From: Ignavibacterium sp.
Lineage (GTDB): Bacteria; Bacteroidota; Ignavibacteria; Ignavibacteriales; Ignavibacteriaceae
NCBI GenBank assembly: GCA_018335755.1
Contig: JAGXRK010000045.1
Span: forward strand, 62,001 to 126,000
Reading direction: 5' to 3'
DNA length: 64,000 bases
Both the position numbers and the translations under genes were made by a program. A model generated the notes under the pieces. That model was not told the origin of the DNA, ran no database searches, and saw only the letters and a list, made by a program, of their open reading frames with translations. Of this stretch, positions 1 through 64,000 are shown piece after piece. Position 1 is the stretch's first letter, and every line of letters starts with the position of its first letter.

Positions 1-923
1 ATCATACAATACATTAAACCCATAGTTTTCAAGCCTGTTTTTAGCGGTAATAAACTGACCACTTAATCCATTTCCTAAAATATTGGGAGTATTATCTAAA
101 ATCCAGGCTGCTTCACCAGATTTATCTGCTGCAACGGATTTGTCAATCATATCTTTAATTATTTCAAAGCTAAGTCCATCTAATCGACTTACAAGATATG
201 AAAGTCTGTAATTGTAGCCTCCCCACGACCCTGTGTAATTATCAGGCTTAAACCTGGAATTGAAATTAAAAGTACTATCTTTATCAAAATACGGGTTTGA
301 TATAACCGGAGAAGAGTAGCAATGGTATGGTGGTGGAACACAGCCCGGGTAGCAGTCATCTACCAGGTTATTAAAGATTGTTTCGACAAAATCATCGTAA
401 TCATCCGTATTCAGCATACAGAGAAGACCATCTACACTAACGTTACCGGGACTGCTCCAGTCACCAACGGCTTGTATCTTATACGGGACTCCCTGACACA
501 TAACAATATACCGGATTGTTTCAGTTAGGTTATTATTTTCAAGATGCAACCTTATAGGATTTGCTATCTCTTCAATGAAGTATTGCCAGGCATGGAATTT
601 TGCGGTGTCGACACAGTGTGTTGAATCCCATTTAGCCCAGGTTGAATCAACTATATTCTGATCATCGAAACCAAGCTTTACAACGTGCGGATCTGACCAG
701 TCGCCTACACTTATTACTTTGCGGGGGAGGGGCAAACCAAGAATATTCGACTCTGGAATATTCCTGGCGTTTTGATAATAGTCTTTAATAGAGTCTGACA
801 ATGCAGAACTACTATTGTAAACCACAAGAACATTCTCTGGACCTGAATGTTCGCATTGGTTTGTGCATTTGAAATACCGAAATAAAGTATAAAAAGCAAA
901 GAAACAATAATTAAGTTTTTCAT
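1..923 (-). pseudogene. TIGR03790-like secreted protein, frameshifted, 3' end beyond window
   Basis: The ORF track shows only a 69-residue stub (714-923) with a signal peptide ending near ISNAQ. Translating the neighbouring minus frame gives an uninterrupted reading frame from about 863 to base 1. It starts CEHSGPENVLVVYN and contains NARNIPESNILGLPLP, YIVMCQGVPYKI and YRLSYLVSRLDG, which match the TIGR03790 family of secreted proteins of unknown function as I remember it. Signal peptide and body are out of frame by one base, within about 843-863. A single-base deletion would explain this, as would a sequencing error. The rest of the protein lies before base 1. Family call fairly sure; whether the gene is truly broken is not. 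Confidence 0.72.
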
Positions 924-1019
924 TTTATTATTCTCCTTTAGTTAATAGTTATTATTTTTACCATTACAATTTTTTCAGTTTTGATTATTATGTGGTACTT
1001 TAATTGTTAACAGATAAAT

Positions 1020-1091
1020 AAAAAGCCCCATTGAGTTTAAAACTCTTCAATTCTCTTGGCGGAGTGTTAAGGGTCTCAGTGCGGGCTTTTT
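1020..1091. terminator. Bidirectional hairpin terminator
   Basis: Left arm AAAAAGCCCCATTGAG pairs with right arm CTCAGTGCGGGCTTTTT around a long partly paired loop. The arms carry A and T tracts at their outer ends, so the hairpin could terminate on both strands. It lies downstream of the minus-strand gene ending at 1211 and upstream of the TIGR03790-like gene. Confidence 0.6.
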
Positions 1092-1210
1092 ATTTTTATG
1101 GAGGGGAACGTTCATTTACATTAATTTGTGTCATTTTTTGACCCCTTCTGCTATTATGTTCTTACCTGCTATATACATTTAAGTTATTTTGAGTTGCAGG
1201 TAGTGAATAA

Positions 1211-3766
1211 TTATTTAATGAGCACCATTTTCTTTACTGACTCAAAAATTTCTCCGTTTATTCCTTCTGCTATTAATCTAAAAAAATAAACACCACTAGG
1301 ATTGTCTGAAGCATTAAATTCAAAATTGTAATGTCCTGCTACTAAATCTTCGTTTATTAAACCAGTTATTTCTTTTCCGAGTATATCGAATATCTTTAAT
1401 GTTACTTTAGAATCCACTTTTAAAATGAAATTTATTTTTGTTAAAGGGTTAAATGGATTGGGAAAATTCTGAAAAAGATGGAAATCATTTCCATTCAAAA
1501 ACTCAACTTCTATCTCATTGCTGTATTCAGATTGACCATTATAGTCAATTTGTTTAAGACGATATTGATATTTGCCAAATTTAGATAATTCATCATTATA
1601 GTAGTAATGATTTACTGATGTAGAAGTACCGACACCATTGATAAAAGCTAAATTTGTCCAATCAACTTCATCATCATTTTTTCTTTGTATAAAAAATCCT
1701 TGGTTGTTGGTTTCGGTAGCAGTAATCCATTTCAGTGCAACGATATTTCTTTCCAGCTCAGAATTAAAACTAATCAGTTCCACTGGTACATCTTTATCAA
1801 AATATTTTAAAACTAAGCCCAACTCACCAACTGCATAACCAATACCTGCATCGAGTAAACTAAGTCTATTTATTCTTACTCCATTTAATTCAGTAAATTC
1901 TTCCCAGTCTTCCCCGGAATTTATTGAACGATAATTCGTGAATCCTGTAACAAAGATAATATCATCATAATGACTAAATCGCGCAGCAATACTATAGCCT
2001 GTTACATCAGGATTTAGTATCCAGGTCAAACCTGCGTCTGTAGACTTATACAATTTATTACTCTCAAGAAGAAACCCATTTAATATATTTCTGAAATAAA
2101 TATCTCTAGATTGAAAAATATTTAAATTGGTTTGATGAATCCAATTATTACCACCATTTGTTGTCTTATAAGGTCTTGCATTTAAATTAGCAGTCCACCC
2201 ATAAAGAGAGTCAACAAAGTAAACTCCAGAAAAAATAACTGATATACCCGCATTCAACTGAGCAAACCAGTTTTCACCTGCATCTGTGGTTTTCAGTATT
2301 CCGCCTCTTGTTGTTACTGCCCAGCCGGTTATTGGGTTTATAAAGAAAAATCTGTTTATCAATCCTATTGTATCTGTTAATCCTGTTCTGTTTACAATAT
2401 ACCAGCTTTCTCCTGCATCGGTTGTCTTTACTATCCTTGCAGGTGCACTGCCTGCAAAACCTGTTACACTGTCTGTAAAGGTTATGCTTCTTAACGAGGA
2501 TGTAAATACCTGTGAGGGGAAGTTTGGCAAGCCAAACCAGGTTAATCCGCCGTCTGTGGTTTTGTATAATGGTCCGCCTGTATATCTTCCATCTGCTGCA
2601 TATCCTTTAAGCTCATCTGTAAAGAAAACATCAACAAAGTTTGCATTTAGGAATAATCCTTCCCAGTTATCATATCCGTTTGTTGTTTTGGCTATCCATA
2701 AATTGCTTCCCACTGAGTAACCAATTCCACATGGCAGCAGTTCAAGTTCCCATTCGCTTAAATTTGGTGATGAGGGACTAAACCAGGTAACACCTTTGTT
2801 TGTTGTTTTTCTTATCCCCCAGCTTTCTCCACCATAAGTGCCAATAGTATATCCTGTTTCAGTATCTACAAACTTTATGCTGTTTAATTCATAGTGCTGC
2901 AGGCGGTTGTTTTGTGTCCAGCTTATTCCGCCGTCACTGCTGTAAACATTCTTTCCGTTTGCTCCTGAAGCTGCAATGTTCTGATTATTTATAATATCAA
3001 TTGCATATAATGCACTTGCATCACCTGCCTGGTATTCTGTCCAGGTATCTCCGCCATCAGTTGTCTTTAATATTTTTCCTCCTCCGCAGGCAATTATTCC
3101 AAAGTTTTCATCTAAAAAATCTAATGCCCAGTAGTGTTGGTTCAATCCTGTATTTACCGGCTGCCAGGTTAATCCTGCATCTATGGTTTTAAGCAGAGTG
3201 TGGTTTAATCCGCAGACAAATCCCAGAGTATCATTCAGCATTTGCACTCCCCAAAAATCAATGCCGCTTCCAACTCCGCTTACAACCTGTGTAAATGTTT
3301 CGCCTCCGTCGGTTGAGCGGAGAATAATTCCATCATATCCCGTTGCTATTACAACCAGTCCATCAAAAGAATGAACTTTAAGAAGAAGAGTTGTTGTGTT
3401 AGTTTCAGAGAATGTCCAGTTTTCGCCGCCATCAATTGTTTTAATTATTGCACCAAGATTACCAACAACCCAACCAGTATCGGGGTTAATGAAATGAACA
3501 CCAAAGTATGTTACCCTTGGTATTCGTGGGTTTATTTCAGTCCATACACCTGTTCCATCTCTTAAAGGAAATAAGCTTCTCTTTTCTTCATATAGGTTTT
3601 TTCCGGCATATTTCTCATCGTAGCTTTGGTAACCTTCTTTTAGTTCAATACCACGGCGGTATTGGACAGGCTTTTCTTCTGTGGAGTCGGGGACTTGTGA
3701 GTAAAACTCACTTGTGAATAAAAACGAAACAAATAGCAGGCAGTTAACTATTAACAACTTTTTCAT
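1211..3766 (-). CDS. Secreted YCF48/BNR-repeat protein with T9SS sorting domain
   Basis: The 851-residue protein has a signal peptide (about residues 1-24). Its body of roughly 600 residues is built from repeats of the form TGxxVGxxGxIxKTTDGGxTW, the signature of YCF48-like/BNR beta-propeller repeats. After the propeller comes a linker domain beginning VPVELISFNSELERN, then a C-terminal type A sorting domain (FPNPFNPLTKINF ... SGVYFFRL ... KKMVLIK). It is therefore expected to be exported by Sec, carried over the outer membrane by T9SS and attached or released at the surface. YCF48 naming comes from a photosystem II factor, but here the fold is probably an adhesion or scaffold platform. It is related to the gene at 16733. 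Function unknown. Confidence 0.85.
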   Translation of the reverse strand: MKKLLIVNCLLFVSFLFTSEFYSQVPDSTEEKPVQYRRGIELKEGYQSYDEKYAGKNLYEEKRSLFPLRDGTGVWTEINPRIPRVTYFGVHFINPDTGWVVGNLGAIIKTIDGGENWTFSETNTTTLLLKVHSFDGLVVIATGYDGIILRSTDGGETFTQVVSGVGSGIDFWGVQMLNDTLGFVCGLNHTLLKTIDAGLTWQPVNTGLNQHYWALDFLDENFGIIACGGGKILKTTDGGDTWTEYQAGDASALYAIDIINNQNIAASGANGKNVYSSDGGISWTQNNRLQHYELNSIKFVDTETGYTIGTYGGESWGIRKTTNKGVTWFSPSSPNLSEWELELLPCGIGYSVGSNLWIAKTTNGYDNWEGLFLNANFVDVFFTDELKGYAADGRYTGGPLYKTTDGGLTWFGLPNFPSQVFTSSLRSITFTDSVTGFAGSAPARIVKTTDAGESWYIVNRTGLTDTIGLINRFFFINPITGWAVTTRGGILKTTDAGENWFAQLNAGISVIFSGVYFVDSLYGWTANLNARPYKTTNGGNNWIHQTNLNIFQSRDIYFRNILNGFLLESNKLYKSTDAGLTWILNPDVTGYSIAARFSHYDDIIFVTGFTNYRSINSGEDWEEFTELNGVRINRLSLLDAGIGYAVGELGLVLKYFDKDVPVELISFNSELERNIVALKWITATETNNQGFFIQRKNDDEVDWTNLAFINGVGTSTSVNHYYYNDELSKFGKYQYRLKQIDYNGQSEYSNEIEVEFLNGNDFHLFQNFPNPFNPLTKINFILKVDSKVTLKIFDILGKEITGLINEDLVAGHYNFEFNASDNPSGVYFFRLIAEGINGEIFESVKKMVLIK

Positions 3767-4502
3767 TTAATTACCCTTGCTTTATTTATGAAGTTGTAAT
3801 TGATATAACTATTTAGTAATCCTCTAAATAAAAAAGAGAAATAATTTTTATAAGAAAAATAATTTTGTGTTCTTTTAGTGAGATAGATTTGTTGTTGAAA
3901 CTAAGTTCTGATTTGATAGACAACTGTATTAGCAGGATTAAGCCAGACATTTCTGCTATTTGAGTGACTTTACTTCCCATTATCTCCTCTGATAATTACA
4001 TAACAGAAACAATTATTGTGCCTAAAAAAAAAACATTTCGTTTTAATCAAAAAATAAAAGTAAATTTTTCTTGAAAGTAATATTTTCCAAAACAAAATAG
4101 CAACTTTTACTTTATGTAAAAATAATTTACACGGAAATGGAATCCTAAGTTGAGTAAAAAGAAACAAATAAATTGGTTGTAGAGGTGAATAGTAAATAGT
4201 TAAAATATTTTTGTGAATTTTTTTTCGCCACGGCGGATTAGTGTTTTTGTGGCAAATGTTTTTTCCAATAAAGAACAAAACCTTTTAGTTGCCACTAAGT
4301 CACAAAAACACTAAATACCACAAAAGTTAATTCTGTTTTAATTGTTAGATGCCTTTAACATTCAGTGATATTAGGAAAAAAGATTTCACCGTACATATAA
4401 CGGATACAAATAGTCGGCTTAATTATTTTGGTATTGTCTTTCCTTTAATTATCATCTGATATAAATTTATTACGAAATAAATATTCATTCGGACACGAAA
4501 AA
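3767..4502. other. AT-rich intergenic region between divergent genes
   Basis: About 735 bases between two divergently transcribed secreted-protein genes. I see no convincing gene. The listed ORF 3970-4278 (minus) is low-complexity, without ribosome site or recognisable domain. The right part holds a 13-bp inverted repeat (listed separately). Promoters for both genes must lie here but I cannot place them. Confidence 0.5.
4239..4313. repeat. 13-bp perfect inverted repeat
   Basis: TAGTGTTTTTGTG at 4239-4251 is the exact reverse complement of CACAAAAACACTA at 4301-4313, separated by 49 bases. The surrounding GCCAC/GTGGC words extend the pairing loosely. It could be a remnant of a dispersed intergenic repeat or a hairpin in the leader of the peptidase gene. 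Confidence 0.5.
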
Positions 4503-6143
4503 ATGAAATACAAATTATTATTACTTATACTTCTTTACACAAATTCTTTCTTTGCCCAACCAACTGATAAAGGGTTTGACATCCTTCACTACAAATTAAA
4601 CCTGGATTTATACAACTGTTTCATTGACCCATTTCCGCACACATTCAGCGGTTATGTTGAAATAAAAATGAAAGCTGAGACAGAGTTGAATAATATTATT
4701 CTTAACGGAAGCAGCTATTCAATTACAATTGATTCCGCATCCAACAACATTCAATCATTCAACCATTCAGACGATAAAGTCAATCTTTTTTTTAGAAGCT
4801 CAATTAATTTGAATGATTCCATATCCTTTACAATTTATTATAAACATAAAGATGTGCGGGACGGCGCTTTCTTTTCAGATAAGGGGATGGTGTTTACTAA
4901 CAACGCTCCCGAGGGTGCAAGGAATTGGTTTCCCTGTTATGATCATCCATCAGATAAGGCAACATTTGAACTGATTGCTAAAACACCTGCAAATGTTTTG
5001 TTAGGTTCGAATGGTTCTCTCATAGATTCAACATTGATTGCTGATACAATTTACTATCATTGGAAAAGCCGTGACCCGGTTGCAACTTACCTTATGGTTA
5101 TCTCTGCAAAAGTTGATTACAATTTAGATATTGTGGAATGGATAAATCCGGAAACAAATGAAATCATTCCAACAAGATTTTATTGGCAGGATGGCGAGAA
5201 TATTACTAATCTCAATTATATCAAATCGATTAACAGCAATATGATGGATTTCTTTTCTGAATTATTCGGAACATATCCTTTTGAGAAGAATGGATATGCT
5301 TCACTTAATGAACATTTTGTTTACGGCGGAATGGAAAATCAGACTTTAACTTCAATTGGGTTTGACTCATGGAGAGAAATATTAATTGTTCACGAGTTCA
5401 CACACGCCTGGTTCGGTAATATGATAACGCATAAAAACTGGTCTGATGTGTGGCTCAACGAAAGTTTTGCTAATTATTGTGAAGGATTGTGGATTGAGCA
5501 CACAAGAGGAAAGGATGCATATAAAAAATTTATTTCACTGGAAGCTGATAGATATTTCCGTGAAAACCCGGGCTTCCCGATATACAATAGCTGGTGGAAT
5601 GATAAAACTCCACCCTCAAATATTTTATATAACGGTCCAATAATTTATTCTAAAGGCGCCTGTGTTCTTTCTATGTTCAGGAATGCAGTTGGGGATTCAT
5701 TATTCTTTAAAGTACTTCAATCGTATACAAATGATGAAAGTTTTCGTTTCAGTAATGCGGACACAGACGATTTTATTTCCGTTGCAAACAAAATTACCGG
5801 AAAAGATTACACAAAATTTTTCTATCAATGGTTGAAAAGTCCCGATCACCCCATATACCAGAACTACTATGTTATCACAGAAGATGAAAATGAATACCGG
5901 ATTGATCTTACAATAAACCAGGTTCAGGATAACGAAACAGCTTACAAAATGCCGGTTACTTTGCAAATTGTTTTTTCAGATGGAACAAATGAGATTATAA
6001 ATATTCAAAACAGTAAGCGTGCAGAAAATCATTACTTTATATTCGATAAAGAGCCCGTTGAATTGATATTTGATCCCTTTTATGAAATAGTTCTGAAGGA
6101 AGCCGAAACTTTAATTTTTGATGCGATTGAGATTACATATTAA
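4503..6143 (+). CDS. Secreted M1-family zinc metallopeptidase
   Basis: The 546-residue protein has a signal peptide (about 1-19, ending FFAQ). It carries the M1 aminopeptidase signatures: GGMEN exopeptidase motif at 275-279, zinc site HEFTH at 297-301 and the third zinc ligand Glu320 in NESFANY, giving the correct HExxH-18-E spacing. The N-terminal half fits the M1 saddle domain and the catalytic domain follows. It is shorter than aminopeptidase N (about 870) and lacks the large C-terminal helical domain, as do many Bacteroidota M1 homologues. There is no T9SS tail, so a periplasmic location is likely. It probably removes N-terminal residues from peptides. No obvious operon partner; no strong Shine-Dalgarno sequence. 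Confidence 0.9.
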   Translation: MKYKLLLLILLYTNSFFAQPTDKGFDILHYKLNLDLYNCFIDPFPHTFSGYVEIKMKAETELNNIILNGSSYSITIDSASNNIQSFNHSDDKVNLFFRSSINLNDSISFTIYYKHKDVRDGAFFSDKGMVFTNNAPEGARNWFPCYDHPSDKATFELIAKTPANVLLGSNGSLIDSTLIADTIYYHWKSRDPVATYLMVISAKVDYNLDIVEWINPETNEIIPTRFYWQDGENITNLNYIKSINSNMMDFFSELFGTYPFEKNGYASLNEHFVYGGMENQTLTSIGFDSWREILIVHEFTHAWFGNMITHKNWSDVWLNESFANYCEGLWIEHTRGKDAYKKFISLEADRYFRENPGFPIYNSWWNDKTPPSNILYNGPIIYSKGACVLSMFRNAVGDSLFFKVLQSYTNDESFRFSNADTDDFISVANKITGKDYTKFFYQWLKSPDHPIYQNYYVITEDENEYRIDLTINQVQDNETAYKMPVTLQIVFSDGTNEIINIQNSKRAENHYFIFDKEPVELIFDPFYEIVLKEAETLIFDAIEITY

Positions 6144-6314
6144 TTAATTGTTACGTTTTATAATGGGACGCATAATTGAATAGCATCTCATTTTGTTTTT
6201 TATATATTGAGGTAAACAATTAATAATCATTTGAGAAAGGAGTTTTTGCTTAATAATAATTGGTACAATTTTTTCTGAACATTTTGTACTAATCATCAAT
6301 TGAAAGGGTAGACT

Positions 6315-6728
6315 ATGAATATACCTGTATTGGACCGGAGCCACTACCTCAAGGGATTACTTATTACCGCAAAACTAGATAAACAGCTTTCCGATAGGGA
6401 AAAGGAAATTATCAAAGGGATATCCGATAAATTAGGATTTGCTGCAGATTTTTATAATGAAACCATACGTGGATTATTATCCAACCAATATATCAGCGAC
6501 GAACCAATTAAATTTTCGGATAAGAAGATAGCTGAATCTTTTTTGTCTGATGCAATAAAACTTGCTTATTCAGACGGTAATATTTCCGAAGCAGAAATGA
6601 ACTGGCTTAAAGAAACTGCGAAAATAAATTTAATGAACGAAAATTTTGTTCAAAATAAAATAAGAACCTATAAGGAATCTCCCTTACTTCTTCGAAATAC
6701 AGAATTTGCTCTATATTCAATAATCTGA
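6315..6728 (+). CDS. TerB-like small helical protein
   Basis: The 137-residue soluble protein has no signal peptide. The segment DAIKLAYSDGNISEAEMNWLKETA resembles the acidic helix-turn motif of TerB/DjlA-like domains, where a DGxIxxxE loop binds metal in some members. The N-terminal half (LDKQLSDREKEIIKGISDKLG) has a similar pattern, so the protein may hold two such half-repeats. A GAAAGGG ribosome site lies 8 bases before the ATG. TerB domains occur in tellurite-resistance and stress proteins, but no other ter genes are near. Family assignment is tentative. Confidence 0.65.
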   Translation: MNIPVLDRSHYLKGLLITAKLDKQLSDREKEIIKGISDKLGFAADFYNETIRGLLSNQYISDEPIKFSDKKIAESFLSDAIKLAYSDGNISEAEMNWLKETAKINLMNENFVQNKIRTYKESPLLLRNTEFALYSII

Positions 6729-6744
6729 TTCGAATTTCTTATTA

Positions 6745-6778
6745 TAGTCTGTGGTAATAATAAATTTACCACAGGCTA
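6745..6778 (+). terminator. Hairpin downstream of the TerB-like gene
   Basis: Arms TAGTCTGTGGTAA and TTACCACAGGCTA form a 13-bp stem (one G-U pair) with an 8-base loop, 16 bases after the stop codon. It has no long T tract, so its terminator role is likely but not certain. Confidence 0.5.
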
Positions 6779-6938
6779 TTCCTCATCACACAAATTTTTC
6801 AATTTTATAATCTTTCAAATTTGCAATCTTGTAATTTTTCAATCCTCCTTTGTCCTTTACCGCCTAATCTCTAATTTTGAATAGTGATTTTCAAATTATT
6901 TTTACTCATTGATTCACTTTTCTTAAAAGGATCCTGTC

Positions 6939-7973
6939 ATGAAAAAAATGAAAGCCCTCGTAAAAAAATATGCAAAACCCGGTATATGGATGGACGAAGT
7001 TCCTGTTCCCGAATACGGTCCGAATGATGTGCTGATTAAAATTCATAAAACTTCAATCTGCGGAACTGATATTCACATTTATAACTGGGATGAATGGGCA
7101 CAAAAAACAATTCCTGTTCCCATGCACGTAGGACACGAATATGTCGGAACTGTTGAAGCATTCGGCAGTAATGTTCACGATGTAAAAGTTGGTGAGCTAG
7201 TTAGCGGTGAAGGTCATATTGTTTGCGGAACATGCAGAAATTGCCGAGAAGGAAGAGGACATCTTTGTCCCAATACAAAAGGAGTCGGCGTAAATCGTCC
7301 GGGATGTTTTGCTGAATATCTTGTAATTCCTGTTTCAAACATCTGGCATTGCGATCCTAAAATTCCGAAAGAAATTTTTTCAATATTCGATCCATTAGGA
7401 AACGCTGTCCACACAGCTTTATCATTTGATTTTCTTGGAGAGGATGTATTGATAACAGGAGCAGGACCGATTGGAATCATGGCTGCAGCGATAGTTAAAC
7501 ATTCAGGTGCCAGAAATGTTGTGATTACTGATATGAATGAATACCGACTTGAACTTGCAAAAAAACTCGGAGTAACAAGAGCAGTTAATGTTAAAAAAGA
7601 AAAACTTCCTGATGTTGTTAAAGAACTCGGAATGGTCGGCGGTTTTGATGTCGGACTGGAAATGTCAGGCAGCATTCATGCATTTAATGATATGATTGAA
7701 GTAATGTATCACGGCGGAAAAATTGCTTTACTCGGCATTCTGCCTGAACAAGCTGGTATAAATTGGGGTAAAGTTATTTTCAACGGACTTACCATTCGCG
7801 GAATTTATGGAAGGATGATGTTTGAAACCTGGTTCAAGATGCAGGCATTGGTTCAAAGTGGATTACCGATTCAACCAATCATTACTCACAGATTTAAAAT
7901 TGATGATTACCTTGAAGGATTTGAAATAATGAAGTCGGGGAATTCAGGTAAGGTGATATTAGACTGGGAATGA
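6939..7973 (+). CDS. tdh: L-threonine 3-dehydrogenase (zinc-dependent)
   Basis: 344 residues, the usual length for bacterial Tdh. It oxidises L-threonine to L-2-amino-3-ketobutyrate with NAD+. Visible are the catalytic zinc Cys in [15 protein letters not shown], the GHEYVGTVE segment, the structural zinc loop with four Cys ([16 protein letters not shown]) and the Rossmann motif [11 protein letters not shown]. The [12 protein letters not shown] stretch is characteristic of Tdh within the medium-chain dehydrogenases. An AAAGGA ribosome site lies 7 bases upstream. The partner enzyme (2-amino-3-ketobutyrate CoA ligase) is encoded downstream on the opposite strand in two copies, which supports the assignment. 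Confidence 0.93.
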
Positions 7974-8096
7974 TGCTGGTTGCTGGATTTAAGATAGTGG
8001 ATGTTATATTCAAGAGAATGTATTTCGGTTATTTTATAGCTTGATTTTAAATGAATTATTGCTGATAAATTATTTCATTAAGAATTAAAGGGTAAT

Positions 8097-8471
8097 ATGA
8101 GTTATAAAAATCTTGAGATTTGGCAACTTGCAAGAGAGTTAGTAATTTAAATTCATAAGATGACCTTAACTCTCCCAAAATTTGAAATGTATGAAGAAGG
8201 CAGTCAAATAAGGAGGTCTTCAAAATCTGTCAAGTCTACAATTGTTGAAGGATATGGAAGACGAAACTATAAAAGTGATTATGAACGTTACATTACAATT
8301 TCATTAGCTTCTAATGATGAAACAATAGACCATCTTGAAAATTTGTTTGAGACAGAATCACTCACTGATGAAAAATTATATAAAGAATTACACTCTAAAC
8401 TAGAAACCCTGGGCAAAAAAATAAATCGCTTCCTACAATCTGTTCAAAAAGAACATTTGAGTAAAAAATAA
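8097..8471 (+). pseudogene. Four-helix-bundle (23S rRNA IVP-like) protein interrupted by a stop codon
   Basis: The track lists only 8160-8471 (103 residues). Reading upstream in the same frame gives MSYKNLEIWQLARELVI, then TAA at 8148-8150, then [17 protein letters not shown]. The joined protein (about 124 residues) has the start, length and the [16 protein letters not shown] segment of the four-helix-bundle family first found in 23S rRNA intervening sequences. Relatives usually have Glu where the stop is, so GAA to TAA would explain it. The rest of the frame is intact, so the lesion is recent, or the internal ATG at 8160 is used. AAAGGG precedes the upstream ATG. Confidence 0.75.
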
Positions 8472-8494
8472 CACCTGCTTAGCTAAGGTTTTCA

Positions 8495-8567
8495 GAATCC
8501 AGTATCCAAAGACTAGCATCCGATATCCAGCATCTAGTATCCAGAGACCAGTATCCAGTATCAAGTC
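8495..8567. repeat. Short direct repeats of ATCCAGTATCC type
   Basis: About 70 bases consist of imperfect copies of a 9-11 base unit (CCAGTATCC, CCGATATCC, CCAGCATCT, CCAGTATCA). They sit between the convergent ends of the broken four-helix-bundle gene and the kbl gene. Simple intergenic repeat; no function suggested. Confidence 0.55.
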
Positions 8568-9833
8568 TCAGTTAATCACGCGATGTTTCCTCCCCACCTT
8601 CTCAAAAGCACTTATACACGCATCAAGATTTTCTTTTGAATGTGCAGCTGAAATCTGAACACGAATTCTTGCCTGACCTTTTGGAACAACCGGATAGGAA
8701 AATCCAACAACATAAATTCCTTCATCATAAAGCTCTTTTGAAATTTGCTGTGCGAGCTGAGCATCATTATCAAACTTTCTGAATAGAACAGGAACTATCG
8801 GATGAATACTATCGATCAAATCAAAACCGAGTGCGTTCATCTTTTCACGAAAGTATTTTGTGTTCTCTCTTAATTGTTCTCTCAGGTCATCTGATTTTTC
8901 GAGAAGATCAAATGCTGCTATGGATGCACCAACAATCGCAGGAGCAAGTGTGTTGGAAAATAAATACGGACGTGACCTTTGTCTTAGCATATCAACAATT
9001 TCTTTTTTGGAGGTTGTAAACCCTCCTGAAGCACCACCCATTGCTTTTCCCAATGTTGATGTGATTATATCAACTTTACCAATTGCGTTGCAATACTCGA
9101 TTGCACCTCTTCCCGTTTTACCAAAAAAACCTGTTGCGTGAGAATCATCAACCATAACAAGTGCATCGTACTTATCAGCAAGTTGGATTATATCATCAAT
9201 CTTTGCAATATCTCCATCCATAGAAAATACGCCATCTGTAGCAATAATAATATTTTTTGCAGGATGAGGTTCTTGTGCAAGTCCGGTATGCTCCCAGATA
9301 TCGGCACCTTCCCGGGCAAGCGCTAATTTCTGCTCAAGTGATTTCATATCAGAGTGTTCATAAATTAATCTTCTTGCTTTGCACAATCTGATACCGTCTA
9401 TTATGCTGGCGTGGTTAAGCTGATCCGTGATAATCACATCATCCTGTCCGAGAATGCTTTCAAACAATCCGCCGTTCGCATCAAAGCACGAGGAATAAAG
9501 TATTGCATCATCCATCTGATAAAAATCTGCTATTCTTTTCTCAAGTTCTTTGTGAATATCCTGTGTGCCGCAAATAAATCTAACCGAAGACAAACCAAAA
9601 CCATGAGTGTTCAGGGTTTTCTGTGCAGCTTTAATTACATCCGGATGATTTGCCAGTCCCAGGTAATTGTTTGAACAGAAGTTAAGAACATCTTTCGGTT
9701 TTGAGTCTGCAGGATAAGATACTTTAATTTTTGCTTTTTGATCTGAGAGAATTATTCTCTCATCCTTGTAAAGATTTGCTTCCTTGATGGATGTTAGTTC
9801 CTGCTTTAAGTCGTATTTTGTTCTGCGGTACAT
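8568..9833 (-). CDS. kbl: 2-amino-3-ketobutyrate CoA ligase / glycine C-acetyltransferase (copy 1)
   Basis: The 421-residue PLP enzyme belongs to the alpha-oxoamine synthase family. It carries NNYLGLANHP, the cofactor-binding VDDSHATGFFG (about 228-238) and the Schiff-base Lys263 in STLGKAMGGASGG. Kbl cleaves the product of threonine dehydrogenase with CoA to glycine and acetyl-CoA, and tdh lies just upstream on the other strand. The protein is slightly longer than E. coli Kbl (398) through an N-terminal extension and an insert near residues 177-192 that its paralogue lacks. It has no clear Shine-Dalgarno site and is separated from copy 2 by 140 bases containing a hairpin. Which copy serves threonine catabolism cannot be told from sequence alone. 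Confidence 0.88.
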   Translation of the reverse strand: MYRRTKYDLKQELTSIKEANLYKDERIILSDQKAKIKVSYPADSKPKDVLNFCSNNYLGLANHPDVIKAAQKTLNTHGFGLSSVRFICGTQDIHKELEKRIADFYQMDDAILYSSCFDANGGLFESILGQDDVIITDQLNHASIIDGIRLCKARRLIYEHSDMKSLEQKLALAREGADIWEHTGLAQEPHPAKNIIIATDGVFSMDGDIAKIDDIIQLADKYDALVMVDDSHATGFFGKTGRGAIEYCNAIGKVDIITSTLGKAMGGASGGFTTSKKEIVDMLRQRSRPYLFSNTLAPAIVGASIAAFDLLEKSDDLREQLRENTKYFREKMNALGFDLIDSIHPIVPVLFRKFDNDAQLAQQISKELYDEGIYVVGFSYPVVPKGQARIRVQISAAHSKENLDACISAFEKVGRKHRVIN

Positions 9834-9924
9834 AGTATCACTTATAAATTGTTATTAAAAATTATTGGCGTTTCAAAAATATTGAAATTGAGTGAGATGT
9901 GAAATCAAATAGATTTGAAAGGGC

Positions 9925-9952
9925 GTCAGAGATGACAAAAATCACCTCTGAC
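9925..9952 (-). terminator. Hairpin between the two kbl copies
   Basis: GTCAGAGATGA and TCACCTCTGAC form an 11-bp stem (one G-U or A-C position, depending on strand) with a 6-base loop. It follows the end of copy 2 by about 20 bases in the direction of transcription. The tail after it is only weakly T-rich, so it may attenuate or process the transcript instead of ending it. Confidence 0.4.
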
Positions 9953-9973
9953 CTAAAATATTAAAAATTCATA

Positions 9974-11221
9974 CTACATCCCGTACTTATCAATTATCTC
10001 CTGCTTGGTCTTTCCGAGGATGTCGTACTTCTTTCCAACTTTAATAAAGGCAGTAAGAGCTTTTTCAAGATGATGCCTTTCGTGTGCAGCGGACAACTGT
10101 GTTCTAATTCTTGCCTGCCCTTTGGGAACTACCGGGAAGAAGAAACCAACAGCATAAATTCCTTCAGCATAAAGATCACGAGCAACATCCTGTGACAGCT
10201 TTGCATTAAAAAGCATAACGGGAACAATTGCAGTTTCACCTTCTTTAATTATAAAGCCGGCATCGGTTAAACCTTTTCTCCAGAAAGTTGAGTTCTCTTC
10301 AAGCTTGTCACGTCTTTCGGTTGATCTGGAAATAATATCGAGAACACGCAAAGCACCTTCAACAATTACCGGTGCTACAGTATTTGAGAAAAGATAAGGT
10401 CGAGCTTTCTGTCTGCACATTTCAACAATTTCTTTTCTGCCGGAAACGCAGCCGCCGCTTGCACCGCCAAGTGCTTTTCCCAATGTCGTTGTAATAATAT
10501 CAATCTTGCCGAGAACTCCAAAATGTTCCTGCGTTCCTCTTCCGGTTCTGCCGATATAACCGCTTGCGTGAGAATCATCAACAAAAACCATTGCATTATA
10601 TTTTTCTGCAAGCTCGGCTATTTTATCCAGCTTTGCCAGGTCGCCGTCCATTGAGAATGCACCATCAGTTATAATCATTCGCAATCGCTTATTTTGATGA
10701 AGCTGTAGTTTCTCTTCAAGATGTTTCATATCAGAATGTTTAAATGAATCATTCTGCGCTTTACACAAACGCATTCCGTCAATTATAGAAGCGTGAACAA
10801 GTCTGTCAGCAATCATCACATCCTGATCAGTCAATATTGCCTCAAAGACTCCGGCATTTGCATCCATACAGGAAGGAAAGAGAATTGTGTCTTCTGTACC
10901 GAGAAACTCAGTGAGTTTTTTCTCAAGCTCTTTGTGAATATCCTGAGTTCCGCAAATAAATCTTACTGAGGACATTCCATATCCTCTTACATCAAGTCCC
11001 TCGTGTGCAGCTTTTATGACTTCAGGATGAGATGAAAGTCCGAGATAATTATTCGCACACATATTAATTACTCTCTTCTGCTCAGAACCGATCGGGAATT
11101 CAACTTCAATCTCTGAATTCTGTGGAGCGCAGATTGCACGTTCTTCTTTGAAGATGCCCTGGTTTTTTATGTCCTCAAGCTGATCGGAATAAAGTTTTCT
11201 AACTTCTGCATTGTATGCCAT
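9974..11221 (-). CDS. Alpha-oxoamine synthase, Kbl-like (copy 2), coupled to an acyl carrier protein
   Basis: The 415-residue PLP enzyme is closely related to the neighbouring Kbl copy. It has NNYLGLSSHP, VDDSHASGYIG and the PLP Lys249 in TTLGKALGGASGG. The family condenses an acyl thioester with an amino acid: glycine C-acetyltransferase uses acetyl-CoA, and serine palmitoyltransferase and some others use acyl-CoA or acyl-ACP. Its ribosome site AGGAG lies inside the last codons of the upstream acyl carrier protein gene, with 5 bases between the genes, so the two are translationally coupled. This suggests an ACP-bound substrate (inference). The C-terminal tail KTKQEIIDKYGM is absent from copy 1. 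Database annotation is likely to read kbl. Confidence 0.85.
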   Translation of the reverse strand: MAYNAEVRKLYSDQLEDIKNQGIFKEERAICAPQNSEIEVEFPIGSEQKRVINMCANNYLGLSSHPEVIKAAHEGLDVRGYGMSSVRFICGTQDIHKELEKKLTEFLGTEDTILFPSCMDANAGVFEAILTDQDVMIADRLVHASIIDGMRLCKAQNDSFKHSDMKHLEEKLQLHQNKRLRMIITDGAFSMDGDLAKLDKIAELAEKYNAMVFVDDSHASGYIGRTGRGTQEHFGVLGKIDIITTTLGKALGGASGGCVSGRKEIVEMCRQKARPYLFSNTVAPVIVEGALRVLDIISRSTERRDKLEENSTFWRKGLTDAGFIIKEGETAIVPVMLFNAKLSQDVARDLYAEGIYAVGFFFPVVPKGQARIRTQLSAAHERHHLEKALTAFIKVGKKYDILGKTKQEIIDKYGM

Positions 11222-11226
11222 TTCAT

Positions 11227-11481
11227 TTACTCCTGCACATTAAATTCTTTAAGAAGATTGACTATGTTGTTAACGCTGTCGAAAGCTTCCGGTGAAGCCT
11301 TTGCATCGGGAATCTGAATCTTGTAATTGGTTTCAAGAAAAACTTTTAATGAAACCATTGAGAAGGAATCAACTATTCCGCCTGAGATGAGAGGTGTGTC
11401 GTAAGTTACTTCCCTATCGTCGTCTGATTCAAGGTATTCGTTTTTTACATATTGAAGAACTGTGTCTTTTATTGAGGCCAT
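11227..11481 (-). CDS. Acyl carrier protein
   Basis: The 84-residue acidic protein has the phosphopantetheine attachment site at Ser39 in GGIVDSFSMVSLK. The usual DSL is replaced by DSF, a form common in specialised carrier proteins rather than in the fatty-acid synthase AcpP. A GGAG ribosome site lies 7 bases before the ATG. It is the first gene of a tight pair with the Kbl-like synthase and follows an AcsA-type ligase by about 225 bases. Probably it carries the acyl group for that synthase (inference). A phosphopantetheinyl transferase would be needed and is not in the window. Confidence 0.85.
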   Translation of the reverse strand: MASIKDTVLQYVKNEYLESDDDREVTYDTPLISGGIVDSFSMVSLKVFLETNYKIQIPDAKASPEAFDSVNNIVNLLKEFNVQE

Positions 11482-11519
11482 TGTCTATCTCCGTTCTTTA
11501 GTTATTTCAAAAAATAATT

Positions 11520-11700
11520 TCAAATTAATATTTTAATCATTTGGTTAGAATGTAAAAATTTCAAATCTCAAATAACAAACTCCAAATAAATTTCAATTAC
11601 AAAATAACAAATTCAAAAAGCTAGTATGCATTTAATAAATGTTTCGATATTGAAATTTGAAAATTATTTGTTATTTATAATTTGGTTTTTGTTATTTGCC
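11520..11700. repeat. CAAATAACAAA-type intergenic repeat with inverted halves
   Basis: The gap between the ligase and carrier genes holds repeated words such as CAAATAACAAA, CAAATAAATTTC and ACAAAATAACAAATTC, followed by roughly complementary words (GAAATTTGAAAATTATTTG, TTGTTATTT). The halves could form a long weak stem. Such AT-rich text is common in intergenic DNA of this group. Confidence 0.4.
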
Positions 11701-11706
11701 TTAAAC

Positions 11707-13425
11707 TCACATATCATTTTCTAAAGTAGAAATATCTCCAATCTCTTCTCCCCATTCTTTTGCACGAAGAACACGTCGCATAATTTTTCCGCTTCTTGTT
11801 TTGGGCAGTGAATCAACAAACTCAATTTCCTGAGGCATTGCAAGTGCTGAAAGTTTCTTCCTAACGAAATTCATAATCTCAAGCTCAAGCATTTTTGTTT
11901 TTTCATTGCCGGGCTTAAGTGCGATGAATGCTTTTACGACTTCCATATTCATTGGATCGGGTTTACCGACAACTGCAGATTCTGCGACTGCAGGATGTTC
12001 GAGCAAAGCTGATTCAATTTCAAACGGACCAACGAGATGTCCTGCAGTATTTATCACATCATCATCTCTTCCGACAAACCAGAAATAACCATCTTCATCA
12101 ATGCTTGCCCTATCGCCGCAAAGATACCAGCCGTTTTGAAATTTTTTATCATAAGTTTCCTTGTTGTTCCAGTAAGTACGAAACATTGCAGGCCAGCCGG
12201 GTTTGAGTGCAATCATTCCGACAATTCCTTTTTTCTCAATCGGCAAATGAGTTTTCAAATCAACAACTGTTGCCGTGATGCCGGGAAAAGGTTTTCCCAT
12301 CGAGCCGGGTTTAATTTTCATTCCCGGATAATTACTGAGAACTATACTACCTGTTTCAGTCTGCCAGTAAGTATCGTGAAATGGAAGTCCGAATGCTTCC
12401 TTGGACCAGATAACCGCTTCCGCATTTAACGGTTCACCAACACTTGTAAGATGACGAAGTGAAGATAAATTATGTTTATTAACAACTTCAGTTCCTTCTT
12501 TCATCAAAGCACGGATTGCGGTTGGTGCAGAATACCAAACGGTAATTTTATGTTTTTCAATAAACTTGTACCACGTCTCAGCTTTGAAGCCGGCATCGAG
12601 CACACATTGAGTTGCAGCATTTGACCAGGCACCAATAATTCCATACGAAGTGCCTGTCACCCAGCCGGGATCTGCAGTGCACCAGTATATATCTTCATCC
12701 TTTATATCGAGAACATATTTTGCAGTAATGTATTGAGAGATTAAAGAGTAATGAACGTGCTGAGCACCTTTTGGTTGTCCTGTTGTTCCGGAAGTATAAT
12801 GAAGAACTGAAGGAGTTTCAGCTTTTGATGGATAAACTTTAAACTCATTTACTCGTTCTGCTTTATCCATATGAAAAGCAATTTCCTTTTCGCGGAGCGG
12901 TTTGCTGCCGTCATCATCAACTACAATGATATGTTTTAATGAAGGAAGTTGTTCAACAATGTTTCTTACTTTCGGCAGATGCTTTTTCTGAGTGAAGATA
13001 GCAGCAGTTCCTGCATCTTCCAGTCTTGTTAACAGTGATTCGGAACCGAATGCAGAAAACAATGGCTGGGCAATACCACCCATTTTTAGAATGCCGAGAA
13101 ATCCAAAATAAAGCTCCGGAACCTTATCCATAAACAGACAAACTCTGTCACCGGGATTTATCCCTACCTTCTGAAGAAAAGCTGCAATGGTGTTTGTAAG
13201 AACTCGCATATCATCAAACGTGTATTTTTTCTCCTCACCATTAAATCCTTCCCAGATGAGTGCAAGCTTACTAGCTTTTCCCATTCGGCAGATTCTGTCA
13301 GTACAGTATTCACCTATATTAATTATACTGCCATCTTTGTATTCAAGTTCATTGCAAGCGATTTGCCATGAAAAGTTTTTATATTCTTCTTCGTATGATT
13401 TCATATTCGGTTGGTATTTAAGCAT
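11707..13425 (-). CDS. acsA: Acetyl-CoA synthetase-like AMP-forming acyl-CoA ligase (AcsA type)
   Basis: 572 residues, the same length class as Bacillus AcsA. It activates acetate or another short acid as acyl-AMP and then acyl-CoA. Visible are the ATP loop YTSGTTGQPKGAQ (about 211-223), the WQTETGS motif, YLCGDRASIDEDGYFWFVGR of the hinge and the C-terminal PKTRSGKIMRR containing the catalytic lysine (near 548), which acetyltransferases often control in this family. An AAGGAG ribosome site lies 9 bases upstream. It precedes the carrier protein gene, so it may feed that pathway, but 225 bases separate them and acetate metabolism alone would also explain it. Confidence 0.85.
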   Translation of the reverse strand: MLKYQPNMKSYEEEYKNFSWQIACNELEYKDGSIINIGEYCTDRICRMGKASKLALIWEGFNGEEKKYTFDDMRVLTNTIAAFLQKVGINPGDRVCLFMDKVPELYFGFLGILKMGGIAQPLFSAFGSESLLTRLEDAGTAAIFTQKKHLPKVRNIVEQLPSLKHIIVVDDDGSKPLREKEIAFHMDKAERVNEFKVYPSKAETPSVLHYTSGTTGQPKGAQHVHYSLISQYITAKYVLDIKDEDIYWCTADPGWVTGTSYGIIGAWSNAATQCVLDAGFKAETWYKFIEKHKITVWYSAPTAIRALMKEGTEVVNKHNLSSLRHLTSVGEPLNAEAVIWSKEAFGLPFHDTYWQTETGSIVLSNYPGMKIKPGSMGKPFPGITATVVDLKTHLPIEKKGIVGMIALKPGWPAMFRTYWNNKETYDKKFQNGWYLCGDRASIDEDGYFWFVGRDDDVINTAGHLVGPFEIESALLEHPAVAESAVVGKPDPMNMEVVKAFIALKPGNEKTKMLELEIMNFVRKKLSALAMPQEIEFVDSLPKTRSGKIMRRVLRAKEWGEEIGDISTLENDM

Positions 13426-13539
13426 TGAGGGTCTCTCCTTGTTAAATGCTTGAGAAACTATGAAAGTTAAATAATTGACTCTACTAAATTAAGTAAAAAC
13501 TAATTATTAGAATCCCGATTCAGCTATTTTATTATAAGA

Positions 13540-13947
13540 GGCTGTCTCATAACTCATTTTTTTATGGTAACCGCAAGCTTCAGAGAGTGTTGCAGAACAA
13601 TAAATTGCCCCGCCATTTATGGCGGGGTTTTAAGATTACCATTCACTATTGGCTTTAGACCCCCGACTTAAAGGGTCTGTTGCAGAAGTCACATAATTGT
13701 CATTTCGACCAACGGGAGAAATCTTTTTCGCGACATATTAAAGGCTTTCTCAGTCTCCCGAAGGGATGCCTATGGCAGAAGACTCCTTTGAAATGTCACT
13801 TTCAGAATTATGCAACAACCTCTTAAAAGTCGGGGCAATGTACAGAAAAAATTTAGTTATGCAACAGACCCTTCAGCCTGCGAAAATATAACAAATACGC
13901 AACTTGAAAATTGCGGCTACCTTGTATTTAAGACTTTTGAGACAGCA
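13540..13947. repeat. Composite nested inverted-repeat element
   Basis: The outer ends are GGCTGTCTCA (13540-13549) and TGAGACAGCA (13938-13947), nearly the same ends as the ~130-bp repeats elsewhere in the window. Inside is a second perfect 14-bp pair, AAGGGTCTGTTGCA (13671-13684) and TGCAACAGACCCTT (13860-13873). That pair encloses a GTCATTTCGACC / GGGAGAAATC stretch typical of dispersed repeats in Bacteroidota. A third structure is the hairpin CCCCGCC-ATTTAT-GGCGGGG followed by TTTT (13608-13631). No transposase fragment is readable. I read this as one non-autonomous element inserted into another, between the acsA start and the GFVN-repeat gene end. Confidence 0.65.
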
Positions 13948-13965
13948 TCACATGTAAAACTTTAG

Positions 13966-14454
13966 TTAAAATGACCAGTTAACGATCGGGAAAAACGGAA
14001 ATGCCCCGCCTTGATCAATAATATTTATCAAACCGATCTGCAGACCATTCATACTTCCGGCATAGTTAACAAATCCCAATTGAAGTCCGCTTACCTTTCC
14101 TTTGTGGTAATTAACAAAACCGTACTGTAAGCCTTCAAACAGATTTTCAGTCAGATTAACAAAGCCGCCCTGAAATCCAAGAAAACCGCCGTCAACAAGA
14201 TTTACAAATCCGAATTGGGCACCAACCTGTTTACCGGTTGTCGAATTTACAAATCCCCAATCTATTCCGCTTACATTATTATTCTTTCCATAAATAATGT
14301 TCAGTCTTAAACCGGTAATAGAGGTATTCTCTGGAAATATCTGAACCGGATTAAATAGTGCAATTTGTATCGGTTTATCCTGAGCTAAGATGTTTTCGGA
14401 TGATATTCCGGATAAGATTGAAATTGCAAATAATAACACAAATACTTTTTTCAC
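13966..14454 (-). CDS. Secreted GFVN-repeat protein (LA_2272-like surface repeat)
   Basis: The 162-residue protein has a signal peptide (about 1-24, ending ILAQ). After it come at least five repeats of about 19-22 residues ending GLQxGFVN or close variants, the pattern of the LA_2272-type surface repeat family. Such repeats should form a beta-solenoid or beta-barrel-like array. The start is GTG with an AAGGAG site upstream. It is probably exposed at or near the outer membrane. No biochemical role is known to me. It lies 40 bases downstream of the peptidase gene on the same strand, so the two may be co-transcribed. Confidence 0.75.
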   Translation of the reverse strand: MKKVFVLLFAISILSGISSENILAQDKPIQIALFNPVQIFPENTSITGLRLNIIYGKNNNVSGIDWGFVNSTTGKQVGAQFGFVNLVDGGFLGFQGGFVNLTENLFEGLQYGFVNYHKGKVSGLQLGFVNYAGSMNGLQIGLINIIDQGGAFPFFPIVNWSF

Positions 14455-14494
14455 TTATTACTCCTTTTATTATAATTTATTTAGAATATAGTCA

Positions 14495-15808
14495 TTAATT
14501 TTTATCTTTAATTTTGATTTCAAGCCATTCTTCTAATTTTGAATATATAATTTCTCTATCATCGCTCGAAAAACTTCGGATTCTTGTTCTATGTGAACCA
14601 TTTGGATGAACCATTTTAATCGAATTGGTTTTACCTGTGAGACAGACTCCCGCTGCTGTCCATGGATCGTTACCTCCGTAAATAAAAATAAAATTTTCTC
14701 CTTCATTCTCTACCCATTCACTCATATCTTTCATTGGCTCAGGATTGAAAACAAGATTTACATCTTCGGGAATGAAGAACGGAGTTTGTCCATCTGCATA
14801 AAGAATGTATTCTTTGAATGGTTCTGTTTCATAGGCATAATATCCGTAATCTTTATAAGCCTGGTAAAAGAAAGGGTAGTAAGTTTTAATATCCTTATCA
14901 GAGAAGTAATCAACTCCGCTGTTTTTCTTAAAATGCTCAAAAATCTCTTCATCGCTTGAATTTGAATCGGGAATTTTCTCACATCCATCGGTACTCCACT
15001 GCCAGTAAGCAAAGGAGTATTCAAGTACTGAGTACTCAAATGCTTTTTCATCTCCCACTAAATTATAAGTTAACTGATTTTCCTCTGCATTATTCAAAAA
15101 CATTTGGTAAAATTTATCGCGATTTTTTAGTATATGAACCTGGAAATCATGCACACTCTGTCTGCATTCAGGAGTGGAAACATTTTTCAAAAACTCATAA
15201 ACTCTCTTATCCTCAATTGATCGGGCTATTGGAGCGACATAAGCAACTGTTGCATCCACATCATCCGGGTAATAGCGTCTGTGAAATATAACTGTTGAAC
15301 CGCCTTTGCTTATTCCGGTGCTTACCCATTTACCGGAGTAGTATTCTTTAAACTTTGAAATAATTCTGTGATGATCCTCGGCTGATTGACGGATATCAAG
15401 ATACTCCCAGTCAAATGGTTGAGGCACAGATTCACCAAAGTATCTGTGTTCAACAAGCATCTGGTTTGATTTAAATATTCTGCTTAACTCATTTGGTCTG
15501 TTTCTAACTGAATAACCGTCCAGTTCAACAACCATTGGAAGGTTTTTATCAATATGTGATAGATAAATTTTTTGTGTGTACTTTGGACTAAGCGGATTGA
15601 AATGATCAACCGGCTGCTCAATAAATATTTCATATATTTCTGTAAATGCAGAATCGCCTTCAATTTTCTTAATGGTAAGATCAGGTTGCAAATTAAGCCA
15701 TTCAAACAAACTGATATCTGAATCAGCAGTTACTTGTGAAGTTGAACATGCAGAAAGATTAAGTACGATAAAAAGTAACAGTAAAATGTAATTACGGTGA
15801 GATTTCAC
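14495..15808 (-). CDS. S28/S37-type serine peptidase lipoprotein
   Basis: The 437-residue protein has a lipobox (LNLSACSTS, Cys about 21), so it is probably a membrane-anchored lipoprotein. It shows the tripeptidyl/prolyl peptidase pattern of families S28 and S37: QPVDHFNP near the N terminus, VEHRYFGES, and the nucleophile Ser in GISKGGST near residue 166. Then follow GGNDPWTAAG with the likely catalytic Asp and NGSHRTRI with the likely His. These enzymes release short peptides, often after proline. The GTG start has an AGGAG site. Family S37 fits best; substrate unknown. Confidence 0.78.
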   Translation of the reverse strand: MKSHRNYILLLLFIVLNLSACSTSQVTADSDISLFEWLNLQPDLTIKKIEGDSAFTEIYEIFIEQPVDHFNPLSPKYTQKIYLSHIDKNLPMVVELDGYSVRNRPNELSRIFKSNQMLVEHRYFGESVPQPFDWEYLDIRQSAEDHHRIISKFKEYYSGKWVSTGISKGGSTVIFHRRYYPDDVDATVAYVAPIARSIEDKRVYEFLKNVSTPECRQSVHDFQVHILKNRDKFYQMFLNNAEENQLTYNLVGDEKAFEYSVLEYSFAYWQWSTDGCEKIPDSNSSDEEIFEHFKKNSGVDYFSDKDIKTYYPFFYQAYKDYGYYAYETEPFKEYILYADGQTPFFIPEDVNLVFNPEPMKDMSEWVENEGENFIFIYGGNDPWTAAGVCLTGKTNSIKMVHPNGSHRTRIRSFSSDDREIIYSKLEEWLEIKIKDKN

Positions 15809-15896
15809 TTTTTCTCCTATAATTTTGTAAAGACTGTTTAAAAAATCCTAAAAAGATTTATCAGCAGCAAACTAATTATTGATTTACGAGGTAATT

Positions 15897-16409
15897 ATGA
15901 AAGATAAAATAGAAGTTCAGCACGGGGATATAACAAAATGTAAAGTTGATGCAATAATAAATGCTGCCAACACTTCCCTGCTTGGCGGAGGCGGTGTGGA
16001 TGGTGCAATACATCGGGCTGCCGGACCACAACTACTTGAAGAATGCAGAGAACTAAATGGCTGTCCAACCGGTGAGGCAAAAATAACTAAGGGATATAAT
16101 TTGCCTTCTAAATTTGTTATTCACACTGTTGGTCCAGTGTGGAATGGCGGAAATAAAAATGAGGATAACCTTTTGGCAAACTGTTACCGTAATTCATTAA
16201 AAATCGCAGTTGAATATGGAATAAAATCAATAGCTTTTCCCGCAATTTCAACCGGAGTTTACAGATTCCCATTAGAACGTGCAACAGGAATTGCAATTAC
16301 AGAAGTAATGAAATTTCTCAAGAACAATGAATCAATTGATAATGTGATTTTTATATATTTTGATGAGCGGACTTACGAAGCTTATGAAAAAATATTGAAT
16401 GAATTTTAG
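15897..16409 (+). CDS. Macrodomain ADP-ribose hydrolase (O-acetyl-ADP-ribose deacetylase type)
   Basis: About 170 residues form one macrodomain. [22 protein letters not shown] binds the distal ribose and [12 protein letters not shown] the diphosphate. It resembles YmdB/MacroD enzymes, which remove ADP-ribose or deacetylate O-acetyl-ADP-ribose. The track starts at a TTG (15879), but GAGG at 15887-15890 is spaced 6 bases from the ATG at 15897, so I prefer [11 protein letters not shown] as the start. The gene stands alone and divergent from the peptidase gene; no sirtuin is nearby. Confidence 0.88.
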
Positions 16410-16732
16410 TTTAATCATTCTGTCCGCAATTATAATTGGCATTCCATAAATAATTGATAATTTTTTCAAGAGTATATAATCTTAATCTCCTGATTTAATT
16501 CAGAGACGCTGAATTTTAACAGTGTCTTATTTTAATACTGTTCCTTTCGTCAAAGACAAAAATCCTGCAAATTCTCTTGTTATTCAAAGCTTTATCTGTG
16601 GCACTATGCTTGTCAATACCAGGACGAACTGAATTAAGTTCGTATACACTAGACTATTATAATCAAGTAAAATTTATTCAATAACATCTTCTTATAACAA
16701 TCATTTTGATTTAAACCATTAAGGAAAGAGAC
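16410..16732. other. Intergenic region with one hairpin
   Basis: No gene seen. A hairpin at 16504-16527 (AGACGCTG / CAGTGTCT with an 8-base loop, followed by TATTTTA) may end the macrodomain transcript. The rest presumably holds the promoter of the YCF48-repeat gene, which I cannot locate. Confidence 0.4.
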
Positions 16733-19240
16733 ATGCATAAGTTATTCATTCCTGTAATCTCATTACTTCTAAGCAGTTCAATAATTAATGCACAATGGTT
16801 TAATCAGAACCCCGTCCCCGATGGCAACCACTTATATTCAACTTTTTTTATTGATTCAAATACCGGATGGATAATCGGCTCTGACGGTTTTATTAAGAAG
16901 ACCACTAATGCTGGTCTAGATTGGGTTCAGCAGAATGGCGGATCAAATAATACTTTAAGATCAATTCAGTTTGTTGATCAAAATACCGGATGGATATGCG
17001 GCGATAATGGTTTAGTTATTAAAACTACGGATGGCGGAAATAACTGGTTTTCCCAATCCAGCGGAACAACTGAATTATTATCAGACTTACATTTTGTAAA
17101 TACTAATACTGGTTTTGCTGTTGGTTTTAATGAAACCATTTTAAAGACCGCTGATGGTGGTTTGAACTGGTATATTAAAAACTCCGGTACTGATTATGAT
17201 TTATACTCAGTGGATTTTGTCAGTCCGCTTATCGGCTTTGCTGCCGGCGGAAGAAACCAGAGCAAGTTTCTTAAAACCACCGATGGCGGATTAAACTGGA
17301 CTGTTGAAACTTCAATTTTAGGTGGAATGGAAAAAAGAATTAACAGTGTTGAATTTATCGATGCTAACACGGGCTGGATTGGTTCAGGCTGGGGTTCAGG
17401 CGGTGCTTCGTTAAGTATGATCAGCAAAACCACTGATGGCGGAAATAACTGGTCAACCTTCATTCCTTATCGGCCAGCGAGTTATGAAGACTCAGTATTA
17501 TACAGTCACGTAACAGAAAGTGTGATTGATAATATTGTGGGTATAAGATCCATCTGTTTCAAAGATGCAAATAATGGGTATGCTGTCAGCGGCACAGCCA
17601 GCGGCTGGCGCAGAGGTATTTTAACTACAACTGACGGTGGAGTTTCCTGGCAAAGCAAATACTTTAACGATGAACAGACCGGCTTGCTTTCAGTTTATGT
17701 TGATAATTCAGGAGTTGGACTAGCTGTAGGATATTACGGCGTAATTTATTCACTCGAGAGCAGCAACAGTTCTTGGTCTCAAATTCTTAGCGGTACACAA
17801 AGCAGCTGGACAGGCGATTGGATCCAATCAGTTTTCATGACTAACGATAGTATTGGTTGGGCCGCCGGTTCAAGAAAAGGTTCGCAAAAGTATCCCCTGA
17901 TCTTAAAAACAACTAATGGCGGAAAGATCTGGAAAACTAATTTTGAATTAAGTAATAACTGGTACAGCAGTTTTTCTGACATCTTCTTTGTTAATGAAAA
18001 TATCGGGTGGGCAAGTGGAGGAGATGTGGGGGCTTTTTCATATAAAACTACAGATGGAGGTCAAAACTGGTTCAATTCTGGTTATGGATTCGACCAAATC
18101 TATTTTATAGATCAGAATATCGGTTGGGGTGTAAATCTGTTTAGTGGTGTTTATAAAACTACATGTGGCGGTACAGAATGGTTTCAGAAAAGTAATATCA
18201 GCAGCAGCAGCATTTTCTTTTCAGATGCTCTTAATGGCTGGGCTGCCGGTGCCAATGGAAGTATTTTAAAATCAACCGACGGCGGTGAAAACTGGACAGC
18301 AAAATTAAGCGGAATTTCATCAGACTTAAACTCTGTCCACTTTTTTAACAGCAATATTGGAATGGCTGTGGGTAACTCCGGCACGGCATTATTAACTACT
18401 GATGGCGGTGAAAACTGGACTTCACAAAGTACAGGATATACAGCACACTTCAATTCTGTTCTATTTACAAATTCCTCAACCGTTTGGATTGCGGGAAGTG
18501 ACGGTGTTATACTTAACTCAACTGATATGGGGAATAGCTGGATTTCATTCAGCAGCATTACAGATGTCAACATTGTATCTGCTTCATTCACAAGTGAAGC
18601 TTCAGGCTGGTTTGCGGGGCTGAACGGAACTATATTCAAATATGAAAACGATGTCATACCAGTCGAACTGGTTTCATTTTCTGCAAGTTTAATAAGTGAT
18701 AAAGTTCACCTGAACTGGCAGACTGCAACAGAGCTTAACAATTTTGGTTTTGAAATCGAACGTAAAACTGATAACAGTGAATGGATAATAATAGGTTTTG
18801 TAAATGGACACGGCAACAGCACTTCACCTAAGTCTTATTCTTTTATTGACAATACTCTTTTTGATGGTAGTAAATTTACTTACAGACTAAAACAGACTGA
18901 CATTGATGGTAGTTTTGAATATTCAAATGAAATTGAAGTTGAGCTGGTTCCTGCCGGATATGCATTACATCAAAACTATCCTAATCCATTCAATCCAACT
19001 ACAAACATAAGGTATGAACTGCTGAACGAAAGTAATGTAACAATAAAGGTTTATGACATACTTGGCTCTGAAATTATGACCCTTGTAAATGAATCTAAAA
19101 AACCAGGTATTTACGAAGTGGAATTTAATGCGGAGAATTTATCAAGCGGAACTTACATTTACAGAATTTCCGCTGGTGATGCCGGGACGAGTGCAGAACA
19201 AAGTTTTGTCGAAACAAGGAAAATGACGCTAATAAAATAG
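16733..19240 (+). CDS. Secreted YCF48/BNR-repeat protein with T9SS sorting domain
   Basis: The 835-residue protein has a signal peptide (about 1-20, ending INAQ). It then has more than ten repeats of about 45 residues with KTTDGGxNW cores, joined by segments such as FVDQNTGWICGDNGLVIK. This is a YCF48/BNR propeller array, possibly two propellers. From about 640 comes the VPVELVSFSASLISDKVHL linker domain and then the type A sorting signal (NYPNPFNPTTNIRY ... SGTYIYRI ... RKMTLIK). Same architecture as the gene at 1211. It should be carried to the cell surface by T9SS. An AAGGAAAGAG site precedes the ATG. Role unknown; an adhesin or scaffold is plausible. Confidence 0.85.
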   Translation: MHKLFIPVISLLLSSSIINAQWFNQNPVPDGNHLYSTFFIDSNTGWIIGSDGFIKKTTNAGLDWVQQNGGSNNTLRSIQFVDQNTGWICGDNGLVIKTTDGGNNWFSQSSGTTELLSDLHFVNTNTGFAVGFNETILKTADGGLNWYIKNSGTDYDLYSVDFVSPLIGFAAGGRNQSKFLKTTDGGLNWTVETSILGGMEKRINSVEFIDANTGWIGSGWGSGGASLSMISKTTDGGNNWSTFIPYRPASYEDSVLYSHVTESVIDNIVGIRSICFKDANNGYAVSGTASGWRRGILTTTDGGVSWQSKYFNDEQTGLLSVYVDNSGVGLAVGYYGVIYSLESSNSSWSQILSGTQSSWTGDWIQSVFMTNDSIGWAAGSRKGSQKYPLILKTTNGGKIWKTNFELSNNWYSSFSDIFFVNENIGWASGGDVGAFSYKTTDGGQNWFNSGYGFDQIYFIDQNIGWGVNLFSGVYKTTCGGTEWFQKSNISSSSIFFSDALNGWAAGANGSILKSTDGGENWTAKLSGISSDLNSVHFFNSNIGMAVGNSGTALLTTDGGENWTSQSTGYTAHFNSVLFTNSSTVWIAGSDGVILNSTDMGNSWISFSSITDVNIVSASFTSEASGWFAGLNGTIFKYENDVIPVELVSFSASLISDKVHLNWQTATELNNFGFEIERKTDNSEWIIIGFVNGHGNSTSPKSYSFIDNTLFDGSKFTYRLKQTDIDGSFEYSNEIEVELVPAGYALHQNYPNPFNPTTNIRYELLNESNVTIKVYDILGSEIMTLVNESKKPGIYEVEFNAENLSSGTYIYRISAGDAGTSAEQSFVETRKMTLIK

Positions 19241-19396
19241 TATCAAATGATAGTGAAAATTTTTCCGTTTATGTAAGAATTAATTATATATGATACTTTA
19301 GACAGTTTAATTTACTGTTAATTATAGTATTTTACTGGTGTGATTATTGCTTAATTTATTTTTATAAATTATAATTTATTTAATTGAGGTACGAAA

Positions 19397-20863
19397 TTGA
19401 ATTCTAAAGCAAAACTACAGTGTTTGAAAATATTCAATTCACTGTTAATGCTGCTCATCCTTATATCCTTCAATACTGAACTAAGTGCAAACGATATCAG
19501 TGTAAAAAATGTACGGCTGACCGGACAAGTTAGCAATTCCCATTCTTTTGTGAACTTTGACCTTAGCTGGGAAAACTCATGGAGAAACAGTACAAACTGG
19601 GATGCTGCCTGGTTATTTGTTAAATACAAAGTTGGAACCGGAGAATGGCAGCACGCAACTTTATCTGCAACTCCAACTGATCATACTGCACCAACAGGTT
19701 CAACAATATCACCTTCGTCAGACGGAAAAGGTGTGTTCATTTACAGAAGTTCTGAAGGAACCGGCTACAACGATTTTGCTGATGTTTTATTAAGATGGAA
19801 TTACAACTCTGACGGAGTTGCAAATGATGCACAGGTAACCGTAAAAGTTTTTGCGATTGAAATGGTTTATATTCCGGAAGCCAGTTTCAGTATTGGCGAT
19901 GGTTTATCATTTCGTAGATTTCATACTTCCGGGGACTCTTTATCGCCTTATTTAATTGCTTCAGAAGATGCAATAACCATTAGTGAAACTACTCCTTCTA
20001 GTCTTTGGGCTACAGCAAACATGGAAACAGGCACTGGTCAGATACCTGCGGAATTTCCTAAAGGTTATAATGCTTTTTACCTAATGAAATATGAAGTCAC
20101 ACAGGGGCAATACACAGAGTTTTTAAATATTCTTTCAGCAACTCAGTCAGCAGCGCGGATTGATACCTCTGTTATGAAGGGTAATCGCTTTACAATTATT
20201 GGAGGCTACCCTTTATTTACAACTAATCGACCCGCCCGTGCTTGTAATTTTTTAGCATATACTGATGGTGCGGCTTATGCAGATTGGGCTGCTTTAAGAC
20301 CAATTACAGAATTTGAATTTGAAAAAGCTGCCAGAGGTACATCTTCACCTGTAGCAGGAGAATATGCCTGGGGAAATACAAATATTGATCTGACCGGCGA
20401 CTTAAGCGGTACCGAAAACGGTACCGAAACAGTTACCGGAGGATTAAATTGTAACCATCAAGTTTTTTTTGCTAATGGTGATGGTGATGGAAGAGGCCCT
20501 ATAAGATCTGGTATATTTGCTGCTACACTTAATACACGCGAGGGCTCAGGCGGTTCTTTCTATGGTGTAATGGAAATGAGTGGTAATGTCTGGGAAACAA
20601 TGGTTACAAGCGGTTTAGCAGCAAGCAGGTCATTTCAGGGAACTCACGGTGATGGAATTGTGGCTGCAAATGGAAATGCAACAAATTCCGATTGGCCTGG
20701 TTTTTCCGGAGGAACTGTTTCCTTTAATAGCGGAGTAGGGGGGCGTGGAGGCGGTTTTCAAAATTTCCAGGTTTTTCTCAGAATTTCAGACAGATTTTAC
20801 AGTAACTCACCAGCTTTGCGTGAGATCGGTAACGGATTCCGTGCCGGTAGAACAGCAGAATAA
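19397..20863 (+). CDS. Secreted sulfatase-modifying-factor (SUMF1/FGE-like) domain protein
   Basis: The 488-residue protein has an N-terminal membrane or signal segment (about 12-31). The first third (DISVKNVRLTGQVS...) looks like a beta-sandwich. The second half is a formylglycine-generating-enzyme-type domain: FYLMKYEVTQGQYTEFLN, RPITEFEFEKAARG, GEYAWGNT, GVMEMSGNVWETM and GGGFQ...LRISDRFY...GNGFRAGRT. Many bacterial members lack the active-site cysteines and act as ligand-binding or structural domains. I do not see the FGE Cys pair here, so enzymatic activity is doubtful. The start is TTG with GAGG 7 bases upstream. It opens a three-gene set with the dockerin-like and cohesin-like genes. 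Confidence 0.8.
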   Translation: MNSKAKLQCLKIFNSLLMLLILISFNTELSANDISVKNVRLTGQVSNSHSFVNFDLSWENSWRNSTNWDAAWLFVKYKVGTGEWQHATLSATPTDHTAPTGSTISPSSDGKGVFIYRSSEGTGYNDFADVLLRWNYNSDGVANDAQVTVKVFAIEMVYIPEASFSIGDGLSFRRFHTSGDSLSPYLIASEDAITISETTPSSLWATANMETGTGQIPAEFPKGYNAFYLMKYEVTQGQYTEFLNILSATQSAARIDTSVMKGNRFTIIGGYPLFTTNRPARACNFLAYTDGAAYADWAALRPITEFEFEKAARGTSSPVAGEYAWGNTNIDLTGDLSGTENGTETVTGGLNCNHQVFFANGDGDGRGPIRSGIFAATLNTREGSGGSFYGVMEMSGNVWETMVTSGLAASRSFQGTHGDGIVAANGNATNSDWPGFSGGTVSFNSGVGGRGGGFQNFQVFLRISDRFYSNSPALREIGNGFRAGRTAE

Positions 20864-20881
20864 TTTAAACAGGATTTTACT

Positions 20882-21664
20882 ATGAAAATGAAATTGATAC
20901 TCTTAATCACTTTTTGCATAAGCTCATTAGCGTTTGCACAGTACAACGGCGGCAACGGCTCCGGTTATGGTGCCGCTTCAAGCACTGCTGCTCAGTTGTC
21001 CGCCTTCCTGCAGGGTCCGTTCAGCGGCGGGAGTATGTCAATTGCACTTAATACAAATAATTTTATTCCTGTAACGCAGCCATACAGTGCAGCGCCGTGG
21101 AATTATGCCGGAACTGAGTCAGTTGCTTCTATACCAACCGGAGTGGTTGATTGGGTACTGGTTGAACTAAGAAAAACCACTGCCGCTTCTTCAGTTGATG
21201 AAAGAAGGGCTTGTTTTATTTTAAGTGACGGCAGTATTGTGGACTTAGACGGTTCCAGTCCTGTTAAATTTACCGCCGCAAGCACAAACGACTATTATAT
21301 TGTAATTCGTCACAGGAACCATCTTGCAATTATGAGTGCAAATTCTGTAAGTTTAAGCAGTTCACTTGACGGAACTTATTTAACAGGCGGCGGTTCTGAA
21401 TATGATTTTAGCTCTGCTCAGTCGCAGGCTTATAGTTCAGGTAGTGATCCGATGCGATTAATAAGTGGTACTTACGTTATGATGTCAGGTGATTCCGATA
21501 AAAATGGATCTATACTGGCACCTGACTATTCACTTTGGTTTACCCAAAATGGAATAGGGGTGGGTTATTTAGATGAAGATTTTGATATGAATGGTGAAGT
21601 ATTGGCTCCAGATTTTAATTTACATTGGATACAGAATAATGGGACCCAAAGTCAAGTACCCTAA
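20882..21664 (+). CDS. Secreted protein with C-terminal dockerin-like repeat pair
   Basis: The 260-residue protein has a signal peptide (ending AFAQ). A Gly/Ser-rich region and a beta-rich middle region (PTGVVDWVLVELRKTT ... ACFILSDGSIVDLDG) follow. The last 55 residues hold two similar halves, GDSDKNGSILAPDYSLW and EDFDMNGEVLAPDFNLHW. Each has the D-x-D-x-N-G calcium loop and downstream Asp of dockerin type I modules. In Bacteroidota-like genomes such modules are often not cellulosomal. It has no T9SS tail of its own, 18 bases separate it from the preceding gene, and the next gene has a cohesin-like domain. Dockerin likeness is by motif only. Confidence 0.72.
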   Translation: MKMKLILLITFCISSLAFAQYNGGNGSGYGAASSTAAQLSAFLQGPFSGGSMSIALNTNNFIPVTQPYSAAPWNYAGTESVASIPTGVVDWVLVELRKTTAASSVDERRACFILSDGSIVDLDGSSPVKFTAASTNDYYIVIRHRNHLAIMSANSVSLSSSLDGTYLTGGGSEYDFSSAQSQAYSSGSDPMRLISGTYVMMSGDSDKNGSILAPDYSLWFTQNGIGVGYLDEDFDMNGEVLAPDFNLHWIQNNGTQSQVP

Positions 21665-21714
21665 TTAACTAGTTATGAAAAAGAATAGAATGTGAAATCA
21701 AACAGAGGTAAAAT

Positions 21715-22818
21715 ATGAAATCCTTACCTAATGCAATATTAATATTATCAATGGCATTATTGTTATCTTCGGTAAAAATTTATAGCCAAACAGTCGATTT
21801 AAGATTTATTGTTATCCAAAATGACCAGACAGTTAATGGGACCTACGCTGTGAAGGCGCAGATAAAATTAAATACAGAATCAGATATGGGTACAAGTTCA
21901 ATACAGTTTTCTTATAATACTGCTGGACTTGATTTCCCTTCTACTCCCGTAGAAAACACTCACTTTTTTTACCATAACTTCCAGGGATTTATTCCTGGTG
22001 GCGTGCCTTTTACAAATTACAGTTCTACAGTTACTAGACCAATATTAGGTAAAGTTTCAATTAACATTGTTTTATCTATTGGGGCTGATGGTCAAACGAT
22101 AACTACTGATTGGATGGACATTGCTTCGATATATTTTACAATTTTAGATATTAATGAGTTCTCAAATTTACAATGGATACAAGAAACTACAACAATTTTT
22201 AATGATTTAAATAGTCAATTCACCAACGGAACATTTTTCGACGAAAACTCTCCCCTCCCCGTTGAACTTTCATCATTCACATCAAAATTGATAAATGATA
22301 AAGTACAGTTAAACTGGCAGACAGCAACAGAGGTAAGTAATTACGGATTTAATGTTGAGAGAAGTGTTAAGGACGGAGAGTGGAGTACAATCGGTTTTGT
22401 TGAGGGCTACGGAAACTCAAACTCGCCAAAGTCTTACAGTTTTAGTGATAAAGATCTTTTTGCAGGCGGCAGCGAATTCCGTTACAGACTTAAACAAATT
22501 GACACCGACGGCAAGTTTGAATACTCGGATGTTGTTGCTGTTACGGTAATACCTACGCAATTTGAATTAGCACAGAATTATCCTAATCCGTTCAACCCTG
22601 CTACAACAATAAGATTTTCTCTGCCGCAGTCGACACAGATAAAGTTAAACGTTTACAATTTACTGGGTCAGCAGATTGCAACCATTGCAGAAGGATTGTT
22701 TGAACAGGGATTTCACAAAGTTGAATTCAATGCATCGGAGCTGCCAAGCGGCGCATACATTTACCGCATAGAAAGTGCTAACTTCGTTCAGGTTAAAAAG
22801 ATGGTGCTGATAAAATAA
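21715..22818 (+). CDS. Secreted cohesin-like protein with T9SS sorting domain
   Basis: The 367-residue protein has a signal peptide (about 1-24). Residues about 26-180 form a beta-rich module (VDLRFIVIQ, YAVKAQIKLNTESDMGTSSI, FSYNTAGLDFPS, DIASIYFTILD). Its TSSIxFxYNxxxLxFxS pattern resembles cohesin-like domains. Then come VPVELSSFTSKLINDK-type linker domain (here LPVELS) and the sorting signal NYPNPFNPATTIRF ... SGAYIYRIES ... VKKMVLIK. It would be displayed on the surface by T9SS. With the dockerin-like partner just upstream it may form a surface receptor-ligand pair (inference). A strong terminator follows. GAGG precedes the ATG. Confidence 0.78.
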   Translation: MKSLPNAILILSMALLLSSVKIYSQTVDLRFIVIQNDQTVNGTYAVKAQIKLNTESDMGTSSIQFSYNTAGLDFPSTPVENTHFFYHNFQGFIPGGVPFTNYSSTVTRPILGKVSINIVLSIGADGQTITTDWMDIASIYFTILDINEFSNLQWIQETTTIFNDLNSQFTNGTFFDENSPLPVELSSFTSKLINDKVQLNWQTATEVSNYGFNVERSVKDGEWSTIGFVEGYGNSNSPKSYSFSDKDLFAGGSEFRYRLKQIDTDGKFEYSDVVAVTVIPTQFELAQNYPNPFNPATTIRFSLPQSTQIKLNVYNLLGQQIATIAEGLFEQGFHKVEFNASELPSGAYIYRIESANFVQVKKMVLIK

Positions 22819-22840
22819 AAACATAAAATATTTGTTTAAT

Positions 22841-22877
22841 AAAAACCCCCGTCAATACTTACTGATGGGGGTTTTTT
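22841..22877 (+). terminator. Rho-independent terminator
   Basis: AAAAACCCCCGTCA pairs with TGATGGGGGTTTTTT around a short loop, 23 bases after the cohesin-like gene. GC-rich stem plus T tract; the A tract on the other side would also allow termination of minus-strand transcripts from the glycan operon. Confidence 0.85.
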
Positions 22878-22940
22878 AGTTAAAGTTAGAGGAGAAAAGT
22901 TTTCCAACAAATCTCTTTAAAAGCAAATCCGCTATTTGGA

Positions 22941-22964
22941 TTTTACTCAATGCATTGAGTAAAA
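22941..22964. promoter_or_regulatory. 24-bp perfect palindrome, right of the T9SS trio
   Basis: The half-site TTTTACTCAATG is followed at once by its exact reverse complement. Closely related palindromes occur at 27451-27495, so the two sites bracket the glycan operon 23058-27201. The symmetric form fits a dimeric regulator site or a structural boundary; no T tract follows, so it is not a standard terminator. Confidence 0.55.
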
Positions 22965-23057
22965 GAATATCTTAAAGGAAAAGAATTGAAAAACGGATTT
23001 TCGAAAAGAATAAGCTGATGAAGTTAAGTAAATTAGATCTGATTTGATGACTAATAT

Positions 23058-23966
23058 TTAGTTACAAATAAGTTTATAAACATTGAAAATCTTTAATGAT
23101 ATTATCTTATTATCTAAATGTTGAATTAAATCTCTCCCGTTACTCCTCACATTTTTACTTGTAATATAATTGACAGCACTAGCAATTTCTAGAGGTTCAA
23201 AATCAACAATAAAACAATTATTAGTTGAAGATAAAATTTCTGGTACATCGCCAACCTTTGTAGCTACAATAGGACAGTTACAAGCCATAGCCTCTTTTAC
23301 CACTTGAGGAGAACCTTCATATTTTGACGTCAACAAAAGACAGTCACATGCATTCATAAGTAAATTGACTTGCTCTCTTGAATAATTTTTTAATTCAATT
23401 AATTCAACATTTTTTAATAAACTTATTGCTTTTTTTGCTAAGTGATAGTTTTTAACCGGATTATCAAAGTGACTAGTAAAAAGAACTAATTTAACATTAT
23501 TATTAAAGCCCAAGGCTTTTCGCGCAACATTTTTTGGAATTGGATAGAATATATTCAGATCAATTCCACAAGGAATTGTTATACTTTTTGAAATGAATTT
23601 TTTAATTACTAACTGATTAGAAACGAAAATATTTTTTCTTGAAAGTAAAATTCCAGGTAAAGAAAGAAATCTGTTTTTTGATATGTTAATATCACTACCA
23701 TGAAATGTTATTACAACAGGGACTTTTCTTTGCATAGAAGCTAAAGTCCCGATTAGACCATAATGTGCATGGATCAGATCATAATTTTCAGACTTTAAAA
23801 TTTTCTTTAATTTTAACAAAATTCGTAAATAACCATTGATACCTTTTTGATCAATCGGTAAATGACTGAAAGTTACCCCTAGCTTTTCCAAACCTTTGAT
23901 TTGTTCATTAATGTATGGCCGAATGACTTTATAGTCCGTAATGCTATGTAAAACTAAAACTTTCAT
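23058..23966 (-). CDS. GT4-type glycosyltransferase
   Basis: About 302 residues. Visible are DLIHAHYGLIG, VITFHGSDIN and, in the donor-binding half, SKYEGSPQVVKEAMACNCPIVATKVGDVPEIL, the E-x7-E region of GT-B retaining family 4 enzymes. It is shorter than usual (about 350-380), with a compact N-terminal half. It should transfer a sugar from a nucleotide donor to a lipid-linked glycan at the cytoplasmic membrane. The track starts at TTG (23969); the next codon is ATG (23966), which I prefer. Last gene of the minus-strand glycan operon, 119 bases after the preceding gene. Confidence 0.82.
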   Translation of the reverse strand: MKVLVLHSITDYKVIRPYINEQIKGLEKLGVTFSHLPIDQKGINGYLRILLKLKKILKSENYDLIHAHYGLIGTLASMQRKVPVVITFHGSDINISKNRFLSLPGILLSRKNIFVSNQLVIKKFISKSITIPCGIDLNIFYPIPKNVARKALGFNNNVKLVLFTSHFDNPVKNYHLAKKAISLLKNVELIELKNYSREQVNLLMNACDCLLLTSKYEGSPQVVKEAMACNCPIVATKVGDVPEILSSTNNCFIVDFEPLEIASAVNYITSKNVRSNGRDLIQHLDNKIISLKIFNVYKLICN

Positions 23967-24088
23967 CAATTTATCATAGTTTTTAATGATGGTATAATTT
24001 TTATTGAAGTAATTTGAACTATTGGTCGCTCAGCCTCAATCATTAAAAGGGTGGTCAGTAATTTGTCATACATCAAATGTATTCTAAT

Positions 24089-25258
24089 TTATCCCTGCCA
24101 CAAATCATCTAGCAAAGAATAAAACTTTGGTTTATTATTATCCCAATTGTATTCCTTTATATATTTATTGGCAGCAACAACTAATTCCTTTCTTCTTTCT
24201 GAATCATTATAGAGCTTTAATATTTTATTTGCTAAATCTACGTGATTTTCTGATTCAAAAAATTCTACTATCGAATCATTAAAGTAAGAGTTGGAAGCTT
24301 TGGTTCGGGAAACAATTGCTGGTATACCCATAGCCATATATTCCATTACTTTTACACTTAAAGTTTCACCTGAATAGACGCCATCTTTTTTAGGATCTAT
24401 TCCTATATCTGCCTCGAGTAATAGTTTTGGTATCTCATTATGAGGTATAGAACTTAAAATATTAATATATCCGGAAACACCAGATTTTTTTATTAGTTCA
24501 GTTAGATTATGACTTTTTCTTAATTCACCAATGATAATTAGCAATAATGAAGGAATTGAATCTTTAATAATACTTATTGATTTAATTAATGTATTTAATC
24601 CATTTTGTTCCGAAAGATTTCCGTGATAAACTATAGTGAAATTATTATTATTATTATTACCATTTAAGCATTTCTTATTAAATAATTTTAAATTTGGTGC
24701 GTTAGATACTACACTACATTTAGATTCTGAAATACCTCTACTAATCAACCTCTGCTTCCATAAATCTGTCACTGTTATTACATGATTAGCATACAAAACA
24801 GAAATTCTTTCAATAATTTTCAACGTTCGGACAACAATATGATTTTCACATAGAGAAAATTTCTGCATAGCAAATTCAGGAACTAAATCATGTATATCGA
24901 GGATTATTTTAGATCCGAATAATTTCGGTAGTATTGTAGTGAATACTAAAAAATCAGGTATATTATTTACATAGATCAAATTATATTTTTCTTTAATATA
25001 CAAGTAAGATGTCATTAAGGTGGCTAGAATAAAAAAAGATAAATGCTTCAGGAGATATTGAGATTGTCTGGTTTCTTTGAATTTTCTACTTAGTATTTTA
25101 TGTACTTTAATTCCATCATAAACATTAAAATTTTCATTATTTTTCCATTTTAGTGAAATAACATCAACCTTATACCCCTTTTGCTTAAGGGCTGTAGCTG
25201 CTCTTTGAACTCTCCCATCAATCTCGTAAAATCCATACACAATCATTAAAATTTTCAA
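24089..25258 (-). CDS. GT4-type glycosyltransferase
   Basis: The 389-residue GT-B enzyme has an N-terminal YGFYEIDGRVQRAATALKQKGYKVDVIS acceptor half, LDIHDLVPEFAM, then VYHGNLSEQNGLNTLIKSI, IIGELRKSH and SVKVMEYMAMGIPAIVSRT in the donor half. It is similar to WbuB/PelF-like family 4 transferases. The start is TTG (ATG follows at codon 5) with an AGG-containing site. The sequence between 24640 and 24660 encodes a run of asparagines (NGNNNNNN), a low-complexity loop. Third gene of the operon; sugar specificity not readable. Confidence 0.82.
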   Translation of the reverse strand: MKILMIVYGFYEIDGRVQRAATALKQKGYKVDVISLKWKNNENFNVYDGIKVHKILSRKFKETRQSQYLLKHLSFFILATLMTSYLYIKEKYNLIYVNNIPDFLVFTTILPKLFGSKIILDIHDLVPEFAMQKFSLCENHIVVRTLKIIERISVLYANHVITVTDLWKQRLISRGISESKCSVVSNAPNLKLFNKKCLNGNNNNNNFTIVYHGNLSEQNGLNTLIKSISIIKDSIPSLLLIIIGELRKSHNLTELIKKSGVSGYINILSSIPHNEIPKLLLEADIGIDPKKDGVYSGETLSVKVMEYMAMGIPAIVSRTKASNSYFNDSIVEFFESENHVDLANKILKLYNDSERRKELVVAANKYIKEYNWDNNKPKFYSLLDDLWQG

Positions 25259-25470
25259 TTGGTTACCTGTACAAGATTAAAAAGAGAGAATGGATAAAAA
25301 AATGATAAGCACAAAATAAACTGGAATAAAATTTGGGAGAGAACTTTTTATGGAATTTATTAATTAGAATTAAGCGCATTAATTTTTATCATAATACTTA
25401 GAAATAGCTAAAATTTGAAATGTAGAATATTCAATTATTTATAATCAAGAAGTTTCTATATCGAAAAAAT

Positions 25471-26490
25471 CTAATTGAAAAGATTAACTGCTTTACTACT
25501 AATGTAAAGCTCTTCTTTGAATAGATTTGGATTTATTGAATTAAACCACTCGTAAGTTTTTTTTAGTCCTGAATCTAAAGAGATCACAGGAGACCAATGT
25601 AACGACTTTCTGATTTTTTCAGTGCTTAACTCACGTCTGTTTATATTATCAATTACTCTGGGCTCAATATGCAGATGCTCTAATTCTTTTCCTGCAATCT
25701 GTAAAATTAATTTTGCTAAATTATTTATACTTGTTTCTTTTCCTGAACTTATATTATAGACTTCACCAATTGCTTTTGGGGAAATCGCAGCAAGTATAGC
25801 AGCATCTATTGTATCATCAATATGAGTGAAATCTCTGGTCTGTTCCCCATTACCATATATTTTAAGCGGGTAATTATTTGCTATACAATCAAAGAATTTT
25901 GCTATAACACCACAATACTTATTGATTGGATTCTGTTTAATACCATAGACGTTAGAAAATCTTAAAATGGTTAATGGTATTTCAAATGATTCATAGAAGG
26001 CAACACAATAGTTTTCTGCTGAAATTTTGCTGGCAGCATAAGGACTTAATGGTCTAAGGCTAGTTTCTTCCTGGATTGGGAAATTTATTGCATTACCATA
26101 TACAGAAGCTGAGGAGGCAAAAACTATCTTTTCAACATTATACTTTTTTGCTGCCAATAAAACATTTAAAGTACCCCCAACATTCACCTGAAAATCAGCA
26201 TCTGGATTTTCTGTTGAAAGCATAATATTTCCTGCAGCTAAATGAAAAATAATATCGGCCTTACTTACAAGCTCATTAACTAGTGAAGAATCTGTTACTG
26301 ATCCATTAATAAAATTAATATCGGCAAATGAGTCAATATTTTCTAACTTTCCCGTAAAAAGATTATCAAGAACAGTAACATTGTTGTTTAGTAAAACCAG
26401 TCTGTCAACCAAATTTGATCCTATAAATCCAGCCCCTCCAGTAACAAGAATATTTTTATATCCAAGGTGGGAAATATCTAGTAACTGCAT
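25471..26490 (-). CDS. NAD-dependent sugar epimerase/dehydratase (extended SDR)
   Basis: The 339-residue extended short-chain dehydrogenase has the NAD motif TGGAGFIGSN near residues 17-26, HLAAGNIM and FASSASVYG. It also has the catalytic YAASK and DFTHIDDTIDA near the C-terminal substrate domain. This pattern is typical of UDP-glucose/UDP-GlcNAc 4-epimerase and dTDP-glucose dehydratase relatives; epimerase fits best. AAGGGGG lies 7 bases before the ATG. It starts 12 bases after the sugar transferase gene and likely makes the nucleotide sugar used by the operon. A 212-base gap without a gene separates it from the next glycosyltransferase. Confidence 0.83.
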   Translation of the reverse strand: MQLLDISHLGYKNILVTGGAGFIGSNLVDRLVLLNNNVTVLDNLFTGKLENIDSFADINFINGSVTDSSLVNELVSKADIIFHLAAGNIMLSTENPDADFQVNVGGTLNVLLAAKKYNVEKIVFASSASVYGNAINFPIQEETSLRPLSPYAASKISAENYCVAFYESFEIPLTILRFSNVYGIKQNPINKYCGVIAKFFDCIANNYPLKIYGNGEQTRDFTHIDDTIDAAILAAISPKAIGEVYNISSGKETSINNLAKLILQIAGKELEHLHIEPRVIDNINRRELSTEKIRKSLHWSPVISLDSGLKKTYEWFNSINPNLFKEELYISSKAVNLFN

Positions 26491-26502
26491 ATATTTACCC
26501 CC

Positions 26503-27201
26503 TTATTCTGCATCTTTACCTTTTATGACAGAAAAAAAAGTTTTTAACAAAATTTTGATATCCAGAGTAAGAGACCAATTTTTTATATACCAAATATCCA
26601 GTTTCATTGCCTCATCATAATCTAATGCTGAATCACGAAATTTAAGTTTTGACAATCCCGTTAAACCAGGCTTAACTGTTAGTCTATCGTAATACCAATC
26701 CTTATAATGAATAACTTCATAAGAAGGGTGGGGTCTTGGGCCAACTAAACTCATATCCCCTTTCAGAATGTTAAAAAACTGTGGTATTTCATCAAAACTT
26801 TTTTTTCTTAAAAACTTTCCAATCGATGTGCAACGTGCTGTAACTTTTGATCGATAAATATTAAGGTCATCAGTAAAATTATTTTCACTATGTAGTGCTT
26901 GAATATACTTGCTATGGTTGTTTTCATTCAAATTTTCCTGCATTGATCTAAATTTGTACAATGTAAATGGATAGCCTAAATATCCAACTCTCTTTTGTTT
27001 GTAAATTATAGCCCCTCTTGAAGTTAACTTTATAGCAACTGAAATCAATAACATAAAAACTGATAGAGAAATTAAACATACTAATGAAATAAATATATCA
27101 ATCAATCTTTTTAGAAATCGTTCTTTTCTTCCGATCCTCTTGGCAGGTAGGATTTCATTAATGGTTTTATTTATTAGTGAGATGTGGTTAATAGTATGCA
27201 T
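26503..27201 (-). CDS. Initiating polyprenyl-phosphate sugar-1-phosphate transferase
   Basis: The 232-residue protein belongs to the bacterial sugar transferase family (WcaJ/PglC C-terminal domain). It has one membrane anchor near residues 33-54, then KQKRVGYLGYPFTLYKFRSM and DEIPQFFNILKGDMSLVGPRPHPSYEV, which contain the conserved catalytic and PRP signatures. It transfers a sugar-1-phosphate to undecaprenyl phosphate to begin a repeat unit. It is the first gene of the minus-strand glycan operon. Upstream lie about 250 AT-rich bases and the palindromes at 27451-27495, which may carry its control region. Confidence 0.88.
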   Translation of the reverse strand: MHTINHISLINKTINEILPAKRIGRKERFLKRLIDIFISLVCLISLSVFMLLISVAIKLTSRGAIIYKQKRVGYLGYPFTLYKFRSMQENLNENNHSKYIQALHSENNFTDDLNIYRSKVTARCTSIGKFLRKKSFDEIPQFFNILKGDMSLVGPRPHPSYEVIHYKDWYYDRLTVKPGLTGLSKLKFRDSALDYDEAMKLDIWYIKNWSLTLDIKILLKTFFSVIKGKDAE

Positions 27202-27509
27202 ATTTTATAGAAACTTTTTTTGTATTTACAAAAATTTGCATACCAAATCTCTTTTAATTAAGAAAATACTTACTCAATTATTGCACCACTACAAAATCGA
27301 AAGTAATGAATAAATCAATGATAGGTTAGAGGTTTTTTTGAGATAATGTATCGTAATAACACAGTTTAATGTTGAGTTTTTACAAGATTAATAAAAGAAT
27401 TAAAAAAAATGTACGCCGTAACTTATTATTCGATACATTAAAGTAATTGAATTTTACTCAATGCACTGAGTAAAATTACTCAACGCACTGAGTAAATGAT
27501 GTTAACCTC
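27202..27509. other. Control region upstream of the glycan operon
   Basis: 308 bases with no gene. It lies between the 3' end of glutamine synthetase and the start of the sugar transferase. It is AT-rich and contains the two palindromes at 27451-27495. The operon promoter is expected here but I cannot identify -10/-35 type elements with confidence. Confidence 0.45.
27451..27495. promoter_or_regulatory. Two tandem imperfect palindromes of the ACTCAATG-CATTGAGT type
   Basis: 27451-27476 reads ATTTTACTCAATG then CACTGAGTAAAAT (one mismatch from perfect symmetry). 27476-27495 reads TTACTCAACG then CACTGAGTAA (two mismatches). Both match the perfect palindrome at 22941-22964 on the other side of the glycan operon. 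Tandem symmetric sites with the same half-site suggest cooperative binding of a dimeric regulator. Confidence 0.55.
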
Positions 27510-28892
27510 TCACAAATTAAAATACATTTTATATTCAAACGGATGAGGCATTGTACCGATAGAATGAATTTCTTCATTCTTTATTTTCACCCATTGGTCT
27601 ATCAGTTCATCAGTAAATATTCCGCCGCGTTTTAAGAATTCGTTATCTGCAGCCAGAGCATCCAGTGCTTCTGCAAGATTCCTCGGTAGGAAGTGTATCT
27701 TTTCTTTGTAATCATCGGATAAAAAGTTTTTATCAATGGGTCCGAATCCTTCTTTAACCGGATCAATTTTGTTTACAACGCCGTCTATTCCTGCAAGCAG
27801 CATTGCTACTGTGCACAGGTACGGATTAGCAGTTGCATCAGGCGGACGGTATTCAAATCTTGTTTCATCCGGATTTGAAATGTACTTAGGGATTCTTATT
27901 GCCGATGCGCGATTACCCTGTCCGTATGTTAGTGCAACGGGCGCTTCAAATCCCGGCACCAGTCTTTTATAGGAATTTGTACTCGGATTGGTGAACGCAG
28001 AAAGTGCGGGTCCGTGTTTCAGCATTCCACCGATAAAGTATCTGCCAAGTTCATTTATGTTTCCGTACTCCCCTTTTTTATAAAATGCATTCTTTCCCTT
28101 CTTTGTTAAATAAAAGTGAAGATGCATTCCATTGCCAGCCTGCTGATACATCGGCTTGGGCATAAAGGTTATGTACAATCCTTTCTGCTTTGCAAAATTG
28201 AAAAGGATGTATTTTGCAGTTACAATATTATCACCCGTATCAAGCAAGGTGCTGAAGTAAGTTTCGATTTCCTGCTGACCTCTTTCACCAACTTCGTGAT
28301 GGTGATACTTAACGTGAATACCTTTGGCCTTTAATAGTTTGCAGGCTTCGTCACGAAAGTCATCATACTCATCAAAAGGGTTTGCAGCGTGATATGCTTT
28401 TTTGTAAAACTCTTCCGCGTGTTCAACTTTGTAATAAGATGATGCTGTTCTTGTATCAAACTCTACATTTGAAAATATATAGAATTCAAATTCCGGTCCC
28501 CACCAGGATTGATCGCAGCCGGTGGTTTTTTTGAGAAGTGCTTCAGCTTGTTTTGCCAAATATCTTCCATCCTGATTAAATGGAGTTCTTTTTTCATCAG
28601 TCAAAACAATATGTGAATAAAAGCTGAGAGTGGGAGCTTCGCGGAATGGATCCATTTTCCCGGTTGCAAGATCCGGAATAAGGATCATATCGCTGTTCTC
28701 AACTTTTCTGAATCCATAACTGGAACCGTCGAAACCGACACCTTCCTTCAACAGCTTTTCAAGTATCTTGTCGTAATACGGAAGTGTTATGTGATGCAGT
28801 CTTCCCGTAAGGTCGATTGCTTTTAGATCGATGAACTCAACTTTATTTTTTTTAATTAAGTTCTTGCTTTCTTCGAGATGATTTTTTTTCAT
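27510..28892 (-). CDS. glnA: Glutamine synthetase, type I
   Basis: About 460 residues. It makes glutamine from glutamate, ammonia and ATP. Visible signatures are GVGFDGSSYGFRKVENSDM, the metal-binding GPEFEFYIF, NGMHLHFYL, and the GFEAPVALTYGQGNRASAIRIP segment near the active site. It lacks a clear tyrosine adenylylation motif as in E. coli. The track begins at 28922, but that ATG has no ribosome site. The ATG at 28890-28892 has AGGGG close upstream and gives MKKNHLEESKNLIKKNK, the usual N-terminal length before VEFIDLKAIDLTGRL. It stands alone, with a dispersed repeat upstream. Confidence 0.9.
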   Translation of the reverse strand: MKKNHLEESKNLIKKNKVEFIDLKAIDLTGRLHHITLPYYDKILEKLLKEGVGFDGSSYGFRKVENSDMILIPDLATGKMDPFREAPTLSFYSHIVLTDEKRTPFNQDGRYLAKQAEALLKKTTGCDQSWWGPEFEFYIFSNVEFDTRTASSYYKVEHAEEFYKKAYHAANPFDEYDDFRDEACKLLKAKGIHVKYHHHEVGERGQQEIETYFSTLLDTGDNIVTAKYILFNFAKQKGLYITFMPKPMYQQAGNGMHLHFYLTKKGKNAFYKKGEYGNINELGRYFIGGMLKHGPALSAFTNPSTNSYKRLVPGFEAPVALTYGQGNRASAIRIPKYISNPDETRFEYRPPDATANPYLCTVAMLLAGIDGVVNKIDPVKEGFGPIDKNFLSDDYKEKIHFLPRNLAEALDALAADNEFLKRGGIFTDELIDQWVKIKNEEIHSIGTMPHPFEYKMYFNL

Positions 28893-28950
28893 AATACCCC
28901 TGCGGATAAAGGATGTTTTCAAATAAATATTTTAATAAGAACAAAAATAA

Positions 28951-29084
28951 GGCTGTCTCACAAGTAGTGTTTTCTCGATAATTTTTCTGTCCCGATGTAT
29001 CGGGACAGAAAAAAACTCGAAAACCGGCAGTAATAAAAGGTTCTCGAGTAATGAAATGTATCGAGAGAACCTTTTGAGACAGCC
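28951..29084. repeat. Dispersed ~130-bp MITE-like repeat, copy A
   Basis: Ends are GGCTGTCTCA and TGAGACAGCC, perfect inverted repeats. Inside is a 15-bp perfect hairpin (TTTTTCTGTCCCGAT / ATCGGGACAGAAAAA, 2-base loop) and a second one (GGTTCTCGA / TCGAGAGAACC). Copies B (44907) and C (55346) share ends and interior. No coding capacity. It lies between enolase and glutamine synthetase, upstream of the glnA start. Flanking target duplications are not evident. Confidence 0.8.
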
Positions 29085-29094
29085 TCTTTAAATA

Positions 29095-30417
<1,323 letters not shown>

Positions 30418-30581
30418 TTATAAATAAATTGTAAAAAATAACCTGATAAAATTACTTAATAGTATTAAAGAATTAAAGTGAAAAGGTAAGGATTCGGTAT
30501 GATGTGCCAGGATTCACTTAATTTATTTTTAGGAATTACCTGCTGATTGAAGCACTAAGTGAACTGATAAACTTAAATCAG

Positions 30582-31802
30582 CTAATTTTTTAAGTACCTG
30601 AAATCCGAACCGCTGGGAGTTTGGAATACCTTTAAGTCAAACTGAGGAACAACAGCAAATATATGATCAAATATATCTGCCTGAATACCTTCATACTTTA
30701 CCCATTCCGTAGTTGAAGCGAAAACATATACTTCAATTGGAATTCCTGTTGGACCGGGATCTAAGTGACGTACCATAAATGTTAATCCTTTATTTACATC
30801 TTCCCGCTTTCTCAAATAATACTCAAGGTATTTTCTAAAAGTTCCGAGGTTTGTCAATCTTCTGCCATTGATAAGTTCAGATGCATCGATTTTATTTTCT
30901 ACATTAAACTTTTTTAATTCCTCAATTTTAGAATCAATATATTCTGTTATCAACTGATACTTTCTGAACTTTTTTATCATCTCATCATCGCAGAACTTAA
31001 CGCTGTTTACATCGATCAGAATTGAACGCTTGATCCTTCTGCTGCCGGTCATCTGCATACCGCGCCAGTTTTTAAAAGATTCCTCCAGCAGTTTATAGGT
31101 CGGAATTACTACTATTGTTTTATCCCAGTTTTGAACTTTAATGACATTTAAGGAAATATCTATAACATCACCGTCAGCGCCGAATTTCGGCATTTCGATC
31201 CAATCACCTTTTCTTATCAGATCGTAGGAATTAATTTGAATGCTTGCAACAAAAGAAAGAATAGTATCACGAAAAATTAAAAGGACTAGTGCGGAAGCGG
31301 CAGCAAGTCCGGCGAATAAATTCCATACGTTTTGTCCCGTAATTATTCCAATTATAAAGATGGCACCGAAAAAATAAGTGAATATTTTTGTTATCTGCAA
31401 ATATCCTTTAATAGGTCTTTCAGAACTCTTGCCAAGTCTTTCATAAACTTCGTTGTAGGAGGTAAGTACAGAACCAATTATCAGCATTATCATCAATACG
31501 ATAAGTATTGAGGAAACGAGATGTATGAAGTTTTCAAATTGAGGCAAAAGGTATGAAAATCTGTTTAATACATAAACAGGTGCAATAAGCGCAATACGTT
31601 TTACAAATTTTTCATTAAATACTATTTCATCGATTTCCGTTTTAGTTTTTGAAGTTATTTTCCGAATAACTTTGTTTGCAGCGAACTTCACGATGAAGTA
31701 AGCTATTATCGCTAAGCTGAATACACCAATGAACTTCAGGTTATAATATAAAACAGGGTACTGCTGAAACCAGCTGGAAATATTGTCGAACAGTTCTTGC
31801 AT
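30582..31802 (-). CDS. MscS-family mechanosensitive channel (YbdG-like)
   Basis: The 406-residue protein has about five hydrophobic segments in the first 190 residues. It then has the MscS pore-and-beta region: GLAAASALVLLIFRDTILSFVASIQI, DLIRKGDWIEMP and GADGDVIDISLNVIKVQNWDKTIVVIPTYKLL. These match the Gly/Ala-rich pore helix and the NWDxT turn of YbdG/MscM-type channels. A large C-terminal cytoplasmic domain follows. It would release solutes on hypo-osmotic shock at the inner membrane. No clear ribosome site. Convergent or divergent neighbours suggest a single transcription unit. Confidence 0.87.
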   Translation of the reverse strand: MQELFDNISSWFQQYPVLYYNLKFIGVFSLAIIAYFIVKFAANKVIRKITSKTKTEIDEIVFNEKFVKRIALIAPVYVLNRFSYLLPQFENFIHLVSSILIVLMIMLIIGSVLTSYNEVYERLGKSSERPIKGYLQITKIFTYFFGAIFIIGIITGQNVWNLFAGLAAASALVLLIFRDTILSFVASIQINSYDLIRKGDWIEMPKFGADGDVIDISLNVIKVQNWDKTIVVIPTYKLLEESFKNWRGMQMTGSRRIKRSILIDVNSVKFCDDEMIKKFRKYQLITEYIDSKIEELKKFNVENKIDASELINGRRLTNLGTFRKYLEYYLRKREDVNKGLTFMVRHLDPGPTGIPIEVYVFASTTEWVKYEGIQADIFDHIFAVVPQFDLKVFQTPSGSDFRYLKN

Positions 31803-31915
31803 AAAATAAAGTTATGTTTACTCAAAGATAATAAATGCACCGCAGTTTTTGTAGCAGAAATAACATGAATCATTAAAACTCAAATATCATCTCATTAACT
31901 AAAATTATCGTTTTT

Positions 31916-32221
31916 ATGAAAACAATCTCACAAATATTAAGTCTGGCAGAAAAGAACTACATAACTTTTCATAAATTGAATCTTGATGAAGTGATTAAAG
32001 ATTTTCACCTAATCTACGAAGCAGATACAGGAATATCTGATAAAATCAGAATTCTTAAAAAAGACGAAGGGTACTTTATACAGGAAACGACAAACAAAAA
32101 TGAAATTCTTTTCCGCAGAATGAAAAGCTTAACTGAAGCAGAAGAACTGGTTAAACATCGCCTTGAAATTTATGAAAAAATGTGGGATGGCTGCGGATGC
32201 AAAGTTGATTATTATTTATGA
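31916..32221 (+). CDS. Conserved-looking hypothetical protein
   Basis: The 101-residue soluble protein has no signal peptide. The sequence is mixed alpha/beta, rich in Lys and Glu, and ends in a WDGCGCKVDYYL tail. I do not recognise the family. Coding is supported by codon texture like its neighbours, and by position between two divergent gene groups 114 bases before the antiporter gene. The C-G-C pair could bind metal or be redox-active, but this is speculation. Confidence 0.55.
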   Translation: MKTISQILSLAEKNYITFHKLNLDEVIKDFHLIYEADTGISDKIRILKKDEGYFIQETTNKNEILFRRMKSLTEAEELVKHRLEIYEKMWDGCGCKVDYYL

Positions 32222-32334
32222 AAATGGTTCAAATTCCTTTAAATCTGCTTCTTTATATTCACTTCGTTTTTATTTAGCTTCGTACAAAAGTTTTTAATAA
32301 ATAGTAAAAACACCTGATCTATAAAAAATTAGTT

Positions 32335-34506
32335 ATGGAAATCTATAAAGAAATAGCTATTGCCGGTATCCATAATGATATTTTAAAATTGTTAATTCAG
32401 ATAGCCGTCCTGCTGATAACTGCCAGAATATTTGGTGAAATTGCCCAGCGAATTGGTCAACCCTCAGTACTGGGAGAAATTCTTGCGGGTATCATACTCG
32501 GACCATCATTACTTGGAAACCTTTTCCCTTTTATCCACGGCTGGGTAATTCCAATCACAGAGATGCAGAAAAGCCTGCTTGAAGTAATAACATTAATCGG
32601 TGCAATGTTTTTACTCTTAATAACAGGACTAGAAACCGACCTTCAGCTAATTAAACATCACGCAAAGAAAACTTTAGGAATTGCACTTGGCGAATTACCG
32701 TTTTCACTAGCATGCGGATTTGCCTTCGGCTTTTTAATTCCCAATTCCTTTCTTGTTGATCCTGATCAAAGACTGATCTTTGCAATGTTCATTGCAATTG
32801 CTATTTCACTATCAGCAATTCCGGTTATTGCAAAAGTTCTGATGGATTTGAAATTAATAAGAAGAGATATCGGACAGATCACTCTTGCTGTAGGAATGTT
32901 TGATGATACAGTTGCCTGGATTTTGTTGTCAATAGTTCTAGGACTAATTGGCGGTGAAGTTGTTTCTGTTGGTTCAATCAGCTTTTCTTTTTTTAAGGTT
33001 ATTCTTTTTGTTGGGTTGAGTTTTTTCATTGGCAAATTTATTGTAAGACATTTATTGGAATTCACACTTAACAAAATTTCTTCCAGGGATAAAATTCTAA
33101 CCTTAATCATAGTTTTTACATTTGCACTCGGAGCAATTGTGCAATCAATCGGTTTAGAAGCAGTGCTCGGTGCTTTTATTGCCGGAATAATATTTGCACA
33201 GCAGCCTTCAGTTCCAAAGGAATCTATCAATAAACTTGAAAGCACAACCTTTGGGATATTTGCTCCAATATTTTTTGCAAGTGCAGGGTTGAAAGTTAAC
33301 GCAATAGATCTCTTCAAACCTGAATTGATGCTTATAGGACTTGGACTAATCTCAGTAGCAATATTCAGTAAATTTGCGGGAGCCTACTTAGGTGCAAGAT
33401 TATTTGCAAGGACTGATCACTGGACTGCACTCAGTTTTGGAGCAGGGCTGAATGCAAGAGGCGCGATTCAAATTATTGTTGCAACCATCGGACTTTCATT
33501 CGGAATTCTTTCACAAGAAATTTACTCACTTATTATAATAACAGCTTTAGTTACATCACTAATGGCGCCTGTTATGTTAAGATGGACTTTAAAGCGAGTC
33601 AAACCGGAGGATGCAGAAATAAGAAGATTACAGCAGGAAGAACTTCTAAAAGATAATATTTTAACCAGGATTCATCGAGTTCTTCTGCCTGTAAGGAAAC
33701 GGGAGATCAGTCAGGCTAGTCCATCCAAATTAATTGAAGCAAGAATACTTGAACGACTTGGACGCAAGACAGATTTAAGCGTTACTCTTTTCACTATTTC
33801 CGGTGAAAGTGAGAAACAGGATAGTCAACAGTTCCTTAATACTCTTGCTGGATTTTTTAAAAAATTTCCTGTTACTAAAAAAGTAGTAGATAGTAAAAAT
33901 ACACTTGAGACTATACTTGAAGAAGTTAGAAAAGATTACCATCTATTAATTCTTGGAGCAACAGAACGAAATAAAAACCAGAATTTATTATTCAACCCGA
34001 TTGTAGATAATCTTGTAAGATTTGCACCTTGTCCAAGTATCGTGGTTCAAAGCAGTAATGTTTCTGATGACTGGAGACCGAGCAGAATTTTAGTCCCTAC
34101 AAACGGAAGTCTTGCTTCCAAACGAGCGGCTGAAATTGCCTTCGGTATTGCTTATCATGATCATGATCAGGTTCACATACTCAATGTAATTGAAGCGAGG
34201 AAAGATTTTTCCTCTTCAATCGATTTTGAGGGAAGTGTAACCGAGCGCAGATTTACATTTGCTCATCAAACAGTTGCAGAGTTAAAAAAACTTGGTGAAT
34301 CTTTAAATGTAAATACATTTACCGAAATTGAAGTCGGTGAAGAACCCGATGCTGTAATTTTAAAGATGGCGTCAGAAAAAAACTTCGATTTAATAATTCT
34401 TGGCACTGATATAAGACCGGGAGCAGACAAATTATATATGGGTCCAAGAGTGGAGAAGATCCTAAGTAATTGTACCTGCCCTGTGCTGGTTGTTAATTCG
34501 GTTTAA
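32335..34506 (+). CDS. CPA2-type cation/proton antiporter with two C-terminal Usp domains
   Basis: 723 residues. The first about 430 residues form a 12-13 segment Na+/H+ (or K+/H+) exchanger of the CPA2/KefB type, with GEILAGIILGPSLLG, the FDDTVAWILL ion-binding region (paired acidic residues) and LGAFIAGIIFA. From about 455 there are two universal-stress-protein-like domains. The second (about 583-722) has ILVPTNGSLASKRAAEIA and LIILGTDIRPGADKLYMGPRVEKIL with the ATP-loop pattern. The tandem Usp tail suggests nucleotide-dependent gating. No TrkA-N domain is present, unlike KefB/KefC. Gene stands alone on the plus strand, convergent with pgi. Confidence 0.85.
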   Translation: MEIYKEIAIAGIHNDILKLLIQIAVLLITARIFGEIAQRIGQPSVLGEILAGIILGPSLLGNLFPFIHGWVIPITEMQKSLLEVITLIGAMFLLLITGLETDLQLIKHHAKKTLGIALGELPFSLACGFAFGFLIPNSFLVDPDQRLIFAMFIAIAISLSAIPVIAKVLMDLKLIRRDIGQITLAVGMFDDTVAWILLSIVLGLIGGEVVSVGSISFSFFKVILFVGLSFFIGKFIVRHLLEFTLNKISSRDKILTLIIVFTFALGAIVQSIGLEAVLGAFIAGIIFAQQPSVPKESINKLESTTFGIFAPIFFASAGLKVNAIDLFKPELMLIGLGLISVAIFSKFAGAYLGARLFARTDHWTALSFGAGLNARGAIQIIVATIGLSFGILSQEIYSLIIITALVTSLMAPVMLRWTLKRVKPEDAEIRRLQQEELLKDNILTRIHRVLLPVRKREISQASPSKLIEARILERLGRKTDLSVTLFTISGESEKQDSQQFLNTLAGFFKKFPVTKKVVDSKNTLETILEEVRKDYHLLILGATERNKNQNLLFNPIVDNLVRFAPCPSIVVQSSNVSDDWRPSRILVPTNGSLASKRAAEIAFGIAYHDHDQVHILNVIEARKDFSSSIDFEGSVTERRFTFAHQTVAELKKLGESLNVNTFTEIEVGEEPDAVILKMASEKNFDLIILGTDIRPGADKLYMGPRVEKILSNCTCPVLVVNSV

Positions 34507-34525
34507 GCAAAACATTTTTCTTTCG

Positions 34526-36196
34526 TTAAACAGAATTAGTTATTGTTTTAAGATTATTATTTCCAATATCAATCGTCATCACTTTTCTTTTATTATCAAT
34601 CAAAGCCTGTCTGTCGCCAAAAGCCTGAGCGGTTTTGAGCACCCCGAATGTAATCGATGATTTATCTTCAACCGGATTATCAGGAATCGGCAAATCGTCA
34701 GAAACGTTTGATATAATTTGAATGAACAATCCGTTGCCGGCATCACCCTTATGAAGCTGACCTGTTGAGTGGAGGAATCTTGGACCATATCCGATTGTTA
34801 CAGGTACTTTGTATTTCTTATGTATTCCGGCTCTTAAATGGTTTAATGCTTTATCTGTTTCAATATCTGGTTTGAGATAAGCTTGTATGGCCACATAGCT
34901 TTTTCCGGATTGACTCTGAGCAAGAAAATTATTGAATGCATCTTTAAAGTTTTTTGCTGAAATATCGCCATAGACTTTAATATCATTTTCAACCAAATCC
35001 GGAATCATTTCAGGCATTTCGCCGGCTTCCATATAATTTTCAATAAACTTGCGTGCAATAATCTTCGCCTGCTCAACATTGGGCTGGTCGAAAGGCTGCA
35101 CATTCATTCTCCATCCTGCAACTGATGTCGCAAACTCCCATCTGTAAAATTCAGCGGCAAGATCATAAAGATCATTCCATACAATTTCAATTACCGGGAA
35201 TCCTGCTCTTTTCAGTTCATCAGTTTTTGTTTGATAAGAATTATCATTATTTAATTTGATATAAACAAATAAACGATCATTATCATAAAATTCCGGAGAT
35301 AATATTTTTTCTCCGTCAACCGGAAGAATTCCTTTTCCGTTTTTACCTGTACTTTCGGCAATAAGCTGTTCAACCCAGGAGCCAAAACTTTTTATTTGTT
35401 CAGAAAGAATAAAGGTGAGTTTATCAATTCCCTTTTCGGCTAACTCCCCGATTACACAACCAAGTTTAGCACTTAAATTACTCTTATTATTAAGTTTGGA
35501 TTCCTCAGCAACATATTGCGCACGATCTAAGAAAGTATTCAGATCGATTCCGACTAATGCCGCAGGAACGCAGCCGAACAAAGAAAGGACGGAAAATCTT
35601 CCTCCGATATCCGGATCATTAAGAAAAATTTTTCTAAAACGTAATTCTTCAGCAATTTTCTGTAATCCGCTTCCGGGATCGGTTATTGCAATGAAGTGAT
35701 TTCCAACTTTCTCTTTACCAATTTTTTCTGCGACAAAGTTGTAAAAGAATTTCATAAACGAAAATGTTTCAACGGTACCGCCGGATTTTGTTGATACGAT
35801 GTAAAGAGTTTTTTCAGGGTTAAGAGTATCAGCAAAATGTTTAACTGCACCAGGATCAGTACTGTCTAATACTGCCAGATCAAGAAATCCTTTCTCTAAA
35901 CCAAAAGTTAAACGGAAAACTTCAGGGGCAAGACTTGATCCTCCCATTCCCAGAAGTAAAGCGTTAGTAAAACTATCCTGCCGGATAGATTCTACAAAAT
36001 CCGTAATTTCCTTCAAAGAATTTTTTGTTGCTGCGGGACTATCCAGCCAGGCTAAACGATTAATTATTTCATTAGGATCATCGCTCCACAGTGTATGATC
36101 CTTTTTCCAGATACGATTGATTACATCTTCCTGTAATAATCTATTAAAAGTATTATTTACATCCTGTTCAAATTTACCTAATGAGTATTTGATCAT
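34526..36196 (-). CDS. pgi: Glucose-6-phosphate isomerase
   Basis: The 556-residue protein has two SIS domains. It has LGMGGSSLAPEVFR, the phosphate-binding STKSGGTVETFSFMKFF and VTIGYGPRFLHSTGQLHKGD near the C terminus, where the catalytic His lies. It interconverts glucose-6-phosphate and fructose-6-phosphate. The sequence resembles the isomerase half of bifunctional transaldolase/glucose-6-phosphate isomerase proteins rather than E. coli Pgi. It begins one base after the transaldolase stop codon (TAA-A-ATG), so the two are translated together and may be a split or unfused version of that fusion. Confidence 0.92.
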   Translation of the reverse strand: MIKYSLGKFEQDVNNTFNRLLQEDVINRIWKKDHTLWSDDPNEIINRLAWLDSPAATKNSLKEITDFVESIRQDSFTNALLLGMGGSSLAPEVFRLTFGLEKGFLDLAVLDSTDPGAVKHFADTLNPEKTLYIVSTKSGGTVETFSFMKFFYNFVAEKIGKEKVGNHFIAITDPGSGLQKIAEELRFRKIFLNDPDIGGRFSVLSLFGCVPAALVGIDLNTFLDRAQYVAEESKLNNKSNLSAKLGCVIGELAEKGIDKLTFILSEQIKSFGSWVEQLIAESTGKNGKGILPVDGEKILSPEFYDNDRLFVYIKLNNDNSYQTKTDELKRAGFPVIEIVWNDLYDLAAEFYRWEFATSVAGWRMNVQPFDQPNVEQAKIIARKFIENYMEAGEMPEMIPDLVENDIKVYGDISAKNFKDAFNNFLAQSQSGKSYVAIQAYLKPDIETDKALNHLRAGIHKKYKVPVTIGYGPRFLHSTGQLHKGDAGNGLFIQIISNVSDDLPIPDNPVEDKSSITFGVLKTAQAFGDRQALIDNKRKVMTIDIGNNNLKTITNSV

Positions 36197-36197
36197 T

Positions 36198-37295
36198 TTA
36201 TTTTACTTTCTTAAGTGTTTCAACTTTTTCGGAAATACTTTTCAGCAGTGAGTCAAAAGAATCAGCGAAGGATTTAACTCCATCTGTCTGAAGTTTATCG
36301 GTTATTTTATCAATATCAATTCCAAGATGAGCTAATTTTGTTAGTTGCTCTTTTGCTTCCCTAAGATTTTTATCGAGTGTAACTGATAATTTACCGTGAT
36401 CAAGAAATGCATGAAGAGTGGCAGGTGGAATTGTGTTAACAGTTTCAGCTCCGATCAGTTCATCAACATATAGTGTATCAGGATAGTCAGGATTTTTAGT
36501 TCCGGTGCTTGCCCAAAGGAGTCGCTGAACTCTTGCTCCTTTGCTCTTTAATTTATTCCACCTTTCTCCAGAAAAAATTTCGTGAGAAAGTTCATAAGCA
36601 ACTTTTGAATTAGCAATCGCAATCTTTCCCTGCAGTTCCTTATTACCAATTGCTTCAAGCTCTTTATCGCAGTAAGTATCAACACGACTGACAAAAAATG
36701 ATGCAACCGAAGCAATTTTACTTACATCACCGCCAGCCGAATCAAGTTTTTCAAGACCCTTAATGTAAGCCTCTGCAACCAGTTTATAATTTTCATTACT
36801 GAATATTAAAGTTACGTTAACATTTATGCCTGATCCTATTACTTCAGTTATTGCCGGAAGTCCTTCCACAGTGCCGGGTATCTTAATCATTATATTCGGA
36901 CGGTTAAGAGTTTGGAATAATCGTTTTGCCTGTTCAATCGTTTCTTTTGTTTTATTCGCAAGATGAGGACTGACTTCTATGCTAACATATCCATCGTATC
37001 CAATTGTATTTTTATAAACAGGAAGAAGCAGATCGGCAGCCATTCCGATATCTTTAAGCGCTAATGATTCATAAATTTCTTCTGTGGAAAGATTTTCAGC
37101 AAGAAGTCGACGGATATCATCATCATAATCCGTACTTCCGGAAATAGCTTTATCAAAGATTGTTGGATTGGATGTCATTCCTCTCAAACCCATATCAATA
37201 AGTCGTTGAAGTTCACCAGAAGTAATAAGATCACGTTTTATATAATCAAACCATATCGATTGTCCGAGTTCAGCAAGTTCCGTCATTTTTGACAT
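36198..37295 (-). CDS. tal: Transaldolase
   Basis: 365 residues, the length of the transaldolase part in bifunctional Tal-Pgi proteins. Visible are QSIWFDYIKRDLI, GMTSNPTIFDKAI, the VSIEVSPHLA strand, the catalytic-Lys region NIMIKIPGTVEGLPA and NVTLIFS. It transfers dihydroxyacetone between sugar phosphates in the non-oxidative pentose phosphate pathway. An AGAGGAT site precedes the ATG. First gene of a two-gene operon with pgi; ribose-5-phosphate isomerase A is encoded elsewhere in the window. Confidence 0.93.
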   Translation of the reverse strand: MSKMTELAELGQSIWFDYIKRDLITSGELQRLIDMGLRGMTSNPTIFDKAISGSTDYDDDIRRLLAENLSTEEIYESLALKDIGMAADLLLPVYKNTIGYDGYVSIEVSPHLANKTKETIEQAKRLFQTLNRPNIMIKIPGTVEGLPAITEVIGSGINVNVTLIFSNENYKLVAEAYIKGLEKLDSAGGDVSKIASVASFFVSRVDTYCDKELEAIGNKELQGKIAIANSKVAYELSHEIFSGERWNKLKSKGARVQRLLWASTGTKNPDYPDTLYVDELIGAETVNTIPPATLHAFLDHGKLSVTLDKNLREAKEQLTKLAHLGIDIDKITDKLQTDGVKSFADSFDSLLKSISEKVETLKKVK

Positions 37296-37392
37296 TTCAT
37301 ATCCTCTTTCGTTATTTTGCTTTGAGATTTTATTTGCAAAGTTAATTATAGCTAAGGAATTATTTAAGTGATAAGAAATATTTTAGTGTTAA

Positions 37393-38217
37393 ATGACTGT
37401 TAACATCAAAGAAAAAATACTCAACAACAAAACCAATCTCATAATTCTGCTTTACGCTGTACTTATGGGTATTGCAGGAATATTCGATCTTCAAATTTCA
37501 GAATCATTGGTCAACAGAAATTCCGGGTGGGCAAAAGTTATTGAGGATTATGGTGAACTTCCCGGAATAATTACCATTCTCACTGCAATATTTATTTATC
37601 ATAAAAAGAAGAAGCATTCATCAAATGCCCGTACCATTTTGTACAGTTTCATTCTGACTTATTCAGCATTTATGCTTTTTAGTTATACCGGTATTGTATT
37701 ATTTAAACCTTTTCTGAACTCATTTTATCCTGTAATTATTTTTGCTTCTGTTTTAATGCTTATATCAGTGGTTCTTGTAAAAAAATTGAAAGTTGATTTT
37801 TCAGAAACAGCATTTTATTTCTCAAAAGTTGTTTTACTGATGGGAATATTCGGATATGTTTTATTTGTGCAGCCTTTAAAAATTTTCTGGGGCAGAGTAA
37901 GATTCAGAGATCTTGAACCGCTATTTACTGATTTTACAAACTGGTACGTTCCGAATGGTATAACCGGAAGCGATTCATTTCCCTCCGGCCATTCTGCAAT
38001 GGGATTTGTACTGATTTCATTTTTCATATTATTCAGAAATAAAAATTTTAACGCGAAGTTTGTTATCTATTCTTTTGCCTTGATCTGGGCAGTAGCAGTT
38101 GCAGCCAGTAGAGTAGTAATTGGTGCGCATTTTCTTTCTGACGTTATTGTCGGATCAATGGGAATGATGTTCGTTTACTTATACTTTTCTAAACCGGAAA
38201 GAGCTAAAAATATTTAA
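37393..38217 (+). CDS. PAP2-superfamily membrane phosphatase
   Basis: 274 residues with about six membrane segments. It shows the three phosphatase motifs of the PAP2/acid phosphatase fold: KIFWGRVRFRD, GSDSFPSGHSAMGF (catalytic His) and SRVVIGAHFLSDVIVG. Likely substrates are membrane lipid phosphates such as undecaprenyl diphosphate or phosphatidic acid; sequence does not decide. No Shine-Dalgarno site before the ATG. Divergent from the tal-pgi operon by about 97 bases. Confidence 0.85.
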   Translation: MTVNIKEKILNNKTNLIILLYAVLMGIAGIFDLQISESLVNRNSGWAKVIEDYGELPGIITILTAIFIYHKKKKHSSNARTILYSFILTYSAFMLFSYTGIVLFKPFLNSFYPVIIFASVLMLISVVLVKKLKVDFSETAFYFSKVVLLMGIFGYVLFVQPLKIFWGRVRFRDLEPLFTDFTNWYVPNGITGSDSFPSGHSAMGFVLISFFILFRNKNFNAKFVIYSFALIWAVAVAASRVVIGAHFLSDVIVGSMGMMFVYLYFSKPERAKNI

Positions 38218-38262
38218 ACCGGAGCAGCAATTAACGAGTAACAATTAACGATCTCCCCTTTT

Positions 38263-39360
38263 TTACCAATATTCTCTGTAATTTTTTTGTGTTATTAATC
38301 CAATCGGTCCTTCATAAATTCCACCGTCTCTGAATCCATCATATACTCTGACTGCTATTACATTCTCACCATCTGTATTCAATACGCCGTCAGGAATAAA
38401 GTAAGCTCTTAACTCCAGGTATTCATTATTTCTATTGAATTCTGTTGGAGTCTCTCCTTCTTGCCAGATTCCTGTTGAGCCGACAAACTTTCCGTTTATA
38501 AATGCCTGATCAATATCATCAATTTTGCCGAGAAGCAGAATTAATTTTTCTTCGTCGTATCCCTCTGGAATTGTAAAAGATTTTCTGTACCACGCAAATC
38601 CATTATGATCTTTATAACCCTGGGTTTCCCAGTGTGCCGGAACAAAAATGCGGCTCCATCTTGAATCATTAAATGACTTTTGACTCCATAAAGAATCATC
38701 CCCGGTTTTAAATTTCCATTCACCGCTTAAATTTATATTTGGATTAAGAATTCCCTCTGCCCTGTATAAACCAATATTTCCTGACATAATTCCCCCTTCT
38801 AGTTCAGCATCGTAAACACGGACTGAAATAATATTATCCCCGGTTTTATTAATTATTTCCGGAGGTACATAATATCTTCTGTAAGCATTGTAAGCAGTTT
38901 GATAATAAGGTGGGAATCCGCCGGAGACTCCAATCAGCTGTCCATTGAAATAAACTTCATCCACATCATCCACATAACCTAAGTGAAGATAAATATTTTT
39001 ATCTGATGTATTCTGAGGAAAAGAAAATGACTTTTGATACCATGCAAATCCGTTGTAACCGTGAAATCCCTGATTTTCCCAGGAGGATGGAACTTTTATC
39101 TCTTCCCAATCGGAATCATCATAATTTCTCATTCTCCAGTTCATATTGTCACCAATAGTGAATTTCCAGAGTCCTGATAAATCAAGTACTTTATCAGCAT
39201 CATAATTTGGCGGAGGCGGTGAATGTCTGAACTCAAAGCATCCTGTAAGTGAAAACAAGCCACACAATAAGATTATAAGAATAAAAGCGCTATTTATTAT
39301 TTTTCTTGTCATTGATATTTCAGAGCTAAACATATTCCAATTATAATAATATTCCGTCAT
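38263..39360 (-). CDS. Lipoprotein with two GH2-type sugar-binding domains
   Basis: 365 residues. A lipobox (LFSLTGC) gives an acylated Cys near residue 42 from the track start. The start at MTRKIINSAF (39312) would give a more usual signal peptide; neither start has a ribosome site. The mature part has two tandem copies of a jelly-roll domain: DLSGLWKF...VPSSWENQGF...GFAWYQKSFSFP and NLSGEWKF...VPAHWETQGY...GFAWYRKSFTIP. Each ends in a VRVYD strand. This is the N-terminal domain of family 2 glycosidases, but the catalytic barrel is missing. It may bind surface or imported glycans. Confidence 0.78.
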   Translation of the reverse strand: MTEYYYNWNMFSSEISMTRKIINSAFILIILLCGLFSLTGCFEFRHSPPPPNYDADKVLDLSGLWKFTIGDNMNWRMRNYDDSDWEEIKVPSSWENQGFHGYNGFAWYQKSFSFPQNTSDKNIYLHLGYVDDVDEVYFNGQLIGVSGGFPPYYQTAYNAYRRYYVPPEIINKTGDNIISVRVYDAELEGGIMSGNIGLYRAEGILNPNINLSGEWKFKTGDDSLWSQKSFNDSRWSRIFVPAHWETQGYKDHNGFAWYRKSFTIPEGYDEEKLILLLGKIDDIDQAFINGKFVGSTGIWQEGETPTEFNRNNEYLELRAYFIPDGVLNTDGENVIAVRVYDGFRDGGIYEGPIGLITQKNYREYW

Positions 39361-39397
39361 GCAAATGTAACGAATTGTAAAAAATTGTCATGACCGG

Positions 39398-39817
39398 TTA
39401 TCTTGTTTTTAAATTACTTACAGTATTTCCATTAGCGTATTCATTATAAATGAAAGACGCCATATTTCTTACCCTTAAATTCTCATCATTCTTTGAAAGT
39501 TTTCTTACAGCATCAAGACCTTCTTTACTTTCCATCTCGAATAAAGCAAGAGCAATGAGCACTTTTATGCCGGGATTTTCTTCTTTTTTCAACTGTGCTA
39601 TCAGATCTTCAGCCGATTCAAGCACTTTATATTTACCTGCAAAGTAAATAGCACTTTTTCTTACGCCTTCATTATCTGAGTGGATTCCCATAAGCAGATT
39701 ATCAAGAGCGTATTTGTTTTTTGTGAATTCAGATAAACTGCTCTGGGCAAATATAGAATTGGTTAACAATAATCCTACAACCAAAACTAAAACTGTTTTT
39801 GTTAAATGTGCTTTCAT
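39398..39817 (-). CDS. Secreted HEAT-repeat-like protein
   Basis: The 139-residue protein has a signal peptide (about 1-24, ending IFAQ). The rest is two to three helical repeats of HEAT/PBS-lyase type: NLLMGIHSDNEGVRKSAIYFAGKYK, SAEDLIAQLKKEENPGIKVLIALALFEM and GLDAVRKLSKNDENLRVRNMASFIYNEY. Such repeats mediate protein binding. A very good AGGAGG ribosome site precedes the ATG. It lies 38 bases from the GH2-domain lipoprotein on the same strand, so a joint transcript is likely. Confidence 0.75.
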   Translation of the reverse strand: MKAHLTKTVLVLVVGLLLTNSIFAQSSLSEFTKNKYALDNLLMGIHSDNEGVRKSAIYFAGKYKVLESAEDLIAQLKKEENPGIKVLIALALFEMESKEGLDAVRKLSKNDENLRVRNMASFIYNEYANGNTVSNLKTR

Positions 39818-39939
39818 TTTGAACCTCCTGAGAATAAATATTTAGTAAATAAATCATCTAATGTCTGGTTCAAAACTAATTTGACTGATTGTAAGAGGTG
39901 TCACCTGCAGGTAAAGTGTTGTAAAAAAATGTCATGGTT

Positions 39940-40012
39940 AATTACGAATTAGGAATTAGGAATTAGGAACCTGTCGGCCAACATGCAGATTAGGAATCAG
40001 GATTTAATAATT
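39940..40012. repeat. TTAGGAA short direct repeats
   Basis: About four imperfect copies of GAATTAGGAATTAGGAA and related words occur between the HEAT-repeat gene and the response regulator gene. Simple repeat, no function suggested. Confidence 0.45.
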
Positions 40013-40038
40013 TTTCAATAGTTACACTTAAAATAGAT

Positions 40039-40725
40039 CTAATTTACCAGCTTATACCCAACTCCGTGAACAGTTAAAATGAATTGAGGGTGATTCGAGT
40101 CCTTTTCAATTTTTTGACGCAGTTTTAAAATAAAATTATCAACTGTTCTTGTAGTAGGTGTTTCTTCAAAGCCCCAGACTTCCGTTAAAAGTTCATCACG
40201 GCTTACGGTAGCATTTTTCTTCTTCCACAAGTAGTGAAGAATTTCATATTCTTTGTGAGACATTTGCACGTCTTTATTCTTAACCTTTGCCTGGTAAGTT
40301 CCAAAGTTTATAGTTAGCTGCCCGATCTGCACATCTTTATCATCAATTTCTTTACCAGTTAATTTTCCTCTTCTTAAAATGGCTTTTATTCTTGCAAGAA
40401 GTTCACGCAGGCTGAATGGTTTTGTAACATAATCATCAGCGCCGAGTTCTAATCCGAGTACTTTATCAATCTCTTCTCCCTTTGCAGTAAGCAGGATTAT
40501 TGGAGTTGTAATACCCTTTTTTCTTGCTGACTTACAAACATCAAATCCTGACATTTTAGGCATCATTACATCAAGAATTATCAGATCATACTGATTTTCA
40601 AGAATCTTATTCAATCCTGTTTCGCCGTCCTCTGCAGAATCAACTTCATAGCTTTCGAATTCAAGATTATCTTTCAATCCCATTCTCATAGCGGGCTCAT
40701 CTTCGCAGATTAAAATTTTAGGCAT
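40039..40725 (-). CDS. OmpR-family response regulator
   Basis: 228 residues. Receiver domain (1-120) has the acidic pair in ICEDE, phosphoacceptor Asp52 in LIILDVMMPKMSG and Lys102 in YVTKPFSLREL. The winged-helix DNA-binding domain (about 130-228) ends TRTVDNFILKLRQKIEKD ... VHGVGYKLV. It would bind DNA as a dimer after phosphorylation by the histidine kinase encoded 11 bases upstream in the same operon. Target genes unknown; the operon also contains the acyl-ligase/acyltransferase fusion, so membrane-lipid control is possible. Confidence 0.93.
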   Translation of the reverse strand: MPKILICEDEPAMRMGLKDNLEFESYEVDSAEDGETGLNKILENQYDLIILDVMMPKMSGFDVCKSARKKGITTPIILLTAKGEEIDKVLGLELGADDYVTKPFSLRELLARIKAILRRGKLTGKEIDDKDVQIGQLTINFGTYQAKVKNKDVQMSHKEYEILHYLWKKKNATVSRDELLTEVWGFEETPTTRTVDNFILKLRQKIEKDSNHPQFILTVHGVGYKLVN

Positions 40726-40736
40726 AATAAACTCCG

Positions 40737-42332
40737 TTACTGATTGTTTGAAACCGGTAATAAAATTTTAAATGAACTACCTTCGTTTATTTTACTTATG
40801 ACTGTAATCTTTCCATTGTGCGCATCAACTATATGCTTAACTAAACTTAGTCCCAATCCCGTTCCTTTTACATTATGTATTGAACCGGTTGACACGCGGT
40901 AAAATTTATCAAATATTTTTTTTTGATCATCTTCCTTTATTCCAACCCCCTTGTCTGAAACTTCAATAAATACAAATCCATCTGATTGTCCGGTTTTGAT
41001 ATTAACTTCTTTATTATCGGTGCTGTATTTAACCGCATTGTCAATCAGATTGATTATGGCTTCCGAGATAGCTTCAGCATCAACCTTAACAAATGGAAGA
41101 TTATCTGATTTATTAAAATAAAATTCAAATCCTTTGTTATGCAGATGGAAGTTATAATTGTTATAAACCTGTTCTGTAATATTATTTATATCTGCTACAG
41201 TAAAATTGTACTTACGTTTTCCGGCTTCAGTTTTTGAGAAGTTAAGTATTGTATTTACAATCTTTCCGAGTCTGTTTGTTTCCTGACTGATTATCTGGTA
41301 ATACTCTTTCTTCTTCTCTTCGGTTTTCACTCTATTCATTTCAAGAGTTTCGGCAAACATACTTATTAATGCAAGCGGAGTTCTTAATTCGTGAGATACA
41401 TTTGAAACGAAATCCGCTTTTATCTGAGCAAGCTCAACTTCTTTCTTAACATTTCTATAAACAATATAAACTCCGATTAACAGTACAACTGCCAGAATAA
41501 TAATCAGAATAATGTTTGTTGCTGCACGCTCTTTTACAAGATCCTGAATTGTTTTTCCAACCAACGAAATTCCAAGAGTGTAATCAGGAATCATCCACAA
41601 TGGTTTTTCAAGCTGAACTTCTTTTACAGCAAAATCCTTGGTTGAGTTAAACTGAAAATTATTATTCCGGTTTATTACGGAAATGATAAATTCATCTTTC
41701 GCAACCGCCTGAATTTTTGGTGAGAGAATTCTGAAGACAAAAGTTTCAGGTTCAATTATCATTCCGCAAAGCTTTTTTGATTCACCTTCCTGTTCAAGAG
41801 TAAAGATCAGTAATGAATGATTCTGCAGTTGATCGGATTTTAACGGTTCTATTTTTCTATAGCCCCCGCGCTGATAAGTATAAAGTCGGTTAATTGTTTG
41901 TTCATTTAATGAAAGAGTAGCAGAAAAAATTTTATTTAGATCTTTTACTGGATAGTTGGTTATTAGTTGATTTTTTAATTGAGTAGAATATAAAAACTCA
42001 ATGTCAGTATCCTCCGGGCCATCAGCTATAAAAATCATTTCCAGTGATACATGTTCATCATAAAATTTGTTCAGTAACTTCTGAGTTCCTTCATCATCAG
42101 ATGTTTGAAGTTGTTCAACCAGAAGGCTTGTCTGACTTGCCCAGCTGCTTACTACATCTTCAGAATATTGATTGACAGAAAAGAGTAGCGCTTCAAGCTG
42201 ATTATTGTAAATTGTATTGAGAACTTCCTCCCTTTCATTAAGTGAAGTAATTTCATTCAATACGAAGAAAGCAATAGGCAGCAAGATTATAATGCCAAGT
42301 AAAACAACTATCTTTTTTACAGCACTATTCAT
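40737..42332 (-). CDS. Membrane sensor histidine kinase
   Basis: 531 residues. A membrane segment near residues 8-27 and another near 275-295 enclose a periplasmic sensor region of about 245 residues of unrecognised type. The DHp domain has the phosphorylated His in NVSHELRTPLALISM (about 315). The ATPase domain has NLIDNAVKYS (N box), EVSDKGVGIKEDD (G1), FDKFYR (F box) and GTGLGLSLVKHIVDAHNG (G2). It should autophosphorylate and pass phosphate to the regulator downstream. There is no HAMP domain. It lies between the lipid-type ligase gene (12 bases upstream) and the regulator gene. Confidence 0.92.
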   Translation of the reverse strand: MNSAVKKIVVLLGIIILLPIAFFVLNEITSLNEREEVLNTIYNNQLEALLFSVNQYSEDVVSSWASQTSLLVEQLQTSDDEGTQKLLNKFYDEHVSLEMIFIADGPEDTDIEFLYSTQLKNQLITNYPVKDLNKIFSATLSLNEQTINRLYTYQRGGYRKIEPLKSDQLQNHSLLIFTLEQEGESKKLCGMIIEPETFVFRILSPKIQAVAKDEFIISVINRNNNFQFNSTKDFAVKEVQLEKPLWMIPDYTLGISLVGKTIQDLVKERAATNIILIIILAVVLLIGVYIVYRNVKKEVELAQIKADFVSNVSHELRTPLALISMFAETLEMNRVKTEEKKKEYYQIISQETNRLGKIVNTILNFSKTEAGKRKYNFTVADINNITEQVYNNYNFHLHNKGFEFYFNKSDNLPFVKVDAEAISEAIINLIDNAVKYSTDNKEVNIKTGQSDGFVFIEVSDKGVGIKEDDQKKIFDKFYRVSTGSIHNVKGTGLGLSLVKHIVDAHNGKITVISKINEGSSFKILLPVSNNQ

Positions 42333-42344
42333 CTGACGCGGAGA

Positions 42345-44801
42345 TTATTTTTTCTTCAGACTGTTTGATACCATCTCAAATACTTTATCCTTTAAGGAAT
42401 CATAAGTTTCGTTACCAGGATAAACCGGTTCTAAAAATTTTACGTTGATTTTTTTCATAGGACGGGGAATTTTCTTACCTCTCGGCATCGCATCATAAGC
42501 ACCGTCAATAGCCACAGGAACAACCGGTATATTAAGTTCTCTGGCAAGTATAGCAAAGGTTTTTTTGAATGACCCGATCTCACCATCTCTAGTCCTTGTG
42601 CCTTCAGGAAAAATAATAATATTTTTTTCCTTCTTAAGTACCGAAGCAAGTTTTTGCAGTGATGATTTAAGGTCACTCAGATCCATAACAATAACATTGT
42701 TCTTATTAGCAATAAACTTAAGCCATCCCTGTTTAATATGTTTTTCTTTAGCATAGAAGTAGGTTTTTTTCATCAGTTTATTTTTTAAGAACACTGCAAC
42801 AAATAATCCATCAATAAAACTCTGGTGATTCGGTGCCAGAATGAACGGACCGTCAGGAATGTTTTCAATTCCCTCACCTTTAAGTCTGAAATAAAATCTC
42901 AGAAAAACTTTTGCAGAATTCTTAATCAGGTTATGAGTAAACCAGCTTTCAGGAAGATCAATATCCAGATGCTCCTTTAGAATGCTGTTCCAATCAACTG
43001 CTTCAACATTTAATTTTGTTTTTTTATCTTTTATGTATTCAGCAAGTTTTTGAATGTTAGAAAAATTAAGCAGCTCTGTTTCCTGGAGCGTAATTCCAAA
43101 TGTAGATTCCAGGTAAACGATAAGATTAACTTTATCGAGTGAATCCAGCCCTAGGTCAATTTCCATATGATCGGTTGGATGAACAGTTACTTCCTTATTA
43201 GCCTGAATAAATTCTTTAATAAGCTTGTATTCTTTGATATCAGGTTCTGCTGCACTTTTCTTTTTCTCATCAAAATGAGTTTCAAGTTCAGGCAGAAGAA
43301 ATCTTTTCAGCTTGCTGAGTCTTGTTCTTGGAAGAGGTTCTTTAATCAAAGAAAACTTCATTACTTTCTTGTATGGTGTTACTGACTGGTTATATTTGTC
43401 AATTACATTCCATGTAAGATATTCCTCAAGGTTATCGATTTCTTTCTGCTTTGCTTTTTGATATTCAGGATAAATAACTGCGTGGAGCATATCATTTTTT
43501 TCGAACACACCAACTTCATTTATTAAATCGCTCATTGAAGCAAGTTTGATTTCGACTTCTTCAGGGTTAATATTCTTTCCGTTTGAAAGAATAATAATTT
43601 CTTTCTTTCTGCCTGTGATAAAAATTCGGTTCTTTTCATCGAGATAACCAAGATCACCGGTATGAAGCCAGCCATCCTTGATTATATCAGCAGTTTCTTC
43701 GGGTCGATTGTAATAACCTTTCATTACGTTTCTTCCGCGGTTAACAATTTCACCATCAATAACTTTAACTTCGTTTGTAGTCAGAGGTCTACCTGCAGAA
43801 CCGGGATAAACTTCACCCGGACGTGTAAAAGTAATCATTGGTGCGGTTTCGGTCATACCGAAACCTTCAAGAATTTCAAATCCAAGTGTAGTAAAATCTT
43901 TAGCAACTTCGGGGTCTAAAGCAGCACCGCCGGAAACAAGATACTTAATGTTGCCGCCAAATCTGTCGTGAACTTTTTTAAATATCTTACGTGAAAATGA
44001 AAGTGAATTTTTCTTTCTTGCAACTTTAAATAAAAGTTTTGCAATTGCGCTTTTGTCAATCTTATCTCTTATACCTTTTCTTATAAGGTTATAAAGACGC
44101 GGAACACCAATAATTACACTTATACCATGCTTTTGCAAAGTTGCAATTAAGTCCTCTGAAGACATTGATGGCGAGAATACTGCAGTAGCGCCAACTGATA
44201 AAGTGATAATTGCTGTTCCAGCTAAAGGAAAAATATGATGGAGTGGTAAAAGAATTAAAACTTTATCCTCCGGTTTATAAATCTCGACATCCTTACTTAC
44301 TGCTTCTATATTAACAAGAAGATTATCAAACGAAAGCATTACACCTTTTGGTGAACCTGTGGTACCTGATGTATATATAATTACAGCTGTATCATTAAGA
44401 TCTCTTTCAGGAAAGGAGAATTCCACTTCGGCTTTTATTGTTTTTATTTCATCGATGTTTATCAGGAATGGTTCATAACTGATTTTACTTACAACCTTTT
44501 GAATAGTGTCCCTGGTTGTATCAGAATAGAAAACATATTCCGGTTTGCAGTCGTTAAGTATGAAGGCAACATCGTCAACCGATGACATGTAATCAATAGG
44601 AACGATACACGCCTTCTTTTTCCAGCCTGCATAAAAAGCAAAGATCCATTCCGGTCTGTTTTCAGAAAGGATGGCAGCTTTCGAAAAATTATTTAATGTA
44701 AGCAAGGATGAGTAAGCACTTATATTCTTTAAAACCTCGTTATAAGAAATATTTTCATCTTTCCAGATAAGTGCAGTTTTTTCGGATGGTTTTATAAACA
44801 A
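42345..44801 (-). CDS. AMP ligase - carrier - lysophospholipid acyltransferase fusion (Aas-like)
   Basis: 818 residues in three parts. Residues 1 to about 500 are an AMP-forming acyl ligase (IIYTSGTTGSPKGVM, GFGMTETAP, HTGDLGYLDEKNRIFITGRKKE). Residues about 525-600 are an acyl carrier domain with the phosphopantetheine Ser in DLGLDSLDKVN. Residues about 620-818 are a PlsC-type acyltransferase with NHQSFID (H-x4-D, about 658) and FPEGTRTRDGEIG. It probably activates a fatty acid, holds it on its own carrier domain and acylates a lysophospholipid or similar alcohol at the membrane. E. coli Aas has the ligase and acyltransferase but no carrier domain. TTG start with AAGGAG. First gene of an operon with the two-component system. 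Confidence 0.87.
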   Translation of the reverse strand: MFIKPSEKTALIWKDENISYNEVLKNISAYSSLLTLNNFSKAAILSENRPEWIFAFYAGWKKKACIVPIDYMSSVDDVAFILNDCKPEYVFYSDTTRDTIQKVVSKISYEPFLINIDEIKTIKAEVEFSFPERDLNDTAVIIYTSGTTGSPKGVMLSFDNLLVNIEAVSKDVEIYKPEDKVLILLPLHHIFPLAGTAIITLSVGATAVFSPSMSSEDLIATLQKHGISVIIGVPRLYNLIRKGIRDKIDKSAIAKLLFKVARKKNSLSFSRKIFKKVHDRFGGNIKYLVSGGAALDPEVAKDFTTLGFEILEGFGMTETAPMITFTRPGEVYPGSAGRPLTTNEVKVIDGEIVNRGRNVMKGYYNRPEETADIIKDGWLHTGDLGYLDEKNRIFITGRKKEIIILSNGKNINPEEVEIKLASMSDLINEVGVFEKNDMLHAVIYPEYQKAKQKEIDNLEEYLTWNVIDKYNQSVTPYKKVMKFSLIKEPLPRTRLSKLKRFLLPELETHFDEKKKSAAEPDIKEYKLIKEFIQANKEVTVHPTDHMEIDLGLDSLDKVNLIVYLESTFGITLQETELLNFSNIQKLAEYIKDKKTKLNVEAVDWNSILKEHLDIDLPESWFTHNLIKNSAKVFLRFYFRLKGEGIENIPDGPFILAPNHQSFIDGLFVAVFLKNKLMKKTYFYAKEKHIKQGWLKFIANKNNVIVMDLSDLKSSLQKLASVLKKEKNIIIFPEGTRTRDGEIGSFKKTFAILARELNIPVVPVAIDGAYDAMPRGKKIPRPMKKINVKFLEPVYPGNETYDSLKDKVFEMVSNSLKKK

Positions 44802-45283
44802 GATAGCATCTCCTTAAATCAATGGTTTTTGTTTTAGAAAATTATTGAATTATTTGATTAAAACCTTAATAACTGAAACTTCAATTTCGTTTTTTATCTG
44901 GTTAGAGGCTGTTTCACAGGTAATGTTTTCTCGATATTTTTTTGATTCCATTAGAAAAACACTCGAAAACCATCCGCAATAATAGGTTCTCCAGTAATGA
45001 AATATATCGAGAGAACCTTTTGAGACAGCCCCCAATAAATGCATATGATAGTTAATTTTTATCTATTGCAGTTGGATTTATACAACTGTTATTATTAAGT
45101 CTAAGATACCAGGCGGCTATAGCTGCATAATTTTCATATTGATGATAATTGACTAAGATTTTTTATAAGGGATAAATCAAAAACAAATCATTTTTTTCAT
45201 TGTGATAATTAGCAGAATATTTTAACAATAATTAAATTTATTATTGAAGCACTGAATAAAATAAATTTATAGATGAGGATAAA
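44802..45283. other. Intergenic region containing repeat copy B
   Basis: 482 bases between divergent genes. 44907-45030 is the dispersed repeat copy B. The remaining about 250 bases to the VOC gene are AT-rich with no gene I can support; the listed ORF 44850-45044 is the repeat itself read through. Confidence 0.5.
44907..45030. repeat. Dispersed ~130-bp MITE-like repeat, copy B
   Basis: Ends are GGCTGTTTCA and TGAGACAGCC (one mismatch). The interior shares GTAATGTTTTCTCGATA, ACTCGAAAACC and ATATCGAGAGAACCTTTTG with copies A and C. The central TGTCCCGAT/ATCGGGACA hairpin present in A and C is replaced here by an unrelated short sequence, so this copy is about 10 bases shorter. Confidence 0.78.
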
Positions 45284-45676
45284 ATGAGCAATTCAGAAAA
45301 ACCAGAAATAGGTTCTATTACCTGGTGCGATCTAACCATTCCTGATGCTGAACAAGTAAAAGACTTTTATGCTAAAGTAGTCGGCTGGAAACCTGAAGCG
45401 GTTTCTATGGGTGACTATAATGACTTCAGTATGAAAGCTCCGGATAGTGATAAAGTTGCAGCAGGAGTATGTCATACTCGTGGAGTTAATGCACAGCTTC
45501 CTCCGCAATGGCTGATATATATAACTGTACAAAATGTAGAAAAGAGTGCCTCCGTTTGTATTGAATCAGGCGGAAAAATTGTTGTACCGGTAAAGAAGAT
45601 AGGCAGCTACGGAACTTATTGTGTAATTGAAGATCCGGCCGGCGCCGTCTGCGCATTGTTTCAGCCGGAAAGATGA
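45284..45676 (+). CDS. VOC-family (glyoxalase-fold) protein
   Basis: The 130-residue protein has one complete glyoxalase/bleomycin-resistance fold: ITWCDLTIPDAEQVKDFYAKVVGWKPE at the start and CVIEDPAGAVCALFQPE at the end. It resembles the stand-alone VOC proteins of the 27 kDa antigen CFP30B type, often metal-binding enzymes of unknown substrate. Possible metal ligands are few (no clear N-terminal His; Glu near the end), so catalytic function is uncertain. GAGG precedes the ATG. Single gene. Confidence 0.85.
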   Translation: MSNSEKPEIGSITWCDLTIPDAEQVKDFYAKVVGWKPEAVSMGDYNDFSMKAPDSDKVAAGVCHTRGVNAQLPPQWLIYITVQNVEKSASVCIESGGKIVVPVKKIGSYGTYCVIEDPAGAVCALFQPER

Positions 45677-45801
45677 CTTAAATCACCATTTATACATTTT
45701 AGAAAAGAGTAGAACATTTGTTCTATGTTCAACGCGTTTTATCTCCTTTAGTTTTGGATTGTTAATAATAAACAATTATCAATCAATTAAAGGAAAATAA
45801 A

Positions 45802-47295
45802 ATGAAAAAAATAAATACTTTTCTAATCATTACACTTCTGATGCTGATTTTTTCGGCAACTTTATATTCACAGAATAACAGAAGTGAATTCTTTAAAACC
45901 CAAAAGCACACCGGACTTATTGAGAAGCTCAGTGCACAAAACAGTCCGTCTGTAATTACAAAATCAGATAATAAAAATCTGAGATCAGCTGTAAATTATA
46001 AAATTCTTGAAAACGGGTTTGTACTTGAATCTGTCAAATACCAGCTATACACCGGCAGCGGCTGGCTGGATTTCCAGAATGAATTTAACACTTATGATAA
46101 TAACTTTAACTTAATTGAAACTGTCGTTCAGATATTTAATAGTATAGGTCTTGAGAACTTCGAAAGAATGAGCCTGACTTATTACCTAAACAATACTCTT
46201 GAATCAAAACTTACTCAATTGTGGGATGGGGTTGAATGGGCGGACGAGTCCAAAACTGTATATCAGTATGATGCCCAGGGAAGATATACAGAAGTGAATC
46301 ATCTGTTACCAGACGGATCAGGTGGATTTGCTGAATACGTAAGAGAGTTATATACTTATGAATCAAATCTGAAAAAAGAATTTATTGAAACGCAGCAATT
46401 CAATAATGGTACCTGGGATAATTTAAGTTTCACAGAAGCTATCTATTTTGATGAAGAAAGAATACAAGAGGTTACAAATTCAGGCTGGAACGGAATAGAG
46501 TACCAGTTTAATGATAAACAAACCTTTACATATTCAAGCGGCCTTCTAATTGAAAATCTTAATTTATTGTGGACAGGTTCTGAATGGGTGAATACAGCAA
46601 AGCAGACATATGAGTATGATGCACAGGAGAGGATTACTGAATCACTTTCACTAAGTTTTAATGAAAGTACACAAGGCTGGGAAAATGTGTTCAGAATGAC
46701 AAATACATACTACGGTACCGATTCGTTAATAACTATTCTGCAGTCAGGCAATATTAATGAATGGGAAAATTTAGCAAAAGTCAGCAATATGTTCAGAGCT
46801 GATGGAAATTTAACCGGTGTGGTTTCATATGAATGGGATACAACCGAATGGCTGCCTCTGGCAAAAGGTGATTATGATTATGATGCAAACGGAAATTTAA
46901 AATTATACATCGAATCAGTCTATGAAGATAATGAATGGTCTGTATTTGGACGTGCTATATATACTTATATTCCGACCAATACAACAGATGTTAATGACGA
47001 TGTAATAACTACTGTTGACTTTAAACTTAATGATAATTACCCGAATCCGTTCAATCCATCAACGGTTATAAGCTGGCAGTCTTCGGTCGACAGCCGTCAG
47101 ACTCTGAAAGTATTTGACATTTTAGGAAATGAAGTGGTTACACTTATCGATGAATTCAGACCGGCTGGAAAACATTCCATTGAGTTTAACGCATCAGTAC
47201 TTGCAAGCGGCATCTATTTATACAAAATCGAATCCCAATCAATTGATGGTGCGTATAATTTCAGTGCAGTAAAGAAGATGATGTTAATTAAATAA
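45802..47295 (+). CDS. Secreted repeat protein with T9SS sorting domain
   Basis: 497 residues with a signal peptide (about 1-24, ending LYSQ). The middle has repeats of about 45-50 residues built on QxWDGVEWADESKTVYQYDAQGR, LLWTGSEWVNTAKQTYEYDAQER and YEWDTTEWLPLAKGDYDYDANGN. These combine a W-x(2,3)-W strand with a YxYDxxGR turn reminiscent of RHS/YD repeats. The C terminus is the type A sorting signal (NYPNPFNPSTVISW ... SGIYLYKIES ... VKKMMLIK). It should be displayed by T9SS. AAAGGA precedes the ATG, and a strong terminator follows the gene. Function unknown. Confidence 0.82.
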   Translation: MKKINTFLIITLLMLIFSATLYSQNNRSEFFKTQKHTGLIEKLSAQNSPSVITKSDNKNLRSAVNYKILENGFVLESVKYQLYTGSGWLDFQNEFNTYDNNFNLIETVVQIFNSIGLENFERMSLTYYLNNTLESKLTQLWDGVEWADESKTVYQYDAQGRYTEVNHLLPDGSGGFAEYVRELYTYESNLKKEFIETQQFNNGTWDNLSFTEAIYFDEERIQEVTNSGWNGIEYQFNDKQTFTYSSGLLIENLNLLWTGSEWVNTAKQTYEYDAQERITESLSLSFNESTQGWENVFRMTNTYYGTDSLITILQSGNINEWENLAKVSNMFRADGNLTGVVSYEWDTTEWLPLAKGDYDYDANGNLKLYIESVYEDNEWSVFGRAIYTYIPTNTTDVNDDVITTVDFKLNDNYPNPFNPSTVISWQSSVDSRQTLKVFDILGNEVVTLIDEFRPAGKHSIEFNASVLASGIYLYKIESQSIDGAYNFSAVKKMMLIK

Positions 47296-47328
47296 TATTA
47301 TCTGACAGAAAGAACCGGGGGTTATTGC

Positions 47329-47373
47329 ATGGAAGCTCAGGACCAAAGGAGGCAGAGTCCTGAGCTTTTTATT
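47329..47373 (+). terminator. Rho-independent terminator
   Basis: AGCTCAGGAC and GTCCTGAGCT form a 10-bp GC-rich stem with a loop of about 13 bases, followed by TTTTATTTTTATT. It lies 35 bases after the T9SS gene and just before the convergent gene ending at 47375, so it may serve both. Confidence 0.85.
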
Positions 47374-47374
47374 T

Positions 47375-48583
47375 TTATTCTTTAATTAGTCCAACACTTA
47401 TGAGGCATTTTTTAATACGGAAAAATGTTTTTTCTATATTGTTATCAAGCCCGATTGATATTCTTACCAAACCTTCACTTAAACCCATTGCAGCTCTTTC
47501 TTCCTCGGGAATTTCTGATGAAGTACTGTGCCCGGGTGATGAAAACAGAGTTTTAAAGTAACCGAGACTAACCGCAAGATAGCCCACTTTAGCAAACTGC
47601 ATTTCAGCCATTAACTTATCAGCAGTTTCAGCATCACCCGCATCTATTGCCAGCATTCCGCCATAACCGAACCCATCATTCATTAATTCTGTCACCAAAG
47701 TGTGACCCTTATGAGATTTTAATCCCGGATAAAATACTGTTAATCCAAGTTTCTCAAAACTTTCTGCAAGGTATTGTGCATTCTTACTATGCTTTTCAAC
47801 TCTTATATGGAGTGAATGAAGATTTTTCAAAATACTTGCTGCACGGTGACTGTCTAATACAGGTCCAAGCAGCATAGCCGCACCTGAATTAATGTCCATT
47901 AACTGATCAATGAATTCTTTAGAACTGCAAACACAGCCTGCAACGCAGTCACTTGTTCCATTAATGAATTTGGTCAGACTGTGAATTACTATATGAGCAC
48001 CAAGATGAAGCGGAGTAATAAAAATTGGGCTGAAAGTATTATCAACCATCAGTTTAATGTTGTGGTCATCCGCAATCCTGCCAAGCTTAGGCAGATCAGC
48101 AATTTCAAGAAGAGGGTTACTTATTGTTTCAGTATATATAATTTTAGTTTTGTTAGTTACGGCGTTTTTAACATCATCAAGATTCTGAATATTCACAAAT
48201 TTTACATTTATACTATGACGCGGAAGAAAATTTTTGAAGAAGGCATAAGTTCCGCCATAGATAGTTCTGCTGGAAATAATTTCATCACCGCATTCACATA
48301 ATTGCAGAACAGAACAAGCTATGGCTGACATTCCTGAACCTGTAACTATTGCAGCTTCTGCATCTTCAAGTTTTGCAAGAGCGTCCGCAAGATATTTGTT
48401 AGTCGGATTCCAGTGACGGGAATAAAGAAAGCATCCCTCAACTTCGTGATCAAAAAGCTCTTTCATTGTGTTAGGATTCAAAAAGGTATAAGTTGAAGAA
48501 TCCGTTATGGAAGGATTCACATCCCCGTATTCGCCAAAAACCAGGTAGTCCTGAATTTCAACACTCGGATCGAAATGATGCAT
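47375..48583 (-). CDS. Cys/Met-metabolism PLP enzyme, methionine gamma-lyase-like
   Basis: 402 residues, the trans-sulfuration family. Visible are FLYSRHWNPTNKYLADALAKLE, VTGSGMSAIACSVLQL, YTETISNPLLEIADLP, VDNTFSPIFITPLHLGAHIVIHSLTKFINGTSDCVAG with the PLP Lys in SLTKF, and a C-terminal LVRISIGLDN. The family includes cystathionine gamma-synthase, gamma-lyase and methionine gamma-lyase. Exact specificity is not certain, but the pattern and the Lrp gene 17 bases upstream suggest amino-acid degradation. GGGAG ribosome site. It probably yields an oxoacid, ammonia and a thiol from a sulfur amino acid. Confidence 0.82.
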   Translation of the reverse strand: MHHFDPSVEIQDYLVFGEYGDVNPSITDSSTYTFLNPNTMKELFDHEVEGCFLYSRHWNPTNKYLADALAKLEDAEAAIVTGSGMSAIACSVLQLCECGDEIISSRTIYGGTYAFFKNFLPRHSINVKFVNIQNLDDVKNAVTNKTKIIYTETISNPLLEIADLPKLGRIADDHNIKLMVDNTFSPIFITPLHLGAHIVIHSLTKFINGTSDCVAGCVCSSKEFIDQLMDINSGAAMLLGPVLDSHRAASILKNLHSLHIRVEKHSKNAQYLAESFEKLGLTVFYPGLKSHKGHTLVTELMNDGFGYGGMLAIDAGDAETADKLMAEMQFAKVGYLAVSLGYFKTLFSSPGHSTSSEIPEEERAAMGLSEGLVRISIGLDNNIEKTFFRIKKCLISVGLIKE

Positions 48584-48600
48584 ATTTATTCTCCCTTGAT

Positions 48601-49062
48601 TTAATCGATAGGAATTTTTGTATTAAACTTCACCGTAGATAAAATAAACATTGTATTTACACGATTAACGCCTTTAATCTTCGCCAGTTTTTCCAGAAGG
48701 AATTTTTCATAAAGCTGAATATTCTCCACTGCCACTTTAAGAATAAAATCATCCTCACCGGCCACATGATAGCACTCAAGAACCTCATCAAGCCTTTTAA
48801 TGCTCTTTGTAAAACCGTCTATTGAGTTAAGCTGATGTGCAGCAAGAGAGACTGAAACAAATGCAAAAGTGCCCCGCCCGATCTTTTCAGCATCCACAAG
48901 TGCAACATACTTTCGGATAACGCCATTGCTCTCAAGCCGTTTAACTCTTTCAAGCATTGCAGGAGGGGAAATTCCGACATTATTGGACAGCTGCACGTTC
49001 GTTATCCGGGAATCATCCTGAAGAATGTCCAGAATTTTTTTATCTATTTCATCCAGTTTCAT
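48601..49062 (-). CDS. Lrp/AsnC-family transcription regulator
   Basis: 153 residues, the usual length. The N-terminal winged helix-turn-helix (KLDEIDKKILDILQDDSRITNVQLSNNVGISPPAMLERVKRLESNGVIRKY) is followed by the RAM ligand-binding domain (FAFVSVSLA ... VLECYHVAGEDDFILKVAVENI). It binds DNA as an octamer or dimer in response to an amino acid. Directly upstream of the PLP lyase gene and on the same strand, it probably controls that gene and itself. Confidence 0.93.
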   Translation of the reverse strand: MKLDEIDKKILDILQDDSRITNVQLSNNVGISPPAMLERVKRLESNGVIRKYVALVDAEKIGRGTFAFVSVSLAAHQLNSIDGFTKSIKRLDEVLECYHVAGEDDFILKVAVENIQLYEKFLLEKLAKIKGVNRVNTMFILSTVKFNTKIPID

Positions 49063-49242
49063 CTAATACTAAAATTAATTATTAAAGATTTATACCTAAT
49101 AAAATACGGTAAAATTTATTTTTTATCAAATTATATTTTGTAATGTATTTATTTACCTAATAACAATGAACTATTTGCAAAAATGCTCAAGGTATGCGAG
49201 TTTTACAGAATATTTTTTAGAAAAAATTTCGGGAAATAAATA

Positions 49243-49929
49243 ATGAATGAAAAACAGTTAGCTGCTGAAAGATCAGTGGATTTTATTAAAGATGGAATGA
49301 CTGTGGGACTTGGAACAGGTTCAACAGTTAATTATATGATTGATGCATTAGCGCAAAAAGTAAAAAAAGGTTTAAAGATAAAAACGGTAGCAACTTCCAA
49401 ATTAACATTTCAGCTTGCCGCTTCATCTGGTATTGATGTAGTTGATCTTGAACTGGTTGACAGGATAGACCTGACTATTGACGGTGCAGATGAAGTTGAT
49501 CCACAATTAAATGGCATAAAAGGTGGCGGAGCAGCTTTGTTATATGAAAAAATAGTTGCAAGCAATTCCGCAAAAAATATATGGATTGTTGATTCATCAA
49601 AACTGGTTAAAAAACTCGGCAGATTTCCCCTTCCGGTAGAAGTAATTCCATATGGATCAAATCTTCTGATCAGCAAATTTGAAAAGAAAAAATTCAAACC
49701 TGCTTTCAGGAAATTTGAAGGAAACAATTTTATTACTGACGGAGGACATTTTCTTATCGATTTAAACCTTGAAAAAATTGATGACCCGAAAGGTTTTGAA
49801 GAGGAATTAAAAACCTATCCAGGTGTAGTGGAAGTTGGTCTGTTTGCAGGTATAGCTGATATGGTAATAGTTGGTGAGGGAAAAGAAATCAGAATAATTG
49901 ATAGGATGGATCGTCCGGCGAAAAAATAA
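49243..49929 (+). CDS. rpiA: Ribose-5-phosphate isomerase A
   Basis: 228 residues, normal RpiA length. It interconverts ribose-5-phosphate and ribulose-5-phosphate. Visible are VGLGTGSTVNYMIDAL, DLTIDGADEVDPQLNGIKGGGAALLYEKIV with the catalytic Asp/Glu, and WIVDSSKLVKKLGRFPLPVEVIP with the substrate Lys. Sequence ends at MDRPAKK. Divergent from the Lrp gene. It completes, with tal, most of the non-oxidative pentose phosphate steps seen in the window; transketolase and epimerase are not here. Confidence 0.95.
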   Translation: MNEKQLAAERSVDFIKDGMTVGLGTGSTVNYMIDALAQKVKKGLKIKTVATSKLTFQLAASSGIDVVDLELVDRIDLTIDGADEVDPQLNGIKGGGAALLYEKIVASNSAKNIWIVDSSKLVKKLGRFPLPVEVIPYGSNLLISKFEKKKFKPAFRKFEGNNFITDGGHFLIDLNLEKIDDPKGFEEELKTYPGVVEVGLFAGIADMVIVGEGKEIRIIDRMDRPAKK

Positions 49930-50444
49930 CTATCAGGTAAAAATGAACAACAAGAGGATTGCACCTGAAATAATCCATTTTCAGATTATAAGGTTTTAAT
50001 TGAACAGAAGAGAATTATGAGCTATACTTGATAGTAAATACAATTAACCTGAACGGTCCATCCTTCTGAAAAATCTATTAATTTATTTATCAACACCCAT
50101 CTTTTTTAGTTCCTGGGCAACCTTTCTTGAGTTCAAGTAACCGAAAAGAATCAATAAACCTAAGAAAAGGACAACCCCTATTTCGGTTAATCCCATTATG
50201 GACTCCTTAAATTAAAAATTATATAGAAAAACTCGAAAAAAGGGCTCAAGGAAAATGCCAGCAATACTTTAAAATAAAAACACTTAAAATGCTTAAGATG
50301 AGTCATTTTCAGAGACAAATAATACTAACAGTGTAAAAATTACACGTAAATATTTTATCAGGCTATCTTCACCAAAATTTATGATTTGACACAATCCCCA
50401 ATTAATATTTAATGCTGCAATTATTTCGGGCTTCTAACAAAGAG
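49930..50444. other. Intergenic region with one small membrane-protein gene
   Basis: About 515 bases between rpiA and a gene fragment. The only supported gene is the 37-residue ORF at 50083-50196 (listed separately). The rest is AT-rich with no further gene seen. Confidence 0.5.
50083..50196 (-). CDS. 37-residue single-pass membrane protein
   Basis: Missed by the ORF track because of its size. The minus strand reads MGLTEIGVVLFLGLLILFGYL, one clear transmembrane helix, then a basic cytoplasmic tail (NSRKVAQELKKMGVDK). GGAG lies 7-8 bases before the ATG, a good ribosome site for this organism. No family recognised. Such proteins are often subunits or regulators of larger membrane complexes, but no partner is evident: the neighbours are rpiA and a gene fragment. 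Coding is supported by the ribosome site and by the tidy hydrophobic-then-charged layout. Confidence 0.6.
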   Translation of the reverse strand: MGLTEIGVVLFLGLLILFGYLNSRKVAQELKKMGVDK

Positions 50445-50825
50445 CTAACTCAACTTTATCGGCAGCTTTCTGATTCTTTTTCCTGTAGCATTATAAATGG
50501 CATTAAGCAGAGCCGGGGCTGCAGCTGCAACTCCAACTTCACCCACCACGCCAACCGGAAAATCATTCTGCATTAAATGGGTTTCCATTAAAGGTGTTTC
50601 ACCATATTCAAGAATGGGATAGTCAAAATAGTTACTGTTCTCTATTCTGCCATTCCGAATAATAATTTCGCCCTTCAAAGCCGCGGAAATTGCAAAAATA
50701 ATTGCACCTTCCATTTGTGCTTCAACAGTATCAGGATTTATCACAATTCCACAATCTATAACGGAAACAAATCGATCCATTTTAATTTTGTTATTCTTCA
50801 TGGTTACTTCAGCAACTCTACCCAC
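50445..50825 (-). pseudogene. C-terminal stump of a molybdopterin-binding hydroxylase subunit (xanthine dehydrogenase family)
   Basis: 126 residues align only with the end of large molybdopterin subunits of the xanthine dehydrogenase / isoquinoline 1-oxidoreductase beta type (about 700 residues): VSVIDCGIVINPDTVEAQMEGAIIFAISAALKGEI, NSNYFDYPILEYGETP and VGVVGEVGVAAAAPALLNAIYNATGKRIRKLPI. It contains GEVGV where the catalytic Glu loop lies. Upstream, the frame reaches a stop after LLVG, so more than 500 N-terminal residues are absent. The GTG start has no convincing ribosome site. I read it as the remnant of a deleted gene; no small iron-sulfur or FAD partner genes are near. Confidence 0.75.
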
Positions 50826-51374
50826 CAGTAAGAAAGGTTAAAGTTTTAAAGAAACCACCTGAAGCAGTTTATTTGGTTTTCAACCTAACTGCCTTAAGGC
50901 AAGTTATATCAAAGAACAAAAAACACATATAATGTTAAAATTAGAGTGCAAATAAATTTTCTAAAAATTAGATTAATTGAATAATTTATTAAATATTCTA
51001 ATTTTTCAGAACTCTCTTTCATTTATTTGCATTGTTAGATAATCAACTGTTTTTCAAAATTTTTTGTAATAATTATTTTTCGTTAAGTGGAAAATGTCAC
51101 TATTTTACACCTGTATATCTGTATTTTGAGACATTAACACAAAATCAATCATTGGATCCATCAAGAAATAGTCACTCTGGAACAAATATTGGAGAAGATA
51201 CATCTTTGACATGGAAAACACTGAAAATTAAATTATAACCTATTCGGCAAAAAAATGAAAGCAACATATAGGTATCAGCACCATTATTATTATTCAATAA
51301 ATATAAGGTAGGTGCAAAAACATGATCATAATGCTGAACAGAATAAAGAGCACCATATGAAAGGCAGGTACTAA
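50826..51374. other. AT-rich region upstream of the PrmC-like gene
   Basis: 549 bases. The listed ORF 51032-51238 has no recognisable domain or ribosome site and is probably not a gene. Immediately before the methyltransferase are two tiny nested frames, ATGATCATAATGCTG... ending in TGA and ATGAAAGGCAGGTACTAA, each overlapping the next start; they may be chance or a short leader. Confidence 0.4.
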
Positions 51375-52274
51375 ATGATCAGAACTGATCTATATAATGA
51401 ATTACTAGACGAAATAATAAATACCCGAACCTACCTTCTAGATAAACCGGAAGAGTCCCCGGAGAATGCTCTACGTGCTCTTTGGTTCTTAGCGGGGGGT
51501 GATCCAAGGGCAGTAGAACGCTGCCTCGAGGAAGATCTACCGATTTTATCGGAAACTTCGGTTAATCGCCTGAGAAATCTTCTCAAGAAACACATCCATG
51601 GTGTACCCCTAGCACATCTTACCGGACGTCAGCGGTTCATGGATATCGAGTTCTTGGTTGGTCCAGAAGCACTGATTCCACGTAAGGAGACAGAGATTCT
51701 TGGTTATGCTGCACTTGAGAAGATACGGGAAACTGTGGCAACGGGCGGATTTTCTAACATAATTGATTTATGCACCGGTAGTGGCAACCTTGCGCTGGCA
51801 CTTGCATATCACGAGCCCAAATGCAGGATTTTTGGTGCCGATCTATCAGTAGATGCTATTACTCTAGCACAACGGAATGCGGTACATCTTGCACTTCAAG
51901 ATCGGCTGAAATTTTCAGTAGGTGATTTATTTGCCCCATTTGCCCATGATCAATATTTCGGACAAATCGATATGGTAGTTTGTAATCCTCCCTATATCTC
52001 TAGCCAAAAGGTGACAGAGATGTCAGCTGAAGTTAGTAATTACGAACCGAGACTTGCCTTCGACGGTGGACCCTTCGGCTTATCTATTCTGGTAAGGCTG
52101 ATTGCTGAGGCCCCACAATATCTTAAAAAGGGAGGGTGGCTTGGATTTGAAGTCGGGCTTGGACAGGGAAATTTTATAAAGAAAAGGCTAGAACGCAATA
52201 ATTCGTACTCTGACATTCAAATGTTCCCCGATATGGCGGGAAATCCACGAGCTGTTTTAGCACGATGTATCTAA
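51375..52274 (+). CDS. PrmC/HemK-like N5-glutamine methyltransferase
   Basis: 299 residues, close to PrmC length. Helical N-terminal domain (1-about 95, ending LTGRQRFMDIEFLV), then an S-adenosylmethionine fold with IIDLCTGSGNLALALA (about 129-144), GADLSVDAITLAQRN and the amide-binding NPPY at 204-207. The usual IPRPETE reads IPRKETE. PrmC methylates the GGQ glutamine of release factors; related enzymes methylate other proteins or small molecules. It is not next to prfA. Its base composition is clearly richer in G and C than its surroundings and codon choice differs (more GGC, CGG, CTC), suggesting transfer from another genome and possibly a second, specialised copy. Confidence 0.8.
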   Translation: MIRTDLYNELLDEIINTRTYLLDKPEESPENALRALWFLAGGDPRAVERCLEEDLPILSETSVNRLRNLLKKHIHGVPLAHLTGRQRFMDIEFLVGPEALIPRKETEILGYAALEKIRETVATGGFSNIIDLCTGSGNLALALAYHEPKCRIFGADLSVDAITLAQRNAVHLALQDRLKFSVGDLFAPFAHDQYFGQIDMVVCNPPYISSQKVTEMSAEVSNYEPRLAFDGGPFGLSILVRLIAEAPQYLKKGGWLGFEVGLGQGNFIKKRLERNNSYSDIQMFPDMAGNPRAVLARCI

Positions 52275-52758
52275 ATTCTTAAAAATTATTTTACAACGCT
52301 TTGTGAAGAAAATATTATCTGTAAAATCTGCACCGCATTATTTTCTGCTATGTGAAATTTATATGGACTGTGTTTTAATTTATATTCAATTAAAGATGAT
52401 GAGTTAAATGATATACTACGAACCGTTGATCTGGTCTATAAAAACAGCAATAATTTTTAATTTGTCAGTTGCAGGTTGGAAGGTATTTTAAAATACACAG
52501 GTTAAGAATAAATCTGTATGAAGTTGAAAATTCTATAACAAAATTCAGAATATTTTCATTGCTTGCTTTGGCAAAAATGACAATCGAAAAGTGATTGTTG
52601 ATTCTAAAGAATTATTACCATGTGCTGAAACACTACAAACTTTTCACAGATTATACTATCTGAATGGTGCTAGTGTATTAGTTAAAAAATGCAAACAAAT
52701 ATCGAAACCCACAAACGATAAGAACAACGGAACTGAGGTTATGAATTTTTCTTAATAG
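52275..52758. other. Intergenic region with a possible decayed reading frame
   Basis: 484 bases between convergent genes. From 52528 to 52755 the plus strand has an open frame without start: ...QNIFIACFGKNDNRKVIVD, then SKELLPCAETLQTFHRLYYL and a tail ending EVMNFS. A neighbouring frame supplies LRINLYEVENSITKF just upstream, as if one frameshift separates them. The text looks protein-like but I recognise no family. Likely a gene remnant; low confidence. Confidence 0.35.
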
Positions 52759-53715
52759 TTATTTCAGCTCAAGGGGTTCTGTTCTAAGATATTCAGTTGT
52801 CTGAATCTTTCTTTTAATATCACTAATGATATTATTTACATTATCTTCTGAAAGATTCAACGCTGCGGCAATTTCAGAAACTTTATAGCCTTTCTCCCAA
52901 CCAAACCATACCTTGTCAAGAATTTTAAAAGGGGTTTTAAAGAAAAACTCTTCCTGAGTTTGCTCTGCAGAGTATGTATCAGTTGTGGGAGTTCTTTTTT
53001 GAATTTCCTCAGGAATCTGCAGGTAGTCGGCTAACTGATATACCTGTGATTTGAATAAATGCGCAATTGGTTTAAGATCCGCAGCACCGTCACCATGTTT
53101 CACAAAAAATCCCTGCTCATGTTCATTTTTATTACCTGTACCAATGACACAATAATTTTTAAGTTCAGCATAATAATAAAGCATACACATTCTGCTACGC
53201 TGTTTGAAGTTGGATGCTGCAACAATCTGCAAATATTCATTTAAATGAAGCCGTTGAGTTTTTTGTGTTCCATCGGCAGAAATAATAGTAATGTTGAAAA
53301 AGTTAAGCAATCCCTCCTCTTTTGGAATACCGATCTTCATTTTATAAGTGCTGTTATATTCAGGAAATATTCTTCGGACAGCTTCATCACGTCTTTGATA
53401 GCATCCGAATCCAAGCAGAGCATCACTGATCTGTTCGACCCTATACTGAACACCAAATTTTTCAGAGAGTTGTTTTGCAAGTGTAAGACTATCAGGACTT
53501 GAATCCCTTTCCGGAAGCATTAAAACGAAAACCCTCTCCGGACCAAAAGCTTTAACACACAATGCCAAAACAACCGACGAATCAATACCACCGCTAACAC
53601 CAATTACTGCCCCTTTTCTACGAAATTTAAAGGCAACAACCTCTTTCATTTTTTTAATAATGCGTTCTGCTTCAGAAGCAGCATCTATGTTTATCAGATC
53701 TTTTGTGAACTTCAT
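52759..53715 (-). CDS. NAD synthetase-like ammonia-dependent amidase/ATP pyrophosphatase
   Basis: 318 residues of the NadE family. PP-loop AVIGVSGGIDSSVVLALC (about 38-55), GTGNKNEHEQGFFVKHGDGAADLKPIAHLFKSQVYQLADYL and the later TPTTDTYSAEQTQEEFFF, where NadE usually has a shorter PSADLW-type segment. It lacks the glutaminase (nitrilase) domain, so it would use free ammonia. It forms an amide through an acyl-adenylate. Its place at the end of an operon with carrier protein, AsnB and AMP ligase (3-base gap after the ligase) suggests it modifies a product of that pathway and not NAD alone. True NAD synthesis cannot be excluded. Confidence 0.78.
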   Translation of the reverse strand: MKFTKDLINIDAASEAERIIKKMKEVVAFKFRRKGAVIGVSGGIDSSVVLALCVKAFGPERVFVLMLPERDSSPDSLTLAKQLSEKFGVQYRVEQISDALLGFGCYQRRDEAVRRIFPEYNSTYKMKIGIPKEEGLLNFFNITIISADGTQKTQRLHLNEYLQIVAASNFKQRSRMCMLYYYAELKNYCVIGTGNKNEHEQGFFVKHGDGAADLKPIAHLFKSQVYQLADYLQIPEEIQKRTPTTDTYSAEQTQEEFFFKTPFKILDKVWFGWEKGYKVSEIAAALNLSEDNVNNIISDIKRKIQTTEYLRTEPLELK

Positions 53716-53718
53716 TTT

Positions 53719-55314
53719 TTATTCCATTTGTTTGAGAATTTTTTTATCAATTTTACCGTTAGGGCTTTTAGGAAGAGATTCAATGAACACTACATATTTG
53801 GGTATCATAAAAATTTCGACATTCCTGCTGCAGTATCTCAACACATCTTTTTCGGTTATTATTGAACCGGGAGTTTTAACTATAAATGCTTTTATGGCCT
53901 GACCAAGTATTTCATCCGGGACACCAATAACAGCAGCCTCACTTATGCCATCGGCTGAACACAAAATATTTTCCAGCTCTTTCGGACTTACCCGCTCACC
54001 TTTTGTTTTTATCATATCATCTTTTCGTCCTACAAAGTAAAGATATCCTTCTTCATCCTGGTAAAAGAAATCACCGGTATATAATAATTTTTCTCTGTGA
54101 AACCAGCCGTCTTTATAAACTTTTTCTGATAAATCCTGTGAGTTCCAGTAACCTCTCATAACATTTGTACCACGTACAACTAATTCACCTATTTCATTAG
54201 GCTTAACAAATTCTCTATTTTCATTAACAATAAACACTTCACAATTGGGCATTGCTTTTCCTACAGAGCCGGGCTTACGATCAATATCTTCAGGAGGAAG
54301 GTATGCAATGCGTTTACATTCAGTTAATCCGAACATAGAAAATATCTGAACGGTGTGAAATAATTTTCTGAACGCTTTAATATGCTCCACAGGCAGAGCA
54401 GCTCCTGTATTCGAAATGTACCTGAGACTGCTTAGATCATAATTTTTGAGTGTTTCCATTTTCAGAAGCATAACAAGCAAAGTAGGAACTATAGGGAAAC
54501 CAGTAACTTTTTTGGACTCAATTTTTTTAATTAATTCAAGTGGGAATAACATTGATCTTTCCAGAACTATAGTTCCTCCATACATAAAACACATAATTAC
54601 CTGATAGAGTCCATAGTCGAATGACAGAGGCAGTACCGTCAGGACAATATCATCGGGTGTATTCTTTATGTATGATATTATGCTTCTCGCTGCAGATATC
54701 ATATTATTGTGGGAAGACATCACACCTTTTGGCTCTCCGGTAGAACCAGAAGTATAAATTAGAGTTGAAAGATCATAATCAATTACCGACCGCTTTCTTG
54801 ATTCCAGAGTTATTTTCTGATTAACATCAGTGTCAGTGATAAGGTCACGCCATTTGTTTTTACTTTCAGTGTTATTATCAGAAGTATCACCAAACCAGAT
54901 AACTTCCGGAACTGATTTAATTTTTTCAAGCGTGGATCTAACTACCTCAGAATTTTTAATATCTGCAATTATCACAGAAGGCGAGGAATCCTTTATGATG
55001 AAGTGCAGTTTGGGAGCTTTAAGAGAACCGTTTAACAAAACAAAAGAGGCACCAGTTTTCAGCACAGCATATAAAGCAATTACCACTTCAGCGGAGTTAT
55101 CACCAAAAATTATTACTCTATCATGACGTTTAACTCCCAGCCCAATCAGGCTAAATGCAAGATTATCTGTCAGTTCATCAAGTTTTTTGTAGGAATAGAT
55201 TTCTGAATTAAACAGGAGAGCAGGTTTGTCAGGAAATTTATTAGCGCTTAGTGTTAAATATTCATGCACCAGCACAGGACTGAATAATTCTGAAGTTATT
55301 TGTGTTCGAGACAT
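53719..55314 (-). CDS. AMP-dependent acyl/aminoacyl ligase
   Basis: 531 residues of the adenylate-forming family: LIYTSGSTGEPKGVMSSHNN (about 190-209), FGLTECKRIAYLPPED, LLYTGDFFYQDEEGYLYFVGRKDDMIKTKGERVSP and a C-terminal PKSPNGKIDKKIL with the catalytic Lys. It is the length of ligases that load free-standing carrier proteins, and resembles exosortase-associated acyl ligases and D-alanine-carrier ligases. It is in one operon with a carrier protein, AsnB and the NadE-like gene, so it probably loads that carrier (inference). Substrate unknown. Upstream, the repeat copy C separates it from asnB. Confidence 0.85.
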   Translation of the reverse strand: MSRTQITSELFSPVLVHEYLTLSANKFPDKPALLFNSEIYSYKKLDELTDNLAFSLIGLGVKRHDRVIIFGDNSAEVVIALYAVLKTGASFVLLNGSLKAPKLHFIIKDSSPSVIIADIKNSEVVRSTLEKIKSVPEVIWFGDTSDNNTESKNKWRDLITDTDVNQKITLESRKRSVIDYDLSTLIYTSGSTGEPKGVMSSHNNMISAARSIISYIKNTPDDIVLTVLPLSFDYGLYQVIMCFMYGGTIVLERSMLFPLELIKKIESKKVTGFPIVPTLLVMLLKMETLKNYDLSSLRYISNTGAALPVEHIKAFRKLFHTVQIFSMFGLTECKRIAYLPPEDIDRKPGSVGKAMPNCEVFIVNENREFVKPNEIGELVVRGTNVMRGYWNSQDLSEKVYKDGWFHREKLLYTGDFFYQDEEGYLYFVGRKDDMIKTKGERVSPKELENILCSADGISEAAVIGVPDEILGQAIKAFIVKTPGSIITEKDVLRYCSRNVEIFMIPKYVVFIESLPKSPNGKIDKKILKQME

Positions 55315-55345
55315 ATAAGAGATTTATAATTATTTAAATAATTGA

Positions 55346-55478
55346 GGCTGACTCAAAAGTAATGTTTTCTCGATAATTTTTCTGTCCCGATGCATCGGGA
55401 CAGAAAAAACTCGAAAACCGACCGCAATAAAAGGTTCTCGAGTATTGAAATGTATCGAGAGAACCTTTTGAGACAGCC
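55346..55478. repeat. Dispersed ~130-bp MITE-like repeat, copy C (inside an operon)
   Basis: Ends are GGCTGACTCA and TGAGACAGCC. It has the central CTGTCCCGAT / ATCGGGACAG hairpin and the GGTTCTCGAG ... TCGAGAGAACC pair found in copy A. It sits in the 194-base gap between asnB and the AMP ligase gene, in an operon whose other gaps are 3 bases, so it probably arrived after the operon formed. Its hairpins may weaken transcription or change transcript stability downstream. Confidence 0.8.
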
Positions 55479-55508
55479 CCGCAAAAAAAATGATTGTTTA
55501 AAGAAAAA

Positions 55509-57470
55509 TTAATTTCTCAGATCAAATACGATATCAAAATTGCCCATAGCAGTATAATCAGGACTGAAACTTTTGATAAATTTTTCTTGAATTATCTGCG
55601 CAGATAATATTCCTATAAGAGCCATATTATCTACCTCGCCAGCCTTTTCAAATTTATTCATCTTATTTAATAGCAGGCTGACTTTTTTAAAATCAAAGAG
55701 ACCAGCTTCAGTAAGTGAATCATAAGATAAATATTTTTCAATCAAAGTCTTATCAAAAAGAATACCTTGTTTAATAGGCGCCCTGTAAGGATTCTTATCA
55801 CGGTTAAGAACTTTATCCGGAAGAATATCTTTAAAGATTTTCTTCAATAAAAACTTTTCATTCAAGCCGTTTATTTTTAATTCAGGATCAACATTACTCA
55901 TCCGTTCAATAATTCTATAATCCAAAAACGGCATCCGCATTTCAACAGAATGAGCCATTGCAGCCCTGTCTCCCTGAGATGAAAGCAGATAGTTGCTTAA
56001 AAAAACTGAAATTTCTAAGTACTGTGCCTTGCTCAGGTAATTCCATTTATAAAAATCTGAAGGCAGATCCTTAAGCAATTCATCTAAAGAATTGTGGTTT
56101 TCGAGTTCCGCTTTAAGTTTCGGCGAAAAGAATGTTTTAATCTTTGAAGTATTGTTCCATCTTATAATATGAGAAAAAAAAGGATTGCCCGGATCATCAA
56201 TTCCAAAACGAAAAAATTCAGTTAAAGAATCGTTCAGACGTTTATCCTTGAATATGTAAGGATAAAGTTTTGCCAGCAGTGCTGGACGCATCTTAGAATC
56301 GGGATACTTTGCCCAGAAATTTCTGATTTTCGTTTCTTTGAAGATATTATAACCACCGAATATCTCATCAGCACCCTCACCGGTGAGAACTACCTTGTAG
56401 CCGCTTTTGTGAACAAGCCGTGATAGAAGGTATAAAGGTATAGGGGCAGTTCGCAAGAGTGGTTTTTCAGTAAACCATAGTAACGACTCAAGATTTTGAG
56501 CAATATCAGAATTATTAATGAACAATTCAGAGTGATCAACACCGAGGTAGTTGACCATTTCCTGCTGATACTCACCCTCATCAAAATCACCAGCTTCGAA
56601 TCTTATACCAAAGGTTCTAAGTTTATTATTAAAATTCTTTTTTACAGTTGAAGTAATTCCGGAAGAGTCTAATCCCCCGCTCAGGTAGGTTCCAACAGGA
56701 ACATCGGCACGCAAACGTATCTTTACAGCATCGAAAAGCAGTTCGCTGACATTTTCTATCAGCTTTTCTCTGTTATTTTCTGACTCAGCGGATGAAAAAG
56801 GAATATGCCAGAATTTATCTATTTTTATTCCATTACTATCCGCAAATAAAAAATGACCCGGCGAGAGCTCAAAGATCCCATCAAATAATGTTTTACCCTT
56901 TAAAGTTGTCCAGAAGGTAAAAACCTGATCGAGTGCCTGATAATCAATTTGGCATGATATACCAGGCAGAGAAAGAATTGCTTTAATCTCTGATGAAAAA
57001 ATTAACTGGTTATTATGCAAAGTATAAAACAATGGCCGGATACCAACACGGTCGCGAGCAATAAACAAAGATTTCTTTTTAGAATCCCATATAGCAAATG
57101 CAAACTGACCGTTAAGCTTATGAACACAATTAATACCATCTTCTTCATAAAGATGAATAATAACTTCCGTATCTGTGGTAGTGTAGAATTTATGACCTTT
57201 TGAGATCAGATACTCTCTTATATCAGGATAATTAAAAATCTCGCCGTTAAAAATTATCCAGAGCGATTTATCTTCATTATAGATTGGCTGGATACCGCCG
57301 CGAAGATCAATTATGCTTAGGCGGGATTGTGCAAGAGCAGCGTTATCGTCGATATAAATACCCGTTTGATCAGGACCGCGATGATGCAGCAAATGCACCA
57401 TTTTCCGAATATCCGGAATATCGGCACTCAGTTTTCCGGAAGTGTTAACTATGCCGGCAATACCGCACAT
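55509..57470 (-). CDS. AsnB-type glutamine-dependent amidotransferase
   Basis: 653 residues. The N-terminal glutaminase has catalytic Cys2 in MCGIAGIVN, then LLHHRGPDQTGIY, FNGEIFNYPDIREYL and TDTEVIIHLYEE. The C-terminal synthetase domain has VPVGTYLSGGLDSSGI (PP-loop), VVLTGEGADEIFGGY and AHSVEMRMPFLDYRIIE. The family includes asparagine synthetase and many enzymes of surface glycan and exosortase loci that amidate other acids. Its position 3 bases after a carrier protein gene argues for a specialised substrate over free aspartate (inference). Second gene of the minus-strand operon. Confidence 0.88.
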   Translation of the reverse strand: MCGIAGIVNTSGKLSADIPDIRKMVHLLHHRGPDQTGIYIDDNAALAQSRLSIIDLRGGIQPIYNEDKSLWIIFNGEIFNYPDIREYLISKGHKFYTTTDTEVIIHLYEEDGINCVHKLNGQFAFAIWDSKKKSLFIARDRVGIRPLFYTLHNNQLIFSSEIKAILSLPGISCQIDYQALDQVFTFWTTLKGKTLFDGIFELSPGHFLFADSNGIKIDKFWHIPFSSAESENNREKLIENVSELLFDAVKIRLRADVPVGTYLSGGLDSSGITSTVKKNFNNKLRTFGIRFEAGDFDEGEYQQEMVNYLGVDHSELFINNSDIAQNLESLLWFTEKPLLRTAPIPLYLLSRLVHKSGYKVVLTGEGADEIFGGYNIFKETKIRNFWAKYPDSKMRPALLAKLYPYIFKDKRLNDSLTEFFRFGIDDPGNPFFSHIIRWNNTSKIKTFFSPKLKAELENHNSLDELLKDLPSDFYKWNYLSKAQYLEISVFLSNYLLSSQGDRAAMAHSVEMRMPFLDYRIIERMSNVDPELKINGLNEKFLLKKIFKDILPDKVLNRDKNPYRAPIKQGILFDKTLIEKYLSYDSLTEAGLFDFKKVSLLLNKMNKFEKAGEVDNMALIGILSAQIIQEKFIKSFSPDYTAMGNFDIVFDLRN

Positions 57471-57473
57471 ATT

Positions 57474-57728
57474 TTAAGAGTTAGAATTAAGTTTACGGTC
57501 AAGATAAGCAGAAACGCTGTTAAGGCTGGAGAAGTTATTCACCACTAGTTCTTCATCCTCTACTTTAACAGGAAAGGAGGTTTCAATAAACCCTACAAGT
57601 TCTATAATACCTGTAGAATCGATAATTCCTGAGCTGAAAAAATCAGTGTCATCTTTAAGTTTCTCTTCATCACCAAAAAGGAAATTATCGACAATAAAAT
57701 TTTTTACCAGTTCTTTTTTTTGATCCAT
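57474..57728 (-). CDS. Acyl/aminoacyl carrier protein
   Basis: 84 residues. The phosphopantetheine attachment Ser38 is in GIIDSTGIIELVGFIE, with DST in place of the fatty-acid DSL. Acidic, helical, no signal peptide. It starts the operon carrier - AsnB - [repeat] - AMP ligase - NadE-like. The sequence is different from the carrier at 11227. The likely role is to hold an acyl or aminoacyl group activated by the ligase while it is amidated or transferred (inference). No clear ribosome site. Confidence 0.84.
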   Translation of the reverse strand: MDQKKELVKNFIVDNFLFGDEEKLKDDTDFFSSGIIDSTGIIELVGFIETSFPVKVEDEELVVNNFSSLNSVSAYLDRKLNSNS

Positions 57729-58519
57729 AGTTAAATTTGTTCTTTATGATTATTGCTGATCGGTTTATTAAATATAATGATAAATAATATTATCCAAAAT
57801 TGTGCCGGTTGGGGATAAAGACAAAAGAGTCACTGCTGTCCAAATTGGACTGAAAAACTATTTTTTCCCTTACTCTAATTTTATTTTCGACAGCAGTGGC
57901 ATTAATGGCTAATAATGAAATATAATCTGGTTTTGTAAACGGCTAATGCCATTATCTTCAATAAATTTTTTATGACTTCTCTAAAAGACCTTAAACTTTA
58001 AACAAAAAAATCTTTTGTTACGGCTTAAGTACTTATTCAAATAAGCACCAGCAAATTTCAAAATTTTTACTATTGTAAACTTTTTTGATTACTTTTTGGA
58101 TCAGGCGACAAATAAATAATTTAATTTTCTTAACTATTATGAGTTCAGGCATATTTTTAATGGTATGATTTATGTAATAGTATTTGGGAGTAAATAAACT
58201 ATTTCCACTAAAAATCAATCAACTATTTGAATATACCTCAAGAATTAAATAATTATCATCTTCAGAATTAAAATTAGGTTACCTTTAAAAGATTTACCTT
58301 TTTAAGTCTGCTTTATTTTGTGTAGACGAAATGATTTATATTCTTAAAATGATACTAGTGTTCAATCTGGAGAAAATAATATTGATATTGCATCTAAACA
58401 GCAAAATTACTTTCTTAGATAAATATAATATATGGGAATAGTAAGTGACCTGATTGTTGTTTATAGGAAAGTTATTTTTTTCTATATTTAATCATCAAAA
58501 ACTATAATATATAGAATAT
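57729..58519. other. AT-rich divergent intergenic region with one inverted repeat
   Basis: 791 bases between the carrier operon and the polysaccharide locus. CACTGCTGTC (57831-57840) and GACAGCAGTG (57889-57898) form a 10-bp inverted repeat with a 48-base spacer, about 100 bases before the carrier gene. The listed ORF 58033-58218 has no recognisable feature. Promoters of both operons should lie here but I cannot place them. Confidence 0.45.
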
Positions 58520-59038
58520 ATGAGAATAAAATTTATCTTAGCAACTTTTTTAATAACCGGATTTTATAATCTGGCTTTATCTCAAGATGACATACAGATC
58601 GGAAGCTCTGGCAGAGGAGGGATAGGGACTACAGGAGCTGTCTATGATTATTCAAATCCTTCTGGAGTCAACATCAAAGTACAATTATGGGGATATGTAA
58701 GAAATCCAGGATATTATATTATTCCGATTGGTTTAAGCATTCATGAACTTATCTCCTTCGCTGGTGGACCAACAGAAGACGCTACTCTTGATGACGTCAG
58801 AGTTGCAAAAATTAAAGAAGGTTCACAAACAGTTATGGAAAAATATAACTACAATGATCTAATGTGGAAAGATGATATTAAAGATCCTATTAGATTTGTT
58901 AGATTAGAAGCTGGAGATATAATAGTGATTCCTGGTAAACCAAGATATTTTGTAAGAGAAGATATTTCCTTTTATTTGAGTGTCATAACAGCTGTCGCTT
59001 CACTATGGGCGTTAATTTTTACTTTAACCCGTGATTAG
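58520..59038 (+). CDS. SLBB-domain polysaccharide export protein
   Basis: 172 residues with a signal peptide (about 1-21). Residues about 48-140 form an SLBB domain (INIKVQLWGYVRNPGYYIIPIGLSIHELISFAGGPTEDATLDDVRVAKI). It lacks the N-terminal Poly_export domain of Wza/GumB and ends in a single membrane helix (DISFYLSVITAVASLWALIFTL). It may be a reduced export or docking subunit at the start of the locus. It precedes the Wzc-like kinase gene by 117 bases on the same strand. Confidence 0.82.
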   Translation: MRIKFILATFLITGFYNLALSQDDIQIGSSGRGGIGTTGAVYDYSNPSGVNIKVQLWGYVRNPGYYIIPIGLSIHELISFAGGPTEDATLDDVRVAKIKEGSQTVMEKYNYNDLMWKDDIKDPIRFVRLEAGDIIVIPGKPRYFVREDISFYLSVITAVASLWALIFTLTRD

Positions 59039-59155
59039 CTGGTCTAAAATAGCTATTTTTTATAGACTTAAATGATATTAATTTAATCGATTTTTCTGGT
59101 GATTAAAAATGACAATAAAGAATGAATTCACTTTGATAATGAACAGGAAATTTTA

Positions 59156-61396
59156 ATGGATAATTTGAATTTTAATATTGAAAAGTACTTACACGGTAAT
59201 ACGAAATCAGCTAAAGATTATCTTCTTTTGGTAAGGAATAATCTGTTAAAGGTTATTATCATTTCCATTTTTGTAGCTTCACTTGTTGCTGTTTATGCAT
59301 ATCTTCAAGTTGATATCTACACCTCAAGATCTACCGTAAAAATAACCGAGCCCAATCAGAATGTGTTAGCGACAGGGTCAGGACAACGACCGGACATCGA
59401 CAGATTTATTGCAAATGAAATTCAAATTATTCAGAATTATAACACAAGAAAAAATATTGCTCAGGCATTGATAGACAGTTTTACTATTTCAAACAATAAG
59501 GATCTTCTTCATCTTATAAGTGCTGGTGAAGATCAAAACAGCAGCAGTCATAAATCGCTTGAACATATAACCGGAATTCTTGGCGGTGTTGTTTCAGCTG
59601 AGCAGGTAACAGGAGTTGATGTTATAAATATTACGGCGCAGTCCACTTCTGCATTTGAAGCAGCATTAATTGCTAATGTTGCTGCTCTTGAATACCAAAA
59701 GGTAAACCTTGCAATCAGCAGAGACAAGTTAACTAAAGTAAGAGAATTTCTGGAAAAACAAAGTGAAGAAAAATTAGCAGAGCTGAAAATGGCTGAGGAC
59801 TCGCTTACAAAATTCCAGGAAAGAGACGGAATAATTGCAATTGATGTTCAATCTGCGGGCATGCTAACAGAATTATCTAATCTTGATGCACAGAAACAAA
59901 CAACTAAAATGGAGTTAATGACATCAAATGAAGTACTTAAGCAATATAAGTTCTTTCTTAACAAGCAGGACCCGAAGCTAGTTGATTTTCTGGAAAATGA
60001 AACATCTCAGGCTTATATAAGTGTTTTACAGCAGCAGCTGGCAGAACTTCAGGTAGAAAGAGATCTTATTTTATCAGTAAAAACTCCGAATGTTGATGTA
60101 TCAAATAAAGTAAAAGATTATGATCAAAGAATCGAAGATCTGAAAAATAAATTGAATTCGGCCATAAGCAGTATAAAAGCGGAAGGATTTTCAGGAAACC
60201 CGGAACAGGTGAGAGAACTTGCCCGCAGAACAATTGATGAAGAAATCAGAAACAGTACTCTTTCAGTTCGGTTAGAGCAATTGGAAGCTGCCACAGCAAA
60301 TTACGAACAGCAGCTAAAACGATTACCAAAAACATCAACAACATTATCGCAATATCAGAGAGAAAGAGAATCAATTCAACAATTGTATTTATTAATAAAT
60401 GATAGATATCAGGAAGCTATGATCAATGAGCTTTCTCAATCCGGGAATGTAGTAATTATAGATACAGCCAGAGTTCCAGGCGCACCATCAAAGCCAAACC
60501 GAAGGCTTATGATAATTTTCGGAATTTTCCTTGGTGTAGCAGTATCTTTTGGTTTCATAATAATTAAAGATTTTTTCGATAATACTGTTAAAACACCAGA
60601 AGATATTGAGAAAAATGATATTAGCTTCCTTTCCTGGGTACCGCATTGTAAATTAAATGGTAAAACCTCGGAATACGAGAAGGAATTATTAACTTTATAT
60701 GAACAGAATGCCCCTGTTAGTGAATCATTTCGCGCCATTAGAGCTCGCATACAGCATTCAAGAGGTGAGAATGAATTACCTAAAGTTATTTTAGTAACTT
60801 CAGCTGCAGAACACGAGGGTAAAACTTTTATAGCCTTTAATCTTGCTGGTAGTTTCGCTCAATCTAACAAAAGAACTCTTATAGTTGATTGTGATTTCCG
60901 ACGACCAAGAATTCATGCAATAATGGGAACCGATAAAAAACCGGGACTTGTTGATTACCTTGCAAAAAAAGTGAAGCTGGAAGATATTGTAAGGTCTATC
61001 CGGCCTAATACATTGAGTTACATCGCTTCTGGAACCATTCCTCCCAATCCAGCGGAGATTTTAGAATCACAAGCGATGAAAAATTTTCTATTGGAAATAA
61101 GAGATTTTTTTGATGTTATAATCCTCGATTCTGCGCCTATTGTAGCTGTAATCGATGCTGAAATTCTTGCAAAGCAGGCTGACGGCACTGTTCTGGTAGT
61201 AGAATCGGAAAAAACTGAAAACCGTTTAATGAAAGATGCCGTTGATTTAATTACTAATAATAAAGTTCCTTTTTTAGGTACAGTTTTAAACAATTTCAAG
61301 TACAAGAGCGGATACGGATATTATTATAAATACTATTATCATTACAATAACTCTCCTGATAAAAAAGGAATTAAGAGATTTAAGATTAATTCGTAG
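59156..61396 (+). CDS. Wzc/GumC-type polysaccharide co-polymerase with tyrosine kinase domain
   Basis: 746 residues. A Wzz-type chain-length domain lies between membrane helices near 33-52 and 450-468, with a long coiled coil (about 180-400). The cytoplasmic BY-kinase domain has the Walker A variant SAAEHEGKT (about 549-557), LIVDCDFRRPRIH (Walker A') and DVIILDSAPIVAVIDAE (Walker B). The C terminus has a Tyr cluster, GYGYYYKYYYHYN (about 718-730), the site of autophosphorylation. It controls length and export of the capsule or exopolysaccharide. Cofactor phosphatase gene not seen. Confidence 0.9.
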   Translation: MDNLNFNIEKYLHGNTKSAKDYLLLVRNNLLKVIIISIFVASLVAVYAYLQVDIYTSRSTVKITEPNQNVLATGSGQRPDIDRFIANEIQIIQNYNTRKNIAQALIDSFTISNNKDLLHLISAGEDQNSSSHKSLEHITGILGGVVSAEQVTGVDVINITAQSTSAFEAALIANVAALEYQKVNLAISRDKLTKVREFLEKQSEEKLAELKMAEDSLTKFQERDGIIAIDVQSAGMLTELSNLDAQKQTTKMELMTSNEVLKQYKFFLNKQDPKLVDFLENETSQAYISVLQQQLAELQVERDLILSVKTPNVDVSNKVKDYDQRIEDLKNKLNSAISSIKAEGFSGNPEQVRELARRTIDEEIRNSTLSVRLEQLEAATANYEQQLKRLPKTSTTLSQYQRERESIQQLYLLINDRYQEAMINELSQSGNVVIIDTARVPGAPSKPNRRLMIIFGIFLGVAVSFGFIIIKDFFDNTVKTPEDIEKNDISFLSWVPHCKLNGKTSEYEKELLTLYEQNAPVSESFRAIRARIQHSRGENELPKVILVTSAAEHEGKTFIAFNLAGSFAQSNKRTLIVDCDFRRPRIHAIMGTDKKPGLVDYLAKKVKLEDIVRSIRPNTLSYIASGTIPPNPAEILESQAMKNFLLEIRDFFDVIILDSAPIVAVIDAEILAKQADGTVLVVESEKTENRLMKDAVDLITNNKVPFLGTVLNNFKYKSGYGYYYKYYYHYNNSPDKKGIKRFKINS

Positions 61397-62049
61397 TTTC
61401 TTGGAATAACTGCATATTACTAGTGTTTAATAATCATTGTTAAATAATGAATTCCTTTAAAGAGAGGTTTAGGAATTGATATAATTTATTTTCTCTTTTC
61501 GTGCATATAAAAGCACTCCCATCTTTTTTTGAGACTCCAAAATGCCTGACATTAATAATTTTAAGTGTATTTTTTGGCATAATGTTGGTATTCTTTTTCA
61601 AGCTAACATTTTGAGAGTTTGATCCTACAAATTTTAGAATCTTTATTCTGCTGTTAGTAGATTGAAAAACAGGAATCTTTTTGGGAAAATACTAAGTCAA
61701 ATGTCCAGCTTAGTTATGTGACTGACCTGGCGAAGCTATGTCCGGAATAATTTAGATTAAGTTACAGAAACGTATTCCTACACTAATTTGGTCAAATAAA
61801 TCGTCAAGATTATTTATTTTAATAATTACTGTACTATTTACTTTTTCATAATAAAGTAAATCGGGTATCAATACTATAACATCTTTAACTTTCAATCATT
61901 ATTTGATACAAAACAGTAAAGAATATGATTTAAATGTAGTAGATTAGTTTGTTTTTTTGCATAATTCTGGATTTATTTCTTCATAAAGTTGTTATTTTTT
62001 TGATTATAACTTTTCCCAATCAATTAAATCTTCAAGGATATTATAAAAT
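61397..62049. other. AT-rich intergenic region inside the polysaccharide locus
   Basis: 653 bases with no gene that I can support. A small hairpin GTGCATATAAAAGCAC followed by TCCCATCTTTTTTT (61501-61530) could end the kinase transcript. No JUMPstart or ops element seen. Confidence 0.45.
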
Positions 62050-62754
62050 ATGAAAGCTGTTATTTTAGCTGGCGGTTTAGGAACAAGATTGAAACCTTTT
62101 ACAGAGGTAATCCCGAAACCATTACTTCCTATTGGTGAAAAAGCTGTACTGGAGATACAGATTGAGCATCTCAAGCAGCATGGATTTGATAAGATCTATC
62201 TTGCCACCAATTATAAATCTAATTACATAGAAAACTTTTTTGGGGATGGTTCACGCTATGGTGTCAATCTAAAAATAAGTCAGGAAGAAAAACCTCTTGG
62301 AACAGTAGGACCTTTAACTCTACTAAAATCCGAATTAACAGAGCCATTTGTGGTTATGAATGGGGATATATTAAGCAATATTAACTTTACCCAATTTTAC
62401 GAGTTTGCACTGAAGAACGAATCATTGCTTTCAATCTCAATTAAAAAAATAATTATGCCTTATGCTTTTGGTAATATATTCTTTAAAGAAGACCTTGTTA
62501 CCGGAATTGAAGAAAAACCTGATATAATAACTTATGCATTAGCAGGAATTTATATAATGAAGCCTGATATATTAAATCTTATCCCGGATAATGAGTATTA
62601 TGGAATGGATTCTTTGATAAAAAAAATGTTATCAGAATCACAACCAATTTCAAAGTATGAGTTGAATGAGTACTGGCTTGATATAGGAAGAATAGATGAT
62701 TTTGAGGCTGCTCAGAAAGATTTTAATGACAATTTCTATAGTGTGCCGAAATGA
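62050..62754 (+). CDS. Sugar-1-phosphate nucleotidyltransferase
   Basis: 234 residues. The N-terminal GGLGTRLKPFTEVIPKPLLPIGEKAVLE is the nucleotide and sugar-phosphate binding signature, followed by EEKPLGTVGPL and FVVMNGDILSNI (metal-binding Asp). It couples a sugar-1-phosphate to a nucleoside triphosphate. It resembles the transferase domain of PtmE-type glucosamine-1-phosphate guanylyltransferases, which start the GDP-sugar route to legionaminic acid. The next two genes are LegB- and LegC-like, so that role fits (inference). It overlaps legB by 4 bases. AGGA precedes the ATG. Confidence 0.85.
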   Translation: MKAVILAGGLGTRLKPFTEVIPKPLLPIGEKAVLEIQIEHLKQHGFDKIYLATNYKSNYIENFFGDGSRYGVNLKISQEEKPLGTVGPLTLLKSELTEPFVVMNGDILSNINFTQFYEFALKNESLLSISIKKIIMPYAFGNIFFKEDLVTGIEEKPDIITYALAGIYIMKPDILNLIPDNEYYGMDSLIKKMLSESQPISKYELNEYWLDIGRIDDFEAAQKDFNDNFYSVPK

Positions 62755-63722
62755 AAGTTTTAATTACCGGTGCTGCCGGATTTATAGGATCGCATCTAAC
62801 TGAACTACTTGTGAAAGAAGGTTATGATGTTAAAGCATTTGTTCGATACAATTCAAAGAATAGCTGGGGCTGGCTGGAATCTTCTCTCGTGAAGAATGAT
62901 GTTGAAATAATAAGCGGCGATATAAGAGATTTTGATTCTGTTTCAAATGCTCTGAAAGATTGCAAAGCAGTGTTTCACCTTGCAGCTTTAATTGGTATAC
63001 CCTACTCCTACGTTTCGCCTAAAGCTTATATTGAAACCAATATTACCGGTACATATAATGTACTGCAGGCATCAAAGGATTTTGAATTAGAACAGGTGCT
63101 GATTACATCAACTAGTGAAACTTACGGATCAGCACAGTATGTCCCTATCGATGAAAATCATCCAATGGTAGGTCAATCACCTTATTCAGCAACCAAAATC
63201 GCAGCCGACCATTTATCAATAAGTTTCTATCGTTCTTTTAACCTTCCGGTTAAAATTGTGCGTCCGTTTAATACATACGGACCAAGGCAGTCAGCACGAG
63301 CAATTATTCCTACTATAATATCACAAATCTTTTCGGGGAAGGATAGCCTTTCTATAGGTAACCTTACACCAACGCGGGATCTAACATTTGTAAAAGATAC
63401 GTGTAACGGATTCCTGGAAATATTCAAATCAGAAAAACTGTTTGGTGAAATAACAAACATCGGCATGGGTCAGGAAATATCAATAAATGATCTTGTAACA
63501 AAGATTTTGAAATTGACAGAGAGTAAAAAAAGTATTGAAACTGATAATAACAGAATCAGACCAGATAACAGCGAAGTTGAAAGACTGATGTGCAATAACT
63601 CAAAGCTTATTGATAGTACTTCGTGGAAGCCTGCATATGATCTTGATAAGGGACTTATTGAAACCATTGACTGGCTGAAACAAAATATGAATAACTATAA
63701 GCCAGATATTTACAATGTATAA
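62751..63722 (+). CDS. legB: LegB-like NAD-dependent sugar-nucleotide 4,6-dehydratase
   Basis: 323 residues of the extended SDR family: TGAAGFIGSHLTELL (about 6-20), FVRYNSKNSWGWLES (a stretch characteristic of LegB), FHLAALIGIPYSY, TSTSETYGSAQ, catalytic Tyr145-x3-Lys149 in PYSATKIAADH, and RPFNTYGPRQSARAIIP. LegB removes water from a nucleotide N-acetylglucosamine to give the 4-keto-6-deoxy sugar at the start of legionaminic acid synthesis. It overlaps both neighbours (ATGA with the transferase; 8 bases with the next gene), so the three genes are translationally coupled. Confidence 0.87.
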   Translation: MKVLITGAAGFIGSHLTELLVKEGYDVKAFVRYNSKNSWGWLESSLVKNDVEIISGDIRDFDSVSNALKDCKAVFHLAALIGIPYSYVSPKAYIETNITGTYNVLQASKDFELEQVLITSTSETYGSAQYVPIDENHPMVGQSPYSATKIAADHLSISFYRSFNLPVKIVRPFNTYGPRQSARAIIPTIISQIFSGKDSLSIGNLTPTRDLTFVKDTCNGFLEIFKSEKLFGEITNIGMGQEISINDLVTKILKLTESKKSIETDNNRIRPDNSEVERLMCNNSKLIDSTSWKPAYDLDKGLIETIDWLKQNMNNYKPDIYNV

Positions 63723-64000
63723 AGATATTGTTGATTTTATAAAATACATTTACCCGAATCAAAATCCGGTACCGCTTCACGCACCCGTGTTTTTGGGGAA
63801 AGAGAAAGAGTATTTATCAGACTGCATAGATACAACCTACGTATCATATATCGGAAAATATGTTACACAATTTGAACAGAAAACCGCTGAATTTTCCGGA
63901 GCAAAATATGCAGTCGCTGTTGTAAACGGCACGGCAGCTCTTCAAATAGCATTGAAACTCGCAGGAGTAAATTATGGTGATGAAGTTATAACGCAGCCGC
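63715..64000 (+). CDS. legC: LegC-like sugar aminotransferase, 5' part only
   Basis: Not in the ORF track because it runs off the window. It begins with ATG at 63715, overlapping legB by 8 bases. The 95 visible residues include NPVPLHAPVFLGKEKEYLSDC, DTTYVSYIGKYVTQFEQK and VVNGTAALQIALKLAGVNYGDEVITQP, the N-terminal signature of LegC-type aminotransferases (DegT/DnrJ/EryC1 fold). It would add an amino group to C4 of the LegB product. The catalytic Lys lies beyond the window. Confidence 0.85.
   Translation, partial: MYKDIVDFIKYIYPNQNPVPLHAPVFLGKEKEYLSDCIDTTYVSYIGKYVTQFEQKTAEFSGAKYAVAVVNGTAALQIALKLAGVNYGDEVITQP

Follow-up and report, generated by a model that had tools for sequence, protein, structure and literature searches.

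A carrier, AsnB, AMP-ligase and NadE-like gene cassette beside a polysaccharide locus of Ignavibacterium and its predicted role in making a carrier-bound amide acyl group

Gene content of the locus

The window analysed here is a stretch of 64,000 nucleotides from Ignavibacterium sp. (contig JAGXRK010000045.1, positions 62,001 to 126,000). It contains four genes that, according to the list of open reading frames, are transcribed from the minus strand in the order carrier, AsnB, AMP ligase and NadE-like protein (Table 1). Domain searches place a PP-binding domain in the first product, class-II GATase and Asn_synthase domains in the second, an AMP-binding domain with its C-terminal domain in the third, and an NAD_synthase domain without a glutaminase in the fourth. 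The original prediction had described a free-standing carrier with a DST site, a glutamine-dependent amidotransferase, an adenylating ligase and a NadE-like enzyme, encoded on one strand and separated by 3-base gaps except where a repeat has been inserted. These identities are borne out by the domain searches, the reading frames lie where it had put them, the measured gaps are 3 bases between the carrier and AsnB genes, 194 bases between AsnB and ligase and 3 bases between ligase and NadE-like gene, and the DST triplet sits in the GIIDSTG site of the PP-binding domain. The interpretation given in that prediction is supported in part; what it overlooked are a PrmC-like gene convergent with the cassette, the existence of two ligase types and the Dlt-like partners found in other genomes.

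Table 1. Features of the cassette and its immediate surroundings (positions in the window)
Feature	Position	Strand	Remarks
Free-standing acyl/peptidyl carrier protein	57474..57728	-	84 aa; phosphopantetheine site GIIDSTG
AsnB-type glutamine-dependent amidotransferase	55509..57470	-	653 aa; Cys2 and SGGLDSS intact
AMP-forming ligase, type A (PLSFDYGLYQ)	53719..55314	-	531 aa
NadE-like ammonia-dependent amide synthetase (predicted), PRK00876	52759..53715	-	318 aa
PrmC-like methyltransferase (NPPY), cassette-associated paralogue	51375..52274	+	299 aa; convergent with the NadE-like gene
Dispersed repeat between the AsnB and ligase genes	55335..55485		outside the function of the cassette
Divergent neighbours, start of the polysaccharide locus	58520..61396	+	
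Small polysaccharide-export-like protein	58520-59038	+	read from its own sequence only
Wzc-like tyrosine kinase	59156-61396	+	matches Wzc-like proteins adjoining the cassette in other genomes

The repeat matches 14 places in the genome well, with 11 of these matches spanning most of its length, and it contains a perfect 16+16 palindrome (55377-55408) between near-matching ends (GAGGCTGACTCAAAAG and CTTTTGAGACAGCCCC), features by which it looks like a miniature transposon-type element. In a close relative (L091) the AsnB and ligase genes overlap. Two further observations were made in the window. A 126-aa fragment at 50445-50825 (minus strand) corresponds to the end of a molybdopterin-binding oxidoreductase domain (MoCoBD_2) and is apparently a gene remnant. 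A second carrier-like reading frame (11230-11484, minus strand), which has no Pfam match, lies beside another AMP ligase gene (11710-13488, minus strand) whose product is 27% identical to the ligase of the cassette; this pair may possibly belong to another carrier-based pathway.

NadE-like and PrmC-like proteins distinct from the housekeeping enzymes

The NadE-like protein falls well within the subfamily NF002048 (PRK00876), which it matches at 451 bits against a cut-off of 313. Its AlphaFold model (pLDDT 86) matches NH3-dependent NAD synthetases (E 1.5e-19, TM 0.83 by target length), and neither the PP-loop (SGG-DS) nor the residues that align with the metal site vary in the family. While NadE shares this fold, the PP-loop and the metal-site residues, it lacks three hallmarks of the NadE-like protein: a characteristic loop, an insertion of about 55 residues and a set of obligate gene neighbours. 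The loop, TPTTDTY-AEQTQEEFF, is near-invariant among the aligned relatives (n=53; n=26) and replaces the PSAEL..Q-DQD of the canonical enzymes of this and related genomes; the insertion, at about residues 100-157, carries the conserved motifs CY-RRDEA and EYLQIVAASNF. Since loop and insertion are common to the whole family as against canonical NadE, the 'altered' TPTTDTYSAEQTQ segment to which the original prediction drew attention is real, yet it is a family signature rather than a peculiarity of this genome. Such an altered loop may signal an altered substrate. A match of the C-terminus to a LuxR-type HTH was ascribed to similarity of the C-terminal helices and not to a regulator.

The NadE-like protein is also redundant with NadE. 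The same genome encodes, elsewhere, two other full-length NAD synthetases of glutamine-dependent size, one of which may be foreign, as the assembly is rated 7.5% contaminated. Canonical NadE was found in this genome and in the six related carriers of the NadE-like gene; among 59 related genomes, only seven have a NadE-like protein over the cut-off, and these have a canonical NadE of about 550 aa. Because the carrier genomes also hold an ordinary full-length NAD synthetase, the NadE-like protein is an accessory, non-housekeeping enzyme. The PRK00876 subfamily is probably misnamed as NAD synthase.

The PrmC-like protein belongs to the HemK family, has the NPPY motif and exceeds the PrmC cut-off (TIGR03534, 216.5 bits against 199.1), all of which it shares with PrmC. 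Unlike PrmC, it is linked to the cassette and is a second copy: the true PrmC is encoded separately, on contig C12, and scores 261 bits as compared with 216 for the window protein. The latter is 40-46% identical to other cassette PrmC-like proteins and 26-37% identical to true PrmCs, and in a maximum-likelihood tree all cassette methyltransferases, including that of the window, form one clade (100/100) apart from the single-copy PrmCs of related genomes. Its assignment as the release-factor enzyme of this genome is ruled out by the separate true PrmC and by its own clade. Cassette-embedded genes of this kind occur in Bacteroidota/Chlorobiota (loci L048, L049, L056, L063, L070, L071, which has two copies, and L078), mostly directly behind the ligase gene, and a separate PrmC was seen in six of these seven host genomes. 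The two copies in L071 lie at 13141-14037 and 14839-15750, the second being the deepest branch of the clade. PrmC methylates the side-chain amide nitrogen of glutamine, so the simplest reading is that an amide produced by the cassette is the target of the PrmC-like protein.

Linkage, ligase types and the surface-glycan setting

A scan with the NadE-like protein alone yielded 48 loci from Bacteroidota, Chlorobiota, Zixibacteria, Acidobacteria and others, many of them MAGs, among which single odd taxa (a Methanosarcina bin, for example) may be misbinned; the addition of six loci from relatives brought the set to 54. AsnB is present in 47 of the 54, always on the same strand, and a ligase in 50, of which 48 have it on that strand, many of the misses being due to short contigs. 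Where at least 7 kb is available on both sides, all four genes are found in 22 of 26 loci. The NadE-like gene occurs in 13 of 393 genomes in an even sample of the phylum, and all nine loci newly read from that sample have AsnB and/or the ligase close to it. The four-gene linkage is far beyond chance, and the cassette, rare yet widely scattered among bacteria, travels as a unit; cultured bacteria with the NadE-like gene include Marinilabilia salmonicolor and Ancylomarina salipaludis. AsnB proteins from the same cassette in other genomes are 47-62% identical to that of the window. The order carrier-AsnB-ligase-NadE is found here and in L040, whereas other loci have carrier-AsnB-NadE-ligase or NadE-ligase-(others)-carrier-AsnB; as the gene order varies, the set is therefore held together by function and not by recent copying. 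Two complete loci (L086 and L089) have no ligase. In a related complete genome the cassette AsnB is split into two reading frames (L088:7968-9946), which suggests that the cassette is decaying in that genome. Full-text searches of open-licence papers turned up no account of the cassette or of its gene combination.

The ligases fall into two types, one with the motif P-[LM]-x-F-D-Y-G-L-Y-Q (type A, as in the window) and the other with P-F-[YF]-Y-C-Y-G-L-S (type B). The FD of type A aligns with that of amino-acid-adenylating domains, whose Asp anchors the substrate amino group in GrsA and DltA; the substrate of type A ligases is probably a small acid with an amino group. The NRPS code was used for this FD motif alone and was not taken further, because both ligase types share a conserved Arg that follows the TE motif. 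In two type A relatives a class-III aminotransferase gene lies between the ligase and NadE-like genes. Leaving the window aside, 7 of the 12 loci with a type A ligase contain the methyltransferase, as against none of the 28 others (Fisher P = 4e-5, calculated with kinship ignored). Since the ligase type changes while the rest stays, carrier, AsnB and NadE-like protein constitute the constant core and the ligase an exchangeable input. The carrier itself scores 25.2 bits against PF00550 (cut-off 20.8), among solved structures it is closest to free-standing peptidyl carriers and to D-alanyl carriers of the DltC type, and the site DS[TM]G/A is kept in 39 relatives. Ligase and carrier together resemble free-standing pairs that load amino acids.

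In the window the cassette diverges from Wza/Wzc-like genes, and Wza/Wzc, sugar transferases or glycosyltransferases lie near it in many other loci. The original prediction raised the question of whether the four genes always sit beside capsule or exosortase genes: the linkage of the four recurs across phyla and glycan genes are frequent neighbours, yet none are obvious at L044, L050 and L054. Further along the contig of this genome, at a distance of 14-23 kb, the same polysaccharide locus contains two more AsnB genes (L094:6456-8318 and L094:14765-16657, 8 to 17 kb beyond the window), which makes three in about 30 kb, the rest of the genome having no clear AsnB. A WbqC-family protein (L094:12401-13090) adjoins a PIG-L deacetylase and a glycosyltransferase in that locus.

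Candidate acyltransferases also accompany the cassette. Ten Bacteroidota/Chlorobiota loci encode an MBOAT protein (the one that was scanned scores 165 bits against DltB, cut-off 375), and several of these add SGNH-type proteins; one SGNH family in the relatives' loci has an N-terminal hydrophobic helix, invariant GDS and D..H motifs and, as its best solved fold, DltD at a weak TM of about 0.4. In five relatives of the present organism a hexapeptide acyltransferase gene directly precedes that of the carrier. The locus studied here contains no MBOAT gene, the single one of the genome being situated in another glycosyltransferase region on contig C10. Several hexapeptide proteins are encoded further along, among which there is no clear orthologue of the relatives' transferase (weak matches of 28-33%), so that for this genome the final transfer to an acceptor is presumed.

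With the Dlt D-alanylation system (DltA, DltB, DltC and DltD) the cassette shares a free-standing FD-motif ligase and a small carrier, beside which Bacteroidota relatives have a DltB-like MBOAT and an SGNH protein that may be DltD-like. It differs in having AsnB, NadE-like and PrmC-like proteins, in that the relatives' MBOAT falls under the DltB cut-off and in the lack of an MBOAT in the window locus; by analogy, some Bacteroidota cassettes resemble a Dlt system supplemented with amidating enzymes. The nearest named relatives of the ligase and AsnB are the exosortase-A (PEP-CTERM) EPS families TIGR03098 and TIGR03108 (eps_aminotran_1), which have a similar surface-polysaccharide setting, whereas the NadE-like and PrmC-like partners are particular to the present cassette. 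The original comparison with exosortase loci thus holds only in the sense of a distant relationship: both proteins fall short of the respective cut-offs (472 bits against 592 for the ligase and 437 against 817 for AsnB), and the genome has no match to the exosortase family PF09721, which rules out an exosortase cassette.

Proposed pathway and alternatives

It appears about evenly balanced whether the cassette is, as we propose, a mobile biosynthetic unit that makes a carrier-bound amide acyl group and delivers it to a surface glycan. For such a pathway we infer the substrates, the order of steps, the target of methylation and the transfer to glycan as follows. The AMP ligase would activate a small acid and load it onto the carrier. 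AsnB, with glutamine-derived ammonia, and the NadE-like enzyme, with free ammonia, would then turn one or more carboxylates of the acyl group or its precursor into amides, presumably via acyl-adenylates. In the subset of type A cassettes that have the PrmC-like protein, that of this genome included, the new amide nitrogen would be methylated. Finally, an acyltransferase would move the group to the glycan, the candidates being the membrane MBOAT with the DltD-like SGNH protein in Bacteroidota and the hexapeptide acyltransferase in the relatives of this organism. The linkage and the neighbours fit the original suggestion that a carrier-bound acid is amidated and attached to a surface glycan; its amidation on the carrier and its glycan endpoint are kept here as suppositions. 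Several observations count against the proposal. Two amidating enzymes exceed the need of one amide, two complete loci have no ligase, the MBOAT of this genome lies elsewhere, the hexapeptide matches are weak, the TM to DltD is modest, and AsnB kin amidate sugars.

This last point leads to a different division of labour, which is possible although we incline against it: AsnB (WbpS-like) or the NadE-like enzyme would amidate a nucleotide-activated uronic acid, while ligase and carrier would separately supply an N- or O-acyl group. WbpS-type AsnB homologues belong to the TIGR03108 family, to which the window AsnB is related at the score given above, and are required for the uronamides of surface glycans; AsnB relatives in surface loci are known to amidate sugars and not acyl groups (PMC7468200). 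Like the window protein, WbpS and PGN_1234 are AsnB-type enzymes of surface-glycan loci, and the polysaccharide locus described here has two more AsnB genes of its own. Moreover, deamido-NAD resembles NDP-uronic acids in being a carboxylate linked to a nucleotide diphosphate, which makes activity of a NadE relative on the latter plausible. Yet WbpS is described as a single enzyme of AsnB type in the Wbp sugar pathway, for which no carrier is mentioned (PMC7468200), whereas the AsnB gene keeps its place here next to those of a carrier and a NadE-like enzyme. A uronamide leaves the carrier unexplained, and the adjacency of carrier, AsnB and NadE-like genes across phyla, despite changing ligase types and glycan genes, argues for one shared intermediate.

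It is unlikely that the product is instead a lipid or a small secreted molecule and that the polysaccharide neighbours reflect genomic islands only. The best NCBIfam matches of the carrier, far below cut-off, are ornithine-lipid and cispentacin carriers, and the three loci without obvious glycan genes point the same way; against this, neighbours such as Wza/Wzc, sugar transferases or glycosyltransferases are frequent and the acyltransferases are of envelope type. Literature leads on the cispentacin carrier and on floc-forming bacteria gave no link to the cassette.

Quite improbable, in our estimate, is the conversion by the NadE-like enzyme of an AsnB-made amide to an amidine or similar group that the PrmC-like protein then N-methylates. 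This would account for two ATP-dependent nitrogen-inserting enzymes that are always together, as one amide would not need both, and N-methylated acetimidoyl groups, which occur in some bacterial surface sugars, offer a precedent. The reasoning is purely chemical, however, and an NCBIfam scan did not connect the sequence with the known PP-loop family that forms acetamidino groups.

Housekeeping synthesis of NAD and asparagine, with a duplicate PrmC, can be dismissed: it has in its favour the database names NAD(+) synthase and asparagine synthase, a score over the PrmC cut-off and the fact that the three AsnB genes of this region are the only clear ones of the genome, and is contradicted by the separate canonical NadE, the separate true PrmC, the family-specific loop and insertion and the linkage across phyla. 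Nor are the NadE-like protein and the cassette AsnB the only enzymes of their kind in the genome and devoid of conserved linkage, the case that the original prediction had named as contrary to itself; two other NadE and two other AsnB genes are present and the linkage is conserved.

Beyond the pathway proposed for this genome, we tentatively suggest, with rather more doubt than confidence, a wider generalization, in which the PRK00876 proteins would be carrier-dependent amide (or amidine) synthetases, the PrmC-like proteins small-molecule amide N-methyltransferases, and N-methylated amide acyl groups would reach glycans via Dlt-like or hexapeptide transferases. If true, such decoration would be a route of glycan modification for which we found no description. 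Many Bacteroidota and related genomes carry annotations affected by the probable misnaming of PRK00876. That the cassette has recruited a paralogue of a methyltransferase acting on a translation factor suggests a reuse of PrmC-type amide methylation, here with a small acyl group as substrate, which is a clear and testable biochemical prediction, and the cassette provides a handle on the surface-glycan chemistry of poorly studied environmental phyla.
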